Assembly: GCA_010405405.1 (NCBI GenBank)
Contig: MU004239.1
Coordinates: 918,713-982,712, forward strand
Length of the DNA: 64,000 nucleotides
Direction: 5' to 3'
Origin: Microthyrium microscopicum
Lineage: Eukaryota; Ascomycota; Dothideomycetes; Microthyriales; Microthyriaceae
Under the pieces are notes generated by a model. That model had not been told where the DNA came from, did no database searches, and saw only the letters and a list, made by a program, of their open reading frames with translations. How positions within the stretch are numbered: position 1 is the stretch's first letter; each line of letters starts with the position of its first letter. Positions 1 to 64,000 of the stretch are shown here, piece after piece. A program made the position numbers and the translations under genes.

Positions 1-657
1 TTGTTGTGACTATGCTTTTGCATTGCATTAGTAGCGTTAGAAGCCAACAGTTGTAGGATATGTGGATTGAGAGGGCAACAAGCTTCGCCGGCCAAAAAGT
101 CAACCCAGCGGCCACCAGCAAGAGATACTGCTGAGGTATACCTTAGCCATCAATCGCTATAGCTTATAGTACAGATTCTGAACTACCAGATTCTCGTAAA
201 CGTTACATTGAATCATTGATCACGTTTCTGCGAGAGGAATCGTTGAAATGGCAAACCTTAGTTCGTAAAGTGGATGGTGATGAACACTTAGATCAATAGA
301 CTGACATCCCATTGGAAGACAATCTCTTCATACTACCGATACTGGTATTAGTGATCAGTGGTCATGAAGTGACGTGCAAATAAGGTTCAGTGACAAAGAT
401 CAATATACTCCAAAGCCCCGCCACTAACCATCCAACCATTCCGCTTTCGGAGTCTTTGCTATATCCATGCAACCACGCCATTCAATTGTACTCCACAGGG
501 CGTGGAGCTTGATATTTAGGAAAACCAAGCATTTCTGATGAATCTTGTAGCCTCCCAATCCTCTTACCTCGTACTGCTTCAATAAATTTCAGGTCGATTC
601 TGAGGAAGCGCCAGTTTCAAGCAGCCATACATCCAATATAAATTCCAAACCACCACA
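1..657. other. Intergenic region, upstream of the PLP-enzyme gene
   Basis: No open frame with protein-like composition was found here. The last 100 bases should hold the promoter and 5' leader of the gene starting at 658; its start codon sits in a favourable context (CACAATGG). I could not identify a specific regulatory motif. Confidence 0.5.
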
Positions 658-2017
658 ATGGCCCAAGAACACCACCAACAACTCCCCTCCACCCTCTCCC
701 CCTCAACCCTCGCAATACACGCCGACGACTACCTCAACACATCCACCGACGTAGCACCCGCTCTCCACGTCTCCACCACCTTCCGCTACACCAACGATCT
801 CAACGCTCTCCAACCACCCAACTTCGACACAGTTCGTCTCACCATCCCCATTACAAATCCCCAGCACAAACCCACTGTATCAAACCACCTCTCCGCTCAC
901 TAACAGCACCAACCAGCCCATAGCTGAAATCCTCTCCCTAACAAACCCAACGCACGTCTACTCCCGCCTCTCCGCCCCAAACACCACCCGTCTCGAATCA
1001 ATCCTCTCCGCCCTCCTGCACGGCCGCGTCCTAACCTACTCCTCCGGTCTCGCCGCCTTCCACGCCCTCCTCGTGTATCTCCGCCCGAACGTCATAGCCG
1101 TCAGTGACGGATACCATGGATGTCATGGCGTCATTGGCCTCTTGACGAAATTATACGGTCTAAAGAAGATCCCACTCGATGATGATGGCGCATGGGATGC
1201 TGCAAACTTGGGCAAGGGCGATGTAGTACATATCGAAACACCGCTAAATCCAACAGGTGAGGCCGTGGATTTGAAGAAATGGGTTAAGAAGGCGAAGGAG
1301 AGGGGCGCATGGGTTACTGTCGATGCGACGTTTGCGCCGCCCCCGTTGCAGGATCCGTTGGCGTTGGGGGCGGATGTGGTTATGCATAGCGGGACGAAGT
1401 ATATTGGGGGTCATAGTGATATGCTGTGCGGGGTGCTGGTGACGAAGCATGAGGATGTATGGCATGGACTCTTTGCGGAGCGTGTGTTTTTGGGCAGCGT
1501 GATGGGGAGTCTGGAGGGGTGGTTGGGGGTCCGGAGTGTTCGGACGCTGGAGGTGAGGATTACGAGTCAGGGACGGAATGCGACGAGGATTGTGGGGTGG
1601 TTGAATGCGGCGTTTAAGGGAGAGGATGGCGCAAGTGAGGAGGTGAGGAGGGTGGTTGGTGGGTCGGTGTTGAAGATCCAGCATGCGAGTCTGCAGGCGA
1701 AGGAGGAGAATTGGGTGGATGAGCAGATGCCGGGCGGGTATGGGCCGGTATTCGCGCTGATCTTGCAGGATAAGGAGATGGCGAGGCGATTGCCGAGTAA
1801 GTTGGCGCTATTTCATCATGCGACGAGTCTGGGTGGTGTGGAGAGTCTGATTGAGTGGCGGCGAATGAGTGATTCGACAGTTGATGAGCGGGTTTTGCGG
1901 GTAAGTGTTGGCCTGGAAAACTGGGAGGATCTGAAGCAGGATTTGTTTACTGGATTGAAGGCCGTTCTGGAAGATGTCAAGCCTGAAAAGCTTTCAGTGG
2001 AAGGCTTGTCAGTTTAA
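658..2017 (+). CDS. Cystathionine gamma-synthase/gamma-lyase family PLP-dependent enzyme
   Basis: A Cys/Met-metabolism PLP enzyme (fold type I) of the transsulfuration pathway, expected to be cytosolic. Exons 658-835 and 924-2017; the intron 836-923 carries a CACTAAC branch site and joins the frame in phase 1, giving 423 aa. Visible family marks in order: YSRLSAPNTTR (phosphate-binding region), YSSGLAAFHALL, the GYHGCHG tyrosine segment, IETPLNPTGE, the Asp of VDATFAPP, and the PLP-lysine box MHSGTKYIGGHSD with Lys at about residue 218. Length is usual for the family. The family covers synthase, lyase and related activities, and the sequence alone does not separate them. Codon usage is odd: the 5' third is strongly C-ending and the rest strongly G-ending. 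Confidence 0.9.
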
Positions 2018-2359
2018 TGGTTGTGCATAGTTGCTGGATGTTAGCGAGGCTTAAAAGATGAAGTGAAAGAAACTGTTCCAATACTCGTACATATGATAAT
2101 ATATTGACATTTCATACTATTCCGACTTCATGACGCCTGAACTTTGATAGTAACTGATTGTACTTGCGTGGATACTTTCTGAGCATGGTTCAATATCGTC
2201 TCGCCCAAACACCAACGCTATGCAAAAGAAATTAACAGAATATGTACATGTCCATGGATTTTGAATCCAGAAGAAAAGCTTGGACAGATGCGGTATACAA
2301 ACAACAAGGTCAGGAAAATTTGAACAGAAAGATGGTTGTTGTGCAGTGACAGAAACAGA
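2018..2359. other. Intergenic region between convergent 3' ends
   Basis: It lies between the stop of the PLP enzyme and the stop of the minus-strand fibroin-like gene and should hold both 3' untranslated regions. The open frame at 2218-2727 on the minus strand overlaps the fibroin-like gene in another frame and is a shadow. Confidence 0.5.
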
Positions 2360-3506
2360 TTACCTGCCATAGCCATACTGGTTCGATCCTGGAGCATTAT
2401 ATCGTGATTGGCTACTATATTGGTTTGAGTTACTGTTGTAATTGTTGGAAGTGTTGGTATAGCCGTTCGTCTGGCCACCACCATTATATGTCTGATATCC
2501 AGCGTTTTGATGTGGGCTGGAGCGTCCTTGATTATCGTACCGGTCGTTGCTAGCGAAATCATTGTATGCAGTACCTCCAGTCTGATTATAAACAGGTGAT
2601 CTGGACTGTCCCGAGCCATAGGTATTATAACCCGTTGCATTATTTCCGTAATTGCTGCTGCTATTGTTGCCGTAGCCTTGGCTGGAACCTGCGCCATATG
2701 GAGAATTGGCATATCGATCAGTCTCATATCGATCGTTGCCGCTTCGTACGCCTAGATCTTGTCGACTTCCATAGTCTGAATTTGAGCCGCCATAGCCTAC
2801 TGCTGGTATGGCAGGGGATGGCGCAGCAGCTAGAGTCTTTGGTCCACTTTGGTTACGCATTGGAATTGGTCGCGCTGCTGGGCTTTCTTGTCCTCCAATC
2901 CCAGGACTGCGGTCTTGCTTTAGACGATCCATCTCATACTTCTCAGGTTCCTCAAGAACCTCGATCTTTTTGCTCGCAGCCGTTTCCCATGAAGGCATGG
3001 CAGGTAAACTGTCTGCGTGAATTTTGGTCGAAGAATCAAATGTGGCAGTCTGCGCGAAAGCATTTTGTTGATATATTGGCTGAGGTGGTGATTGATATTG
3101 ATTATTGTATGGTGTCGATGGCACGGAATCAAGATGCTTGTGCTCTTTATGTCGAGAAGGCTGACAGCACGAGCAGCATTTGAAGCAACAGCACACCAAG
3201 GCTTTACCACAGCAAAGACAGCGAACAAAACACCAAAGGATGGAAAATGCAATGAGGGCGCCGATTATGAGACCAGCAATGACTGGCCATCTAAAGAAAC
3301 AATGAGGTCAGTATCCATGCAATAATGAGCGCGAGTCGTGAAGATCAAGTGCCAAGGTTGAAACACGCATGTGAGTGAGAATTGACGTACTTGCAGTATG
3401 CCTTGGACATGCACCCGTCCCACGAGGAAAATGCGGTCTTTGCGTCTGACACGCTCTGCATGATGCCGCCAGCAGAAGTACTCTGGCGAGCAAGAAGAAT
3501 CGGCAT
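2360..3506 (-). CDS. Fibroin-3-related single-pass membrane protein with Q/N/G/Y/S-rich tail
   Basis: Exon 1 is 3506-3391 and exon 2 is 3290-2360; intron 3291-3390 is GT-AG and restores the frame in phase 2, giving 348 aa. The N-terminus has a conserved Cys/Trp segment (SSWDGCMSKAYCKW), followed by one membrane span (VIAGLIIGALIAFSILWCF) and a dense cysteine patch (RCLCCGK, then VCCCFKCCSCC) at about residues 60-80. The remaining 260 residues are hydrophilic and become an Asn/Gly/Tyr/Ser/Gln-rich repeat-like tail that looks prion-like. This layout is typical of fungal proteins annotated as fibroin-3 related. The function is not known; a plasma-membrane or wall-linked role with palmitoylation of the Cys patch is inference. 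The longest single frame begins inside exon 2 and would miss the membrane span. Confidence 0.8.
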
Positions 3507-4457
3507 GATGGGCGAGGTTGCGGTTTTATACTCGCGGTACTGGGTTGAAGACAAGTATAGCGGAACCAGGAGGCCGAATGCGGGGACAAACGGTCCCTGG
3601 CCTCTCTGACGAAACGCAAACCAGCAGCGCGTCTAGAATCTGTATTCCAGCGTCCAAGTAGCGAACTGACGGGCTTGGATCCAGGGAGTGAGTATGGTAC
3701 TGGTGTTGAATGGAGGTTGGGATGAAGTAGCGATGTAGTAAAGGGGTACAAGAAAATTGGCGGTAGAGCGGTAATTAGAAAAGGCTGTGCGCTCAGAGAA
3801 GGAGGAGTTAGCAGATATTAAATGAATGGACAGACGACGTTCAACTCAATGAAGTCATCCGAGGGATATATTTGAGAGTTGTATTAAAACAGTTGATGAA
3901 GAAGACTGGTTGGCGAGGGTCCCCTTGGACTTCAAAGGGCAAGTGAGGTCTGTCCACCCAAACGAAGCCTGTGCTCCTGCCCTTTTGAAACGCGTTTTCC
4001 GCTACGACAACCAATCAAAATGTGTTTCCGCGTGGCATCCTCGTAATTCCGGCCCGATAATTGGGGAAAGCTTCTGTTTCTTTACTCAATTGAGACTAGC
4101 TTGCTTCCACCCTTGTTTTGTTTCATCTTATCTTTCTCCATCTATCTCTCATCTCTATCCTTTTTTCCACCTTGTTCGAACAAGACTTCTCACCTCTTTT
4201 CAACCAGTGCCGAGTTGCAGTTCTCACGACTATTGAATCTATACCATAGAAAGCATAAAACCCTAGACTTTAACAGGTCCGTCCATGCAAAGGTTGAGCA
4301 GAATGCTACAGCGATGAATTCGTGGATTAGCATGGGATCAGGAGCAATGTATTTTAAGCACTAGATCATCCAAGCATCCTATAAACATCGCGGAACCTAG
4401 CCCTTTTCTCACGATCCAACCTACCTCTTGATTCCTTGCACTGAGTCGTCGATTCAT
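3507..4457. other. Intergenic region with a pyrimidine tract
   Basis: This is the upstream region of the fibroin-like gene and the 3' flank of the dienelactone hydrolase gene. A long CT-rich tract at about 4095-4200 on the plus strand resembles fungal promoter or leader sequence, but no convincing plus-strand coding region follows it. Open frames at 3910-4236 and 3308-3751 have no protein-like character. Confidence 0.4.
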
Positions 4458-5427
4458 CTACAAACTCAAATGCTCGTGGAAGAAATCAGACACAGCCTGG
4501 TATCCCTTTGCAAAGTTGGCTGCCATCTTCTCATCCTTAAGATCAGCTCGAGTAGTCATCCATCCCTATATCCGTAAGCTTTCAGATCATCACAAAAGTC
4601 AGAGAACTTACATGAGGCGACTCATTGTAAAAGTCAACGACGTTTGGCACCTTCAAGTTAGCCCCAAACGCTTTAACAATCTCAGCATCCTCATCCTTCG
4701 AAGCCAGCACAATAATCGGCTTCACAATTTTCGATCCATCCTCCGGAGTCATCATGGACGGATGAACTTCAGCAGCTACTGAAAAAGCAGTACCCTCCGT
4801 CAGGTTGATACTAACAATCTATCCTCCCACATTAGCTCACACAAATCTCCTACGAACAGGGACCACATGTAACGTACCTTTGCGCCCCAACAATATCCCA
4901 CCGCGCCAAACTTAGTGACCGTTCCAGCGCCCTTGATCTCCTCAACGACCTTCTTCAACAATCCAGTAACCACGCCCGGATTCCCAACCCCATCAGGACC
5001 AAAGTATTTGCCAATAGCCTTTTTGCCTTCTTCGCCAGCATTGGGCCCAAACCACGAGCCTTGCGCATACTCGCCCTTCAGAAAGTCGGGGATCAACACT
5101 TGGAACGGGTGTTTTCCGCTGGCGGCCAGCATGTCGGCGCCTTGCTGAATCTGAGGTGTGATTCCAAAGACATCGTAGATCAAAATCACAGCTGTGGTCG
5201 CATCGGCTGGACCGGTCTTATCTGTTGTAGTGGTGAATAATTGAAGTGAATGAAGGGATCTTGAGTGAACGTACAGGTCTTCAGGCCAGCGACAGTTTCG
5301 AAGCTACCCTTGGAAGTGTATTCTGCCTGGACAGGTGGGAGAGTACAGCAGGCCTGGAGGGCGGTTAGTATAGACGTCATGGTTCATAGGTGGAGATACA
5401 TGCTTTGCTGCCGTGTACTTCAGACAT
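4458..5427 (-). CDS. Dienelactone hydrolase family alpha/beta hydrolase
   Basis: Five exons: 5427-5404, 5353-5275, 5221-4878, 4818-4612 and 4565-4458, giving 253 aa, the usual family length. Exon 1 encodes only eight residues (MSEVHGSK). The reading frame YDVFGITPQIQQGADMLA is the conserved N-terminal core. GYCWGAK holds the nucleophilic Cys, ASKDEDAE the expected Asp, and SPHGW the catalytic His, which is formed across the exon 4/5 junction. The family hydrolyses dienelactones or related esters, and the fungal members are mostly cytosolic enzymes of unknown substrate. Intron 1 (5403-5354) works in frame only with a GC donor (AAA|GCATGT); a GT donor four bases later gives the wrong frame. The other introns are GT-AG of 46-59 nt. 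Confidence 0.88.
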
Positions 5428-6890
5428 GATGATGGTGGTTAAATGGCAAGTGAAACGATGTTTGATAGAAGATTAAAGCTTCGCGAGGTTTGTACTAGAT
5501 TGTGGAATTTGTGCGGGAATACTTGATATGTATCTATCTCGCAAGCTCACTATGGAACTCCAATCCGTGCATTCGGTCTCCCTCAGTGCGGATTCGGCAG
5601 TGATAACTCCATATTTAATAGCAGGACCGGAAACAAGCTACCCCACCGGCTCCACCAATCTGCTAATGCTTCAAGAACTAAATAATCCACTAAGATACCC
5701 TTGATAGCTTACCTTGCTTCTGATACGCTAAAGATGAAGTAGAAAGTAGCGGCTAGAGCCAATAATGTTCTATTTAGTAGTGAGGAACATCATGACAAAG
5801 CCGGGATATAAGCATCGTTTCTCACATTGACGCTAGTAGTATAGCTTAAGAATCGGCTTTTTAAGCCTGCTTCAGCCTATGAGCGCGACTTAGATGCAGG
5901 AGATTAGTTTAGCCTAATAGTCAATGAATCTTTGGATCTTGACAGAAGGCCATGATCATGTAATATGTTTGATACTGTTCGTCAATTGGACGATAATAGG
6001 TTTGTCTGAGAGATAAATCTCCAGCACCTTTAATAGTAGCGTATAGCGATTAACGATTAGACACTTAGCAGCTTGTAAGCCTATTCCGTTCAATGATAAT
6101 AGGTCTTGATGGCTTGATACAGCTTATGAAACTTCTCCTGTATGTTCAAAAAATATAGCTCGACAACTGCGCGCCGCCCGCTATAAGGAAGAGGTCAACT
6201 TTGAGCCTTGAATAGCGAGATGGCGTTGGTATCAATCGAATTCGAAAGGTTTACCGACATTCAGTGAGGTATCTTAGAGCAGATAAAGCTAGTCCATGAT
6301 TCCCGCGCAGTATGCTAGACAGTCGTGTGCCAGCGGCTGAGAAACTCCATTGCGATAGCTCGTCTATTTTGATACCAGACATGGAGAGCTAGCCACTCTC
6401 GTGGACGTGTATGACAGCAAGTAAGATATCTGGGCGTGTATGTTACGCGGGCAATACGGAGGACAATATGGCTGCAAGGATGCAAATATCTGTCAATAGT
6501 CGTCCGCCCCATCCACTCTAGCTTGCGCGTCCGTTTCCTTCTTAACGTCCTCGCGTTCCGGCCGGTTTTGATGATTGGCAGATCAGCTTGATCAAAGGTA
6601 GGCAGACGATGTACGAAGCAGAAATGAAATGCAGAGGAGGTTCAGAGGAAGTTGGGGCAAAAAGATGCTGCATCAGTCTGCAAGAAGAATGTTGTGGGGT
6701 CGAGCGGAACGGCTGTAGTATAACGCAGCGGAGTGAAACCACAATGGAGGCGAGCGCTTGAGACGTGCAAGACATGTACTCGGTAACGGGAAGCTTTGGG
6801 ATGGAGGATATGGGCTCGGAAGGAACGAGAGTGGAAGACGCAAAGGGAGGGAAGTAAAAACAGGCGCTACGGGACTGAAGGACATGGCGT
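5428..6890. other. Gene-free region, possibly decayed repeat sequence
   Basis: The sequence is rich in TAG/TAA and short AGCTTA or TTAGC motifs, with no open frame of convincing composition. From about 6150 to 6520 it becomes more complex but all frames are broken. An old inactivated transposon or gene relic is possible; nothing recognisable is left. Confidence 0.35.
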
Positions 6891-9570
6891 CATCACACTG
6901 AAGCCAATAACCTTAAAGCGAAGGCATGGCATAACAGGACGAGCAATAGAATGGCTCTGGAGAGACAAGCTTTCAATAAGAGAGATAAGATGATGGACTT
7001 TTTTGGACCATCGAGGTAGGTATACCTCTTGCAAAATCTCTCCGTATGATAGCGCTGTGAAGCTGCAACTCTTCGATGAGTGTCAGCAAAACGTACGAGT
7101 GCACGTCGATCCTCGCTGGGGCTTGCAAGTTGGAGCAAAGGTTTTTCGAAAGAGATAAGTCCAAAATTTGGCAAGTGAAGCTTAAATTTGAAGCATCCCT
7201 CCAGCAAGGAAGTAATCCTACTGTCCGGAGTAGCAGTATCGGTCCCCTTCAATGGCTTCGGGCTGGTTATGATACAAACGTCTGCAAGTATCTTCCAGGC
7301 CTGAATCCAGCCTGTCCAAATCGAAAGCCCGGAGTTTGCAATTGTGCCTTTGCGGATTGTATAAGTACAAATGCACACTGAACACACTAGTGCTCGAATG
7401 CCAAAGGGGACAAAGTCGCTCCGACAATGGTCGGGGCTCTATCAGTGTACGGTTGCGTAGCAGTGACATAGACAAGGAAGTTGGGATCGAGATCCTCTGG
7501 CGGGCCAAGACTAACTAGTACTGATAGGTCACACAGACAAAAAGAGGCGAAATCTAGATGAATGGGATTGTGTTTTTGAAGAGGACAGGAATTTTGTGGG
7601 TTGTTCATGCTGAAGGTTGTAGACTTGTGTAGTGATACCAGGGGAATGCCTACTCTAGTAGGTTTGGCGCACCAAAGGTCTTAGTAATCAATACCTTGGA
7701 TGGTCTGACTGGGCTTGTGGGCTGATCGCTTCTGCGATCGGATACCAAACGAACGCATACCATACTTGCATTTGCCACAAGACATTCCAACAACAGAACC
7801 ACCCTGCCCCGACGAGAATTCCGTATCGCCACCCTTCTTTTTTGAGAACCATGGACTATTCAATCACTCAATTCGATCTAGACTGATGCTGGTTGTCGAC
7901 CTAGTGCATTTCAACACCTGCGCTTTCGAAGCACTACAGAATCAGCTTTGGCGTTTGGCCTCATCCAAGAGTTTCCATTGACTGCTGACTCTGCGCAGGA
8001 GCGATCTTACGACACAAACAGTGACGCCTGAATTCGATATGCCCACCTGGAGAATCGGCGCTGATGAACCGACACTGAAGCCGCCCCGCCACGTACTCGT
8101 ATACGACCAATGCAACACGAATACCATCGAGCACTATTCGATCCAGAGATAGCGGCATTCGTCCTCCAGGGAGTGCGGCATTCAACATCCAAAGATGCTG
8201 CTTTGCTCGCATGGAGAGTGCATACGTTCAGCCATCATGAAATGTTGCTTTTTTCAAAGCAAACCTTGCATGTTTGCTTTATTGTAACCATCAAAAATGG
8301 CTTGCGGTACCCGATCTACACCTTGAGTTTAAAAATTATTCGCAATCTCGTCAGCTCCAGTGGTCATAAGACTTTTCTGGTACCATTGGTTGCGGCAGAT
8401 GACCGGAGCCGTATTCGATGTGCAAGTCGCCCTATAGCCAACAATACTCGTGCATGCATCGGTGCACCGCACTACTTGGAAAATCTTTCAATTCGATGTT
8501 TTATATTACATTGGCAACTTGACAATCGTCCCTGCTGAAAACGCTGTCAGTATTTGTACAAACAACCGACCTAAGATGAATGACTTACTGGGATGCTTCA
8601 AGACTTGTTTTTGCTCACCAACCAATGCTGATGGCTCTGCAAGGTGGTGAGACAAATGGAATGCCTCACAGAAACTCTCGAAAAAATTGCCCAGGCATGA
8701 AAGGCAGTTCTCTTGAATATTGACAAGAGTCTTCAGTACCAATTATCAATGGTCGCCTATATGTCGAAAGGTAGGAATCCAGCTTTATACTCTGGATCTT
8801 GACAGCACCCAAATCAGCAAGCTAGATTCTAGTCCCAGGATATCTTGCCGAAACGAAGCCTCGAAAAAACGCCAATCCACAACAATGTACTTCCGAGGTC
8901 CGGCAGATTTATGATACAAGCCACTACTATCATACTGTTGCGCGACAGAGCTCGAAAGTGCCTGGAAGGACTCTTTCTTACTGGAATTGTCCGATTGCCG
9001 GCTGTGCAAGCACGCATGCAAAGTTTCGCGAGTGACCTCGAGCTATTCTGCATATGAGGCAACTGGCTTTTGTTTCGATTGTGTAGCCATTCAAGTCGCT
9101 TGATTGAACCAGAAGCTTTGAGGCTGAGTTTGGGAGAACGAGAAGGAACGAAAGCTGAGCAATTTGCTTCTTCGAGACTGTTAGCCAGCAGATGTTCTCC
9201 TGGAGAAAACAGCCGCAACGGATAGAATGTTGGAGCATCTGGATATTGGCAGGAAGTTGCCTTATACAGTTGTGTTCAACTGCGCGATATACGCATTTGT
9301 TCTTCTGGCTGCCCGCAGCGTTGGCCGTTGTCAAGTCCTTGGGCGCAAGACAACCCGAGTTGAAGCACACAACAACCGGAAAGTTGACATGGAAGGCGAA
9401 TTCTTTGCAGATGATCCTGAACCACACGTGAGAGAAATTCACAAGGTCCTTGGTCTCGTAGTCGGCATGATCGTCATGGTTGATGGCCACGGCAGAGACG
9501 ATAGCAGGCTGATGAGAAGTGAGAAGAATAGCAGGCTAGTATCTGAAAGATGCTTCGTCTTGAGTTGAGG
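6890..9570 (-). other. Unresolved region with Cys-rich open fragments (small secreted protein relics or multi-exon genes)
   Basis: Several minus-strand segments look more protein-like than chance, but I cannot join them into a gene. 9490-8978 is open for 170 codons and contains about eleven Cys (for example VVVCFNSGCLAPKDL and RCGCFLQENICW). Just upstream, a Leu-rich signal-peptide-like stretch reads from an ACG at 9558 but in a different frame. 8742-8600 reads ENCLSCLGNFFESFCEAFH. 8476-8329 is a Cys-rich stretch ending in TAA. 7832-7700 contains GMSCGKCKYG, and 7608-7387 contains LGPPEDLDPNFLVYVTATQ. Effector-like Cys-rich genes with several introns, or their degraded copies, would explain this; chance is not excluded. 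Confidence 0.25.
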
Positions 9571-10684
9571 GCAGCGACATAGGTTTTAAAAGCAAGGCAA
9601 TCGAAGGTCCAGGAGTTATTCGGAGACAAAAGCAGCAAAGTTATTGTTCAAAATAGAAGAAGAAAGAGAAAGAGTTGGACTATGGTTCGCTCCAGAAGAC
9701 ATCGATCCACCAAAAGCCAAAGTGGTCCTCGGTACCCCCCTTGGATCTGTACGGCCACCCAGTCAAACACTGGCCAGCTCTCGAGCTTTGAGCTAGTACA
9801 TCGACCACAAATACGCCTTATTTATTTCTCATTATTGGCATTCTCGACTTGACGCTTTCAGACATAGCAGTTTGTTATGCTGGATCCAGCAGCTTGGGTT
9901 CAATAACAACAGCCCATATACCAAGTCTCTGACCCTCGTGCTGCTAAGATTCCAAGTACTACAGAGTACTCTAGACTTGGTTGAACTTGCATCCAGCATT
10001 GAAGATCGCCACTCGCCAGCAACGAGGCCGCCTTCAGATTGAGATTTCGCCACATATGACGAGTGGCGTTGAGTCTTTAATCGCAACGTTTGCCTGGTGT
10101 TGTTCGCATCTGTCCGACCGTGGTATCTTTCTAGTATCCCAATGGTTGTGATGCTACTGTGACAGCCAACAGCTTACAATTGCCTGTTGCTGACGAATCC
10201 GTTGCTCTATCACCTCACCTACTGCTCTATAGTGGGCATATATACGACTTTTTGCGGCTCATCATCTTCATCACTCCGTCCTACCTGCACTTACTCCAAG
10301 TGCTGTTGTACACGGCTCTTTGATTAGAGCTCCAGATCTGTCATAACGGCTGTCATCGAGCTCTTGCGACAACATCGAGCTGCAGGGTTCGTTGCTACCT
10401 GAGCCTGCCTGCCTTGAGCCCTCCAGTTGAGCCAACTACATTGGCAGAACTTCCAGGGGCCACAGAGCCGCTGTCTTTAGCGTTATAGTCCGGATATTGG
10501 GCAGAAACTGTTCATTTTCCTGTCGCGGACCCTGGCTATCACTTCATCAGAGTCTAGCTATTGATCTGTAATCGATTCAACGTCTTGTCTACCGCACACT
10601 GAAATTTGATTCGACATTTCTGAGCGTTTCCCTCCACATGATCTCACAAACCTCTACATCGCGGCTATCCCAGTGCCGTTAACT
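9571..10684. other. Intergenic region upstream of a Zn2Cys6 gene
   Basis: No supported gene. The CT-rich stretch of about 10200-10680 is likely promoter and leader for the regulator starting at 10685. The minus-strand open frame 9832-10086 has no recognisable features. Confidence 0.45.
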
Positions 10685-12329
10685 ATGAGCGACAAGCGAC
10701 CCATCCTTCCGCGCCCACAAGGGGCGTCTAGCAGTGAGCCTTCGCACTTCGGACCTACAGCTAGCACCGGAAAAAGGCCAAGCGAGGGATTGAAACGATC
10801 AGTTGTTAAAGCAGCCTGCGAGCCCTGTCGAAAGCGGAAAATCAAGGTTCAAACATCACACCCCGCTGAAGAATAAACTCTAACAAAAAGTCAAGTGCGA
10901 TGGAGTACGACCTAAATGTGACGCTTGTACCAGAAAAGGTATAGATAGTGACTGCAAATACCCTGTTGAACCTGGCCAAAGTCGGTACACCAATGCCTCC
11001 AAGCAAGTCCTCTTGTTTCAGCGCTTCATTGAAGGACTCAACAAGCTAGAGGACAAGACCGTTGGCATGGTCTTAGTGTCAGAACTATGTACTGACAAAT
11101 TTCGTGATCTTGAGAGCGCAGTCTCACGTCTGACAGGACTAGATTCTGAAACTATGAGCCCATTTGAAACCGATGGAATGGATGAACCCACCGACGCAGA
11201 AGACACCCCTGACGACCGACGCTGGTACTCGGCAGACGGATCTGGAGAACGCATGCCCATAGATATGAATGATTTTCATAGCCATGAATCTCCCGCACCA
11301 GGCAACTGGCAAGACCCGACAGATTCCCTAGGCCAAGCATCATCCACTTTGCCGTATTATATGGCAGATGGTGTCCAGGACGACGAACCTTCTTCTCCAG
11401 ACCTTGGAAAGTACGTGTTTATACCCTGGCTACGAACTAAACACCTACTTCTCTACCGAGATCACGTCCGTTCCCACATTCCGATTCAATTTATCCAGAT
11501 CTCAAATGAAATTGATGATCATGAGTGCAATACACTATACACTGAGTTTATTAAGGCGAAGCAACAATTGCTCGCAAATGGTCACGACATGTCTGAAGTT
11601 ATTGGATTAGATACTATTAATCCGTCCAAGCTTCTGAGTTCGGAAGATACTCCGGGCAACGGCCCTCAAAGTATATCCCAATGGGCCAATGGCATTGTTG
11701 GCGAAGTCAGAACCATGTGCATTGCCGAAAAACTAGCAACAATGATCATGATTACCTCTCTAGCAAGAGTAAGAGCCCATCCTGAATCATTGATTTTCAT
11801 GCTGATGCTGACGCCTCAAAGTGGCAAATTCTACCAAACTTGGAACATTACGAAAGCATTCCCAAGTGTATGATACCAACTCCGTGTCAGGTTGCCATCT
11901 CTCACCCAGCCTGGATGGATTATATCCCTTGGTAAGTTTAGTAGAGATGCTTAGTCTACCATCTCAGATGTCTGCCGCTTAGAACCATCTAACATTGTCA
12001 GGCCCGAAATTCGAGATCACTTCATCAAACTCGCTCCAGATGTTTCTTCTCATACGAACATTGTTTCTCAATTGATGCAGCATACTCACCTCAACTGGCC
12101 GCATAACCAGCAGGACATGGTACTCATCAATCCATTATCAGGAACCCTCATCATCAGAGAGGACTTTGAAGTCTGGGCGAAAGACATCAATAATTGGTCC
12201 TTGAACAGCACAATTCTTAAACACTTTCCAGCACTCGAACACAAGGCCTGGATCAAAAATCACGATCGCTCTATCAGTCCCGAACAAGACATGGATGATT
12301 TCCGGGATCTGATAGAAGTTGAAAGCTAG
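10685..12329 (+). CDS. Zn(II)2Cys6 transcription factor with a DUF3425-like C-terminal half
   Basis: Exons 10685-10846, 10896-11768, 11822-11931 and 12002-12329; the introns are 49, 53 and 70 nt, GT-AG, and give a 490-aa product. The binuclear zinc cluster is split by intron 1 and is restored only after splicing: Cys45, 48, 55, 62, 65 and 74 (CX2CX6CX6CX2CX8C), with the basic stretch RKRKIK between. After an acidic, Pro/Ser-rich middle, the C-terminal part (about residues 345-470) has the pattern PTPCQVAISHPAWMDYIPW, then PEIRDHFIKLAPD, and LSGTLIIREDFEVWAKD. These resemble the DUF3425 domain found in many fungal bZIP and zinc-cluster regulators. It should be a nuclear DNA-binding protein; target genes are unknown. 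The predicted 3' neighbour is convergent. Confidence 0.85.
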
Positions 12330-12785
12330 CATTCATCCCATTGCGATCGTGAATCAAATGGACCACGAAATGATTCCTTATTCACTAGAGTGTAGATGCA
12401 TGGCCGGAGGCATACTGTTAGCGATTAGTGATTTCCATTCTCATGCAAATACAGGCGCAATTGCTAGCAATTTCTGTAGCTTGCTTTTCAACCTCCTTCT
12501 GAGCCTATAACCATGCAGCATCATAAAACTCCGACCGGTTGCAATATGACATCGTTGCCAAAGACCTCTCCGATGCATTAGAACTAACATGCCCACTCTT
12601 CATGCAGTGTAATAAACCATCTCTCATGAGTGCTCGGAGAGAGATGCTGTCCTCAATCATTACTATTCGTCGTCCATTCTTTCGATCCGTACTTCTTGTT
12701 TGTGACTCTCACTCGCGCTTCTGGTCCAGTGGTATCAAATTGGAGACTGTAAGAAATGTCCGATGCCACTTGGTGTTGCAAGGCA
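12330..12785. other. Intergenic region between convergent genes
   Basis: It separates the stop of the zinc-cluster gene from the stop of the RRM-YTH gene. The plus-strand open frame 12539-12895 runs into the antisense side of the YTH exon and is rejected. Confidence 0.45.
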
Positions 12786-14228
12786 TCAGTGCATACATCT
12801 GCAAAGAGCTCCCCCGATTTTGGGCTCAAGCTCTGTACCATCTCGGGCGATTTTCACCGCCTTGTTACCGTTCCATGGATTACGTAGGTGTGTAGTCCGC
12901 GAAAAGGGCAATCGTTCAAGAGATATCCATTGAAGAGCGAAAGTGTTCATCTCACCGTTCTCAGCATCAGGACCTGGGGCTGTCTCCTCAGTGTCCGCCT
13001 CCCAGAACATCCTTCCATAGCAAAGCTCGTCCACGATGTGTCCCTTTGGAATTGCACCAATTGCAGGCGTGGGGATGGATACGGGAGTAGTCTTGGCGGT
13101 GTCTTGAGCATAAGACGTTAGGGATGGCGTGGGTGGAACCTGGGTCGATGTGATAGCCGATGTCATTTTGGCATAACCAAAGAATTTTCCTGTCTTATTT
13201 GCCGAGAAGATGAGATATACTGCTTCGGAGGACTAGTAAAGTTAGTCTCTTAACCTCGGGGAAAGAGAAATTAATTTTAGAAGCATGCTTACATTGAAGG
13301 CGTTGTTTAGCACATCTTCATTCTGGATTTGCGTGGCCCAGCGTCCTGTTTCTACACTTGCGATAAGGTCATCTAAAGCCAGGCTTTTGAGTATGAAGTA
13401 GCGACTGTACCCTTTGTGTGGAGGGTTTGTGCCGGGTACTACGTCCAATGCGATTGGCAGAGTTCCTCCAACATGGTCTTCGTTCTCCCCACTTTCGTCG
13501 CCTTTGGAAGCCACCGTGGGAGATGTATTTGGCGTATCCTCAAGGCTGGACCCGTCACTATCACGTCGAACATTGAGTGTTTGCTCATCAGTCGTGAGCG
13601 AAATTGGGCCTTGAATCGGACGGCGTGGGCGGCATTTGATGGGAGTTCCATGAAGAATAGAATTGTTGAAATGAGCAGCAGCTGATTGACAAGCTTCGGC
13701 AGTTCGAAAATTAATGAATCCTGACCTGCTGGCCGGCATGTAAAAAACACTGAGAATTTCAGAGGCACTTCCGGGCATGAAGTGATCTCGCAGTTCTAGG
13801 ATTTGGGTTTTTAGAGGAATGTTTCCAACCCAGAGTCCATGCTTTCTATCTTGCGGCTTACGAGGTGGACCACGCTGAGATACGACACCTGGTTTGCGCT
13901 CTGGCGCAAATTGTGGCTGGAAGACCGGCGACCAGGGTGGATCATGATGTGATGCCGTAAAAGATTGAGGGTAAGAAGCATAGCTTGCAGGATGACCTAC
14001 TTGCTGAGGATACATGTATTGTGGAGCTTGGTGAGGCTGAGCTGGCCCAATTGGCCGATTCCAGGCATCGTAAACATATGGGGATGTCCAGTATGGCGGC
14101 GCTCCGTTATCAACGGCGACAGTGTGGTAGACATGATACACCGGTGCAACCTCATTCTCTCCGTTTGATGCAGGGACGTATGGCGGATAGCCAGAGGGGC
14201 CATAGAAAGGTGGGCAGTATTGAGACAT
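12786..14228 (-). CDS. RRM-YTH domain protein, putative m6A RNA reader
   Basis: Exon 1 is 14228-13293 and exon 2 is 13232-12786; the 60-nt intron falls inside the YTH domain and is in phase 0, giving 460 aa. Residues 1-125 are low-complexity Pro/Tyr/Gln. An RRM follows at about 130-203 (RNP2-like LWVGNI, RNP1-like SGFINFRT). A YTH domain begins near residue 273 with GYSRYFILKS, then GRWATQ (Trp297, first cage residue), EAVYLIFSANKTGKFFGYAKM, LQWISLERLPF (second cage Trp) and LRNPWNGNKAVKIARDGTE. YTH domains bind N6-methyladenosine in RNA; fungal members act in mRNA decay or processing. The domain order RRM then YTH is in one polypeptide. Compared with known YTH domains an inserted segment (about residues 340-365, Pro/Thr/Ser-rich) lies after the first strands. 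Confidence 0.92.
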
Positions 14229-17123
14229 GGAGACTCAGGTACGAAAATTGATGATATGGGAAAGAAGGAAGGTGGCAACTTTGCCATCTTCCCCCCATGG
14301 CCCATTTATAAAAACCTTCGAACCGCTGCCACAAACGGAACAATAACCGCATGGGATATGCCAACAAACATGACACCACGGCTTTTACCCCACTGAATTA
14401 TCTAGACCGCCGCCCGCGTCTTACCACCGCGTTATCCCAGGTTGTACCAATCTCAGTTGATATAAGGTTCAAAAAGGCAATTGAAAGCTTTGCTGTCCAA
14501 TAGTAGCAACTTTGTACCAGAATGTGACGTTCATTTGCAAGGAATCAGCATAAAAAATAGCACAAATCACAGGTACAAGGACAATAATCGGGTCGTAAGT
14601 GACCTGTCACAATCAAGACGTTTGACCTGCTTAGGAAGCGTAAAGAGAGAACTTTCGTGTTTAGCATGCGGCTCTGGTCATTCTCAACATCACCTCGAGG
14701 AGACTGGCGGCACTATACATTGCTCTTCATGAGATTGGTGCGAAGATTAGTTGCGGCCATATCTTGGCTGGAGGAATTAACTGTGTTGAAGGCTTTCTCT
14801 GCTAGGAAGGAAAGAGCAACAATGAACTGAAGCAGTATAATTTGGAACGACCTGTGATTGGGTGGAAGGCCTCTCCGGTGCATTTAGCGAATCAGATCAC
14901 TTCCAGCCAAAGTCTCGTTGCCCCCAATCTGTAAACCCTTATGATCTGCAAGTTTGCCAGTTTGGTGGTAGATGTTGGCACGGTTGTTATTCAAAGATCT
15001 GATTCTATAGATAAGATCTCTTCATCCATTTGGGGTTAGTGTATCCAAGGCCCCTGAACCCTACGATACTCCTTCATCGCTGCTTCCAGGTTCTCAGCGA
15101 CATTCAATGTCGGTTTTCATCCACAATACTCTATCTTTGAGAAACCTCCTGCGCAGCCGAAAGCTCTCCAGTAACTCCAAAGCTTTGTCAATTTGTTGAG
15201 TAATTGCAGAGACAAGCGAGTAGTCCGGTTTCGAAATCCGACAGCGGTTAATTGTACTCAGAGGTCTACTCTCTCCATACTTGAATACTAGTCACATTCT
15301 GCTCGCCTGATTGCGCCTAATAGCTCCTCACATCTCATACGTTTTAAACGTACGGAAGCAGTTTATTTTTGAAAAGTTACCGTACATCAAGAATAAACTA
15401 TATATTTTACATCTACCTTGTAGTGAGGCCATTAGAGTCCAGAAAGCACAATACTAACCAATGAACAACAGGTTTGCTACATACTTAAATTATTGAACTG
15501 CAAGAAATGCTCAAAACTTTGGAACCCCTTATCTTATATAGTTAAGACAGATCTACGTCCTCTACGTGATTTAAGGACCAATCTCGTGGTGCAGCTTGCC
15601 AATGAGACGACGAAATCCTAAGCCACATTATCAATGTATGGTTCAACCGGGGTTGGACTTTGTACCTTGCATAAGGCTGAACTAGTATTTCGACTTCCAT
15701 CGAGCTTTGAAATTACTTTTGTTCTTGACAATCAGAACAATGATCAATGTTTAGATTTTTATGCTTTCCAAAGTAGAGTAATCTTATGTTAATGTCACAT
15801 AGCCATAATAAATGGGATATTTGAAGAACAACAAGTACTCGTGTAGATGAGCACGACCGCAGTCGCTCAACCACAATTCCACCAAGGCCCACAGGTCCAT
15901 CCGATTGTGCATTGAGCACGTAGATATAGATAAAAATGCATCGACAACGGAATATATGATTTCATTCTTTATTACTGTGCAAATTTAACCTCAACTTGGT
16001 GCATACATGATGGTTTGCACTCAAAGGTGGCCCATATGAAGTTAAGAATCGGACTAACGATGGGTCGTTCCTTCCATAGGAACTTTCATACTGTACCCAC
16101 GATAGCAGTTCGCTCCTCCCCCCTCTCATGGACAATTGATGCTTGCAGTTTGAACTTTTGCCTGCCACGCTGCCCATCTTCATCCATCTGCAGTTACCCT
16201 CGTGTCTTGGTGTCTGTTGATGTACGACTTTGTGTACTCTTGCACAAAACAAACGCGGAACAGGTTCTAGATCAATACTGGTCCTTATCTCTTCATCAGA
16301 CTAGGTAGGTAGGTACTTTACGTCCCCCGTTTCCAACGTAATATTCTGGAAAGTGCAAGTACACCGAATAGAGTAGTACGCGGCCATTAATTGCCATAGA
16401 CTTTCGAGTGTTTTTTGCTCCATTTTCCGCATCAATAGTAACAATCCCAAGGCGCTCTAATTAGTCTTTTCTCGTTCTCATGACCGTCTTCTTGATTGTC
16501 CTCCAAGATCAACGCCCTGCACCAAGTACCCCTTGCAATGACCTAGCTACTAATCGCAATAATCATCTTTCACAGTATTAAGCGTGCAGATCAATCTAAT
16601 GCTGTGTTGTAATCATGCGAACAGGGTCCTCTTCGCCGCCTAAGATCTGTCATTGCATTGAGGGAGAGTCACCAGCATAGTCACTGCAGTATTTCATGCA
16701 CAGTGATCGAGCTGTTGAACCCCAACGCAGCATGAGTAAAAGCTTTTCTCCAATTAGATTTGGCTGTTTATCGCCTCTATATCTTCACCTTTTCTCTGAA
16801 GGTTAATTTCACTTGCTGTTTGTAAACCGTCGTTCTTGCAATATAAAACTTATTTCAAGTTACAGAGAGTTAAGGATTACAGCAGTAGCAGCCCGCAAAG
16901 GGTCAGCCGTAGTATTCAGCCACCATCGATGATGTCACGATACAAACGAGAGAATGTCTCAGCACCTTACTTCTCCTTGGCCTCACAATAAATTCAGGAG
17001 CGTCGACAATATATCCAAATCATATTTCTCTTCCACCTTTGTCCTGTGATATTTTCTTGCGGCTGCAAATCACACTCTCGTGGAATAACTCCAGGCTGAT
17101 CGACCCAAACTGCTGTGACAGCC
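14229..17123. other. Long intergenic region (2.9 kb)
   Basis: The first 200 bases should be the YTH gene promoter and the last few hundred the DUF3292 promoter. Between them I see no open frame with coding character, no recognisable RNA gene and no repeat longer than short AGGTA runs near 16305. An unrecognised non-coding RNA or lost gene cannot be excluded. Confidence 0.4.
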
Positions 17124-19449
17124 ATGACGACTATTATTGATGGCAATGATGCCTCACAAGCAGCGATTCCTCCCCAGGATGTGAAACTTCTCGAACAAAA
17201 GGTCTATGAATCACAGACTCTTGAAGACGAGCCTCAAGGCACAAGACAGAAAGTCAAGAATCTCGGTCATAGTGCAAAGAGAACCACAAAAAAGATCCTC
17301 CACATCGACAACACTGTTGAGCAGATTGGCCACGATCAGCATCCTGTGTCCAAGGAAATCGATGCCAATGCAGGATTTAACCCCTCACAAACGCTGGATG
17401 TCGTAAGATACCCCCGTGAAAAATCCCATTTCCTGACGGCATCCAGCTTCTCGAGGGACAAAAGAAGTGAGCCGTTTCGACGACTACTCCCATCAATTGC
17501 GATGGCTGCCATAACACTTCTTACAGAGCGGCTACTTCAATTACCATCGTATCTGATAATCGGATGTCAAATCTACGACGTTGATGGGACTTGAAGTAAT
17601 CACTCTTTAAGACGTGCTATGGCAGCCATCGCAATCGATGGGAGTAGGTGTTGAAACGGCTCACTTATTTTGTCCACGAAGAACCAACGAAACCATAAGT
17701 ACCGTGCTTCTTATCGCACTCATTGACTACCATAAGATGCGTTTCTTATTGGATGCTATTGGGCCTTACGACTGCGATGGGAATTACGATACTCCATGGT
17801 TTGATTGTCTTTTCAGAACTTGCTAGCTTTGATCGTAATCTCACACTGACCCATCCCAGGAAGCCGGTACACTGAAAAAGCTCAGCGACAAGATTCCCAA
17901 ACCACACAGTGTCCACGAGCTTGGCCACATTATGCGCCATCCCATAGATGCCGCTCAAAAGCAAGCTGCACAGACGCTAGACGCTTCAGAGAACCCTCAT
18001 CTTTCGCGTGAGGATAATGACAACCTAATCGATACACATCAGCAGTTGAAAGAACTCGAACAAGTAGATCTTGTGGATTCCACGACTGAGCAGCGGATCT
18101 CGGAGCTACATAAGGATCTGAACAACATGGAAGAGGAACGGGAACAGAAACGAGTGGCTTGGCTGTCAAGTCGCTACGTCTCGGGCGCTCGCGCACTTCG
18201 AGCTGATCAATACAGGTTTCCACTGCTATCGACATGTCGATGGGTAGATGAAAGTGGAGAGCCACAGGGTGTAAAGTGGTCGCAGTAGTTCAATCAGCTT
18301 CAGACTTTTCTGCATGCGGTTTGGAGTAATCAACCAACGCGCTCGCAGACTGAGTTGGTGAAGCAGGGCGAGACGAAGAAAGAGGAAGATCCGCCACATT
18401 TCGATCAAGAAGTATTGATGCAGGAAGGCGAGCGCCTAGTGATTACTTCGAGTCCGATACAGAGCTGGGCATCCGATTTGCTCAAGCTCCGGGATTGGCA
18501 GAACCCGACAATGACTGGACTCTGGCTTGCGACATGGCTGGGAATGTGGTATATCAATGCAGTATTCACGTTTGTATACCTCTATGCGGCTTTCCGGGTG
18601 CTCCAGACAAGGACACCATTTGATCAGCGAGAATCTTTACAAGAGATAACTCAACGAGCGGACGCTGATGATGAAACAAGTAATACCCTTGGTGAACTGG
18701 TAACCAGACATGGCAGCTCGGATTGGTTGGAACCAGTGCTTGATACCATAGGACCTACCGCCCAGCCGATGCTTCGAAGTGCAGCTGACTGGATGGAGAT
18801 CTTGGTCAACTACCCCGAAGCAAAAACCAACCGAGCACTAGGCAGTATTCTGGCGATTCTCGGAGTAGGCCTATTGGTGGCAAACTTTGTAAGCACGGAG
18901 TCATGTCTGAGGGCGACCGAATTGCTGTTAATTCTTGGATTCTTCCTCGACAAGCCCCTCGCTAGACGGTATCCAAATTATCGCAGCGTGCTGGTACCAA
19001 TGCATTGGATCTTATGGGACGTGCCTACAAACACCGAGACGGGCTTCAGATATCTGAGACAGCGGGCGCAAGAAATGCAGAAGAATGGCTTCCGAGATCA
19101 ATCAGAGCCCACACGACGGGCACTGATCGAGCCCAGCAGTATATCGATACCAGACTTGATGGCAGCCAAGTGCAAGTGGAACAAAACCGACGGCAGCATC
19201 GTGCTTACTGCTAATGAGATCTACTTCATGCGCAGCAAACCCCAGCAAGAGATGTGGAGGAGACGTTACGAGGACATTGTTCAAATGTCAAAGGGCGACG
19301 GGCGAACATCATTGTTCAAGCAAAATGTGCACTTCCTAGAAATTGAGTTCAAAGGCGCCGATGTTGTCAAGTTGGAGCCTCTGAAAAAGAACGATGAGGT
19401 TTTCAACATTATTTTTGCCTTTTCTAACTTGCAATGGCGTCAGGCATAG
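17124..19449 (+). pseudogene. DUF3292-family membrane protein gene with an in-frame TAG
   Basis: Exon 1 is 17124-17402 and exon 2 is 17860-19449; the first intron (17403-17859) has an unusual 457 nt. The N-terminal half is hydrophilic with coiled-coil-like segments (HQQLKELEQ, RISELHKDLNNMEEERE). It is followed by AWLSSRYVSGARAL, a hydrophobic span (GLWLATWLGMWYINAVFTFV), a second membrane hairpin near ALGSILAILGVGLLVANFVS, and a GRAM-like C-terminus ending FAFSNLQWRQA. This matches fungal DUF3292 proteins; their role is unknown, with a membrane or lipid-linked role suggested by the GRAM-like part. A TAG at 18286-18288 interrupts an otherwise continuous frame at the point where relatives have an aromatic-rich segment. 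It could be a nonsense mutation (TGG to TAG would suffice), a sequencing error, or readthrough. No intron can remove it with normal signals. Confidence 0.65.
17454..17671. repeat. Inverted repeat (two 70-nt arms) inside DUF3292 intron 1
   Basis: The arm 17454-17523 is matched by the reverse complement of 17609-17680, with about 90% identity over the best 63 positions (17461-17523 against 17609-17671). Both carry the core TACTCCCATC then GCGATGGCTGCCAT. The spacer is 85 nt. A long stem-loop could form in the pre-mRNA or DNA. A related arrangement occurs downstream of the gene at 19452-19662. Confidence 0.85.
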
Positions 19450-20172
19450 GGCAACGGCATAGCAAAACAAATGGCATACTCCCATCAACTCTGATGGCGC
19501 CCAGACGCTACGGTCTGTTATCAAGTGCTTTATTTGCCATAAAGGGCGTTCGCATTGGGCATGTTTATCAGTTACGATGGGGATTAAAGCACCTTTTGGT
19601 TAGCAGCGCTGGTGGTAGCCATTAGAGCTGATGGAGTACGCCTTAATTTTGCCATGCCGTTAATAGGGGTACGAAAACAGGTTGCGTGGGCATTTCTGAA
19701 AGTTGCGGATAATTCCATAAATCGTATCCTTTACCATCGTTCACAGCGAGTGAAGGCAATAGCGATGAAGGCATATAATTACGACCATAAACACACTGTA
19801 ATGTTAGTTCAAGCTGATAGAAAAGACGCCGGGTCTGGCCTTTGCTCTACAAATGCTGGTAAGATAACAACCCCCCAAAGCAGCGTATTTCCCATCGCAT
19901 TCGAAGGCTACCATAAGATGTGTTTCTCAATCGAGTGCTATGAATGCCATTGGATGCGATGGGTGATTGACATGTTATCGCGAAGAGACCAAATGGTCTT
20001 TTTAGCCACATCCTTTGACTATATTTGCTTTAACAGAAAGTAACACACCTCCCATCGCACTTGAAGGCTACTATAGAACGCGATGGCTGTTTTAGGATTT
20101 CCCCACGAAGAGACCAAATGGTCTTTTCAGAAGTATAAGCTCCGATCATAATCTGATACTAACAAATTCCAG
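19450..20172. repeat. Hairpin-rich insertion downstream of DUF3292, related to its first intron
   Basis: It contains inverted arms 19452-19503 and 19608-19662 sharing the core TACTCCCATCA and GATGGC with the intron-1 arms. A second imperfect palindrome lies at 19891-19963 (CCCATCGCAT at one end, ATGCGATGGG at the other) and a partial copy at 20051-20087. The segment around CTACCATAAGATG inside the palindrome also matches 17730-17750 of intron 1. The motif cgaagagaccaaatggtct occurs twice (from 19981 and from 20106). The block ends with TACTAAC then ATTCCAG at 20172, a textbook intron 3' end that aligns with the 3' end of intron 1 (both have TCTTTTCAGAA followed by GATCRTAATCT). Confidence 0.7.
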
Positions 20173-20262
20173 GCTATCAACGGTGTTCACGATATTGCTC
20201 GCGAACCAGCTGGAAACGACATTGTAAACGACTGGTGCGAACCAGTCCACTCAAATCCCTGA
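20173..20262 (+). other. Possible additional C-terminal exon of the DUF3292 gene
   Basis: Thirty codons open after the acceptor-like ATTCCAG, reading AINGVHDIAREPAGNDIVND and ending in TGA. Joining it in frame to the DUF3292 gene would need the exon to stop at CAG (19443) before a GC donor (GCATAG), giving a 729-nt intron. Against this, the frame already ends plausibly at 19449. I regard both ends as possible. Confidence 0.25.
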
Positions 20263-21654
20263 AAATGAACATGTTTTACGCCCAACAATCAAGCAATACT
20301 TTAACAGCTCCCTTCAACAGCTCCCTTTTCATGATGATTCGAGCAGATACATAAGAAACATAAACAGCGCCATTATGGTATGTAACCAACGAAGAAGTTG
20401 TTCTCAATTGGCTGAACATGATGAGTTTGGGCGCAGTAAATGGTGACGGGGCACAGTTGGGAGCTCATATACCTATCTGAAGCAGATCTATCACGTAGAT
20501 TAACCATAGATCTCAACAAAAATGGTCGAGTCACAGAGCCTTCTTGTTAAAGGGTAGGTAGGCATAGGACAACGTCTAAGCTGCCATAATCAGTGGTTAT
20601 GGACCCTCAATATGGACCCAGGACTGCCGCGTGGACGAACGAAGTCATGAACCGTCAATAGCCTACAGTATTGAGAGTCTTGCGGTTTTACTGCTTCTTT
20701 CTCCAGCCAGAAAATCTCCAGAGGTTCTACGAAATGTGTATTGTTCTTGCTCCTGAAGCCATTTCATAGCATAACGACACCGTGATACTCGAATCTCGAC
20801 CAGGGGAAAGAGAACCTTCTCTAAGAAACGTGTGCATTTCCAGTTCGGAAATTCTTGTGGAGTTTTTTAGTTTCAAATCTCTCGGAGGCTATGTCAAAAA
20901 TTTCGGCAATGTCTGAATTCATCCATACCCGCGAACCAGGTCCACCGCCGCGTCGTATCATGCGTATAATGTGCAGCGTGTTATGTACGGTGCATATACC
21001 CGCAAGATAGGTACCTAAGGTAGATCAGCACTTCGATGGATCTTGACTTTTCCGTTATTTCCATAAGTTGAGTACATGATATTGGGGTCTTGAAAAGGGC
21101 TCCGAAAGAACGAACTTTGCTTCTTTTGAGTACACTTGAATCATATCTGCAACCATTGCGTTATGATATAGGGCCTATAGCACAGACGGATTGAGGTTTT
21201 AGCTCCTCTAGCTCTCCCCAATGCGTCTTTGTTATCTTTCCTGTGTTTCATTTTGATTATGCTCGGTCACTGTCCAAAAAAGGCATAGGGTGATGGCACT
21301 ACCGTAATACAGCCTACGTATACACTCACCAAATGTAATTATACAGAGTCATTGACGAAACTTGTTAAAGGGTACTAGAATGATGAGTACTTTGGGCACT
21401 TTGATTGTTTCGAAGCACTAGTCGGGAAACAAAGTCTTGCAAAACATGTTTGGATCACATCTTCTGCTATTCTTATAACTAAGTCTTGTTATAACAGATT
21501 CAGGTACATGGTCAGATCGAGCCTGTATAAGCAACCCTAAAACATAGTTGTCCGCCATGTTAGTGCCTGTCATTTTAGTCCCAATGATCTTCCCGGAGCA
21601 AATCGGTTGCCAAGTTTATTCTTTCATGTGAATACCGTGATCCTGATCGCATGC
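20263..21654. other. Intergenic region
   Basis: No convincing gene. Short direct motifs such as TAGGTACCTAAGGTAG (near 21010) and CTTGTTAAAGGGTA (20546 and 21361 areas) recur, but nothing indicates a full element. Confidence 0.4.
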
Positions 21655-21965
21655 TCACAACCAGGTCTGACTTTGGATCGCCACCATGCTTCCCTTAGTG
21701 AGGCTGGTAGATCCCAAGGGTATGGCTACCTCTCGATTCACTGCCTTTAGAAAAATAATACCCCAGAACGAAAACAGTGTGCAATTCGTAATGTAAGTTG
21801 TGGAAAGCCAGAGTTTGTCAAGTTTGACGGCACTGACACTTGCCGGCACATGAGGACAAATGGAGTTTTGCTCAATATCAAACGCGCATATTTTAAGCAC
21901 TGGAGTATGGTTGACGAATATGAAATTAAGAGCATTTAGAGCAACAACTAATAAGACGGTATTTG
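21655..21965 (-). pseudogene. Possible exon or relic of a membrane protein
   Basis: An open segment of about 100 codons with two hydrophobic stretches (NTVLLVVALNALNFIFVN and LWLSTTYITNCTLFSFWG). It ends IQSQTWL and a stop at 21655. No start codon with a plausible leader was found upstream, and the next 80 bases lead into the HsbA-like gene's 3' side. It has the style of fungal membrane proteins of unknown function; a gene fragment is more likely than an intact gene. Confidence 0.25.
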
Positions 21966-22043
21966 CAATGGTTGAGTCTTTGACAGAGACTTAAAACTAC
22001 ATTCCTCAGCTACTCCAGAGTATTCCCTACAAGGACCGACGTT

Positions 22044-22595
22044 CTATGGTTTTCTGTACTCCGTCACCGCGCGCCCCAAGTCATTGAGTATCGAACTTTT
22101 GAAACCAGTTGTCAGTGCAGCTGTGATACCGTTTGTCTTGTGCCAGATAGAATCGAGGAATCTGCTAGCTTCCCTGTTGACGTCCTCCATTGCTTTAAGC
22201 GTGGCTTGGTGAGCTCCAACAGCGTTGACATATGGCTTGAGTTTGATCCATTGGCTGGCGCAGATACCTTGGCTTTTTGTGAGAGGTCCCGTCCATGAGC
22301 TGAGTCCAGCAAATTCGAGGACGCTGAGGTCTGGGCCATTGTGGACGTAGTCGGCGGCATATTTGAGAGTGCCTGTGACTTTATCTTGAAGCTCGAGAGC
22401 TCTGCTTATGAAAACCCTCGATTCTTGCTCGTTGCGGCCCGGATTTCCTTGCAGATGTCTTTCGAGTTGGTTGATGTCAGGTTGGACGTGCTGTAGCGCT
22501 TCGCGAACCCATTTGTCGTCGCGTTTTTGGAGTTGGACTGGCGCCGCGATAGCACCGCCTACCATGCATAGGCTGAATATGGTGGAGAATTTCAT
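22044..22595 (-). CDS. Small secreted protein, HsbA / cell-wall galactomannoprotein-like
   Basis: Single exon, 183 aa. Residues 1-17 form a signal peptide (MKFSTIFSLCMVGGAIAA), and a Kex2-type LysArg occurs at QLQKRDD. The mature part is an all-helical amphipathic protein of about 155 residues with one Cys (GICASQW) and alternating helices (INQLERHLQ, ELQDKVTGTLKYAADYV, MEDVNREASRFLDSI). Size, layout and helix spacing resemble hydrophobic surface-binding protein A (PF12296), which is secreted and can coat hydrophobic surfaces. Similarity is structural in style rather than motif-based, so the family call is moderate. It stands alone, with no operon-like partner. Confidence 0.7.
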   Translation of the reverse strand: MKFSTIFSLCMVGGAIAAPVQLQKRDDKWVREALQHVQPDINQLERHLQGNPGRNEQESRVFISRALELQDKVTGTLKYAADYVHNGPDLSVLEFAGLSSWTGPLTKSQGICASQWIKLKPYVNAVGAHQATLKAMEDVNREASRFLDSIWHKTNGITAALTTGFKSSILNDLGRAVTEYRKP

Positions 22596-23959
22596 TTTGA
22601 AATTCGAAAGTGTTTAAAAGAATGACTTAGGTATAGGGCAAATCCGAGATTGTATGAAGGTAGATACAAAAAGTAGTATTTATAAGTAGTAGCGACTGTT
22701 GTGAAAGAGTGTAACGTTGTTGTGATATCAGATGGGCGTATTCCGCTTTAAATAAATCTAATTTCGCGGAACCTCCCAATTCAGGAGAATCATTTACCGA
22801 ATGCTCTGTGAACCGAATCTCAGGGTTCACTTCCGTGCTCATCGTGGTAGGATCCGTAATCAATGTAAAAAGTCCTGTCAAGACGATAGGGCGACGAAGT
22901 ACCGGTGCTTGATGCCTCCGTGGATGTAGGCCACGCGAAAGAGTTAGTAAATCAATCAGCCCATATTAAAACGTGGCTGTTTAAGGCGAGTGCAGTCAGT
23001 AGAAATTACAGGCGGCAATGGTTGTTTTGAAGTTATAGCGTATAACCTGGGAAATAGTCTGTATTTATGCAATCAATCCCAGATTCTAGAAGGCTCATCT
23101 ATTCTTCGCTTGGATCTTTGAGAAAAGATGCGCTGCATCATTAGCCGCATCCCCTGGATAATGATCCTCGTAACACCTCAGCACTAGCTAATCTGACATA
23201 GGACAAAAAGCCTGTCCCTGTTGGCATGGAGGGAAAGTAGTCGGATCTAGCACCTAGAGGCTAGAGACGTCCATTTGGAGAAACTATTGGCGCATACCGA
23301 AAAGCCTTATCAGGAAGTGGTATACGCCGGCTTTCATGTCGCCTTGATTGGATATCTTATGTATACATTGGCTAAAGGTAAAGTCATATTGGCAAATCCA
23401 CGGTTCGGGTCTGGGGAATCTGTACTTCTGTATTTTTAGTGCCCAGGTGTATGTGAGAATCACAAAACAATTTGGGACGGTCTGAGTATACGTAGTGTCC
23501 TGCTATAGCGAGCTTAAATTTCATCCGAGCGGAAAATAAGAAATTGAGATATAGTCGATTTCATAACTGTCAGATTGTTCGAGTGATTGGATAGAGCCAA
23601 GTGAAGCTCAGTGCTTGAAATTCTATAATGTTTATATCCCAACCTGGCAATATTCCGGAACATTTGGGCAATGCCTACTTGCCCAATATGCTATTGAGAT
23701 CCTGGTATATTCCCGCTGTCCTACCGCCGCGTTCATATAGAGCCTGAGGGTTAGCACATTGAAAGAACCCGACTACCGGGCCAATGAGCTTTCGATCGGA
23801 CGTCCCGAATACCAAAATACCTCCCGAAATGTGTGATGAGGCAGAAATAGTGGACAGAAATTTCAATTGCTGCTTAGCGTCCTATCTTTAAATGTTCGCG
23901 ACTAAGACTGATTTTGGGCGTGAACCTACACGGATCATCATTTACACTTCATCGTTGCT
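22596..23959. other. Intergenic region
   Basis: It begins with the promoter of the HsbA-like gene. Open frames at 22627-22881 and 23675-23866 (minus) are short and unconvincing. The rest is AT-richer with no recognised element. Confidence 0.4.
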
Positions 23960-25870
23960 CTAGTTATCATCTATTCGGGAGCATGAGCCAAATTTGAGAA
24001 TCATCTTCCCCACTACAGCATATCCACCGAGTCCAGGTACCAGGAAAACGCCATAGATAGCGGCCAACACAAGCGTGACTGCGATGAACGCGTATGCTGA
24101 ACCGAACCAACTAAAATCATTAATACAAATTCTGCGTGATCTTCACGATGTCATTGTTGAATGTGGCGATTAAAACTATAGCCGAATGCCAAATAAAGAG
24201 CACTTCACCACAGTGGCAAACACAACAGCATTACCAACGATATCGCTCAAGGGAGTTCTTACTCTGAGTCTTTGAATATGTCTCCATAGCCATCCTGGAG
24301 ACTTTCCGTCAGCGCTGGAGATATGAAACCACAAAGCATTCCCACCGCTAGCCACGACATTGTAAACCCTCTTTCAACACTAGTGCTTTCAGTTCCCTTG
24401 CTAAACTTTGAAAGTATGCCGAGAAGACCCACGGATAAGCAACCAAAAATAATTGGGGCTATGATTCGCAGCAGCCATCTGGATTTCTTCAAGGTTGAGG
24501 AAGAAGATATGTTTCTAGCACCGGGCTGTAGTTCCCAACTACTGGTAGGGCCATCATCAACCTTTTGTTTGGTTTTGAATCTTGGGCAACTAGGGATCAA
24601 AACTGTCGGCTGAATCTTTTTGATCAAATCTTCCTTGTACATAACCATAGACTGGAGTGATTGAGCACTGCTCGCTCCATAATTTGGGTTCTTCAGGTGG
24701 AAATAAGGTGTCTGGCCTACAAGATGATTTTCGGTAATGTCTTCTACAATCCAAGGTCCCGGTTGCGTTTTGATCTTCACACGGTCGGCATTAGCATCCT
24801 GACCTGAAGTATCCGGACCAAGGTGGCCGGTGAAGCCCTTGAATATGCCACCTCGGCGTATCGCTTCTTCCTGGGAATTGTCAGTGCATAGCGATCGAAA
24901 TGGCGCCAGCTAATACTGGTAGATCAGCAAGGTCTTCCGAATTAGACATGCAAAAGGAAGATTTAGATTTAGGGTGAACTACACGATGACTTACCATCAT
25001 CTCCGACCGAACCATATACAAGGTCGGGTAATCGACAGCGACCAATTGAGCCAACAAGTTTAGTAAAGACATCAGGATATACTGAGACGTACCTAGGTAG
25101 TTAGCATCGGGCTTTTCCGACCAATCTGTCGATGAGTTTGTGCTCTCTTTGGCCTGATGATTCTCACACGGCGTCAATACCATGTGATACTAAAGCAACA
25201 TATTATCACATTTCAAAACCTGGGAGTGATACGAAGTTGGATCGGCAAACTCACCGGGATTACGGTCAAACCGAAAGCTGCATAACCAAATACTTGGACT
25301 TGATTACCCCTGGCACGGTAAAGAGTGATGCTTGCATAAACTGTTTGGACGATCGCGATTGCCGCTTTGGTAAAACTATATGAAGCGGATACTTCAAACT
25401 TCATGGATTTGTCCGCTTGGAAGTTTATGACTGCATCACTAGGAACCTATAAGAAAATTAGCGCTGCTTATTTTAGCTGATTAGTGTTGTATATAGCGAG
25501 GGACAAAGCGCGAATCTCTTGGCAGATTGAAAAGATCAGACATTGGTAGGATGTCTATTTATATCATCAAAGATTAAGTGAGGTGACAAGAGAGGAAGAT
25601 AATGCGAAGGAGAACTTACATAGGCAAATTCATAGCCCTTAGGCATGGTATAAACACCATGTATTTTGCAAACGCGTTCCTTGATACTAGTTTTGTTCTG
25701 CAAAGTACCAAAATCTCGAGTCCAAGGAGGATTTCGCACTTGGTAGACGAGTTTCTCGTCACTGAAATCAGATACAAGACCACCTTGGGCGGATGGTCTG
25801 TTGACTCGTTAGTATAAAAGTATTGAAATTAGTCAACTAGGCGAGATTTTGTTACATACGATTTGACCAT
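23960..25870 (-). CDS. Multi-pass membrane protein of unknown function
   Basis: Six exons deduced: 25870-25860, 25797-25620, 25446-25255, 25189-24995, 24870-24263 and 24110-23960, all GT-AG, giving 444 aa. The start (MVKSPS) lies on an 11-nt first exon and is the least certain part. Hydrophobic spans appear at SFTKAAIAIVQTVYASITLY, VFGYAAFGLTVIP, YILMSLLNLLAQLVAV, LLRIIAPIIFGCLSVGLLGI, FTMSWLAVGMLCGFISPAL and AYAFIAVTLVLAAIYGVFLV. The linker EEAIRRGGIFKGFTGHLG after span 3 is, as I remember it, a conserved feature of a widespread uncharacterised fungal membrane family. No catalytic motif is visible. It is divergent from the class II aldolase gene, with about 170 bp between the starts, so the two may share a promoter. 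Confidence 0.7.
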
Positions 25871-26042
25871 CGGCTGTGCTGTAGGCGCCTCCTATGACGG
25901 CTCATAACGGCCACCCTGGCCACTTCACCAAATTGGATAGTACTACTATAATTACATCACCAGTGCTTGAAACATCGACCTCAAAGGATTCTTCAACAAC
26001 TAAACTTCATTGACATACCAGGGCAGATAATCGATTTTCGCC

Positions 26043-27123
26043 ATGTCTACAGGATATTTCGGCGACAGAGAGACTCTCTATCTAGACAACCTCTTCTGGG
26101 GGCTCATCACAAGCTCTCATATCTTGCACAAGCATGGCATCTTCGACGCATATGGGCACGTTTCGGTGCGAAACCCGGACAATCCATCAAACTTTTTTAT
26201 TCCCATGAATATGGCTCCTGCCCTACTCTCCTCAGCCGATGAGATTATCGAATGCAAGGTCGAGGATGGCGAACCAGCAGAGAAGACAGACAAACCCCAG
26301 TTTAGCGAGAAATATATTCACAGGTTTGCCTTTCCTTCTCAGACGTTTCAGTTTTTCTAACTGCGTCAGCGAAATATACAAAAAGTTTCCCAGCGTCAAC
26401 GCTGTCGTACACAGTCACTGCAGTGATGTGTTACCGTATTGCATCACCGATGTACCCTTAAAGGCGCCAATTCATACGACTGGTTTCTTGGGTACGGACT
26501 TGCAAAGCTTCGAAATGCAGTAAATCTAATTCATGAAAATAGGACCAGAGGAAGTACCAGTCTGGGATATTGCTAGTGTTTATTCAAGCAGCGACAAGCG
26601 ACACGATCTCCTGGTTCGCAACACCACCCATGGACATGCTCTAGCTGCTGCTTTCAAGCCATCGACAAGCGGTGCATTCATCTACTCCAAGATGCGCTCT
26701 GCCTTACCGACCCAATTAGGAGGGTCGACTGCGACCGAGCCAGTGAACGTGCCAAATCACCCCGTTGTGTTGATGCGTGGTCACGGCTTCACCACATGCG
26801 CTGACGGGCTGGAGGCGGTAGTATATCAAGCGATCTATACGCGTGAAGCAGCCAAGGTTACGACGACTGCTTTGTCGAACAGCCAGGCTTGGAGCCAGAA
26901 GGCTTTGGTCGGCCAGATCGACGTTCAAGGTGCGGGCAAAATCAAGGATGCCAAATTGAAGGACGAAGGAAAGGGTCTGCACTTGTTGAGTGCAAGAGAA
27001 GTAGATGATACACTGCACTTCATCAGAGACACCAAGATGAGACCATGGGGTTTGTGGCTACGAGAGGTCGAGGTTGATCCTATGTATCAGAATAACGCCA
27101 AGAGGGAGGATAGCAAACTCTAG
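26043..27123 (+). CDS. Class II aldolase/adducin-family protein
   Basis: Exons 26043-26323, 26370-26491 and 26543-27123; introns are 46 and 51 nt. The product is 327 aa. Class II aldolases use a divalent metal bound by His residues. The first His pair is in AVVHSHCSD (about residue 110) and the third in VLMRGHGFT (about residue 212), with the early GHVSVRNPDNP motif typical of the fold. The usual substrates are sugar phosphates or hydroxy-acids in the cytosol; fungal homologues are mostly uncharacterised. The C-terminal part after residue 240 is charged (KDAKLKDEGKGLH) and ends with a RPWGLWLREVEVDP tail. It shares a short divergent promoter with the membrane-protein gene at 25870. Confidence 0.85.
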
Positions 27124-27366
27124 ATAGCCGTTGTGTGCCCATTCAATATCCTGTATTCTATTTCGATCATTCCAAAACCTGTTCTCTGGCGTCTCTTTGT
27201 TATCTGATTTGAGTGCACTAGATTTTTCCATAGCTTCAGCAGAGCTTTGCTTTGAGAACCATGCCATTTGTGATCAAATATCAATTGAAGAAGGATCTAG
27301 CTGAACACTTGCTATCGAGGTGTGCTGACGGCACACTCTTTCAGATTAAGCCAAGACCCGTCTAGC

Positions 27367-30322
27367 TCACGATGCGTCCTTTGGATCAGCGCTTATCTTC
27401 AGTAAATCGCCACTCTCTCCATAGCCCAGCGAGTCGACAGGCACCGATCTGCCATTACCAGCCATGATTCTTTTCCTTCCATGTGTGTCTGCCCACTCTT
27501 TCGTACTAGACTTGGATGTGGAGAGGCTGTCTGATCCACTCGTCGCGGCAGCTCGCTCTGTCATAATTCTACCAGCAGAAGTGGCATTGAGATAACGCTT
27601 CATCTTGGCTGGACCGGTTTGTCTGAATATGATTGCGAAGCAGCTAAGTGCCAGAGATGTGGCGAGCAATACAAGAGTGATGATTGCTGGGATGGCATAA
27701 ACCATATGGTATTTGATCCTGTTGCGATACTGAGTGACTGGAACTTGGATGGGATTGCCTGTGGAATCTCTCTTGGATTTGGAGCCGGCAGATGACGGAG
27801 CAAGAGACTTGGTCCCTACCACCGCATTTGCCAGCAAGTCCGTGGCTATCAGGTCCAAGATTTTGCCTGTGGTTTCTGCCTTGGAACTTAAGTTCTGCCA
27901 GCGCCGGAACATGGCCAGATTGGTGCTGCCGCTGTAGTCTATCATCACTGTGCCTGTAGAGCCAAGATTGTTTTGTGCAGCAGCTATCGAGTCTACAGGT
28001 ATATCAATAGCAGGCAGGTTCTGGTAGGAGGTTGCTCCAAGTGATCCTAGTCCTCCATCGCCAGGTAGCCACAGGTGGTTCGCTCGTAAAGTTGTCAGAT
28101 TCACATCTCCTTTAGCGGCCTCGGGCGAGACAATGCCCCAAAGTGGTTGTATATCTGCTATTGGCGATTCAGTGTATTCGACGCCCCATAGTGGTTTATC
28201 TTCCTCTTTGGCGTAGGTCTTTGGCTCTATGTGTGTGACGCTTAGTCCCGAAAGATCATCGGTGGCATTAAAGTTAAATGTAACAGTCTTGATGATCGCT
28301 CTTGACGCACTAATACACTATCTCCGAGTTAGCATGATTCAGGCCAAGCAATGAGAAATAAAAAAACGTACAGAATACATGGGAATAGTCCAGTCACTGC
28401 CTGGATAAGCCATCAGGTCATCTACACCATCTTTCCGGCGTGGCATTGCTAGTATGAGGCTACACACAGCCGCAAAATTTGTGATGTTTGCAAAATCTTG
28501 TCCCCCAGCACCTTCGCAAAGCAAGCCTGAACAATGCTGTTAGTACAAATTGGAAGATAAGCCCACGAATCCAGATTGGAACTACGTACTGACATCACTC
28601 CAGTCATCGGAAGTGACATTGGCGGGATTTGGATAAAGGGCTGGCTCGCCGGAAACTGTGGTGTTTGAATATGTCAAGTTCGTTGGTGCAACGGGCTGTT
28701 CCAGGAAATCGAGATAGTAGCCATAGCTACTTGATGACATTTTGTGTGGCGTTATCGTCATGAACGTGCTGGTAGGTCTACCGTCGGAATAAACAAATGG
28801 AAACTCTTTGCCCATGGTAGAGTTCAAATATTTGAACGCATGTGGCGAGTTTGGGTCGTCAGGATTATGTAGATTGGTTACATTCATGAATCCTAACAGA
28901 AAATTAGTTTGGATCGGCAATAAAAGAGCCCAAAGAAGGGAAATTCCTGCTGATATGCTTGAAAGCAAAGACGAAGCATTGATGGGTAATAAGGATGTAA
29001 GAGATGAGACTTTCGAAGATAGGAACTTACCCATAGACCACATATTATTCAGAAATGCGCCTTTGTACGCTCTGGTCCAAAAATCTGGATTTTTCTGTGT
29101 ATCATTGCGATCATATTCGGGGTAATGGTCCTTGTCAAAATTGACAAACCCCCCATGATCAACAAGTCGGAGGTTCATATAATCTGAGCCAAACTGGGTG
29201 CCCGGGCCATTATTGGTTGGAACTGTGAAGTCAAGTGTGAGATTAGTATCAACACAAGTGCTCACTGGCTCAATGAACAAGATGTCTTCTTTCCAGCTGC
29301 TCCCATAGGCTGTGACCGGAGGAGCAGTATGGTTTCGAAAACCAACTCCGCCATTAACAGTATCGACGATGAGTCCTTCAATCACTTCAAGTCTGTCATT
29401 GAGAGCCAGGCTGCTTATGGTCCGAAAGGCACCGACTGCATAGGTCGGCAGATTGTATGCGTTGGTGTTGTTGAATGTCATGTTGACATTTTCCAGAGCC
29501 CATGCGGTCGAGCGCCATTGTATATCAAATGGACCTGAAACAGAATCGCCAAGAGCTCCGACACCGCTCTGGAAAAGATCTACTGTCTTTTGGGGAACAT
29601 AAGTGTCGTAATTGCCATTAACGTCATAATAGCCACCTGTTGCGTTCCTGAAGGTTGTGATATTGGTATCAGAATGTGGGCATGCTGCCGGGTCGAAAGC
29701 GCCACAGATCCGGCTCCAGCCTACTGAGCTGTTACGGGGCTGGGTCCCCGCGCCGAAAAAACTTTTATCGGCGATGTAATGGAAGGTTTGTAGAGTTGTA
29801 TGACTGTCGGCAACGACTTGCTCGTAAAGACCTAAAGGGGTCACAATCGCGGTAATTGCGATAAGTATTGTTGTGAACAGACTGATCCATTTTGATATGT
29901 TCACAGAAGTCATCACTCCTGATGAAGCAGCAGAATCCGTTTGTAAGATCGTCGGCCATAGCGAGGAGTGGAGTTGTTTTCCTATCACGGACCTGATGCT
30001 GGTTCAGTATTCTTGTGGTCAACTGAAGAGAAACTCGTAGCTTGCTGAAGGTCTTCAACCGGCTAAAGATCAAGCATATCTGGTACTTACCACGAAACTG
30101 CACTGGTAGTAAAGGTTTGATCTCGCTCACGCAGCGATCCAACGAGTAGGAGAGCAAATATGTTTGGGATTAGGAACTTGACTGAGAGGAGCGTCAACAA
30201 GTTATAGAATGTGACAGTGCTTTCTAGCATTGCTTACCGATAACTATTGCAGCTGCAATTATACCCGAGACTTGACCAACAGTCAAGCCTGTGGTATGAA
30301 GCATGTCAGTGACCACAGCCAT
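27367..30322 (-). CDS. Large multi-exon membrane protein with a glycosylated ectodomain, unknown function
   Basis: Six exons deduced: 30322-30238, 30181-30091, 29992-29031, 28892-28590, 28526-28372 and 28317-27367, all GT-AG and frame-consistent, giving 848 aa. An N-terminal hydrophobic region (GIIAAAIVIVKFLIPNIFALLLVGSL) is followed by LWPTILQTDSA and a span (FTTILIAITAIVTPLGLYE). A long extracellular-type domain follows with many N-glycosylation sequons (NSS, NIT, NMT, NLT, NTT) and several Cys. Near the C-terminus a last span (VYAIPAIITLVLLATSLALS) precedes a Ser/Thr-rich cytosolic tail. The ITAIVTPLGLYE segment is shared by a common fungal family of undefined role. Intron 3 (28893-29030, 138 nt) is long for this genome. 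Confidence 0.75.
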
Positions 30323-30997
30323 TGTAGTGAATCTTGCAATAGCAACCAGATTCAAGCAACCATCTCCAATGACAGAAAGAGATCAAGAAGAAAAGGACAA
30401 AATCAGACAAGCCTCGGGAGGCTCAATCTTCGATGCAAGAATTCAGGAGTTTAGTATTGATCAGCATGTTTGCCGGTTGACAGACAATTCCATACTCCCC
30501 CCTTAAAAAGACAATGCCGTATTTTTCGCTTGGCAAGGCACATCAAGCTCTGAAAATCGCCTTTTGACTCACGAGAGGAAATTGAACCTTTTGGTCGTGT
30601 CGCTTTCCCCTGTCTTCACAACGTTTCATGCGTTGATAGCGCATGTGGCGTTCAGCCTTACCTATCATTCACAGATGATCCTCGCGATATCAATGAATTG
30701 GCTTGTTCCCTGTGCATGCAGCTAAGCCACTCCATGGGAGACAGAACGGACCAAGCCAGTTTCCAGTCGATTGACATTGGACAACAGCTCAAAGCGAATG
30801 CCTTTTATAGCAAGGTTGCCGGTAATGATTAGACACATGATATGGCAACAAGAGAACAAGTGATCGGCCATGTGGCTGTTCTGCATCAAAGCGGACTGTA
30901 TGAAGGCGTTGACGGTTGGATACGAGCTTGGCCTTGGCCTTTTCGGTCCATTCGTGATGGGAATTTGCCGCGTCGAAGTTTGGCCTTGCTCGCCCTA

Positions 30998-31144
30998 CCG
31001 TTTTCACCCTTTGAGTTCGAACACGGTAGCGCGGTTTTTTAGGCGAGGTTTGTCCGTGAGCTATAGCGAGTCACTGCCTAAGTTCGATGCGCCACCAGCA
31101 AGGAAAACCGCGCTACCGTGTTCGAACTCAAAGGGTAAAAACGG
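30998..31144. repeat. Near-perfect 41-bp inverted repeat with 65-nt spacer (MITE-like)
   Basis: The arm 30998-31038 and the reverse complement of 31104-31144 match at 40 of 41 positions, starting CCGTTTT and ending GCGGTTTT, with a central TTCGAA palindrome. The spacer is itself partly palindromic around GTGAGCTATAGCGAGTCAC. High identity implies recent origin. No transposase and no clear target duplication were seen. Confidence 0.9.
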
Positions 31145-31770
31145 TATCATCACGAAGTTTGCGTATCCTCAAAGTTCGACATGAACAATTGTAGGAAAGC
31201 CTAGGCTAGACCTGCGGCTACTGCCGGGGCGATATCTAAACTTAGTACTGCTGGCATTTGAAGTCTGGGCACTGTGTGGTTGAGGAGAAGGGTATGAATA
31301 CTCAAATGTCTGCCTCCGCCAGTTTTCTCCAAAATCAACGCAGATCGAGTAGTAGTAGTGAGGCTGGAACAAAGCCCGCATTCTTCCTTCAGATAATTTG
31401 CTTCGTTATTGGTATGCTTTGTAGAAGATGAAACCTGCCTTTAACAGTGGTAATGTCGGACTGACTGGCAATGTCAGGCTGGATAGCTATGCGAGTCGCT
31501 CTGAATGGCGTTGCTATTGATATCGCGTATCATATTCATGCATCAAGCAGCGAAAACAGGCATAAGCGAGAGGCCGTTGAAGCTCATGCACCTTGCTCGT
31601 GGCCGCCGTTGAATTTCCCATCGCCCTTGCCAGGAGGCCTACCTTTTACATTCGTTTAGTAGTTTAAGAACCCTCTCAATCGCCGAGTGTTCGCATTGTA
31701 AGGTCTGGTGTTCGGTCGTTGTTGGTCAAGCCGACCAATCTTTCAGGATCGAGCTCGAGATACATAGGGG

Positions 31771-31827
31771 TGATTATGGTAGCTCCTTCGAATAACTGCG
31801 CGATTCCAGGCCTATATACCATAATCA
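31771..31827. repeat. Short inverted repeat TGATTATGGTA / TACCATAATCA
   Basis: Eleven-base arms pair perfectly across a spacer of about 35 nt. It lies 240 nt upstream of the start at 32064 and could be a promoter element or chance. Confidence 0.4.
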
Positions 31828-32063
31828 AAGAATATTATCGACTTGAAAGTCAAAATGATCAAATACATCTATTTAGGATCGACGGCAGGGAGTTGGGAAC
31901 TTGTGGGACCGTGAGGTTGGAGTTGGCCCTTTTGGCAAAACGCGTCCAACTTCACGTCACCACTTTTGCAGCAATCCATTGTCCATCTCTCCAATGTCCT
32001 CCACCACCATATCATATGCCTCTAACAATGTCCTGATCGGAACCCTATCCCAATTGAGCATCA

Positions 32064-32925
32064 ATGGATGGTGCGGAGCAGCTTGTATCTGGGGATGACG
32101 GCGAATCCAGCCTGCCGCAAGGCACTGGCAACTTTGTCCTTGGACTTCTTCGTTTGCTCTGGCCGGCGATCGCGTATCCAACATATTGGCTTTGGCGACT
32201 GGTTGTAATCATTGTACAACCAGTCAAATACATGTTGCAGTTGCTAGCGATACCGTTCATTCTGCTGAAGCGAGCGATCTTTGCGCTGGTTTTGATGCCT
32301 TTCAGGCTCATCATGAAGTTTGAGGTACGTTCTTATAGTCTGTGGATCACATTGCGTTGTGAATTGACGCTGTCCTTCATTGTACCAACAAATATCTCTT
32401 TTAGCTTATCCAATTCAATCGTATCTCCTTCCCCTCTATCCATTCCCCTAAGCTAGGAATCGGACCAGCCCATACGTCCCTCACCCACCAGGCTCAGCAC
32501 ATCCTCTCTCGCCCAAGCTAACAAACCTATCCTAGGCAATCCTGACCTTCATATTCGTTGCCATCCTCATCGGCGGAGCCGCCGGCCTCATCCTATACTT
32601 CACGTCTAGCCTCACAGACCAGCTCCTTGGTCTCCAGCCGCCAGCGAAACCTTCGAAAACCTCACACTCGCCTCTTGAGAAAGATGGCTTACCCAGGAGC
32701 GTAGCAGAGTACCGCAAGTCGCGCCAGCGAAAGAAGAAACAGCAGGATAAACAGGTACAAAGTCCTAGAGAAGAACGCATGTTTCGGGACATGATGGCTA
32801 GTGCTTCCGGCACAGATGTCAGGCAGTCCAATAGTGCGTGGGACTCAGCGGGGTTTTCTGGCCGGTTGCCACTGTCGACACAGACGATACTGGAAGAGGA
32901 TGATTCGAGCAGTAGTGCTAGTTGA
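32064..32925 (+). CDS. Small multi-span membrane protein, unknown function
   Basis: Exons 32064-32324 and 32536-32925, joined in phase 0; the 211-nt intron is long for this genome. The product is 216 aa. Three hydrophobic segments occupy about residues 23-110: NFVLGLLRLLWPAIAYPTYW, KYMLQLLAIPFILLKRAIFA and ILTFIFVAILIGGAAGLILY. A soluble C-terminal half follows that is basic (EYRKSRQRKKKQQDKQ) and then acidic and Ser-rich (TILEEDDSSSSAS). I do not recognise a named family; similar small proteins occur across ascomycetes as hypothetical proteins. The basic patch after the last span suggests a cytosolic C-terminus. It is convergent with the 7-TM gene. Confidence 0.72.
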
Positions 32926-33430
32926 GTCGTGTGGACTTACAGTACGGCGGCAAAACAGGAACCTAGGAGGCCATATTTCTAATGACGAGATGCAAACCTA
33001 ACAAAGCACCGCCTGATATATCAGAATCAATACCAATGCTGGCCGATTTGCTTGAAGGAAATTATGTATAGCGAGCATCTCTGGGCTGTGAGGAAATGAA
33101 GCCATGCTTTCTCAATACTCCTGAACTGGTGACGCGCAGCGCAAATAGCCGATCAGGCCCTCCAGATTCACACTGGAAACGCGCACATCAAAACAAAGAA
33201 AAGGCCTTCAGTGGACAACTGGACACAAGTTCATCCATGGAAATGGTATATAATTCTATTGTTCTTTGAGCTCTGAACCAAGAAGATGGACCTCCAGGCC
33301 ATAATAGTACATCCGCTTAGTACCTCCGCCTAGAGCTTCGTATCGGATGATTCTAACTACCACACCGCGTATTGTACACAGTCCATTCCTCATTGGATTC
33401 TCCAACCATTCATGGTGACAGCAGTCTGGC
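32926..33430. other. Intergenic region between convergent genes
   Basis: It holds the 3' flanks of the small membrane protein and the 7-TM gene. No coding signal. Confidence 0.45.
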
Positions 33431-35140
33431 TCACACACTTGAGGGGCCATAGGCTTCGCAGTCGAATGGTTCAATCATCATCGGTGCGAAAGAATTATTT
33501 GCAAAAGTCAAATCGCTAGACGTAGTCGCTGAACTCAACCGCTTTGAATTGGCGGTAGGCCTTGCTTCTTCGATTAAAGAATTGCCAGAACGTGCGTTTA
33601 TGACACTGCTCGGATTATCACTCTCCTCACTCTTCTCCCGCTCCTCGCGCTTTTCTCGTATGAATTGCTGCATGACACTTTCGCGTCTGGACTGCTGGTT
33701 CTTTTCAAGGCTACGGAGCAAGCTGGACCGGCGCGAGTTGCGCTTCAATTGGTCGCTATACCGACGCTGCTGCTGAGTGAGTGCAGTCAATGGGATGTCG
33801 TCTGTGAGATGCGATGGGGTCTCATGGCTTTCACGAGCGTCCTCAATGATTGCGTCAATTCTCTCTGGGTAGTGCCCAGCGCCTGCACTGGGGGAGTTGT
33901 ACGTTTGACCACTGAAGTGTGGGCTGCGAGGGCTGTTGAAATGTTGGTGGCGAGGACTGTTGAAGTGCTGGCTATGAGGACTTCTGAGACTTTGATCGCG
34001 GCTGGACGTTCGTATGGTGAGTAGGTTTTCATTCCGTTTTGTGGCTTTGTCTGCTGGGTTGTTGCTGAATATATGGACCACAATCACATTGACAAACACT
34101 GACATCTTAATTAGTCGTTACCAAAGCGAAGGCATCGTGAAACTAACCGTCAATATGGCACATCAAGTAGAATAACCAACTTTGCTCTCGGCCATGCAAA
34201 AGTACGAGAACAAGGAAGTTGATGAGGGTGGGAATAATGGTCAGAAAGACTGTTAGACCAAGTTTGAGCAAGAGGAGCTCTGTGTTACCAGCGGTTCGTC
34301 CATTTAGTGGTGTCTGTTTCGTTAGCTCTTATACATAGACGAAATGGGCATTCTTACCAAGTAGACTGGGCAGGAAGTGGCCACGTCGGCGCTATATAAC
34401 TGCCGCGATGGGCGTTGCGCTCTTCTGGGAAGAAGGCGGAATATCCAATTTCGGAACTTGTAATGCCATTTTGCGACATCGTTCAGGACTGGATAATGGC
34501 CGATGGTGCAAGCGCCCATGGCGAAGAAGACGGTGACCAAGAGAAAAGAGAAGGCGAAGAACCAGAAGAAGACATGGTAGATGAGAAAGATGGGTTGGAT
34601 GATTTGGCAGGTGTTGGCGCTGCCAAATTCACCATCTCCTCGAGTGATACCGGCATGAACAATCGCTCCAATCGTGCCGACCAATGCGGCAATGGAATAG
34701 CCGCCCCAGATGTAATCAATCCGGAAGCGCTGGACGACGGGACAGCTGCCCTTGGAGCATCTACGACAGGCACGCAATGCATGCAACGACTCTATAAAGT
34801 ACCAAAAGACGAGGCACTTACTCACAATGAGCATGAGCGTGGAAAAAACTGCCCCAACGCTACACGCCATTGCGGCACCGCAGTCCTTCAAGTGCTCCAA
34901 GAGCAAGTCGCCGCCGATGGTCGAGATGGCGCAGAAGATACTGGCCAAGAAGAGGAGAGGAGGGCGTCGGCGATGGCCTTTTTGACCGAGAACGTTCAGT
35001 CGGGTACCAAACAAGACACACAAAAAGCCCGCAGCGAGACAGGAGGTCACATAGAAGACCAGAGATTTGCCAAAATCGGCTGTTGGCATTGGCGTTGCCT
35101 CGAGATGAGGCGCGCCCGGGTGTCTGCTTGTTGGGGCCAT
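33431..35140 (-). CDS. Seven-transmembrane receptor-like protein with a long Ser/Arg-rich tail
   Basis: Exons 35140-34358, 34313-34148 and 34098-33431; introns are 44 and 49 nt, and the product is 538 aa. Seven hydrophobic spans are visible in order, beginning with LVFYVTSCLAAGFLCVLFG, LLFLASIFCAISTIGGDLLL and SVGAVFSTLMLIVSKCLVFW. The seventh is completed across the exon 2/3 junction (SWLFYLMCHIDVFVNVIVVH). The cytosolic tail of over 200 residues has repeated His/Phe/Asn/Ser/Pro units (SPRHQHFNSPRSPHFS), RRxS phosphosite-like motifs and a charged helix (QQFIREKREEREKSEES). The layout suggests a G-protein-coupled-receptor-like role. I saw no motif assigning it to a defined fungal receptor class (no CFEM domain). 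A start two codons upstream (MKMAPT) is possible. Confidence 0.72.
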
Positions 35141-36094
35141 TTTCATGTGGTTGTGTGGAAAGGAGAATAGAAGAATTTTGTGGGCGTGATAGCTTTGGTG
35201 GTGAGTGGGCAGCCAGTCAACTGGGAAAGGCAGTAACGACCACCACCTCGACTGGGAGAAACGCTCCTTCCTCCCCAAGCCCAAGAATCCATATTGGAAA
35301 TGGGGTTCCCATAAAGTTCTTCGCCTGAAGACCGTGATGATAGTTTATATCGAGCGCGCTGGCATGATTAAGAGTTTCTATCGCCCAAGGCATACTCCTT
35401 TAGACAGTTGATGACATGGAATAGATATCAAATCAGTCATCATGATCGTTTGTCTTGAAATCGAAGAACGGAGATGGATGGTTACACGCGCGGCTTTCCT
35501 GACAATGCTACTGACATTTACAAACGCCTTCTGGAGATATATTATATCGGCGACATCGACACTGTAGCATAGATCTGGGATAATAAACTGGGCCACGCCG
35601 TTTGCTGAAGATGGAGCTAGACGTTTCTGGGCGGAAAACACTGCCATTTTGTACTGTTCATAGCCACGACATAATCCTCATTCCACATTTCCCACATACA
35701 CCTCGCCATCTCTTTCCTATCACAATTGTCTGTTGGCCTGATTTGTCTTCGGAAGCAGTTCCGATGAGAATGATCACAGAACCACAGACACAAGCATCTG
35801 AATAACATATGACAAAAAATTGTATATCAAATCACTGCCTCACTGCCCATCGACATCTTCTATTCTTCCAAATCGACATCTCTGTAACTCCTATAAATCT
35901 CCAGGCTTCCTCCTCCAAAGATGCAACAGTTCAGAACTTCGGCACTCTGTTCTTCCATCTCACGGACTCAATCATCCACCAACCTCCCCCCATATTAGCC
36001 ACGATCTACCACGATCTCCACCACAGCCTTCTTCACTCACAAGCAGGCTCGACAAGCATCATACTCCAACTACAAATAACGCCATCGAACAGCC
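35141..36094. other. Intergenic region
   Basis: It contains the promoter of the 7-TM gene and a pyrimidine-rich leader (35860-36080) before the small Cys-rich frame at 36095. The overlapping frames at 35809-36140 are low-complexity leader sequence. Confidence 0.4.
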
Positions 36095-36328
36095 ATGTGT
36101 CGCCAGAAATATTTTGAGTGCACACAATGCAAGAACCTGACTCCAGCTTTCCAAAACAACCTGTTCTGTCCCGATTTATGGACTGGCTTATGTACAGGCT
36201 GGTACCGCAAAACGATCAAGATAAGCCCGGCACAATGCCATTTCTGTGCCAGCGCCCCTAGCTTCTGGGGTGCACCTGAGCGCAACACTTGGATATACCA
36301 TCCATATAGAATGGGTGGTTGGAGTTGA
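36095..36328 (+). CDS. Small Cys-rich protein, hypothetical
   Basis: A 77-aa frame with ATG in the context CAGCCATGTG after a long CT-rich leader. It has two CxxC pairs (FECTQCKN and AQCHFCAS) and further Cys, compatible with a small zinc-binding or effector-like protein; there is no signal peptide. Many fungi carry short proteins starting with MC and having an FECxxC pair, which this resembles. No confirmatory neighbour. Confidence 0.45.
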   Translation: MCRQKYFECTQCKNLTPAFQNNLFCPDLWTGLCTGWYRKTIKISPAQCHFCASAPSFWGAPERNTWIYHPYRMGGWS

Positions 36329-37592
36329 TGATTCGAAGGAAAGTATGGAGAGCGCTGTGCTCGGTCTATTATTTGGCAACGGCGCGGCTCGTCTTTGCAG
36401 TAAAAGGTTTTCCCAGCAAATCAACTTGGGGAGGAATATCAGCATCTAGGTTAGACATGAGTGCAAGCATGACATCTGTGAAGTCCGAGTAAGATTAGCG
36501 TTACGGTCAGGTCCAAACACCTACATCAGGTCAATCAAGCGCTTCAGCAAGCCTTCGGACGATCGAGGTTGAGGCATCAAGCCTCAGTATGTCCATCCTG
36601 TAGAAAGCAATAAAATGACAGCACTTCACATTTAGTCTTATGATCGCTGATGGCTGAACCACTCAACGGATTTTATTGCTAACTACTCCAAACAGCCTTT
36701 GGTGGTGCCAGGTTAGGCACTTACTATCAGCCAGATGGGACTTGGAGCTGGGCTCAACATCAGAGCCAGTTGATATCATTCAGGTTGCTTGTAATGTCGA
36801 TGCCCAATCTGATAGCTAACTTGTTGACGGCCTGTTGTTCATGCCTCCAGCTCCATGTGCCAGTGATTAGCAAGGCTTCCACAGGGCAAGCACGCAGCCC
36901 ATGTCCCCAAGCAATACCACGCCTAGCTTCTCCACAGCCGCAACTGTAGTAGAAGTATTATATCGGACTGCGATAGGAACAAGGCCATTCAGGATGCAGA
37001 GTATGGTCTCGTCTGCACTTCACCAGACCGTAGCATTCGTCCGTCTGGTGGAGTGGTTAAATCAAACTGAAGACACTGAGCGCTGCCCAGATGAATTAAA
37101 AATACCAAAGAAGCTGCTTCAGGACAGAAGTAGCAAGGAAAAGCTCAACAATCATCCAGCCAAACATAGAACTTCATAGGGATTGACCGGTCATATAGCC
37201 AACGCTTGCGGCCAGCACCCACGCCTGAGCTCAAAGGTCTCGCAAACCGCAGTTTCTGTACCGGGAATCCTTTCAAGATTCAGTTACGAACAGCAAATAC
37301 ATCTACGTATCACGCATTGAGAGCGCTACACCAAGCAAACTTTGCTCATAGCAAAATCAAACGAGAACAACTCCGCCTTTTCGCCTACTAGATCAGGAAG
37401 CAAACTTCCCTCGCGCTCTCCAATGACCAGATATATCAATACCAGTGCATTCGCACATCTCCACGGCTTGAAGTCAAATGTCTTTAATCTCCCACCTCCC
37501 CTTCAGACCAAGTCCATCAATCTAAATCTCTCTAAAAGCCTCACCGACTTACCCTCCACCACCACACATACCAATCCCCCAATCTCCCTATC
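36329..37592. other. Intergenic region
   Basis: One open frame (36901-37179, 92 codons) starts with ATG but shows no domain. The last 250 bases are CT/CA-rich and fit the leader of the secreted protein gene at 37593. Confidence 0.4.
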
Positions 37593-38130
37593 ATGACTCC
37601 CCTTCCCCTTACCTCCCTCCTCCAATCCCTCCTCCCACTCATCCCCCTCCTCATCCCCCAAACCCTCGCCCTCCCCACCAACAGCACAGCACCCACCTAC
37701 GACATAATATGCAACGACGGCGTCCCAAACCTAACCATCCCCGACATATCCGCCTGCGCAACCTTCATCGCCGCCCATCAAACCTGCCAGATCCCCGCCG
37801 CCGCCCCCGCACAATTCTGCCAAGCGCACGAAACGTACATCTCTGGACGCACGTATGGTTTTGAGACGAGCTTTGAGTTGGATTGTGGGTGGGTTACGCG
37901 TGCGATGGGGAAGATTGTGGAGAGATGTGGGGTTAGGGGCGGTAAGTTGATGCCACTTTCTCTGAATGTTTGGGGAGTAGAGGAATTGGGGAGGGATTGG
38001 GGAGGAGAGGGATTGGGGAGAGAGCAGGGGGATGGGGAATGGCGACTAATGGTATATAGGATCGTGTGGTGCGGCTGGAACTGGTCCGCCGCAGGATATT
38101 GTGGTGCATATAAACAATCATTGGGTTTAG
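37593..38130 (+). CDS. Small secreted Cys-rich protein
   Basis: Exons 37593-37941 and 38060-38130; the intron (118 nt) is very G-rich, GT-AG and phase 1. The product is 139 aa. Residues 1-26 are a Leu/Pro-rich signal peptide ending TLALP. The mature protein has seven Cys (DIICNDG, SACATF, HQTCQ, QFCQAH, LDCGW, VERCGV, GGSCGA). It ends with a Gly-rich loop and a DIVVHINNHWV terminus, which is lost if the intron is read through. No named family recognised; size, signal and Cys content fit secreted effector- or wall-associated proteins. Codon usage changes from C-rich to G-rich around 37850. Confidence 0.72.
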
Positions 38131-39037
38131 GGGATAGGGGTATTGTTGGTGCTGGATGCTGGGTGCCGGGGCGATGGGTTGGTGGATAGGGGTATTGTTG
38201 GCAGCGTGAAAGGATACTTCGTAGTCCTATGGAGAATGTTGGCATGGCATCGTTGTCGGTCTTTCATGTGTGGAGTATCGCGAGTATAGATAAGATCCTG
38301 ATATCGCGTTGCTATAAGCTCCAAACAGAACAATACGTCTCCCTCTCTTAATCTTAGCCGCCAAAACCCACGTCAAACGAACCTGTACCTGCACATAATC
38401 TCACCAAACAGCCAGGTACCAACCAAACCTATCAAACTGTACTGTTGTAGAATTCTTGCACATGTCAAAGATCTACTATGCGCCCGTTTACCACCGAGTT
38501 ACACCGCAGCACCAACGCACAGATCTCGCACGACCAAAACACAACAGCCAAACTTTCCCGAATGATGTGCATTATTCTTGTCCCACAAGCGGGTCCTCAC
38601 GTCTCAAATGCAACAGCGAGTGGATGATAAGGATAATAAGATTATCGTTGTATGGCTATAACACTGCCATCTGTCTACGTCAACATGCCTCCATCTGCTC
38701 CAGCTCCTGAAATCTCGCTTCTCGCTTCCCGCTCCCTAAATTTTCGATCCGCCCAAGCAGATTCCCTACCACGTGTGGTTAGGAGAATTGCAGATGATGA
38801 TGATAATGGTGGGCTAATATGAATTAATGACTTGAGAACAAGTCAACCCCAAAAAACCATGGGGGTTTATTTTGCGTCCGTTGGGTTTCGCCAAAGCAAA
38901 AACAAAAGATGGTATTTGAAATAATTGGTTCCGCGTTGCAAAACAGAGAAAAGAATGGTGATGAAGGACGTTGATGCGTGTCCATGATTGCGCCAAATAA
39001 ATGAATCCCAGAAAAAAGACAAAAGATGATTGCTAGG
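38131..39037. other. Intergenic region
   Basis: It lies between the secreted-protein stop and the stop of the Crh gene. No gene supported. Confidence 0.45.
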
Positions 39038-40430
39038 TCATAGCCATACGCATACGAGTACTATCGCGACAAGTACGGCAAATGCACTGCCACCAGTCCG
39101 TAGGCTTTGCTGCTTGCCGAGAGCACCGCTCTTGGTCGTGCCTTGCGTGAAACTGGTTGTGCTTCCTGCCGTAACGTTCGAGCCGGATGCCGCATTGCTG
39201 GAGCCACCAGGTAGATCGCCACGGGTGCCGATGCCAGATACACCAGGCACAGTTTGCGGCGAGTTTGAAGACTGGGCAGCATTGGGCTGGGTGCCAGGAT
39301 TGTCACCAGTTGCGTATAGCGATTGGAGAATGACGGTGCTGTCGGTGATCTGGATGGACTGGTTGGTGGCTTTGGTGTCCTTGTAAATGTATGACTTTTT
39401 GCCTTGCACGTCGGCACCAGCGGGTGGGTCGTAGCAGGTGATCTTGATCTCATTGAAGATGGCGTAGTAGTAGCCGTTCTTCATGTCCGGGCTGTTCCAG
39501 TCGACGAGACCGCCGGCCCAATCGATCGTGCCTTTTCCGGCGGATGGCAGACCAGCAGGCCAAAGAGATATTTGCACGCGCGAGGGTGTTTGAGGGAAGT
39601 CCCAGCGGTTCGAGGTTGAGTTCCAGGTCTCGGATCGCTTCTTGGTGCGCAAGACATTTCCGTCTACAGACCAGGTGATCTGGTCGGTCGTCCAGTCAAT
39701 GGCGTAGGTGTGGGTTTGCGTATTGGTGCTGGAAGCTGAAATGTTGACTTCGTTGTTATCTATCAAAAAATTAGCGCCTATAGATGATCTAGTAGCTACG
39801 GAACAAAGCATACAATTGGTGACACCCTGGGAGTAAAAATTGGTCTGCGCATGGTTTAAATCCACACCAACAAATTCATAATCGATTTCGTCCTTGCTGT
39901 CGCTCATCAGGATGAAAGCTGTAACCACACCGGCGCCGATACTAGTCGTCAAGGTTGCCTCGATCTTGCCGTACCACACGTAATGTGTGCTCGATACTAG
40001 TGTTCCGACTGTATCTGGGGCCATTGTGAGCAGTATGGCATTGTTGTTATATGCAACTGGCTTGCCGCTGGCGACCCAGTTGGTTTTGGATGTATCGCCA
40101 AGGTATGTCGAAATGTCGGCGATATCATTTAGGGATGTGAGTTTATAGTCTTGAGATTGGCATACAGGCGCGGGCGCGCATGATTTGAGATCGAATGAGT
40201 ATCTGGGATCACAACCACCGAGGCAGTACGCGCCAACACCACATTGGCCGTAAGCTAAGAGGGCAAGAAGTTAGACTTGAAATAAGCTCAAATGTCAACG
40301 GCGTTTTCTTACCTGAACAGCATGGTGAGTCTGATGGACAAGCACTTCCAGGTCCACAAGGGGATTGAGCAGCAAAAACAGATGTAGATAAGTAAGCAGC
40401 CAAAAGGGCAGCGCGCAGAAAGCGAGCCAT
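39038..40430 (-). CDS. GPI-anchored Crh2/Utr2-type cell-wall transglycosylase (GH16)
   Basis: Exons 40430-40313, 40254-39814 and 39759-39038; introns are 58 and 54 nt, and the product is 426 aa. Order of parts: a signal peptide (MARFLRAALLAAYLSTSVFA), a CBM18-like chitin-binding Cys module (CGPGSACPSDSPCCS, CGVGAYCLGGCD), the GH16 catalytic core with the active-site motif DEIDYEF (about residue 160), then LWPAGLPSAGKGTIDWAGG. A Ser/Thr/Gly-rich linker ends in a hydrophobic C-terminus typical of GPI addition. Crh enzymes link chitin to beta-glucan in the wall. A GPI serine or glycine is expected near the GSNVTAG region. ATG at 40430 is preferred to the upstream 40445 because it begins the signal peptide directly. 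Confidence 0.93.
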
Positions 40431-42779
40431 TATAAAGACACCCAAAAGATTAATCTGCTAAGCGGAAGATGTAGAGGAAGTATACTGGTTAAAGGATGAG
40501 GGTGGAATGTGATATGGACTCTAGCCAGAAACAAAACAGTCGTCGAGTTGATCAGTGTTTCAATGGGAAATGGCTCGAGCGTGTTTCGCAGAGGGAGGCT
40601 GAACAGTAGTCGAGGTATGACAATAGAAAGGGGGGAGAGTGTTGCAGAATTATTACGGCCCCTGACTAGAACAACAAATGGTTGTTGATAAATACAAAGA
40701 AACCGATATAAGAAGATATAGCGGTCAAAGAATAGTAACGATAGACGATATAGAAAAGCGAATGAAGGCCTACAGAGTCGCGACGACAATGGGCAGTGAC
40801 GGTCCTTGGAGGGATGAAGTTTGGGGAAAGAAGAGAAGGAATGTAAGGAAGGAGAGACACAAGGAAATTGGACCTGCGCCTGCTTGATTTTGCTTGGCGG
40901 CCCCAGCATCAAAAGAAGAAGGGAAGGAGCAGATGACAGGGGTCCTTAGGCTTGCAGAAAGCAGCAAGCGCACCCCAGAATCCGAGTCGATCCTTCCGAA
41001 CTGAGAATTAGCCCAGAATTGCACATCACGATCCAATCATAAGACAGAATCTGAGCATCCTAGTAGCCCCGCCGCAGGGTGTTAGAGGCTCCGGGTTCTT
41101 TGGTGCATGGCTCATCTCAATAACTCATCCATTTTTCTGCACTCGTTATGCAAGCTCTGAACATCTCAGCCTCAAAACTGCCCTCACAAGAGCAATATAA
41201 CCAGTCAAAAATAGATAAATATCTAGCCATGAGAATTCAACCGCCTCTCAAGTTCCAACACATCTCAAGCCCTCACTCTCTGAACATTGACTGAGTTCAT
41301 AAATTATCAAAAGCCATCGTAAAACTCACCAAGTGAAATACGTAAAAAAGACGCCTCCACACCACCACCACCGGGCCAGTCGCCGCCCGAGAGCCAAAAA
41401 AGGCGATTCACAATGTTTGACCCTTGCAGTCGCCACTAGCTGCAGCACGCATTGTCCAAATTTAGCCTTTTCTAGACCACACAACTCTCCCAGCCATTTT
41501 TCCCAACTTCAATCGTGCTCACCTGTTTTAACAAAAAATTTGCTCTTTATTTGTGCTGTGAGCATAGAAATATCTGCATGAACGGTTGATCGCGTCCAGG
41601 ATGCATTAGCGAGAAACACTACGATCGATTTTGGTCTGGAGTTTTGGTAGCTGGCGGCGTGTCATTGGTTGAGTGAATACTCTATCGAATCAGATGGAGT
41701 TCTGGGGTGGAATCTAGACTTGCTAGTGGAGACTTTATATTGCTGAGGCAGTTGAAGGATTTGGCGCTGTATAAATATCATATCAGTTCTTGGTGGTCGT
41801 GTAGATGAAAATTTGCGACACTGCTCGTATTGCTGGCGCGTTGATGTTATCACCATCATATCAGCCTGTTCAGGAGGGAAAATTACCAGATTCATAGAAG
41901 AGATTTGGCGCTGTCAAGCGAAATGATCTAGAAGAAAGAAAATCTGGGGACTTGTTTCTATTGTGCGCGGCGCGCCTGTTTCGCTCAAATATCTCTACTT
42001 GTTTCGATGCAGCATTTAATGGCATGCTCCCATGAACTACAACGTCTAACTTCCGCTGGGCTTCACGTTAAACGCTTTACTGGTTATTGACGGCGCTCAT
42101 TTCCTGATGGCTCGTCAGCTATAAATGGAAATGTAGAATGTTCAGCTTTTAGGGGTATCGCCGTCCCCATTGATGAGAGCGTGTGTCGTTAATTTTGATT
42201 CATCCGTTGGTTGATGGCTAGGCAGTTAGCACGCCTACAAACAAAACATTTCACGCACAGATCAAACCTTAAAAGCACAACGAGTTGCGGGAACACAAAT
42301 TTTAGTATTCCCAAGACTAAACTAGTATCGTGATTGTACATCATGAGGGGTGATTCAATGGTCATTATCATACATGTCTCCTCATAGAGGAGTGCCTCAA
42401 GCGGCAATTGGGTGCTGGGGGGTATCAATGGGTATCAGGTCCGTTTCTCTCATACTCATCATTCTCGTAAAGGTTTTTTGTCGCTGTTTTCTCGTGTTTG
42501 TGTTCTCGTAAAAATGCTGGTAGTATTGTACAGGGACAATAATGGGTTTCTGAGGCACGGCAGAGCCGGTCAAAACCAGAGAGGGAATGGGCTGTTTTCT
42601 TTGGAAAAGAAGAATGATCGCAGTTCTCGCTAATCACTGACCATGGTGGCATTGTGAAAGCTTGCTGATCAAAGGGGTTGGGTAGTTGTTGAAGTAGTGG
42701 GAACACGCCAGTCGACATGTGCAAATAGAGTTGCTGAGACCGAGAGCACAGGTGGTGATGCTGAAGGATGTGGCAAAGT
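40431..42779. other. Intergenic region (2.3 kb)
   Basis: Upstream of the Crh gene and downstream of the zinc-knuckle gene. Purine-rich on the plus strand near 40600-40900, consistent with a long pyrimidine-rich leader of the minus-strand Crh transcript. No gene supported; frames at 40430-40912 and 42412-42984 are shadows of low-complexity sequence. Confidence 0.4.
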
Positions 42780-45700
42780 TTATTTGTTCACGTATTTCCA
42801 AGCGTGCTGGTTGTTGTCTTCGCCTTTCATGTTTGAGCCATCTGGCAATGGAGGAGCATCCCAACCAAATGCTTTCATGGATACACGAATGAAGGCATCT
42901 ATGGCAACACACTCCAGCGGGTTGATGACGAAGTGTGTGACGGTAGGATCGGCCTTGTGCTGAATGTACCAGATTATAGGGCACAACTTATAGTCGATGA
43001 CCCAGTGATCCTGCTGCCAAAAGCGATCATGTCTCATGTGTTGATGTGGATCGTCACTTGAACCAGTGGCATGAGCAACCTTCAAGCGAGAAACAGCAGC
43101 AGTCAGATCTGAAATAGCAGTGGAAGTTGCAGTGACGGGCTTCACAGCGCCAGTTGTAGTGGAACTTTGACCAATCTTTGGTGGGCGAGGCATGGTGCTT
43201 GTGATAGGCATTCCATTTTTGCCTCGTCTCACGTTGTTGGCGTTACCCTTTTTGCCTTTAGGAGGTGCTGGTGCTGCTGGTTTTGGTGGCAATATATCCT
43301 CATACACCTTGGCGCACTTGTGTTTGACCAGGTCGATCACTTCCGCCATGGCAGTAAAGTGGTAACCCTCGAGCTGGCAGTCGGGGCAGTCGAGGTCAGC
43401 AAAGGCAAGAGATGCATCGCCACGGCCGGGTTGCATTCCGCGAAAAGGCTTTTCATTGTCGGTGTACCAGTTTTCTGGCAAGCGTTTGTGCTGTTGATTG
43501 AGGCTGTTGGCCCAATGACGAGTGAATGTATAATAGGCCAAAGTCATGTAACGAGAGTTGTCATTGCTGAACTTGGGCGGAGAGTTGCATTCCATCAGAA
43601 CATGGTCAGGCTCGAGGCAGCTAAGGCAATGCAGCTTTTGACGCTTCTCATGTTGCTCATGAATAGGGCAGCCGTCCATATGATGTCTATCATCACCACA
43701 ATACTTGCATCCAGGGTTGGAATCCTCATCGATCCATGTGTACTCTGAACCAAATCCGCCACGGATAGGATTTGGCTGATGTGGGAGAAAGATCTTACCT
43801 GTGGGAGGCTGGTTGAAATTGGCTCGAGCACCATAGCCGGTCGGGATGTCTGGCTCAAAGTGAGGATGATTGCCTGTACGGTCATTGTAGTTTTGCACTC
43901 GTCCCAGGTAGTTGTTTCGAGAAATAGCCACGGCGAACTTAATGTCGGCCCATTCCTTGGTCAGAGGATGCGGGTAAACATGGCCATCGTAATCGTTACC
44001 CGGGCCAATGGGTTTGACATACATGTCTTCGGAAAAAGCGCGATTCTCTTGAAGATTCTGCACCTTGTCGCCTGGTCCATCACGAAATCGAGAGGAGACC
44101 GTGCGCTTTGCCTCTGCGTTCTGTACCTCGAGGATTTGGGTGGAAAGCTTGTCGGTCATCTGTTGTAGCTGGATTGGCGTGAAAGCTATGGGCTTGGTAG
44201 CGGGCTTCTGATTTTCTGGGAGCCGACGAGAGTCACCCGCTAGAACTTTGTATTGCTCATCTCCATAATATCGGCCATTAGGATAAGGCGGAGTGGGGCC
44301 TTTTGAATATGCTGGGTCGGCAGGGTCAACAAAGGCGCAGAAACGTCCAAAACTTGACTCAGGGTCGCGAGCATTGATTTCCTCCGTTGCAGGTGTTGCT
44401 CCTCCTGGCCAAATGTTGTATGGGTTGTAGAGCGGAAGTGATTCTGGGCCGGTGAAAGCGGCGTTGTAACGAGAACGATCAACTTGTTGGTCGTAAGAGC
44501 CCACAATTCGAATCTCGTTCGCCGCCTGCTTTTCCTCAATCAGCAATGGCTTCATTACGGCTACCTTCTCGGGGCCACCGTAAAGAACGCTTTCTGAAGC
44601 GGCCTCCTGCCAAGTCATCGTCATGGACTTAGGTGGTAGCGGATATGTCGCGTAGTAGAAGGGGTGGAAGGCCGGCGCTTCTGGGCGAAGCCCGGAACTT
44701 CCTGATGCATTGGATGCCTCCGTCGCTTGGTTTCCTGAATTCTCCATGTTTGTTGTTGGAGAAGAAGGTTGTTGGTGAGGTTGAGGTGGTGAAAACCCCA
44801 CTGTGGGCGCTGGGCCAGAAGACATGGCAGGTGCGGCCGGTGCGGCAGGCTCTGCCTGGCCAGAGGCAGGAGCAACTGTATCGGCTGGCGCCGGGAGCAA
44901 CCCAGTCTGGGAAGTCGATGGCTGTGCTGCGAGATCCCCCTATTGATAGCAAGTTAGCAAGCAGAAATGACAACAAATGTGATATACTCTTACTTGTTTG
45001 TAAAGAGGTTGCTTGCCATTGCTGGCCACAGTTTGCTCCGTTTGAGCAGGAGGCTGATGATTATAACTTACTCCAAACAAGTCATCATCAGAGTTGGATC
45101 CAAGTGCCAATTCTTCCCCGGTTGGGGAGAGAGGAACATTTTCCATAGCTGTATGGAAGCTGCCGTAACTCGACTCTGAGCGGTTTGGGCTTGTGGCTGC
45201 TTCTCTCATGGCTTGAACTGTAGGTGAAAGCACTGGCGCATCAGCAGGGGCATCACGACGTGATGAACGAGAGTCCGGAGCCGCAGTGTTGGTGGAGCCG
45301 TTGGCAGAGCCGTTGGCAGAGCCGTTGGCAGAGCCGTTGGCAGAGCCATTGGCAGAGCCGTTGGCGGAGCCCGCTGTATCCTGACCTGAGTTGGCTGGTG
45401 GTGAATTGGCTGAGCTCGACGTATCATGTCCTGAGTTGGCTTGTCCTGAGTTAGAATCCGATGTCGATTCTTCATCTCCTTCGGTTTCATCGAAGAGCTC
45501 GGGCGGCAGATGTAAAGGTCCAGTGAAAGGCGCCGGCGTGGTACCTTCCGGGGTATTAGGCGGATTGGTATGCTCTTCGCGGAGCATTTCTCGTGAGTGC
45601 CGGGACGACATTGTTCTGTTCTTATGCTTTCCCATATGATTTTCGAGATGATGAAATCTTTGTGCTCGAAGGTGGGTCAACAGTAAAGGGGCTTGTGATT

Positions 45701-46383
45701 TGGTTGTGGCAGTTGGTGAGCTTTTCAGATGGGCGAGACGCCTCTCTATGGAGCTCTGGGACAAGGGATTATCTTCCTCGCTGTCGTCTTGTTCGACGGA
45801 GAGGCGAAGTTTTGATGAAGAACCCCTTTCTCTAAGCTTGGAAGAACGCGTGGGACTAGCAAAGCTTGGCGTGACAGGACGAGTAGCAGAAGACAATGGC
45901 GAGGTACGACTTGAGCTTAAAGGGACAGGAATAAAAGATCGAGGAAGAGTGCTTGACGATGCTTTGCTGGAACTTGAAGATGCTGAACGCTCGTTCTGCG
46001 AAGAAAGACTTGGAGACTTCCTGAGGGTTCTACTCCAACTGGCAGGACTTTGCTCGGGAAGAACAGTGTTGTTCTCAGAGATAGTCGCTCTATAAGAGGT
46101 AACCAACAAATGTTCTTGAGCTCCTGGAAGTGCTCCAATGGAGTAGAGTTCGTTTAATCTCGAACTCGACGCCGACTTGGCTGAACTGGAGTTGATACTC
46201 GGCAGTTGAGATGGTCGAACTTTGCCTGGAGACTTTGAGTCCTGTTGTGCTCTATTTAGAATATTATTAGCGACTTGACTCTGAACAAACTATAATAGAA
46301 ACATGCCGGCCATGGCGATCACACATAGCCTCTCCATATCGTGAACGGGCGATAGGAGCTTGGGGGTTAACAAAGACATCCAT
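42780..46383 (-). CDS. Large protein with two CCHC zinc knuckles and a low-complexity N-terminus
   Basis: Proposed exons 46383-46303, 46241-44994 and 44939-42780, giving about 1162 aa; the first exon is the least certain. The N-terminal 450 residues are Ser/Pro/Thr-rich, with a tandem Asn-Gly-Ser-Ala repeat. A folded-looking C-terminal half follows. Two CX2CX4HX4C knuckles lie close together at about residues 850-890 (CKYCGDDRHHMDGC and CLSCLEPDHVLMEC). The C-terminal 100 residues (WVIDYKLCPIIWYIQH, HFVINPLECVAIDAFI) have a globular look with no domain I recognise. CCHC knuckles bind single-stranded nucleic acid, so an RNA- or DNA-binding role is likely. No integrase, protease or polymerase was seen nearby, so I do not call it a retrotransposon gag. 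Confidence 0.7.
45295..45371. repeat. 12-bp tandem repeat encoding Asn-Gly-Ser-Ala
   Basis: About six copies of GCCGTTGGCAGA (plus-strand sense) in tandem, with one substitution in the fifth unit and one in the last. They lie in frame in the zinc-knuckle gene and should vary in copy number between strains. Confidence 0.9.
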
Positions 46384-49300
46384 GATGGCTATAATAGAGA
46401 AATGAAATGACTTCAATGATGCTCGATAGCTAAGCTACTGGAGCAGGAATGTAATGCAGGACGAGAGGATGATTGGATGGATGACTGGATGGGCGTATGG
46501 ATGGATGGGCAAAGATGTGGAGAGTGAGGGTTGAGAACAAGACATGAAGGACAACAAACAGCGCGTGGCGCCCTCGAGGCCAGAGACTTTGAAAGAGCGA
46601 ACAAACTGTAGTAGTACTTACGTAGAATGCTTGCTATACAAAAAGCGGAGAGGCAAGAGATATCCAACGGAAAGAAGGCAAAGAAGCTGAAGAATGAAGG
46701 AGATGGAGGTGGAGGTTGAAGAGAGGGAGAAGGTGAGCAAGTCGTGATGGAATATTCAGATGTGTGGGCTCAGGCTGCTACTGCTCCCACCAACAGAGTC
46801 CGTGACCACCTTCCCTAGCACCTGTTCTATGGCAAGAGAGTCTGAAATGGCAAGATGGCAGCAGTCAAGGTAGGAGCGAAGCATAACAGTGCGTCTTTGG
46901 GATGGTATTGTGGCGCACGGTAACTTTCTCCTTCTCTCATTGGATATCGTTGCTTGTAGTCATCATAAGGGGCGTCAATTCGAGGTCGAAAAGCGCTAAG
47001 CAAAGGCCTAGTAACAGTCTTGAAGCCGGCCAAGGTAGCCGAAGATGTCCCAGAAGCATTTGAATAGTATAGACCAGTCTCCAGTTTGTTGTAGCTTAGC
47101 AAATATCATCGTGTATCCTCCAGAATTGTCCGTTGTTGTCCGTAGTAGCGACCAGAGCGATGAGGCTGAAGGCTCAACACCAAAACATCCCTCAAAGCAA
47201 GACCGCTTTGGTCGTTTCCCATCCAGAATTCAAGGCCGTGACCTTCCTCAGCAGTGGCTTGATCCTCTTAATACCCCTTTCCTTTCCATTGACGATGAAG
47301 ACCGTCTAAAGCAGCTCATTCTGACTTGTCACATCCTACGAGCGCTCGCCCAATGTAGCAAGACACCGAAAACTCGAGCCCATCCATCCCCGGCCATCCG
47401 TGCTGCACCAGCTTCGATAGCAACTTGAAAACATCGCGATTCCTATACCCCTTAAACAACCATGGCACCGGAAATCCATCGATGGAATCTTTGCAAAGCA
47501 GTCGCGTCAGCTTGTGCACCGTGGCAACTCGTCCCTTTTCCGGATGCTGCAGCGGTCCGAGAAATCCGCGGTTAAATCTTCAAGAGCTTGACGGAGACTA
47601 TCTAATGAGCATCGACAATTGACTGGAAGTTATCCCTCCAGGAACTGCTGAAATGATTGAGTCTCAATGGCCGACAGTTGGTAAGTATTGTTGATTTGCA
47701 ACTCTAGCCACGTCCATTCCATCATCCAGTACTTCGGGACCTCATACGTTCGAAATTTGAACAGTCAAGACCAAGAAATTGCCTTGCGCATCGATAAATC
47801 CCGATGAGTAGTTCAAGTAATCCAGGTTTTCTTAGATTTTACACTCAGCAGGCGTGATGCGAAGTGATTCAAGTTTGTCGATTACCCAGACTATACCCCC
47901 TCCAATAGCCAGCATATTCACAAAAACATCATCCGGAATACCGAGTTGCTGTCCTACCAGAATGGGTCAAGCGACAGAAAGTTGTGAAGGCAAAGAGTTC
48001 CATCCAGGCAGTTTTGGAAGTTACAAGTCATCCTAGCTCTTCGAGGCCTCAAGCGTCGCCAACGGACCCAGACAGGTAGAACTAATTGTCCATGTTAAAG
48101 CTGACAGCCTTTGTTAGGATCTCATTTAGCTCCAGCGGTCCAGCGTTCGAACTCTGCGAAGATTGCGCGCTCCGGATCCTCCTCTTGTCCCAGAACCGTC
48201 TTGAGACATTGCACTCTACGAAATTCTCCTCCGTTGCATCCGTTCCGTCGCCCATTACCTGTTCCGAGCAAACGAGCACAACCTCTCGCACGTCCGCGGA
48301 GAGTGGTACGCTACAAACTTGGGAAGATTGACTACGAAAACAAAGCAAAAGCAATAGCAGACAGCAATGACATTACTGAGTAAAACAGCAGGCAGTAGGA
48401 GTTATGGCACGGAGATCATTGATAAAGACTTGTACAACAGCAGAACAATAGGTGCCGGTAGAGCGGTAACGGCTTGAGGGTGCATAAGATACGGAGAGTA
48501 AAGAAAGCGTAGGAAACACAGGCACATCCATGGTAAAGCGGCCAATGGTACAGTGAATCTTGAAAGAGCGAAGAAGAAAACAATTGAGACGATTAGGCAT
48601 GTAAGGCTATCATCCCTGTGCACTGCGACACTGCTGGGTGCTGATACTGTAGGTCTTGACACGTTGAAACCAGAAAGCACGGCAAGAGAATGTACACTAT
48701 ACCAGAGCGAATATTAAACAAAGAAAGGATAGAGAACAAACGGAGACTCGAGGCAGGGCGAAGGGCTGCTGAACAGCAGCGTTGATTGAACAAAGGAAAT
48801 GCGGAGATTTACCAGAAAGAGCATCTCGAAAGCGAAGCCGAAAGCTGCAGAGCGAACGAGAGGCATACCGCAACGAACTTTCCCGCGAGCCCTTTAGGTA
48901 CCGGAATACCCAGTGAGGCGCGTGAAAGCGTTTCGAAAGGGGTGTCGCGTTGTTGCCATTCAACAGAAAGAGCATGGGCAGTACAAAGCATAAGGCCCCA
49001 TGCAACCTTGTAGAGTCATAACGCTGGTTGAGATGATTCAAATGCAAAAGATACGAGAGAAGAGCCGTGGTCCATCCGGAGCTGGGTAGCAGTCGAAGGT
49101 TAGGTGCACAATGACACCTGGCAGCCGATCTTCGCCATCTCTGAAATCTGTCCTGGTCAGCCTTTACTATGAAGATGTGGAAAGTGCTTAAATCAAAGCG
49201 GATTCAGGATTGGAGAATATCAGGGGAAGGACTGGCAAGATACAAAGGAATGACCAGATATGAAGGAGAGACTGGCAAAACATGAAGGAAAAACTGGCAA

Positions 49301-50105
49301 GATATGAAGGATACGCTTGGAAGACATACATACAGAACAAATTGGAGGAATGTGGGGAAGGTTGAGGTACATATAAGTAAAACGCCGAGCTGGCATAATA
49401 GCACAGAAGCGCAGTTATACTGATATCATTACAAGATATCACTGCCAATGGATCACTGATCATCAGCAGTGCAGCTCTCCTTTTTGGTTTGCCACTTGCA
49501 AAGGCATGATATCAATAGTCGGTAGCTTTGCAAAGTATAGCTTCTTGAAGGACGCGTTCATACCTACAAGGAGTAGGAATGGTAGATATTGGCCGGAATA
49601 CAGCAGCTGTGAACCGCCCTGCACATGGCAAGCAATACAAACTACGAAGTCAAGGCTCTCCTGTCGATGGCAGATCTGTAGAGACCAAGCTCATACCACT
49701 GATACCTCCATGGGTCACAATGTATACCTAGGTAGTAAATGAGTTCTCTTCATTAAAGAGAGGTAGCAGCAACAAGGTGGTCATGTTGATAGGAGAAAAT
49801 TGGGTATAACAGAAGATGATAATGGAACATCAGAGGAAATCAAAAACTTAAGGGGATGAGATGTCGTCGAGAAGAGAGCTCAAGCCAAGTCGCGTATTTT
49901 TCATACTATTCCTAAACAGACCTGGAAAAGTAAAATAACGGCAAATTTGGACTGAATGGCTGGAAGGCTTGCTTAGTAAGCTCAGCCGTGACCCTGCCCA
50001 GGCTTACCATCTTTCACGCTAGCCTGATTCAGGTATCGCGAACGCCAACTTCTCAAGTCACATCGGGCAAACTTCAACACTTACATTCCACCCCAAGTTT
50101 ACAAT
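46384..50105. other. Region without a confident gene; possible gene relics
   Basis: The first 400 bases should hold the promoter of the zinc-knuckle gene, and a GGAT-rich stretch lies at 46463-46510. Protein-like but broken segments occur. On the plus strand these are 47150-47428 (DRFGRFPSRIQGRDLPQQWL) and 48720-48930 (coiled-coil-like Arg/Glu-rich, frame changing near 48780). On the minus strand, 47519-47316 reads IDGFPVPWLFKGYRNRDVF and 48354-48082 is another open segment. No start-to-stop structure can be built from them. Decayed genes or transposon remnants are plausible. Confidence 0.3.
49225..49311. repeat. Minisatellite, about four units of 19-22 bp
   Basis: The unit resembles GGAAAGACTGGCAAGATATGAA; four degenerate copies in tandem. 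Non-coding in its current state. Confidence 0.75.
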
Positions 50106-51700
50106 ATGTCGTATCGCGGACGGGGTAATAATGATCGCTTCCGACAGGATGATAGACCCGGACAAAACAATCCTCGTAAACGCCCTGCAGCAGATGTCGA
50201 AGAGGATCGTTGGGTAGCAGAAGAAGACAAGTTTGTGCTAAGACAAGCAAAACGCAGAGCCATTCTTCGAGTCCGTGGCGGACGTGCAAAGCCTATTGAC
50301 TGGCTTGCCGTAGTTCTGCGATCTGTCGACAAAACCATGGACTTTGAAGATGAAACTACCGAAGAAGGTGAACTTGACATAGTTGACCCAGAAGGCGTAT
50401 TCGAAGGTCTAGATGCCCAGGAACTCGCAGATCTCAAGAAAGATATTGACTCTTATCTTGATCGAGAGACCAATTCTTCCAACAAGGAGTTCTGGAGTGT
50501 AGGTTTCCGCTCTACTGTATCTGTCTAAGCTAATCCGTTATAGACCATGAAAGTTATATGTGTGGATCGTCTTTCAAAACTTAAAGGAACTGCACGGGGA
50601 GCCCGTGGCGTTGGCTCAATCTCCGCAGATGTTGATCGTATGTTTAGCAACAAGACGTTCCCGGAGCTCGAAAAACTTGAGGGCCAGATCCGTGGCAAAC
50701 TCAACTCGGACGAAGACATTGACGTCGACTATTGGGAGCACCTTCTCCAAACATTGCTACTTTGGAAGGCAAAGGCCAAACTAAAGTCCTTTTCCCAAGA
50801 CATTGTCAAAGGTCGACTCATGAAACTTCGCCAGGAGCAAATTATGGAAGCCGAAGCTGTACGAAAGCAACTTGGAGCTGTTTTCAGTGCTCAGCCTGCA
50901 TCAACAGGAACAAAAGCTTCGCAATTCGCTGATCCTGAACCTCTTCTCAAAATCCGTGCCGAGGATAAAGGCCATGAAGTCGTGGACGAGACAGAATTTC
51001 TCCAAAAGATCATGGACGATCGTCGAAAGGTTCTCAAGCTCGGCTACGTACCTATGAAGGCCCAGCTAAGCAAGCAGGACGGTGTATTGACTCTCGGCAG
51101 CTCTAGTGCAAACAAATCCAGCAGCATGTCGAATTCGGCCTCGGGCTGGTACCAACGTATGGTGGCTCGTGGGGTGGAGGAAGATGAAGAGATGCTCACG
51201 ACGCAGGAGCCTGTCGAGACCACTCACAAAGCTGAATGGGCTGACAAGTATGAAGCTCGTAATCCAGAACACTTCAATCGCGTTCGACTTGGCTACGAAT
51301 GGAACAAATACAATCAAACTCACTATGACATTGACAACCCTCCTCCGAAAGTTGTTCAAGGATACAAATTCAACATGTTCTACCCTGATCTTGTTGATAA
51401 AGCCAAAGCTCCTACTTACAAGATCGAGCGGGAAGGCGGCCGGAAGCGAGGCCAAACATTTGCTCCAGCAGGAGAAGAAGATACCTGTCTAATCCGATTC
51501 ATAGCTGGAGCCCCTTACAATGATGTTGCGTTTCGAATCGTCGACCGGGAATGGGATTACAGCTCCAAAAGGGAACGTGGATTCAAGAGTAGCTTCGAGC
51601 AAGGAATTCTCCAGCTTCATTTTCAGTTCAAAAAGGTACGAGACCCCAATCCTCGATTCTACTCTCGCTCACCTTTGTATAGATTTACTACAGAAAGTAA
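50106..51700 (+). CDS. cay1: Cactin family protein (spliceosome-associated)
   Basis: Exons 50106-50498, 50544-51635 and 51683-51700; introns are 45 and 47 nt, and the product is 500 aa. The central region has DYWEHLLQTLLLWKAKAKL (the conserved mid-domain). The C-terminal domain shows GYKFNMFYPDLVDKAKAPTY, then CLIRFIAGAPYNDVAFRIVD and QGILQLHFQFKK. Cactin is a nuclear protein linked to pre-mRNA splicing (Cay1 in fission yeast). The last intron must be removed to give the family's canonical end, here KKIYYRK. Reading through it gives an unrelated tail to 51824, which I reject. The final exon codes only five residues plus stop. N-terminus is basic (YRGRGNNDRFRQDDR). Confidence 0.93.
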
Positions 51701-52900
51701 ACCCCTTGACGTGAAGTTTCAAGAGCACGGGCATAATCCCCTGGGAGAGGAAATGGTGCAGATCATTGGTTCGCCAGACAAGGTTCAAGCTCCTCATGCG
51801 GAGGAAGAGAAAACAGTTGGATAGCTTGTCCAAAGAAGTGTCACAAGTCTATCGATGTCATAGCCACCATCTCAAGACCTATCAGGCAAATGGAATGGAA
51901 TCTGTACCACAAACTGGCACTGCCACGCCCCGCCACGCCTTCACTTCTTGTGTGACCCTATCTTCTACGTACATAGGACCAGAAAGGACGTACCGGCAGC
52001 TAGCTCTTCGGGCACTAAGCAGAACCATACGGTATTCCTACTACGACATTTCGGCGAATTTCTTCACCAAGCCGTCCTCTTGCTTGTTGAACCAAGACCA
52101 ATTCAACAATTATTGTCCAATCAGTTTGCTGTTTTCGGTTGATCACACACCCAATTCGGATCATTCTGGTACTTGGTGGCAGTTGATTGTGTGTAACTGG
52201 GATTCTTGTTCCGACCTGATGGGCACTTTCAATACACCGACTTTGCCTAGACTCCCTGGCCACTCAACTGACCTGCCAGATCATTCGGCGATAAAGCTGC
52301 ATGAGAAAGAAATGAGCCTGGGAATTCTTCTAGAAAACTTCTTAGACGGGTGAAGAAACGGTCGGGCGCGACTTCAGTCCCTTGTAAATATGAAGATTGC
52401 ACGCATACGACCCTGGCTCCTCCTGCAGGTATCCGTCCTTCATGCAATCCCTGGATCAAGGCAAAAAATTGGTTGGACGTTATGGTCAGCACGATACACA
52501 ATGTGTTCAGTAGTCTGTTCATTTGCCTTTAAGCCAGCAAAGGAATGGCCTGTTGGGCATGCACCGCAGCAGCACACTTGTAGAAGTGAGCGGCCTGAGG
52601 AGCCGTCTAAATTCTACTTCTAGAGTTTCCTCTTGCAGGGCTCGATCGGGGAGCTACCTTTGCGCGTGAGTTTGTCCTAGCCGTATAACTACATGAATGT
52701 GTTGTCTCCCGCACCGGTTGTCTATCCAGAGGCCAAGACATTTGCGTTGACTACCCGTCTGCCCGTCTTCAGCAGCCTTTTTCCTTCTCTTCATGCCAGT
52801 AGCCTTTATTATTAGAAAGCCTATTGAGAGCGCCACTCCCCTTACCGAGACATTCTCTTGCTTCCTTGTCAGCCTTGTCCATTGTTGATATCATCTCAAT
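51701..52900. other. Intergenic region between tandem plus-strand genes
   Basis: It contains the Cactin 3' flank and the long promoter of the forkhead gene, including pyrimidine-rich sequence at 52750-52890. Open frames 51766-52353 and 52247-52522 are not protein-like. Confidence 0.45.
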
Positions 52901-54484
52901 ATGTCAAGTCCAGAGATAATGGATACAGATTCTGTCGCCTTGGTCGACCAACCTCTTAACAGATCTTCTGTCTTATATTCCACTACCTCTTCACCTCCCG
53001 AAATGGCTACTTCAATGACAATGAACGATTTTCAATCCCTTGGGACTCAAACCTTCTCCTCCTCGTACCCTGGAGATTCGGACTTTTGGAACGCTACTGT
53101 CGAAGCCATGGCAAATGAAGGATCAAACTACTTCGAGAATATGAATTACTCACTAGATGGCTCCCCAAGGTACAATGGCTTGGGTTCTTTGAGCTCCTCC
53201 CCTTCTTTATTTCCGCCCATGAGCGAGACTGTCGGGACCCACTCTTCAATTCCTCGCAGCTATCCCAATTGTCTGCCAATAGAGTTATTCAACAATGGTC
53301 TCCCCCTCGACTCTCGCCATCTCCAAGACACCGAGGTCTTTCAACAATCAGACATTCGTCTCGCAGTATTTCCTCACACACCAGTTCCGCAGTCGTCCTT
53401 CTCCGACCACGATCAGAGTAGCGAATACCACAATGGATTTCCTTCTAGCCAAGGGGAACCCAACTTTGAGCATCATCGCTCCATGACAAATAGTCCGCAG
53501 CTACCAGAAGATTCCCCTTTGAAGCAAGAGATTGCTTACCACAGTCGCGAATACAGCCATGCCGTGACATCCAACAAGGAAAAGCAGCAAACCAACTACG
53601 CTAAGCTGCTCTTCAAATGCCTTTATGAGGCACCTGGCCATGAGATGGATCTTAAAAGTATCTACACATGGTTTCAAACCAACACAGATAAGCCAAAAGC
53701 CAACGCAGGCTGTAAAGGCTGGATGAACAGCGTCCGTCACAACTTGTCGATGAACAATGTGAGTGCCTGTATTTGCATCGGTCTGTCCAAAATTGCTAAC
53801 CTCTTACGGGCGTTCCAAAAGGTTCCCTCGAACAATGACGAAGACGGTCGAAAGAGCCACCTCTGGGGTCTAAGCGAAGAGGCATTGCGCATGGGTGTCA
53901 CGCCAACCACTCGATTCCGCAACAAGCAGCCCAAGAAGAGAAAAGGCAACACCAACCGGGTCCCAAAAAGTCTTGAGAAGGACTCGGGAACTCTGCGTCG
54001 TTCAGGCAGAACTGCACATCGAGCTAGCCTAGAAGAGGCGGAGGTCGTGGATTCTGAACCGCTGCTGTCTTATCCGTCTCGATATACCATGAGCAACTGT
54101 GCCTCGCGAGGCTCACCTATTCCCACCATGTCGTATGGTCGCGATCCTATTGGGTACAAATCTGCACCATATTCCCCATATTCGCGTATGAATTCACCAG
54201 TCGCAGATTACCAACTTTCCAGCCCAGCTTCAGCCCATAGCGCCTTGGACAGCATACATGGCCAGCAACATCGCGCCACTGCCGTGAGTAGTCCAGCGAG
54301 GTCTGAATACCAGGAATGTGATTCTGGCGACAACAGACTTTTCTACGATTCCTCCGACAGCCTCACCGATGCAGCCTCACCGCTTCCCCAGTCATTTGCC
54401 GAACTCAAGCCTGTATCTTTCGGAGATATATACATGGGTGGACACGACGGCCTGACTGGAGAGCTTTATGCCATTCCACATTGA
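52901..54484 (+). CDS. Forkhead transcription factor
   Basis: As one continuous frame it is 527 aa. The forkhead domain starts near residue 231 (TNYAKLLFKCLYEAPGHEMD, then LKSIYTWFQTNTDKPKANAG) and includes the recognition helix GWMNSVRHNLSMNN and, after an interruption, AFQKVPSNN and SHLWGLSEEALRMGV. The domain is followed by a basic stretch (KQPKKRKGNTNR), a likely nuclear signal, and a Ser/Pro-rich tail. The interruption 53759-53809 (51 nt) has a perfect fungal donor GTGAGT and branch TGCTAAC but ends CTTACGG without AG. Intron retention adds 17 residues in frame. The nearest AG (53820-53821) would delete the conserved AFQK. Relatives have the recognition helix directly joined to AF-KV, so the segment is very likely an intron in origin. 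Confidence 0.85.
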   Translation: MSSPEIMDTDSVALVDQPLNRSSVLYSTTSSPPEMATSMTMNDFQSLGTQTFSSSYPGDSDFWNATVEAMANEGSNYFENMNYSLDGSPRYNGLGSLSSSPSLFPPMSETVGTHSSIPRSYPNCLPIELFNNGLPLDSRHLQDTEVFQQSDIRLAVFPHTPVPQSSFSDHDQSSEYHNGFPSSQGEPNFEHHRSMTNSPQLPEDSPLKQEIAYHSREYSHAVTSNKEKQQTNYAKLLFKCLYEAPGHEMDLKSIYTWFQTNTDKPKANAGCKGWMNSVRHNLSMNNVSACICIGLSKIANLLRAFQKVPSNNDEDGRKSHLWGLSEEALRMGVTPTTRFRNKQPKKRKGNTNRVPKSLEKDSGTLRRSGRTAHRASLEEAEVVDSEPLLSYPSRYTMSNCASRGSPIPTMSYGRDPIGYKSAPYSPYSRMNSPVADYQLSSPASAHSALDSIHGQQHRATAVSSPARSEYQECDSGDNRLFYDSSDSLTDAASPLPQSFAELKPVSFGDIYMGGHDGLTGELYAIPH

Positions 54485-56188
54485 CAATAATTTCAACAAT
54501 TGCCTTCGACTTCCTCGTACATAATTCCCGCTTGTTCTTCCAATTTTTACCTGCATACGGCTCCTGCCACAGACAAACCACCCTACAAACTACTACTGCG
54601 ACGATGATGACAACGACAACAGCATGGCGTTTACGGACAACCCTTAGACTGGGCGACAAAATAGGTGGAGGCTATGATCATGAGAACCCGGCTCATGTGT
54701 TCTACGGGCGAGTACAAGACTCAGATGGTTATTGGTGTTCTTTTCTCTTCAGAGATCCTGTTCTTTCTCTGGCGTTTAGGGAGTGACGGCAAACACAGTT
54801 GGTGGATTTTCATCGCATGGCGCTGTAACTCTTGAGTACGAACATGTATGCCTCATGACTGAATATCTTATGCCTAACGCAAACCATTTTTCTTTATGCT
54901 CCGTTTCCTAACTTCTCTCTCTCTTGACCGGCTCATGGTGGATGGCGGACTCCTACGCTGGGCTAGCCTGCGACATCGATCGATGGGACGGCGAAGAATG
55001 GCAAACAGCACTGGTTGGGCGCGGCGACACAAGGGCGCATCTGAGGAACGACACACTTGGGCAGCAGGTCTCCGGAAAGGCAAGAATCGTCTGCCCAGTG
55101 TCATTTACCTCGCGGTCTGCATAATGGAATGGTAGCGCTGGTGAGGGTGTAGGTCTGGCGACGATTGTACTGTAGGTGAAGCTGGAGACTGGAAAATAGC
55201 AAACTCAGACGGAAGCAAACGACTAGTGGGTACAACGACCTGGCGGTGCCACCCACGTGTATACTAGTCTCGTCTTGGGAACTCTTCAAGCTCCGAAGGC
55301 GCAGAAATTGAAAATCGTATTGCTGTATTGGTCCATGTCACACGGCATCAAACGCAGTATTGGTTAGTTCGAGCGACCACACGGCGGCTGTGGCACCAGT
55401 TGCGGGGTTGGACGTGGGATGATGTGAGAATGATAGCATGTTTATTGGGTTCCAAACATGAAGATGAGTCTTACTTCCGCTAGAGGCCGTAAGCTTCGAC
55501 GATATTGGTGCGTGCTGGCTACGGTTCATGTCCATCATCACTGGACCTTTGTCCTATCATTTGATGAATCACGCGAACTGCATCTCGAAGCAAGATATAG
55601 ACATGAGAGCCAATTGTATCGGTGGGTTTGATACTCAACAATGTCCAATTTACTTTCTTTTAGCGCAGCAGAGAATCTACGTGGAGGACTATCTTCGCTT
55701 GGCTATGCCGGTGATTTTCTGAACCGCGAAAACATTGATACAAAGCAAGATAGGTAATCTCTTGATACTTAGGTCTCTTTCTCATTGAGATGCTTCAATA
55801 ATCAACATCCTAGCCTGAGCTTGTCTTCAACATACTTGTCTGCATGCTGAGCTCGAAGGTATGCCCAACTTGTACTTTTCAAGCAGTGAAAGTATGTTCT
55901 AAGTACATAAAGTTTAGTGTGCTTTATCCACAAGAATGATTGTTTAGTATTTCTTTTTAAAGTTCGTGTAGTTCTGACAGGATATCTATCTCGGCCTTCG
56001 GGAGTACTTGGTAGATCAGTGTACTTGAACTTCTAATCGTATGGCTCAGTATTATCAAAGACGTAGATAGAAGCACTATAAGATGGGATCATTGTATTGA
56101 GTATTTTTATTCATTCACATTCCTTTAGTATTTTGGTATTTACAAATCTAATCGTACTGATGTTTCATTGGAATTTGAGTCTCCTACT
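54485..56188. other. Intergenic region between convergent genes
   Basis: 3' flanks of the forkhead and the secreted His-rich gene. Open frames at 54874-55135 overlap on both strands and have no domain. No gene supported. Confidence 0.45.
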
Positions 56189-57292
56189 CTATTTCTTAAC
56201 TTCCACAAAGAGCATCGCGACGCCCATCACATGGCTTTGAGCGCCAATTTTGTTCAAAGATGGCTTCCATTTGACGAAATCGTAGTCTGCGGTCAATTTG
56301 AGTTTATCGCCTTTCTTGATGTCTCCAATGGCAATGCAAGGAGTGTAACGGCTGATATGGCTCGACTTGGAGGCACCCTGGGCGATCGCCTCAGGACTGG
56401 CAATGTATTCAGGTCTAGATCCATATTCCGCGTTCGACGTGCAGACAGGTTTACCATTGACAAGAATCTTAACGTCCACGCCACCGTCATGCATATGCCC
56501 AACAGTGTTCAAAAGCTTTCCATCCATGGGAGAGACCCACTCAGGGCCTGTGAGAGTAAATTGAGTTTGGTTCTTTGGTGGAGGAATGTCAGAATCCATA
56601 GCGTTACAGGGTGCGGCATCCATCCAGATTCCCTTAACATCGCTCCAGCCTTCTGGGCGACCAGGTGCATATTCCCATTCGATAGTGAAGATGACCTCTT
56701 TTGGTATGTTGACTTCGTTCTTGAGCATGAGTTCGAGATCCATTGTATCATCCTTGCCCAAATAGAATCCCATTTTATCGTTCGCGTTGATGCCAAAATA
56801 TGTCTCATTGCGATCATTGTGAATTGCAAGCATACGCTCCATGTTCTTGGGGATTCGCATGGTGCCTCCTGGGCAAGCAACGTCGTTGCGACCGGGCCCG
56901 ACGACTGCCATGGTCAAATGGTGAAGGTATGCGCCAGTTTTGAAGTTCGCTATCGTTCCATCTGGGTAATGTAATGAGGCGCGAGCATACTTCAGTGTGC
57001 AGTCTGAGCATGGTTTTGGTGCCTTTTTGTTCGATGCATCAGTCATGCCTCCCTCATTTTCCATTCCTGGCATTGACATGCCACCATGAGCTGCTGGTGC
57101 GTTGAAAGCAGAAAGCTTATATGTACCGTAGGTAACTCTTGATCGCTTGTACTGTGAGCTGAATTCGGCTTTGATATCTTCGACCTTCGTCTCTGATGGA
57201 GCAGCTGGTTTTGCATCATGCCCATGCTGGGGCCTTGGGGCAGCCAGCGCAAGGCTGGAGAGTGCTGAAAAGAGTAGCGCCGAGGTTTTCAT
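56189..57292 (-). CDS. Secreted His-rich protein, putative metal-binding, family of unknown function
   Basis: Single exon, 367 aa, signal peptide MKTSALLFSALSSLALAAP. Residues 20-90 are linker-like with a Met/Gly/His segment (AAHGGMSMPGMENEGGM). A PCSDCTLKYA motif is followed by a double-His motif GAYLHHLTMAVV and then ACPGG and PCNAMDSD with paired Cys. The most conserved parts are GHMHDGGVDVKILVNGKPVC and the end QSHVMGVAMLFVEV. The spaced His motifs (LHHL, GHMHDGG) and Cys pairs resemble copper-binding beta-sandwich proteins of the monooxygenase type, but the identity is not certain and I know it only as a common uncharacterised fungal secreted family. Confidence 0.75.
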   Translation of the reverse strand: MKTSALLFSALSSLALAAPRPQHGHDAKPAAPSETKVEDIKAEFSSQYKRSRVTYGTYKLSAFNAPAAHGGMSMPGMENEGGMTDASNKKAPKPCSDCTLKYARASLHYPDGTIANFKTGAYLHHLTMAVVGPGRNDVACPGGTMRIPKNMERMLAIHNDRNETYFGINANDKMGFYLGKDDTMDLELMLKNEVNIPKEVIFTIEWEYAPGRPEGWSDVKGIWMDAAPCNAMDSDIPPPKNQTQFTLTGPEWVSPMDGKLLNTVGHMHDGGVDVKILVNGKPVCTSNAEYGSRPEYIASPEAIAQGASKSSHISRYTPCIAIGDIKKGDKLKLTADYDFVKWKPSLNKIGAQSHVMGVAMLFVEVKK

Positions 57293-58245
57293 GGTGGAAA
57301 AGAATGAATTAGAGCTGTCAAGGAGTGTTTTTCTGTCTGAGAGAAGTGATTGAAAACCTGATACACCATGATTGTGGAGGGCAACAGAGCAGTTTTATAT
57401 GAACTGATCATGATAGATGATTTACACAACGAGATTGTTTACTTCGCTGCTCGCGAGACCTTTCTGATTTCTAAAGGTAGTTAATTAGAGGTCAGTTCTT
57501 TTGCCGTTGATGCCGCAGTCCAGCAGGCTCAAGTATATTACGTTGCCGCAAATGCCGCACACAATGGAGCCCAGATACTATATGAGACGCCGTTGCCCAA
57601 TTTGTTCGCGCGAATCGATATTGTCCCAACCTTTCTTTGATATAGGCGTTTACCGCATCCCTGAAAACATGACCATATCTTACCATGTTCTACCTGTCCT
57701 GGGGCATACTGTTGGATATTCCTTTCAATGATCCACTCTCATGTGATATTACATTCTTGAATAGAACTGGAGGCTTTGGAGCTTCTCATCATGTCGACTC
57801 TGAAGGGGCAGCTTCTTCCAACCCTACTACGCTCATTGATCACTACATGACCCTCTGCAAGTCACCGACAGACCCTGGATTACTCACAACTGATAAACCA
57901 CGGCTATCTTTTTGCCCATGGGCTGGCGAGCCAACCAGCACTATGGGAAGTTTTTACATCAGCAAGCTGCAAAGTAATGATTGGCTAAAAATAATCCGAC
58001 CTTGCTGGTTTCGATGGTGCCCCACTGGCCCAGACTACAGCCTGCATGTTGCCAGGATGAGGGGAATGTCAGATTTTCTGGATAGGGTTTGATAAGGCCA
58101 AACACTTCACATCATCTAGTTTTTTTGGCTCTTTCCATACTTAGCCGCTTGAGATCTTGGTAAGCTTCCGGATTTTATTACAATTAGTATGAATGCCGCC
58201 GCGGCCCGCGCATCTTAAGCCTGGGGCGACACTGACCTCTTCACA
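57293..58245. other. Intergenic region, possible exon relic
   Basis: About 50 codons are open on the plus strand at 57490-57642 (QVYYVAANAAHNGAQILYE) without a start codon. They could be a relic or chance. The frames at 57501-58092 are otherwise unremarkable. The promoter of the Zn2Cys6 gene should lie at 58100-58245. Confidence 0.35.
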
Positions 58246-60397
58246 ATGAGGAACCCGGTAGCATGTGCCTCATGCCGCACATCTAAACGGCAAGTAAGCA
58301 CAAGACCATTCGGATCATTTTCAGATAGTAAGGATGGAAACTCACGAAATTAGTGTATACACAACAATCGCCCACCTTGCAAACGCTGCAAGGACAGAGG
58401 CGATACCTGTGTGTTCCCTCCGCCTGGCACTTCTGCCATGTACCGACAGCGAAAGTCACTTTCTGTGAATCGTGTTGGATCAGATAGATCAGATGGCGGG
58501 CAAATTGGTCGCATGGGAGAGGAAGTCTCTCAGCTGCTCCGTTCTCCAGGAAGCTCTGCCATGGTAGACTTGTCAAAGCATAGTCCGTACGAATATTTCA
58601 CAGATGAAGTCAAGAACAGCTTCTTAAGATGTTCCTACAAGTGGTGTTTCTACCATACGCCATCTCTACTTCGAGGTTTTCGCAAGAAGACTGTTGATGA
58701 TGCCATCATGTGGGCGATTCTGGCGCTTGCGATTAGGTACCTATACTGCAGGCACTGGATAGAGTGATGATACTGATAGCATGTAGATTTTCAAAGCAGG
58801 CTCCTGCTCCCTTCTCAACTCCATTGGAAGCAAGTAACGCATTTTCAGCATATGCCAAATCCTTGGTTCTGCCTTTTGTTGAAGAGCCAACTCTATCTCG
58901 AATCCAAATTCTTCTCATGATCACTGGCCATTCCTGGGGTGCAGGTGAAGGCCATCGAGCGTGGACTTATCTAGGAATGGCAATTCGTATGGCCCAATAT
59001 CTCGAGTTATTCGACGACGATACGTCCGCAGGCAGCGATGTAATTGCGTCTTCCGAAGTTACACAAGAAGCTTTCAAACTCGTCGAAGAGCGAAGACGGA
59101 CAGCTTGGACATGTTTCCTCATGGACAGTCTTTTGAGTGGTGGAAAAAAACGGCGACGAGCCTTGTCTGAGAGGGACATGAGGATACCGCTCCCTTGCGA
59201 GGCAACCTTGTTTCATTTTCTTGAACCTACACGATGTTACAAACTGGATCAAGTTCCCAAAAACATAATTCTTGGGCAGGAGACACATCTCGATATTGTC
59301 GGCCACAGCATGAGAATTGCCGGAGTCTGGGGTGATGTTGCTCGTTGGGCATGTTCTCAAGATGTCCATGGGCAACTACCCTGGCAAGACGGCTCCGAAT
59401 TCAAGCGTCTAATGAGCGAATTATCTCAATGGCGCTACTCCCTTCCTCATCGACTTCAATTTAGTCTACTATCTCTACAGGCACATACTGCAGCAGGTCA
59501 AGGCCAGGCGTACTGTTACATGCATGCAATCTACTTCATGTCTCTCATGTTCCTACATAGGTCATATCTCTCACAGCTTGAGGCACAAAACAAGCACGAC
59601 TCTGATTCGCAGCTTGATCGCCTCTGGCGTGATTGGCAAGCGAGTTCAAGGAAGGAACTTCTCAAGGTCTCCAATCAAGTCTGCCAGATGTATGGAGAGA
59701 TGGCCGACTTTGGTGGTGATTTTCTTTGTGGATTAGTGCCGTGGATTGGATTTACGGTCTACACTGCTGTTGGAATCATGCTTTACTACTACCTGTTCCC
59801 CGACTCAGTTGATGATCAAAATGTTTCTATTCGGGCACGGGAGCATGTTATCAATGGTCTGGCTTTCCTAAAGACTATGAGAGGATCATGGCCAATGGCC
59901 GATACATGGGTAAGCACTTTTGCCCTTTCTTTGATAAAGACCATGGAGCTAATCATTCTCAGCGTGAGACTATCAAACGAATGCAGATCTTCTACACCAC
60001 CATTAAGAATCAAGGAGAGCAAAGCGTCAGCTTGATGGAAAAGAAAGAAATGCAAGACGCAGTTGTAGACTACGGCGCACTGTCAAAGAATCCCGTTGTT
60101 GAAACTCCTGCAACCGAAGACCATTTGACGGTCAAATCAAGCGATACTGGCGATAGTCCACATCCATATCAAGGCTCTGTAACTCCTTCCGACACCAGTG
60201 GTCAAGGCAACGAAACTCTCATTCAACCTTCCGACGACAACGCCTTTCTCTTTCAAGATATCGATCCTGATCTTATGTTGACAGATCTCAATTTTGATAT
60301 TAATCTACCAATAACCGACGACGAGGTGGTCGCAATGCTATCTACGAGCACGCAAAACTTTTGGGGTGACTTTCCTGGGGAGACCGAAATGTACTGA
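58246..60397 (+). CDS. Zn(II)2Cys6 transcription factor with fungal-specific TF domain
   Basis: Exons 58246-58293, 58354-58736, 58787-59909 and 59963-60397; introns are 60, 50 and 53 nt, and the product is 662 aa. The zinc cluster is split by intron 1: CASCRTSKRQ from exon 1 and CIHNNRPPCKRCKDRGDTC from exon 2, giving CX2CX6CX7CX2CX6C. The middle region has the fungal-specific regulatory domain (PF04082-like), seen in AWTYLGMAIRMAQYLELFDD, ERRRTAWTCFLMDSLL and RDMRIPLPC. The acidic C-terminus (FLFQDIDPDLMLTDLNFDI) resembles an activation region. The two short upstream exons are easily missed; without them the DNA-binding domain is lost. Target genes are unknown. Confidence 0.9.
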
Positions 60398-61087
60398 GCG
60401 ACTTCCTTGTACTTTTCTCAAGTTTGGAATTTGGAAGTAATGATTGTGTTCACTCAATGATTGCTACATCCATACCAAGGATTATAATGACTCTCATTTC
60501 TTGACGGTATCTTATTATCATAGACTAGCTTTGGTACGCAATTTTAGCATATTAGTAGACGAATGCCACGCATTGAAACGGCTCAGTCTTATCTAAATAC
60601 GGATAGAGCTCAGTGCCGACTCATGCGTAGCTCCTCCCTGCCAGTCATTTGTTTGCACTTCTGGTAGTTACACTAGAAGCAGTAAGGCGCAGAAGAAGCA
60701 TAGAAGCAAGCTTATTCAGTCTTATGACTTGCGATTAACAAAATTTGTCGTTACTACTTGTCTCAATTCAGAGAGCAAGTCATTTATCTACTCATACCGC
60801 GGGTTTGATATTGCAATTTCAGCCAACTCATCCCTACAAGGAAAGAAGACTCTGAAAATGAGCAAGACATCTCTAACCAACCGTACCTTCCTCAGTAGTG
60901 CATGTAAGCTGCAACACAACTTCCCAAGCTCTTGATTCATGGCTGCTTTCAGTTCTCTGGGCTGCTATGCTCGAGCAATCTTAACTTTGTAAACAACTCG
61001 CTGACATCTTTACGCTGTCAACATCATTGAATCCCAACTGTTAAACATATCTTTATCCTCAACCACTGTCTTTGTCTTAAAGTCAAC
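60398..61087. other. Intergenic region
   Basis: Between tandem plus-strand genes. The last 60 bases before 61088 are CT-rich and fit a leader for the glycosyltransferase. Nothing else supported. Confidence 0.45.
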
Positions 61088-62807
61088 ATGTTTACACGCA
61101 TTTTCCTCTTCTTCGCCGCATTCATTGCAGGCATAGCTATCCTCGTTTCGGTCGGGTTCTCGAACTTCGAGCCATCTGTCCTTAAATATGATCCGGTAAA
61201 GGGTCAAAACAACACAATCTTGTTCCTATCGAACAGCGAGCTCGGAATTGCCAACGTTCACGTAGCCACCAGCGAAGCCCTTCTCATCCACCACCATGAC
61301 ATCCAGCTCCATTTCGCTTCCTTTCCTGCACGCCCAGCTGTTTCAAAGGCTGGGCTGTCTGTCGCAAACCTCATCGAACATATCTCAGAAAATGTACCGA
61401 AACACGTCCCTGGTGCTTCAACAATCAAGTTTCATGAGCTTTCATCACCATCGTGGGCAGAAGCACTCACCTCGCGAAAGTTATACCCCAGCGATATGTC
61501 GACACCGCCCGGTCTGGCTGGCATTGCCAAGTTCTGTAAAGACATCGAGATGTATCTGATGCCCTGGAGCGGACCTGAGTATTATGCCATCTACAAGCAG
61601 ATTTCGAAAATCATCGACAAAGTGAATCCAGCCGTCATTGCTGTTGACCAGACCTTTGGACCAGCAGTGGATGCCATAAAAGCCAAAAAGCGAAAATATG
61701 CTGTTATTTCTCCAAACTCGTTGAAAGATAACTTTGGGCTTTTCCAGCCGTTGGGAAGTTTTCTCTGGAAATACCCTGCGTAAGTTTTCATTTCATCATT
61801 GAGGAATCAACGAAATTGCTAAACTCGATGTTAGCTTGGGTTCAGGCTACCCCTATCCAGTGCCCTGGCATCTCATTCCAGCCAACGTTTACCTGAACTT
61901 GCGTATCTTCTACAGTGTTTGGAAGTCTCCGGCTCTTAACGCAAAGAAGAAATATCTCGAAGAACGTGGCATTTCAAATCCGAATGACTTGATCAATGTC
62001 TACAACAAGAACATGACATGGATAACTCAATCACATCGAGTAATCGACTTTCCCCTCTCCGTGATTCCAGAGAATGTGAAAGTTTGTGGCTCAATATATC
62101 TTGACTGGAAGTCAAGTAAAGGGGAAGGGGATGCTCTATTACGCTGGATTGCAACCACCCCAACCATTCTCATCAATTCTGGGAGTCTCGCCGAGTACAG
62201 TCCAGACAGCGCGTTAGAGATGGCACGCGCTCTCAGTGTCGTGCTATACCATACAAATGTTCAAGTGCTGTGGAGGATCAGCCACCACAGGTACTTCAAT
62301 GCTACAGATGACTTCTTGCATAAGTCCATGGTCCACTTGAAGGATTATAGAAAAGCAGGGCGAGTCATTGTAACGCCTGATCTCAGTTTTGAGTCTGGGG
62401 CGCTGCTGAAAACCGGAAATATCATTGTATCTGTGCACCACGGAGGAGCCAACAGCTACCACGAGGCTGCTGCGTAAGTTGAACTGAGCTGAAACGCCGG
62501 CATTAGACTGACATTTCATAGCAATGGGGTACCACAGGTTGTCCTTCCGATGTGGGCTCACCATTATGACTATGCTGCGCGAGTAGAGTACTTAGAAATC
62601 GGTGTGCATGGCAGCAAAGGCAGTGCCCCGAATTGGACTGCGGGCGAGCTGGCCAGCTCCATAATGACAGTTCTGAACGATGTACCCCCTGGGCGATGGA
62701 TTCGAGAAACGGCCACATACCGTTCGTGGTACTTCGCTGATCCTAAATCAGGACGCCGTTGTGCAGCGGAAGAACTCGCCAAGCTGGCTAGAGTTGACGA
62801 GGTGTAG
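61088..62807 (+). CDS. UDP-glycosyltransferase family 1 protein
   Basis: Exons 61088-61779, 61835-62473 and 62522-62807; introns are 55 and 48 nt, and the product is 538 aa. Residues 4-24 form a hydrophobic N-terminal segment (IFLFFAAFIAGIAILVSVGF), a signal or membrane anchor, so the enzyme may sit in the secretory pathway. The C-terminal domain has LINSGSLAEYSPDSALEMAR and the UDP-binding HHGGANSYHEA motif (about residues 432-442), continuing across the second intron into GVPQVVLPMWAHHYDYAARV. This is the GT1 (glucosyl/glucuronosyl transferase) signature. The acceptor is unknown; fungal GT1 enzymes glycosylate sterols, lipids or secondary metabolites. No biosynthetic neighbours are visible in the window. 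Confidence 0.88.
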
Positions 62808-63341
62808 CTTGAGAAGACTTGGAACAGTCAGGGGTACGTCTCCCTACTGTAGTCATTAGCTTATCAAATAGGAGGTAAACACCACATCATACAGTCGTTA
62901 TGAAATATTAATTCACTGTGGACAAGCTCTACTCACCAACCAACTGCTTCAATGCTATCCACTTTACGATCTCAACACGTGCTGATATCTTAGAATCTCA
63001 TTGGGCAATGCACTATGCACGATCAAAGACTCAAGTGCATATATATTGAAATTGCTTTCATTGATAAATAAATACAATATCTAGCCATTCTCATGCCAGC
63101 CGGTTAAATCAGCAAGCAGTGACAAGAGTTGAAAGAGGTGTCGAGGCCAGACAAAAAACAAATTCAATACACCTCAACTCCGTATCGCTAACGCAAATGG
63201 TTTTGAACACAAAACGCCTGGAAAGTCGCTAGCAAAACCCAAGTACATCAAATGACCTGACTTGCATATCAACACATTCTTCGTTAGTTAGAGTGCACTG
63301 TTCAAAAGTGCAGTTCTCGTGATTCAACTTCCCGCTACCAC
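62808..63341. other. Intergenic region between convergent genes
   Basis: 3' flanks of the glycosyltransferase and the choline-sulfatase gene. No coding signal. Confidence 0.45.
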
Positions 63342-64000
63342 TCATCCAGATTTGACGTTGAAGCTGATTGGTACTACTCCATTGCTTCCATTGACTTTGG
63401 TGGTGGTGAAGCGCTTGCCGAGTGCGTCGACGGGCGGATATCGAGCGCGGAGTTCCAGTGTATCCAATGGGATGTTGGATCGGATATATCTACCAAAGTC
63501 AGTAAGTGAGCACATGAGATGTTAAAGGCGAGGCGATTTGAGAAAAGTGTGGGGTGATGAAAGAATATCATGCGGACAAGGGGATGCAGAATTCTGCAGT
63601 ATGCAATGTATCTGTGCATGCGTGGCAGATTCACAGGTTTTGTTCTGTGAAGAAAATGCAAAGCTGTGTGGGTAGGGGAGGTATTTTTACCTTTGGCTGG
63701 AATCGTCACGCGCTTGGAAATCCCAAGGCTCCCACTTTCCGGTCGTGAGTGCTTCCCAGCAAATGCGGCGCTGGCGTTGGCTCTGAAGAACGTTTTGGTG
63801 GATATGTTGAAGATTCCAGCGCTGTGCGACTTCAGCGGCGAAATCAGCCGCTACAGTCGCATGGCTGGGCTCGTTGGCGAGATTGTGCAGTTCTTGGGGA
63901 TCTGTGCCCAGATCAAAGAGTTGCGGTGGATCAAATAGGGCAGATGTGTATTTCCAGTTGCCACGCTTGATCATGATGACGGGCGAAATTGAACCTTCGC
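63342..64000 (-). CDS. Choline-sulfatase, C-terminal part (gene continues beyond the window)
   Basis: Last exon 63489-63342 and the preceding exon from 63691 to beyond 64000; the intron 63490-63690 has 201 nt. The upstream exon reads MIKRGNWKYTSALFDPPQLF then DLGTDPQELHNLANEPSHA, the C-terminal domain of choline sulfatases of the arylsulfatase superfamily, followed by WEPWDFQARDDSSQR. The last exon reads YIRSNIPLDTLELRARYPP, completing the conserved end, and stops after SFNVKSG. The enzyme releases choline from choline-O-sulfate, for sulfur supply or osmoprotection. The catalytic Cys/Ser-type formylglycine site lies outside the window, so activity cannot be judged. Confidence 0.88.

Follow-up and report, generated by a model that had tools for sequence, protein, structure and literature searches.

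The window, the whole 64-kb stretch of DNA that we analyzed, comes from the dothideomycete Microthyrium microscopicum (Dothideomycetes), whose genome comprises 36.9 Mb in 20 contigs. It contains a gene whose own protein, P0001, is entered in the database as a hypothetical protein of this species. A Pfam scan of the gene product gave nothing above cut-off, and the DUF3292 label used here is that of the original prediction. Two blocks, namely, the first intron of this gene and the sequence following its stop codon, each combine a miniature inverted-repeat element (MITE) with what we read as a copy of an introner-like element (ILE). The features of the locus are as follows.

17124-17402, plus strand: exon 1 of the DUF3292-type gene, placed from P0001
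17403-17859, plus strand: ILE-1, intron 1 of the DUF3292-type gene, with ends common to other ILE copies and missing from P0001
17403-17448, plus strand: 5' part of ILE-1, with donor GTAAGATACCCCCGTG and the 5' 35-mer pattern of the family
17449-17682, no strand assigned: MITE A copy, a 234-nt near-palindrome nested in ILE-1, from the genome search
17707-17781, plus strand: hairpin core of ILE-1 (CTTCTTATCGCACTCATTGACTACCATAAGATGCG...GACTGCGATGGG), the MITE-interior-related part, from reading of the sequence and the family core
17846-17850, plus strand: branch-point-like CTGAC, 5' of the acceptor AG at 17858-17859, in the CTRAC-type column of the 33-copy alignment A2
17860-19449, plus strand: remainder of the DUF3292-type gene to its stop codon TAG at 19447-19449, with an in-frame TAG at 18286-18288
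19452-19662, no strand assigned: MITE B copy with the target duplication (TSD) ATAGGG at 19446-19451 and 19663-19668, copy ends read directly
19859-20172, plus strand: ILE-2, a two-module introner-like element 3' of the stop codon, with donor GTAAGATAAC and acceptor TTCCAG
19874-20004, plus strand: first core module of ILE-2, profile positions 50-180 (nhmmer E 1e-30)
20005-20172, plus strand: second module of ILE-2, profile positions 21-223, with the end CTAAC...CAG (nhmmer E 1.7e-31)

Positions 17403-17859 had been predicted to form a 457-nt intron, and P0001 omits exactly these positions, giving the junction LDV|EAGT. The three homologues that cover the site, P0002, P0003, and P0004, read LDVEAGT, LEVEAGT, and LDVEAST, respectively, all uninterrupted, in agreement with the predicted intron (P0005 ends short of the place). 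Without the nested MITE A, the length of ILE-1 falls from 457 to 223 nt. The extent of ILE-2 was set at 19859-20172 because it has its own donor at 19859. This element joins no evident coding frame and is possibly an intron of the 3' UTR; the MITE B copy lies on its 5' side, and the left TSD of that copy overlaps the stop codon. Within the gene, the in-frame TAG at 18286-18288 (SQ*FNQL) stands where homologues have W or L (SQWVDQF, SQWARQF, and SQLFDQL). The NCBI model bypasses it by splicing out about 105 nt near 18244-18348, and a nonsense change is possible.

The two blocks had been described as sharing one architecture, in which inverted arms of 50 to 70 nt around a spacer of 85 to 105 nt are followed by a palindromic segment and an acceptor-like end. 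The motifs described are present. TACTCCCATCNNNNNNGATGGC occurs four times at ≤3 mismatches, compared to 0.39 expected, and none of 100 shuffles reached four, while GGCTACCATAAGATG by itself is unremarkable (four matches, a number reached by 8 of 100 shuffles). TCTTTTCAGAA lies at 17808-17818 and 20122-20132 and is followed by GATCRTAATCT and, as predicted, by an AG, at 17859 and 20172. The inverted arms exist as well, but the lengths given for them were too short and their separation too wide, since the arms of intron 1 (17456-17548 and 17583-17675) measure 93 nt each, are 86% complementary, and leave a gap of 34 nt.

When intron 1 was used as a genome query, only its middle (query 44-295, corresponding to MITE A) was matched among the hits listed, self aside; for the second block, it was only query 5-228, a near-palindrome of about 212 nt that differs from A. 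There were at least 85 matches to MITE A, on both strands and self included (best 40 of 61 candidates scored), and at least 109 to MITE B (best 40 of 181 candidates scored). TSDs of at least 4 nt were found at 14 of 19 distinct copies of MITE A (15 of 20 rows, L014 and L019 being one place; L010, L028, and L029, with unplaced ends, were excluded) compared to 25 of 369 mixed-flank controls, and at 24 of 28 copies of MITE B (L035 and L059 excluded) compared to 50 of 524. These duplications are mostly 5 to 6 nt long, end ambiguity allowed for; at the window copy of MITE A (17449-17682), an exact one was looked for and none was found. Both families thus consist of short elements with inverted terminal repeats, TSDs, and many mostly non-coding copies. 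Given the copies in the genome and their TSDs, the long arms are therefore MITEs, and we rejected them as a component of the introner, as they belong to two families with target duplications of their own. What remains of the shared architecture is the rest of each block, the ILE. As to other copies, a MITE A at L016 (approximately 1494-1727) lies between direct repeats of at least 14 nt rather than the usual ~5 nt, and at L049 (1379-1810) a MITE B with the TSD AGCGC is nested in an ILE, just as MITE A is nested in ILE-1. A known Rfam RNA was also rejected, with no match in the 64-kb window at the gathering threshold.

The remainder of intron 1 (query 17683-17880) matched three other loci, and that of the second block gave at least 36 candidates, 12 of 55 nonself matches stopping exactly at the acceptor base. 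Searches of the genome at ≤3 mismatches gave 13 matches for the 5' 35-mer, 81 for the core 27-mer, and 15 for the 3' 29-mer, while each reversed control gave 0. The union of the search listings, clustered within 450 nt, comprises at least 93 distinct places on many contigs; 47 of these come from the DNA and 5'-end searches, while the others, mostly unread, were picked up solely by the core or 3' pattern. The original prediction would have been refuted by just the two window copies in the genome together with a similar orthologous intron in distant relatives, and the genome has many more copies than two. The density of ILEs in the surroundings of MITEs, 6 in 161 kb, would extrapolate to roughly a thousand genome-wide, a figure with a wide error from a biased sample. 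A profile of 37 full ILE copies, window copies excluded, found two ILEs in the 64-kb window, namely, intron 1 and the second block, in addition to weaker matches there and on the MITE arms (best E in the reversed window, 0.083).

Family members have their own donor (GTAAGATTTCCCCGTG...), a hairpin core, a branch point, and an acceptor. The unit is about 220 nt long (145 to 457 nt among the copies read), and an intact one is a GT-AG unit with a conserved donor end of ~45 nt, a foldback core, and a conserved 3' end of ~80 nt that holds the GACCAAATGGTC mini-hairpin, the branch point, and the acceptor. Copy after copy, conserved sequence runs from the donor GT (GC in one) to the acceptor AG. Similarity thus extends over whole introns, in many copies and in unrelated genes, as is expected of introners. 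The mobile noncoding element with its own acceptor that had been postulated is in this respect supported, with copies at many unrelated loci, although it brings its own donor too and does not include the arms. Among 12 partial or odd hits that we read, none was seen to be a clean core standing by itself between TSDs, and those that could be judged were by appearance degraded ILEs or B-type MITEs. On these sequence grounds, we consider that the two window elements are copies of a family of spliceosomal introner-like elements in M. microscopicum, with a probability of about 0.92.

We monitored reading frames across the insertion sites of 46 copies at 40 loci for which both ends were available (45 GT and 1 GC donors), ends being shifted by ≤6 nt to the closest GT or AG; one hit was excluded because its ends were not usable. 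After excision of the ILE in silico, the median number of open codons around the junction was 150.5, compared to 71 on the antisense strand (46 copies). Frames of at least 60 codons were found in 39/46 sense and 31/46 antisense cases, 7/46 sense frames being shorter, but this threshold is weak because the antisense strand also reaches it so often. At 150 codons or more, the counts were 24/46 for sense, 2/46 for antisense, and 26/46 for the better strand, while in a control with MITEs (18 A and 28 B) and the same 300-nt flanks, only 1/46 reached 150 codons on the better strand.

Pfam searches of ten joined proteins identified a domain crossing the junction in six: a kinase domain (L021), Helicase_C (L072), Pyr_redox_2 (L087), AA_permease (L097), adh_short (L098), and FHA (L102). 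In L067, the domain stops before the junction, and L095, L094, and L070 are without a family. The joined protein of L075 aligned with a homologue across the junction (YFWM|AHDGAL and YFIMAHDGAL). At L049, the NCBI model P0006 begins 3' of the first ILE of the locus and removes the MITE-bearing ILE via other splice sites, with 23 more residues gone. Taken together, the frames, the Pfam domains, and the exact P0001 model indicate that ILEs probably act as spliceosomal introns, while the differing model at L049 counts against this.

We compared the ILE consensus to both MITE families. Against MITE B, it scored 38 over 68 colinear columns, including ATCGAGTGCT in the loop, while the maxima were 27 in 1,000 dinucleotide shuffles and 26 in 1,000 palindrome-keeping shuffles; against MITE A, it scored 34, the shuffle maxima being 31 and 31. 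When the ILE was split in three, the core (60-142) alone matched the MITE interiors, with Gumbel p values (2,000 simple shuffles each) of 6e-6 (A) and 5e-7 (B) on the plus strand and 5e-6 and 1e-5 on the minus strand, and the outer parts matched neither A nor B (p 0.55-0.64 for the 5' part and 0.16-0.89 for the 3' part). Two MITEs were also matched by the ILE profile, one a diverged B-type element at L046 (E 4e-8), the other an element of family A at L028 (E 4e-6). The elements at L046 and L066 aligned with both MITE B and the ILE core (no shuffle control), and MITEs A and B aligned mutually through their interiors.

This resemblance could mean that ILEs are themselves nonautonomous DNA transposons, sharing a transposase with MITEs A and B and having splice sites in modified ends. 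The matches of the L046 and L028 MITEs to the ILE profile and of L066 to the core point in this direction, and DNA transposition is the mechanism proposed for introners of algae and other organisms (PMC9860276). However, the likeness is confined to the interior, ILEs occupy coding frames while MITEs hardly do, and end repeats of at least 4 nt were found in 0 of 46 ILEs (54 of 2,000 mixed-flank controls), unlike in the two MITE families. The check for target duplications that the original prediction called for thus turned out positive for the MITEs and negative for the ILEs. We therefore regard a transposon nature of the ILEs as unlikely. When the conserved ILE ends were read by eye, no terminal inverted repeats were noticed.

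Alternatively, the likeness between core and MITEs could reflect convergence of short palindromes (CCCATC...GATGGG) rather than shared descent. Both are hairpins, palindromes inflate chance similarity, and the margin for MITE A is small in both shuffle types, but the MITE B match, with its colinearity and its shared loop, lies well above anything seen in the palindrome-keeping shuffles, and we hold convergence to be rather improbable. Given homology, the ILE core probably descends from a MITE that was captured in an intron. A more tentative proposal, to which we give about one chance in three, is that an A/B-group MITE settled in an intron, that the foldback core of this MITE made the whole intron mobile, and that the intron then founded dozens to hundreds of others that lack TSDs.

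It could also be argued that ordinary old introns were repeatedly hit by a third MITE family, the shared ends being MITE termini with chance splice signals. MITEs do enter ILE introns, and two such later insertions into finished ILEs were seen (A in ILE-1 and B in L049). Nevertheless, the conservation from donor to acceptor recurs across the copies, and it is excision of exactly this unit that keeps long frames open, which makes such a history very improbable. Finally, tandem duplication of intron 1 inside the host gene, offered earlier as the simpler alternative and suggested by two copies in one gene neighborhood, can be dismissed given the number of distinct places on many contigs and the fact that the ILE-1 3' part or second-block query matches other loci, the other window copy being absent among the matches listed.

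Returning to a family of spliceosomal introners, the spliceosome would excise the ILE precisely, and the host gene would therefore tolerate the insertion. RNA copies of the spliced intron might then insert seamlessly at G|G proto-splice sites, either by reverse splicing or by RNA-templated repair, and the hairpin core might protect or present the RNA. Such a route, to which we give about even odds, would fit the data because placement is seamless, both splice sites are internal, and copies abut at acceptors, and RNA routes have been proposed for fungal introners (PMC9860276, PMC12403724). The base before the ILE is G in 40/46 copies and the base after it is G in 36/46, as would also be expected of ordinary exon junctions. 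The MITE-like core would be the remnant of a MITE in the founder intron and might stabilize the excised RNA. In the window, MITE A entered ILE-1 later, and MITE B landed at the stop codon, 5' of ILE-2.

With regard to folding, the mean MFE z score relative to shuffles was -2.27 for 41 ILEs (5 copies over 260 nt were left out) and -0.17 for 38 downstream controls, and z fell below -2 in 21/41 ILEs compared to 2/38 controls. RNAalifold predicted zero pairs on the 33-copy alignment A2 and hence no consensus structure. The original ILE work is said to have described ascomycete ILEs with a stable predicted fold.

The origin of new spliceosomal introns is a long-standing question, and an introner family that shares its core with MITEs of the same genome makes intron origin testable. 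MITE-like introners have reportedly been found in the algae Micromonas and Aureococcus. They and the Microthyrium ILE have in common a relation to miniature inverted-repeat elements, but the algal ones have TSDs and terminal inverted repeats while no TSD was seen here, and introners with TSDs often borrow a splice site from the target whereas the Microthyrium ILE carries both (PMC9860276). Among fungi, ILEs are known from the dothideomycetes Fulvia fulva, Dothistroma septosporum, and Zymoseptoria tritici, likewise as many similar spliceosomal introns in unrelated genes, and degenerate families exist (PMC4457414). By description, the Microthyrium elements differ from these in belonging to another fungal order, in their MITE-like core, and in their two-module and abutting copies.

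The introner families of ascomycetes are reported to have neither terminal inverted repeats nor TSDs and have in this respect been the outlier (Gozashti et al. 2022, PMC9860276). Those of Alternaria alternata and other ascomycetes are described there as inserting directly, and the Microthyrium ILE is likewise free of TSDs, but its core is MITE-like, while the sections of that study on ascomycete introners report no transposon feature for them. Like the Microthyrium ILEs, the sequence-similar stwintrons of Xylariales are ascomycete introns that multiply, contain inverted repeats, and show a compound arrangement (PMC12403724), although stwintrons are nested and split a donor while the members of a Microthyrium pair meet at the acceptor (in L103, L092, and L104) or share a G (in L082). 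In the papers searched, supplements excepted, we found no mention of the Microthyrium family or its MITE-like core, and the family may be listed in the supplements, where Gozashti et al. give their genomes; judging from these papers, a MITE-related core would be new among ascomycete introners, introners in dothideomycetes being known. If true, capture of a MITE would tie fungal introners, held to be free of transposon signatures, to a resident DNA-transposon lineage in the same genome.

In the amino acid permease gene at L097, the ILE site falls on codon 89 of the joined piece, while three paralogues with 39 to 54% identity are uninterrupted, with stop-free open frames of 305 to 469 codons. 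A fourth paralogue (L112) is broken near the L097 site, where 181 bases hold a 145-nt ILE, and in a hand alignment the two ILE positions lie ~11 nt apart. This paralogue comparison fits separate, parallel intron gains, for which L097 and L112 are candidates; other ILEs have been described as showing parallel gains (PMC4457414). When 41 copies were compared in pairs, identity had a median of 64% and was 82.6% for the best pair, a value so low that no recent activity is seen. The family thus looks old, and it may be inactive.

Some ILEs abut without an exon between them, acceptor to donor in L103, L092, and L104 and with one shared G in L082; L103, L092, and L082 are on the minus strand, and the arrangement has a likeness to twin introns. 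That these pairs are recent tandem duplications was considered and rejected, since the four pair identities (0.757-0.808) lie inside the range of 200 random ILE pairs (5 to 95% range, 0.705-0.833; median, 0.778, by a cheap-gap measure whose values should not be set beside the 64% median). As the partners are no closer to each other than random ILEs are, insertion at an existing acceptor is indicated rather than recent duplication, and the abutting pairs hint at a preferred insertion target.

Two core modules are present in L066, L077, L072, and ILE-2. In ILE-2, L066, and L077, a TCTTTT-type stretch precedes the break of module 1 at about position 180, and module 2 starts from about 20 to 25, which suggests one old compound form that spread; L105 has apparently the same two-module join.
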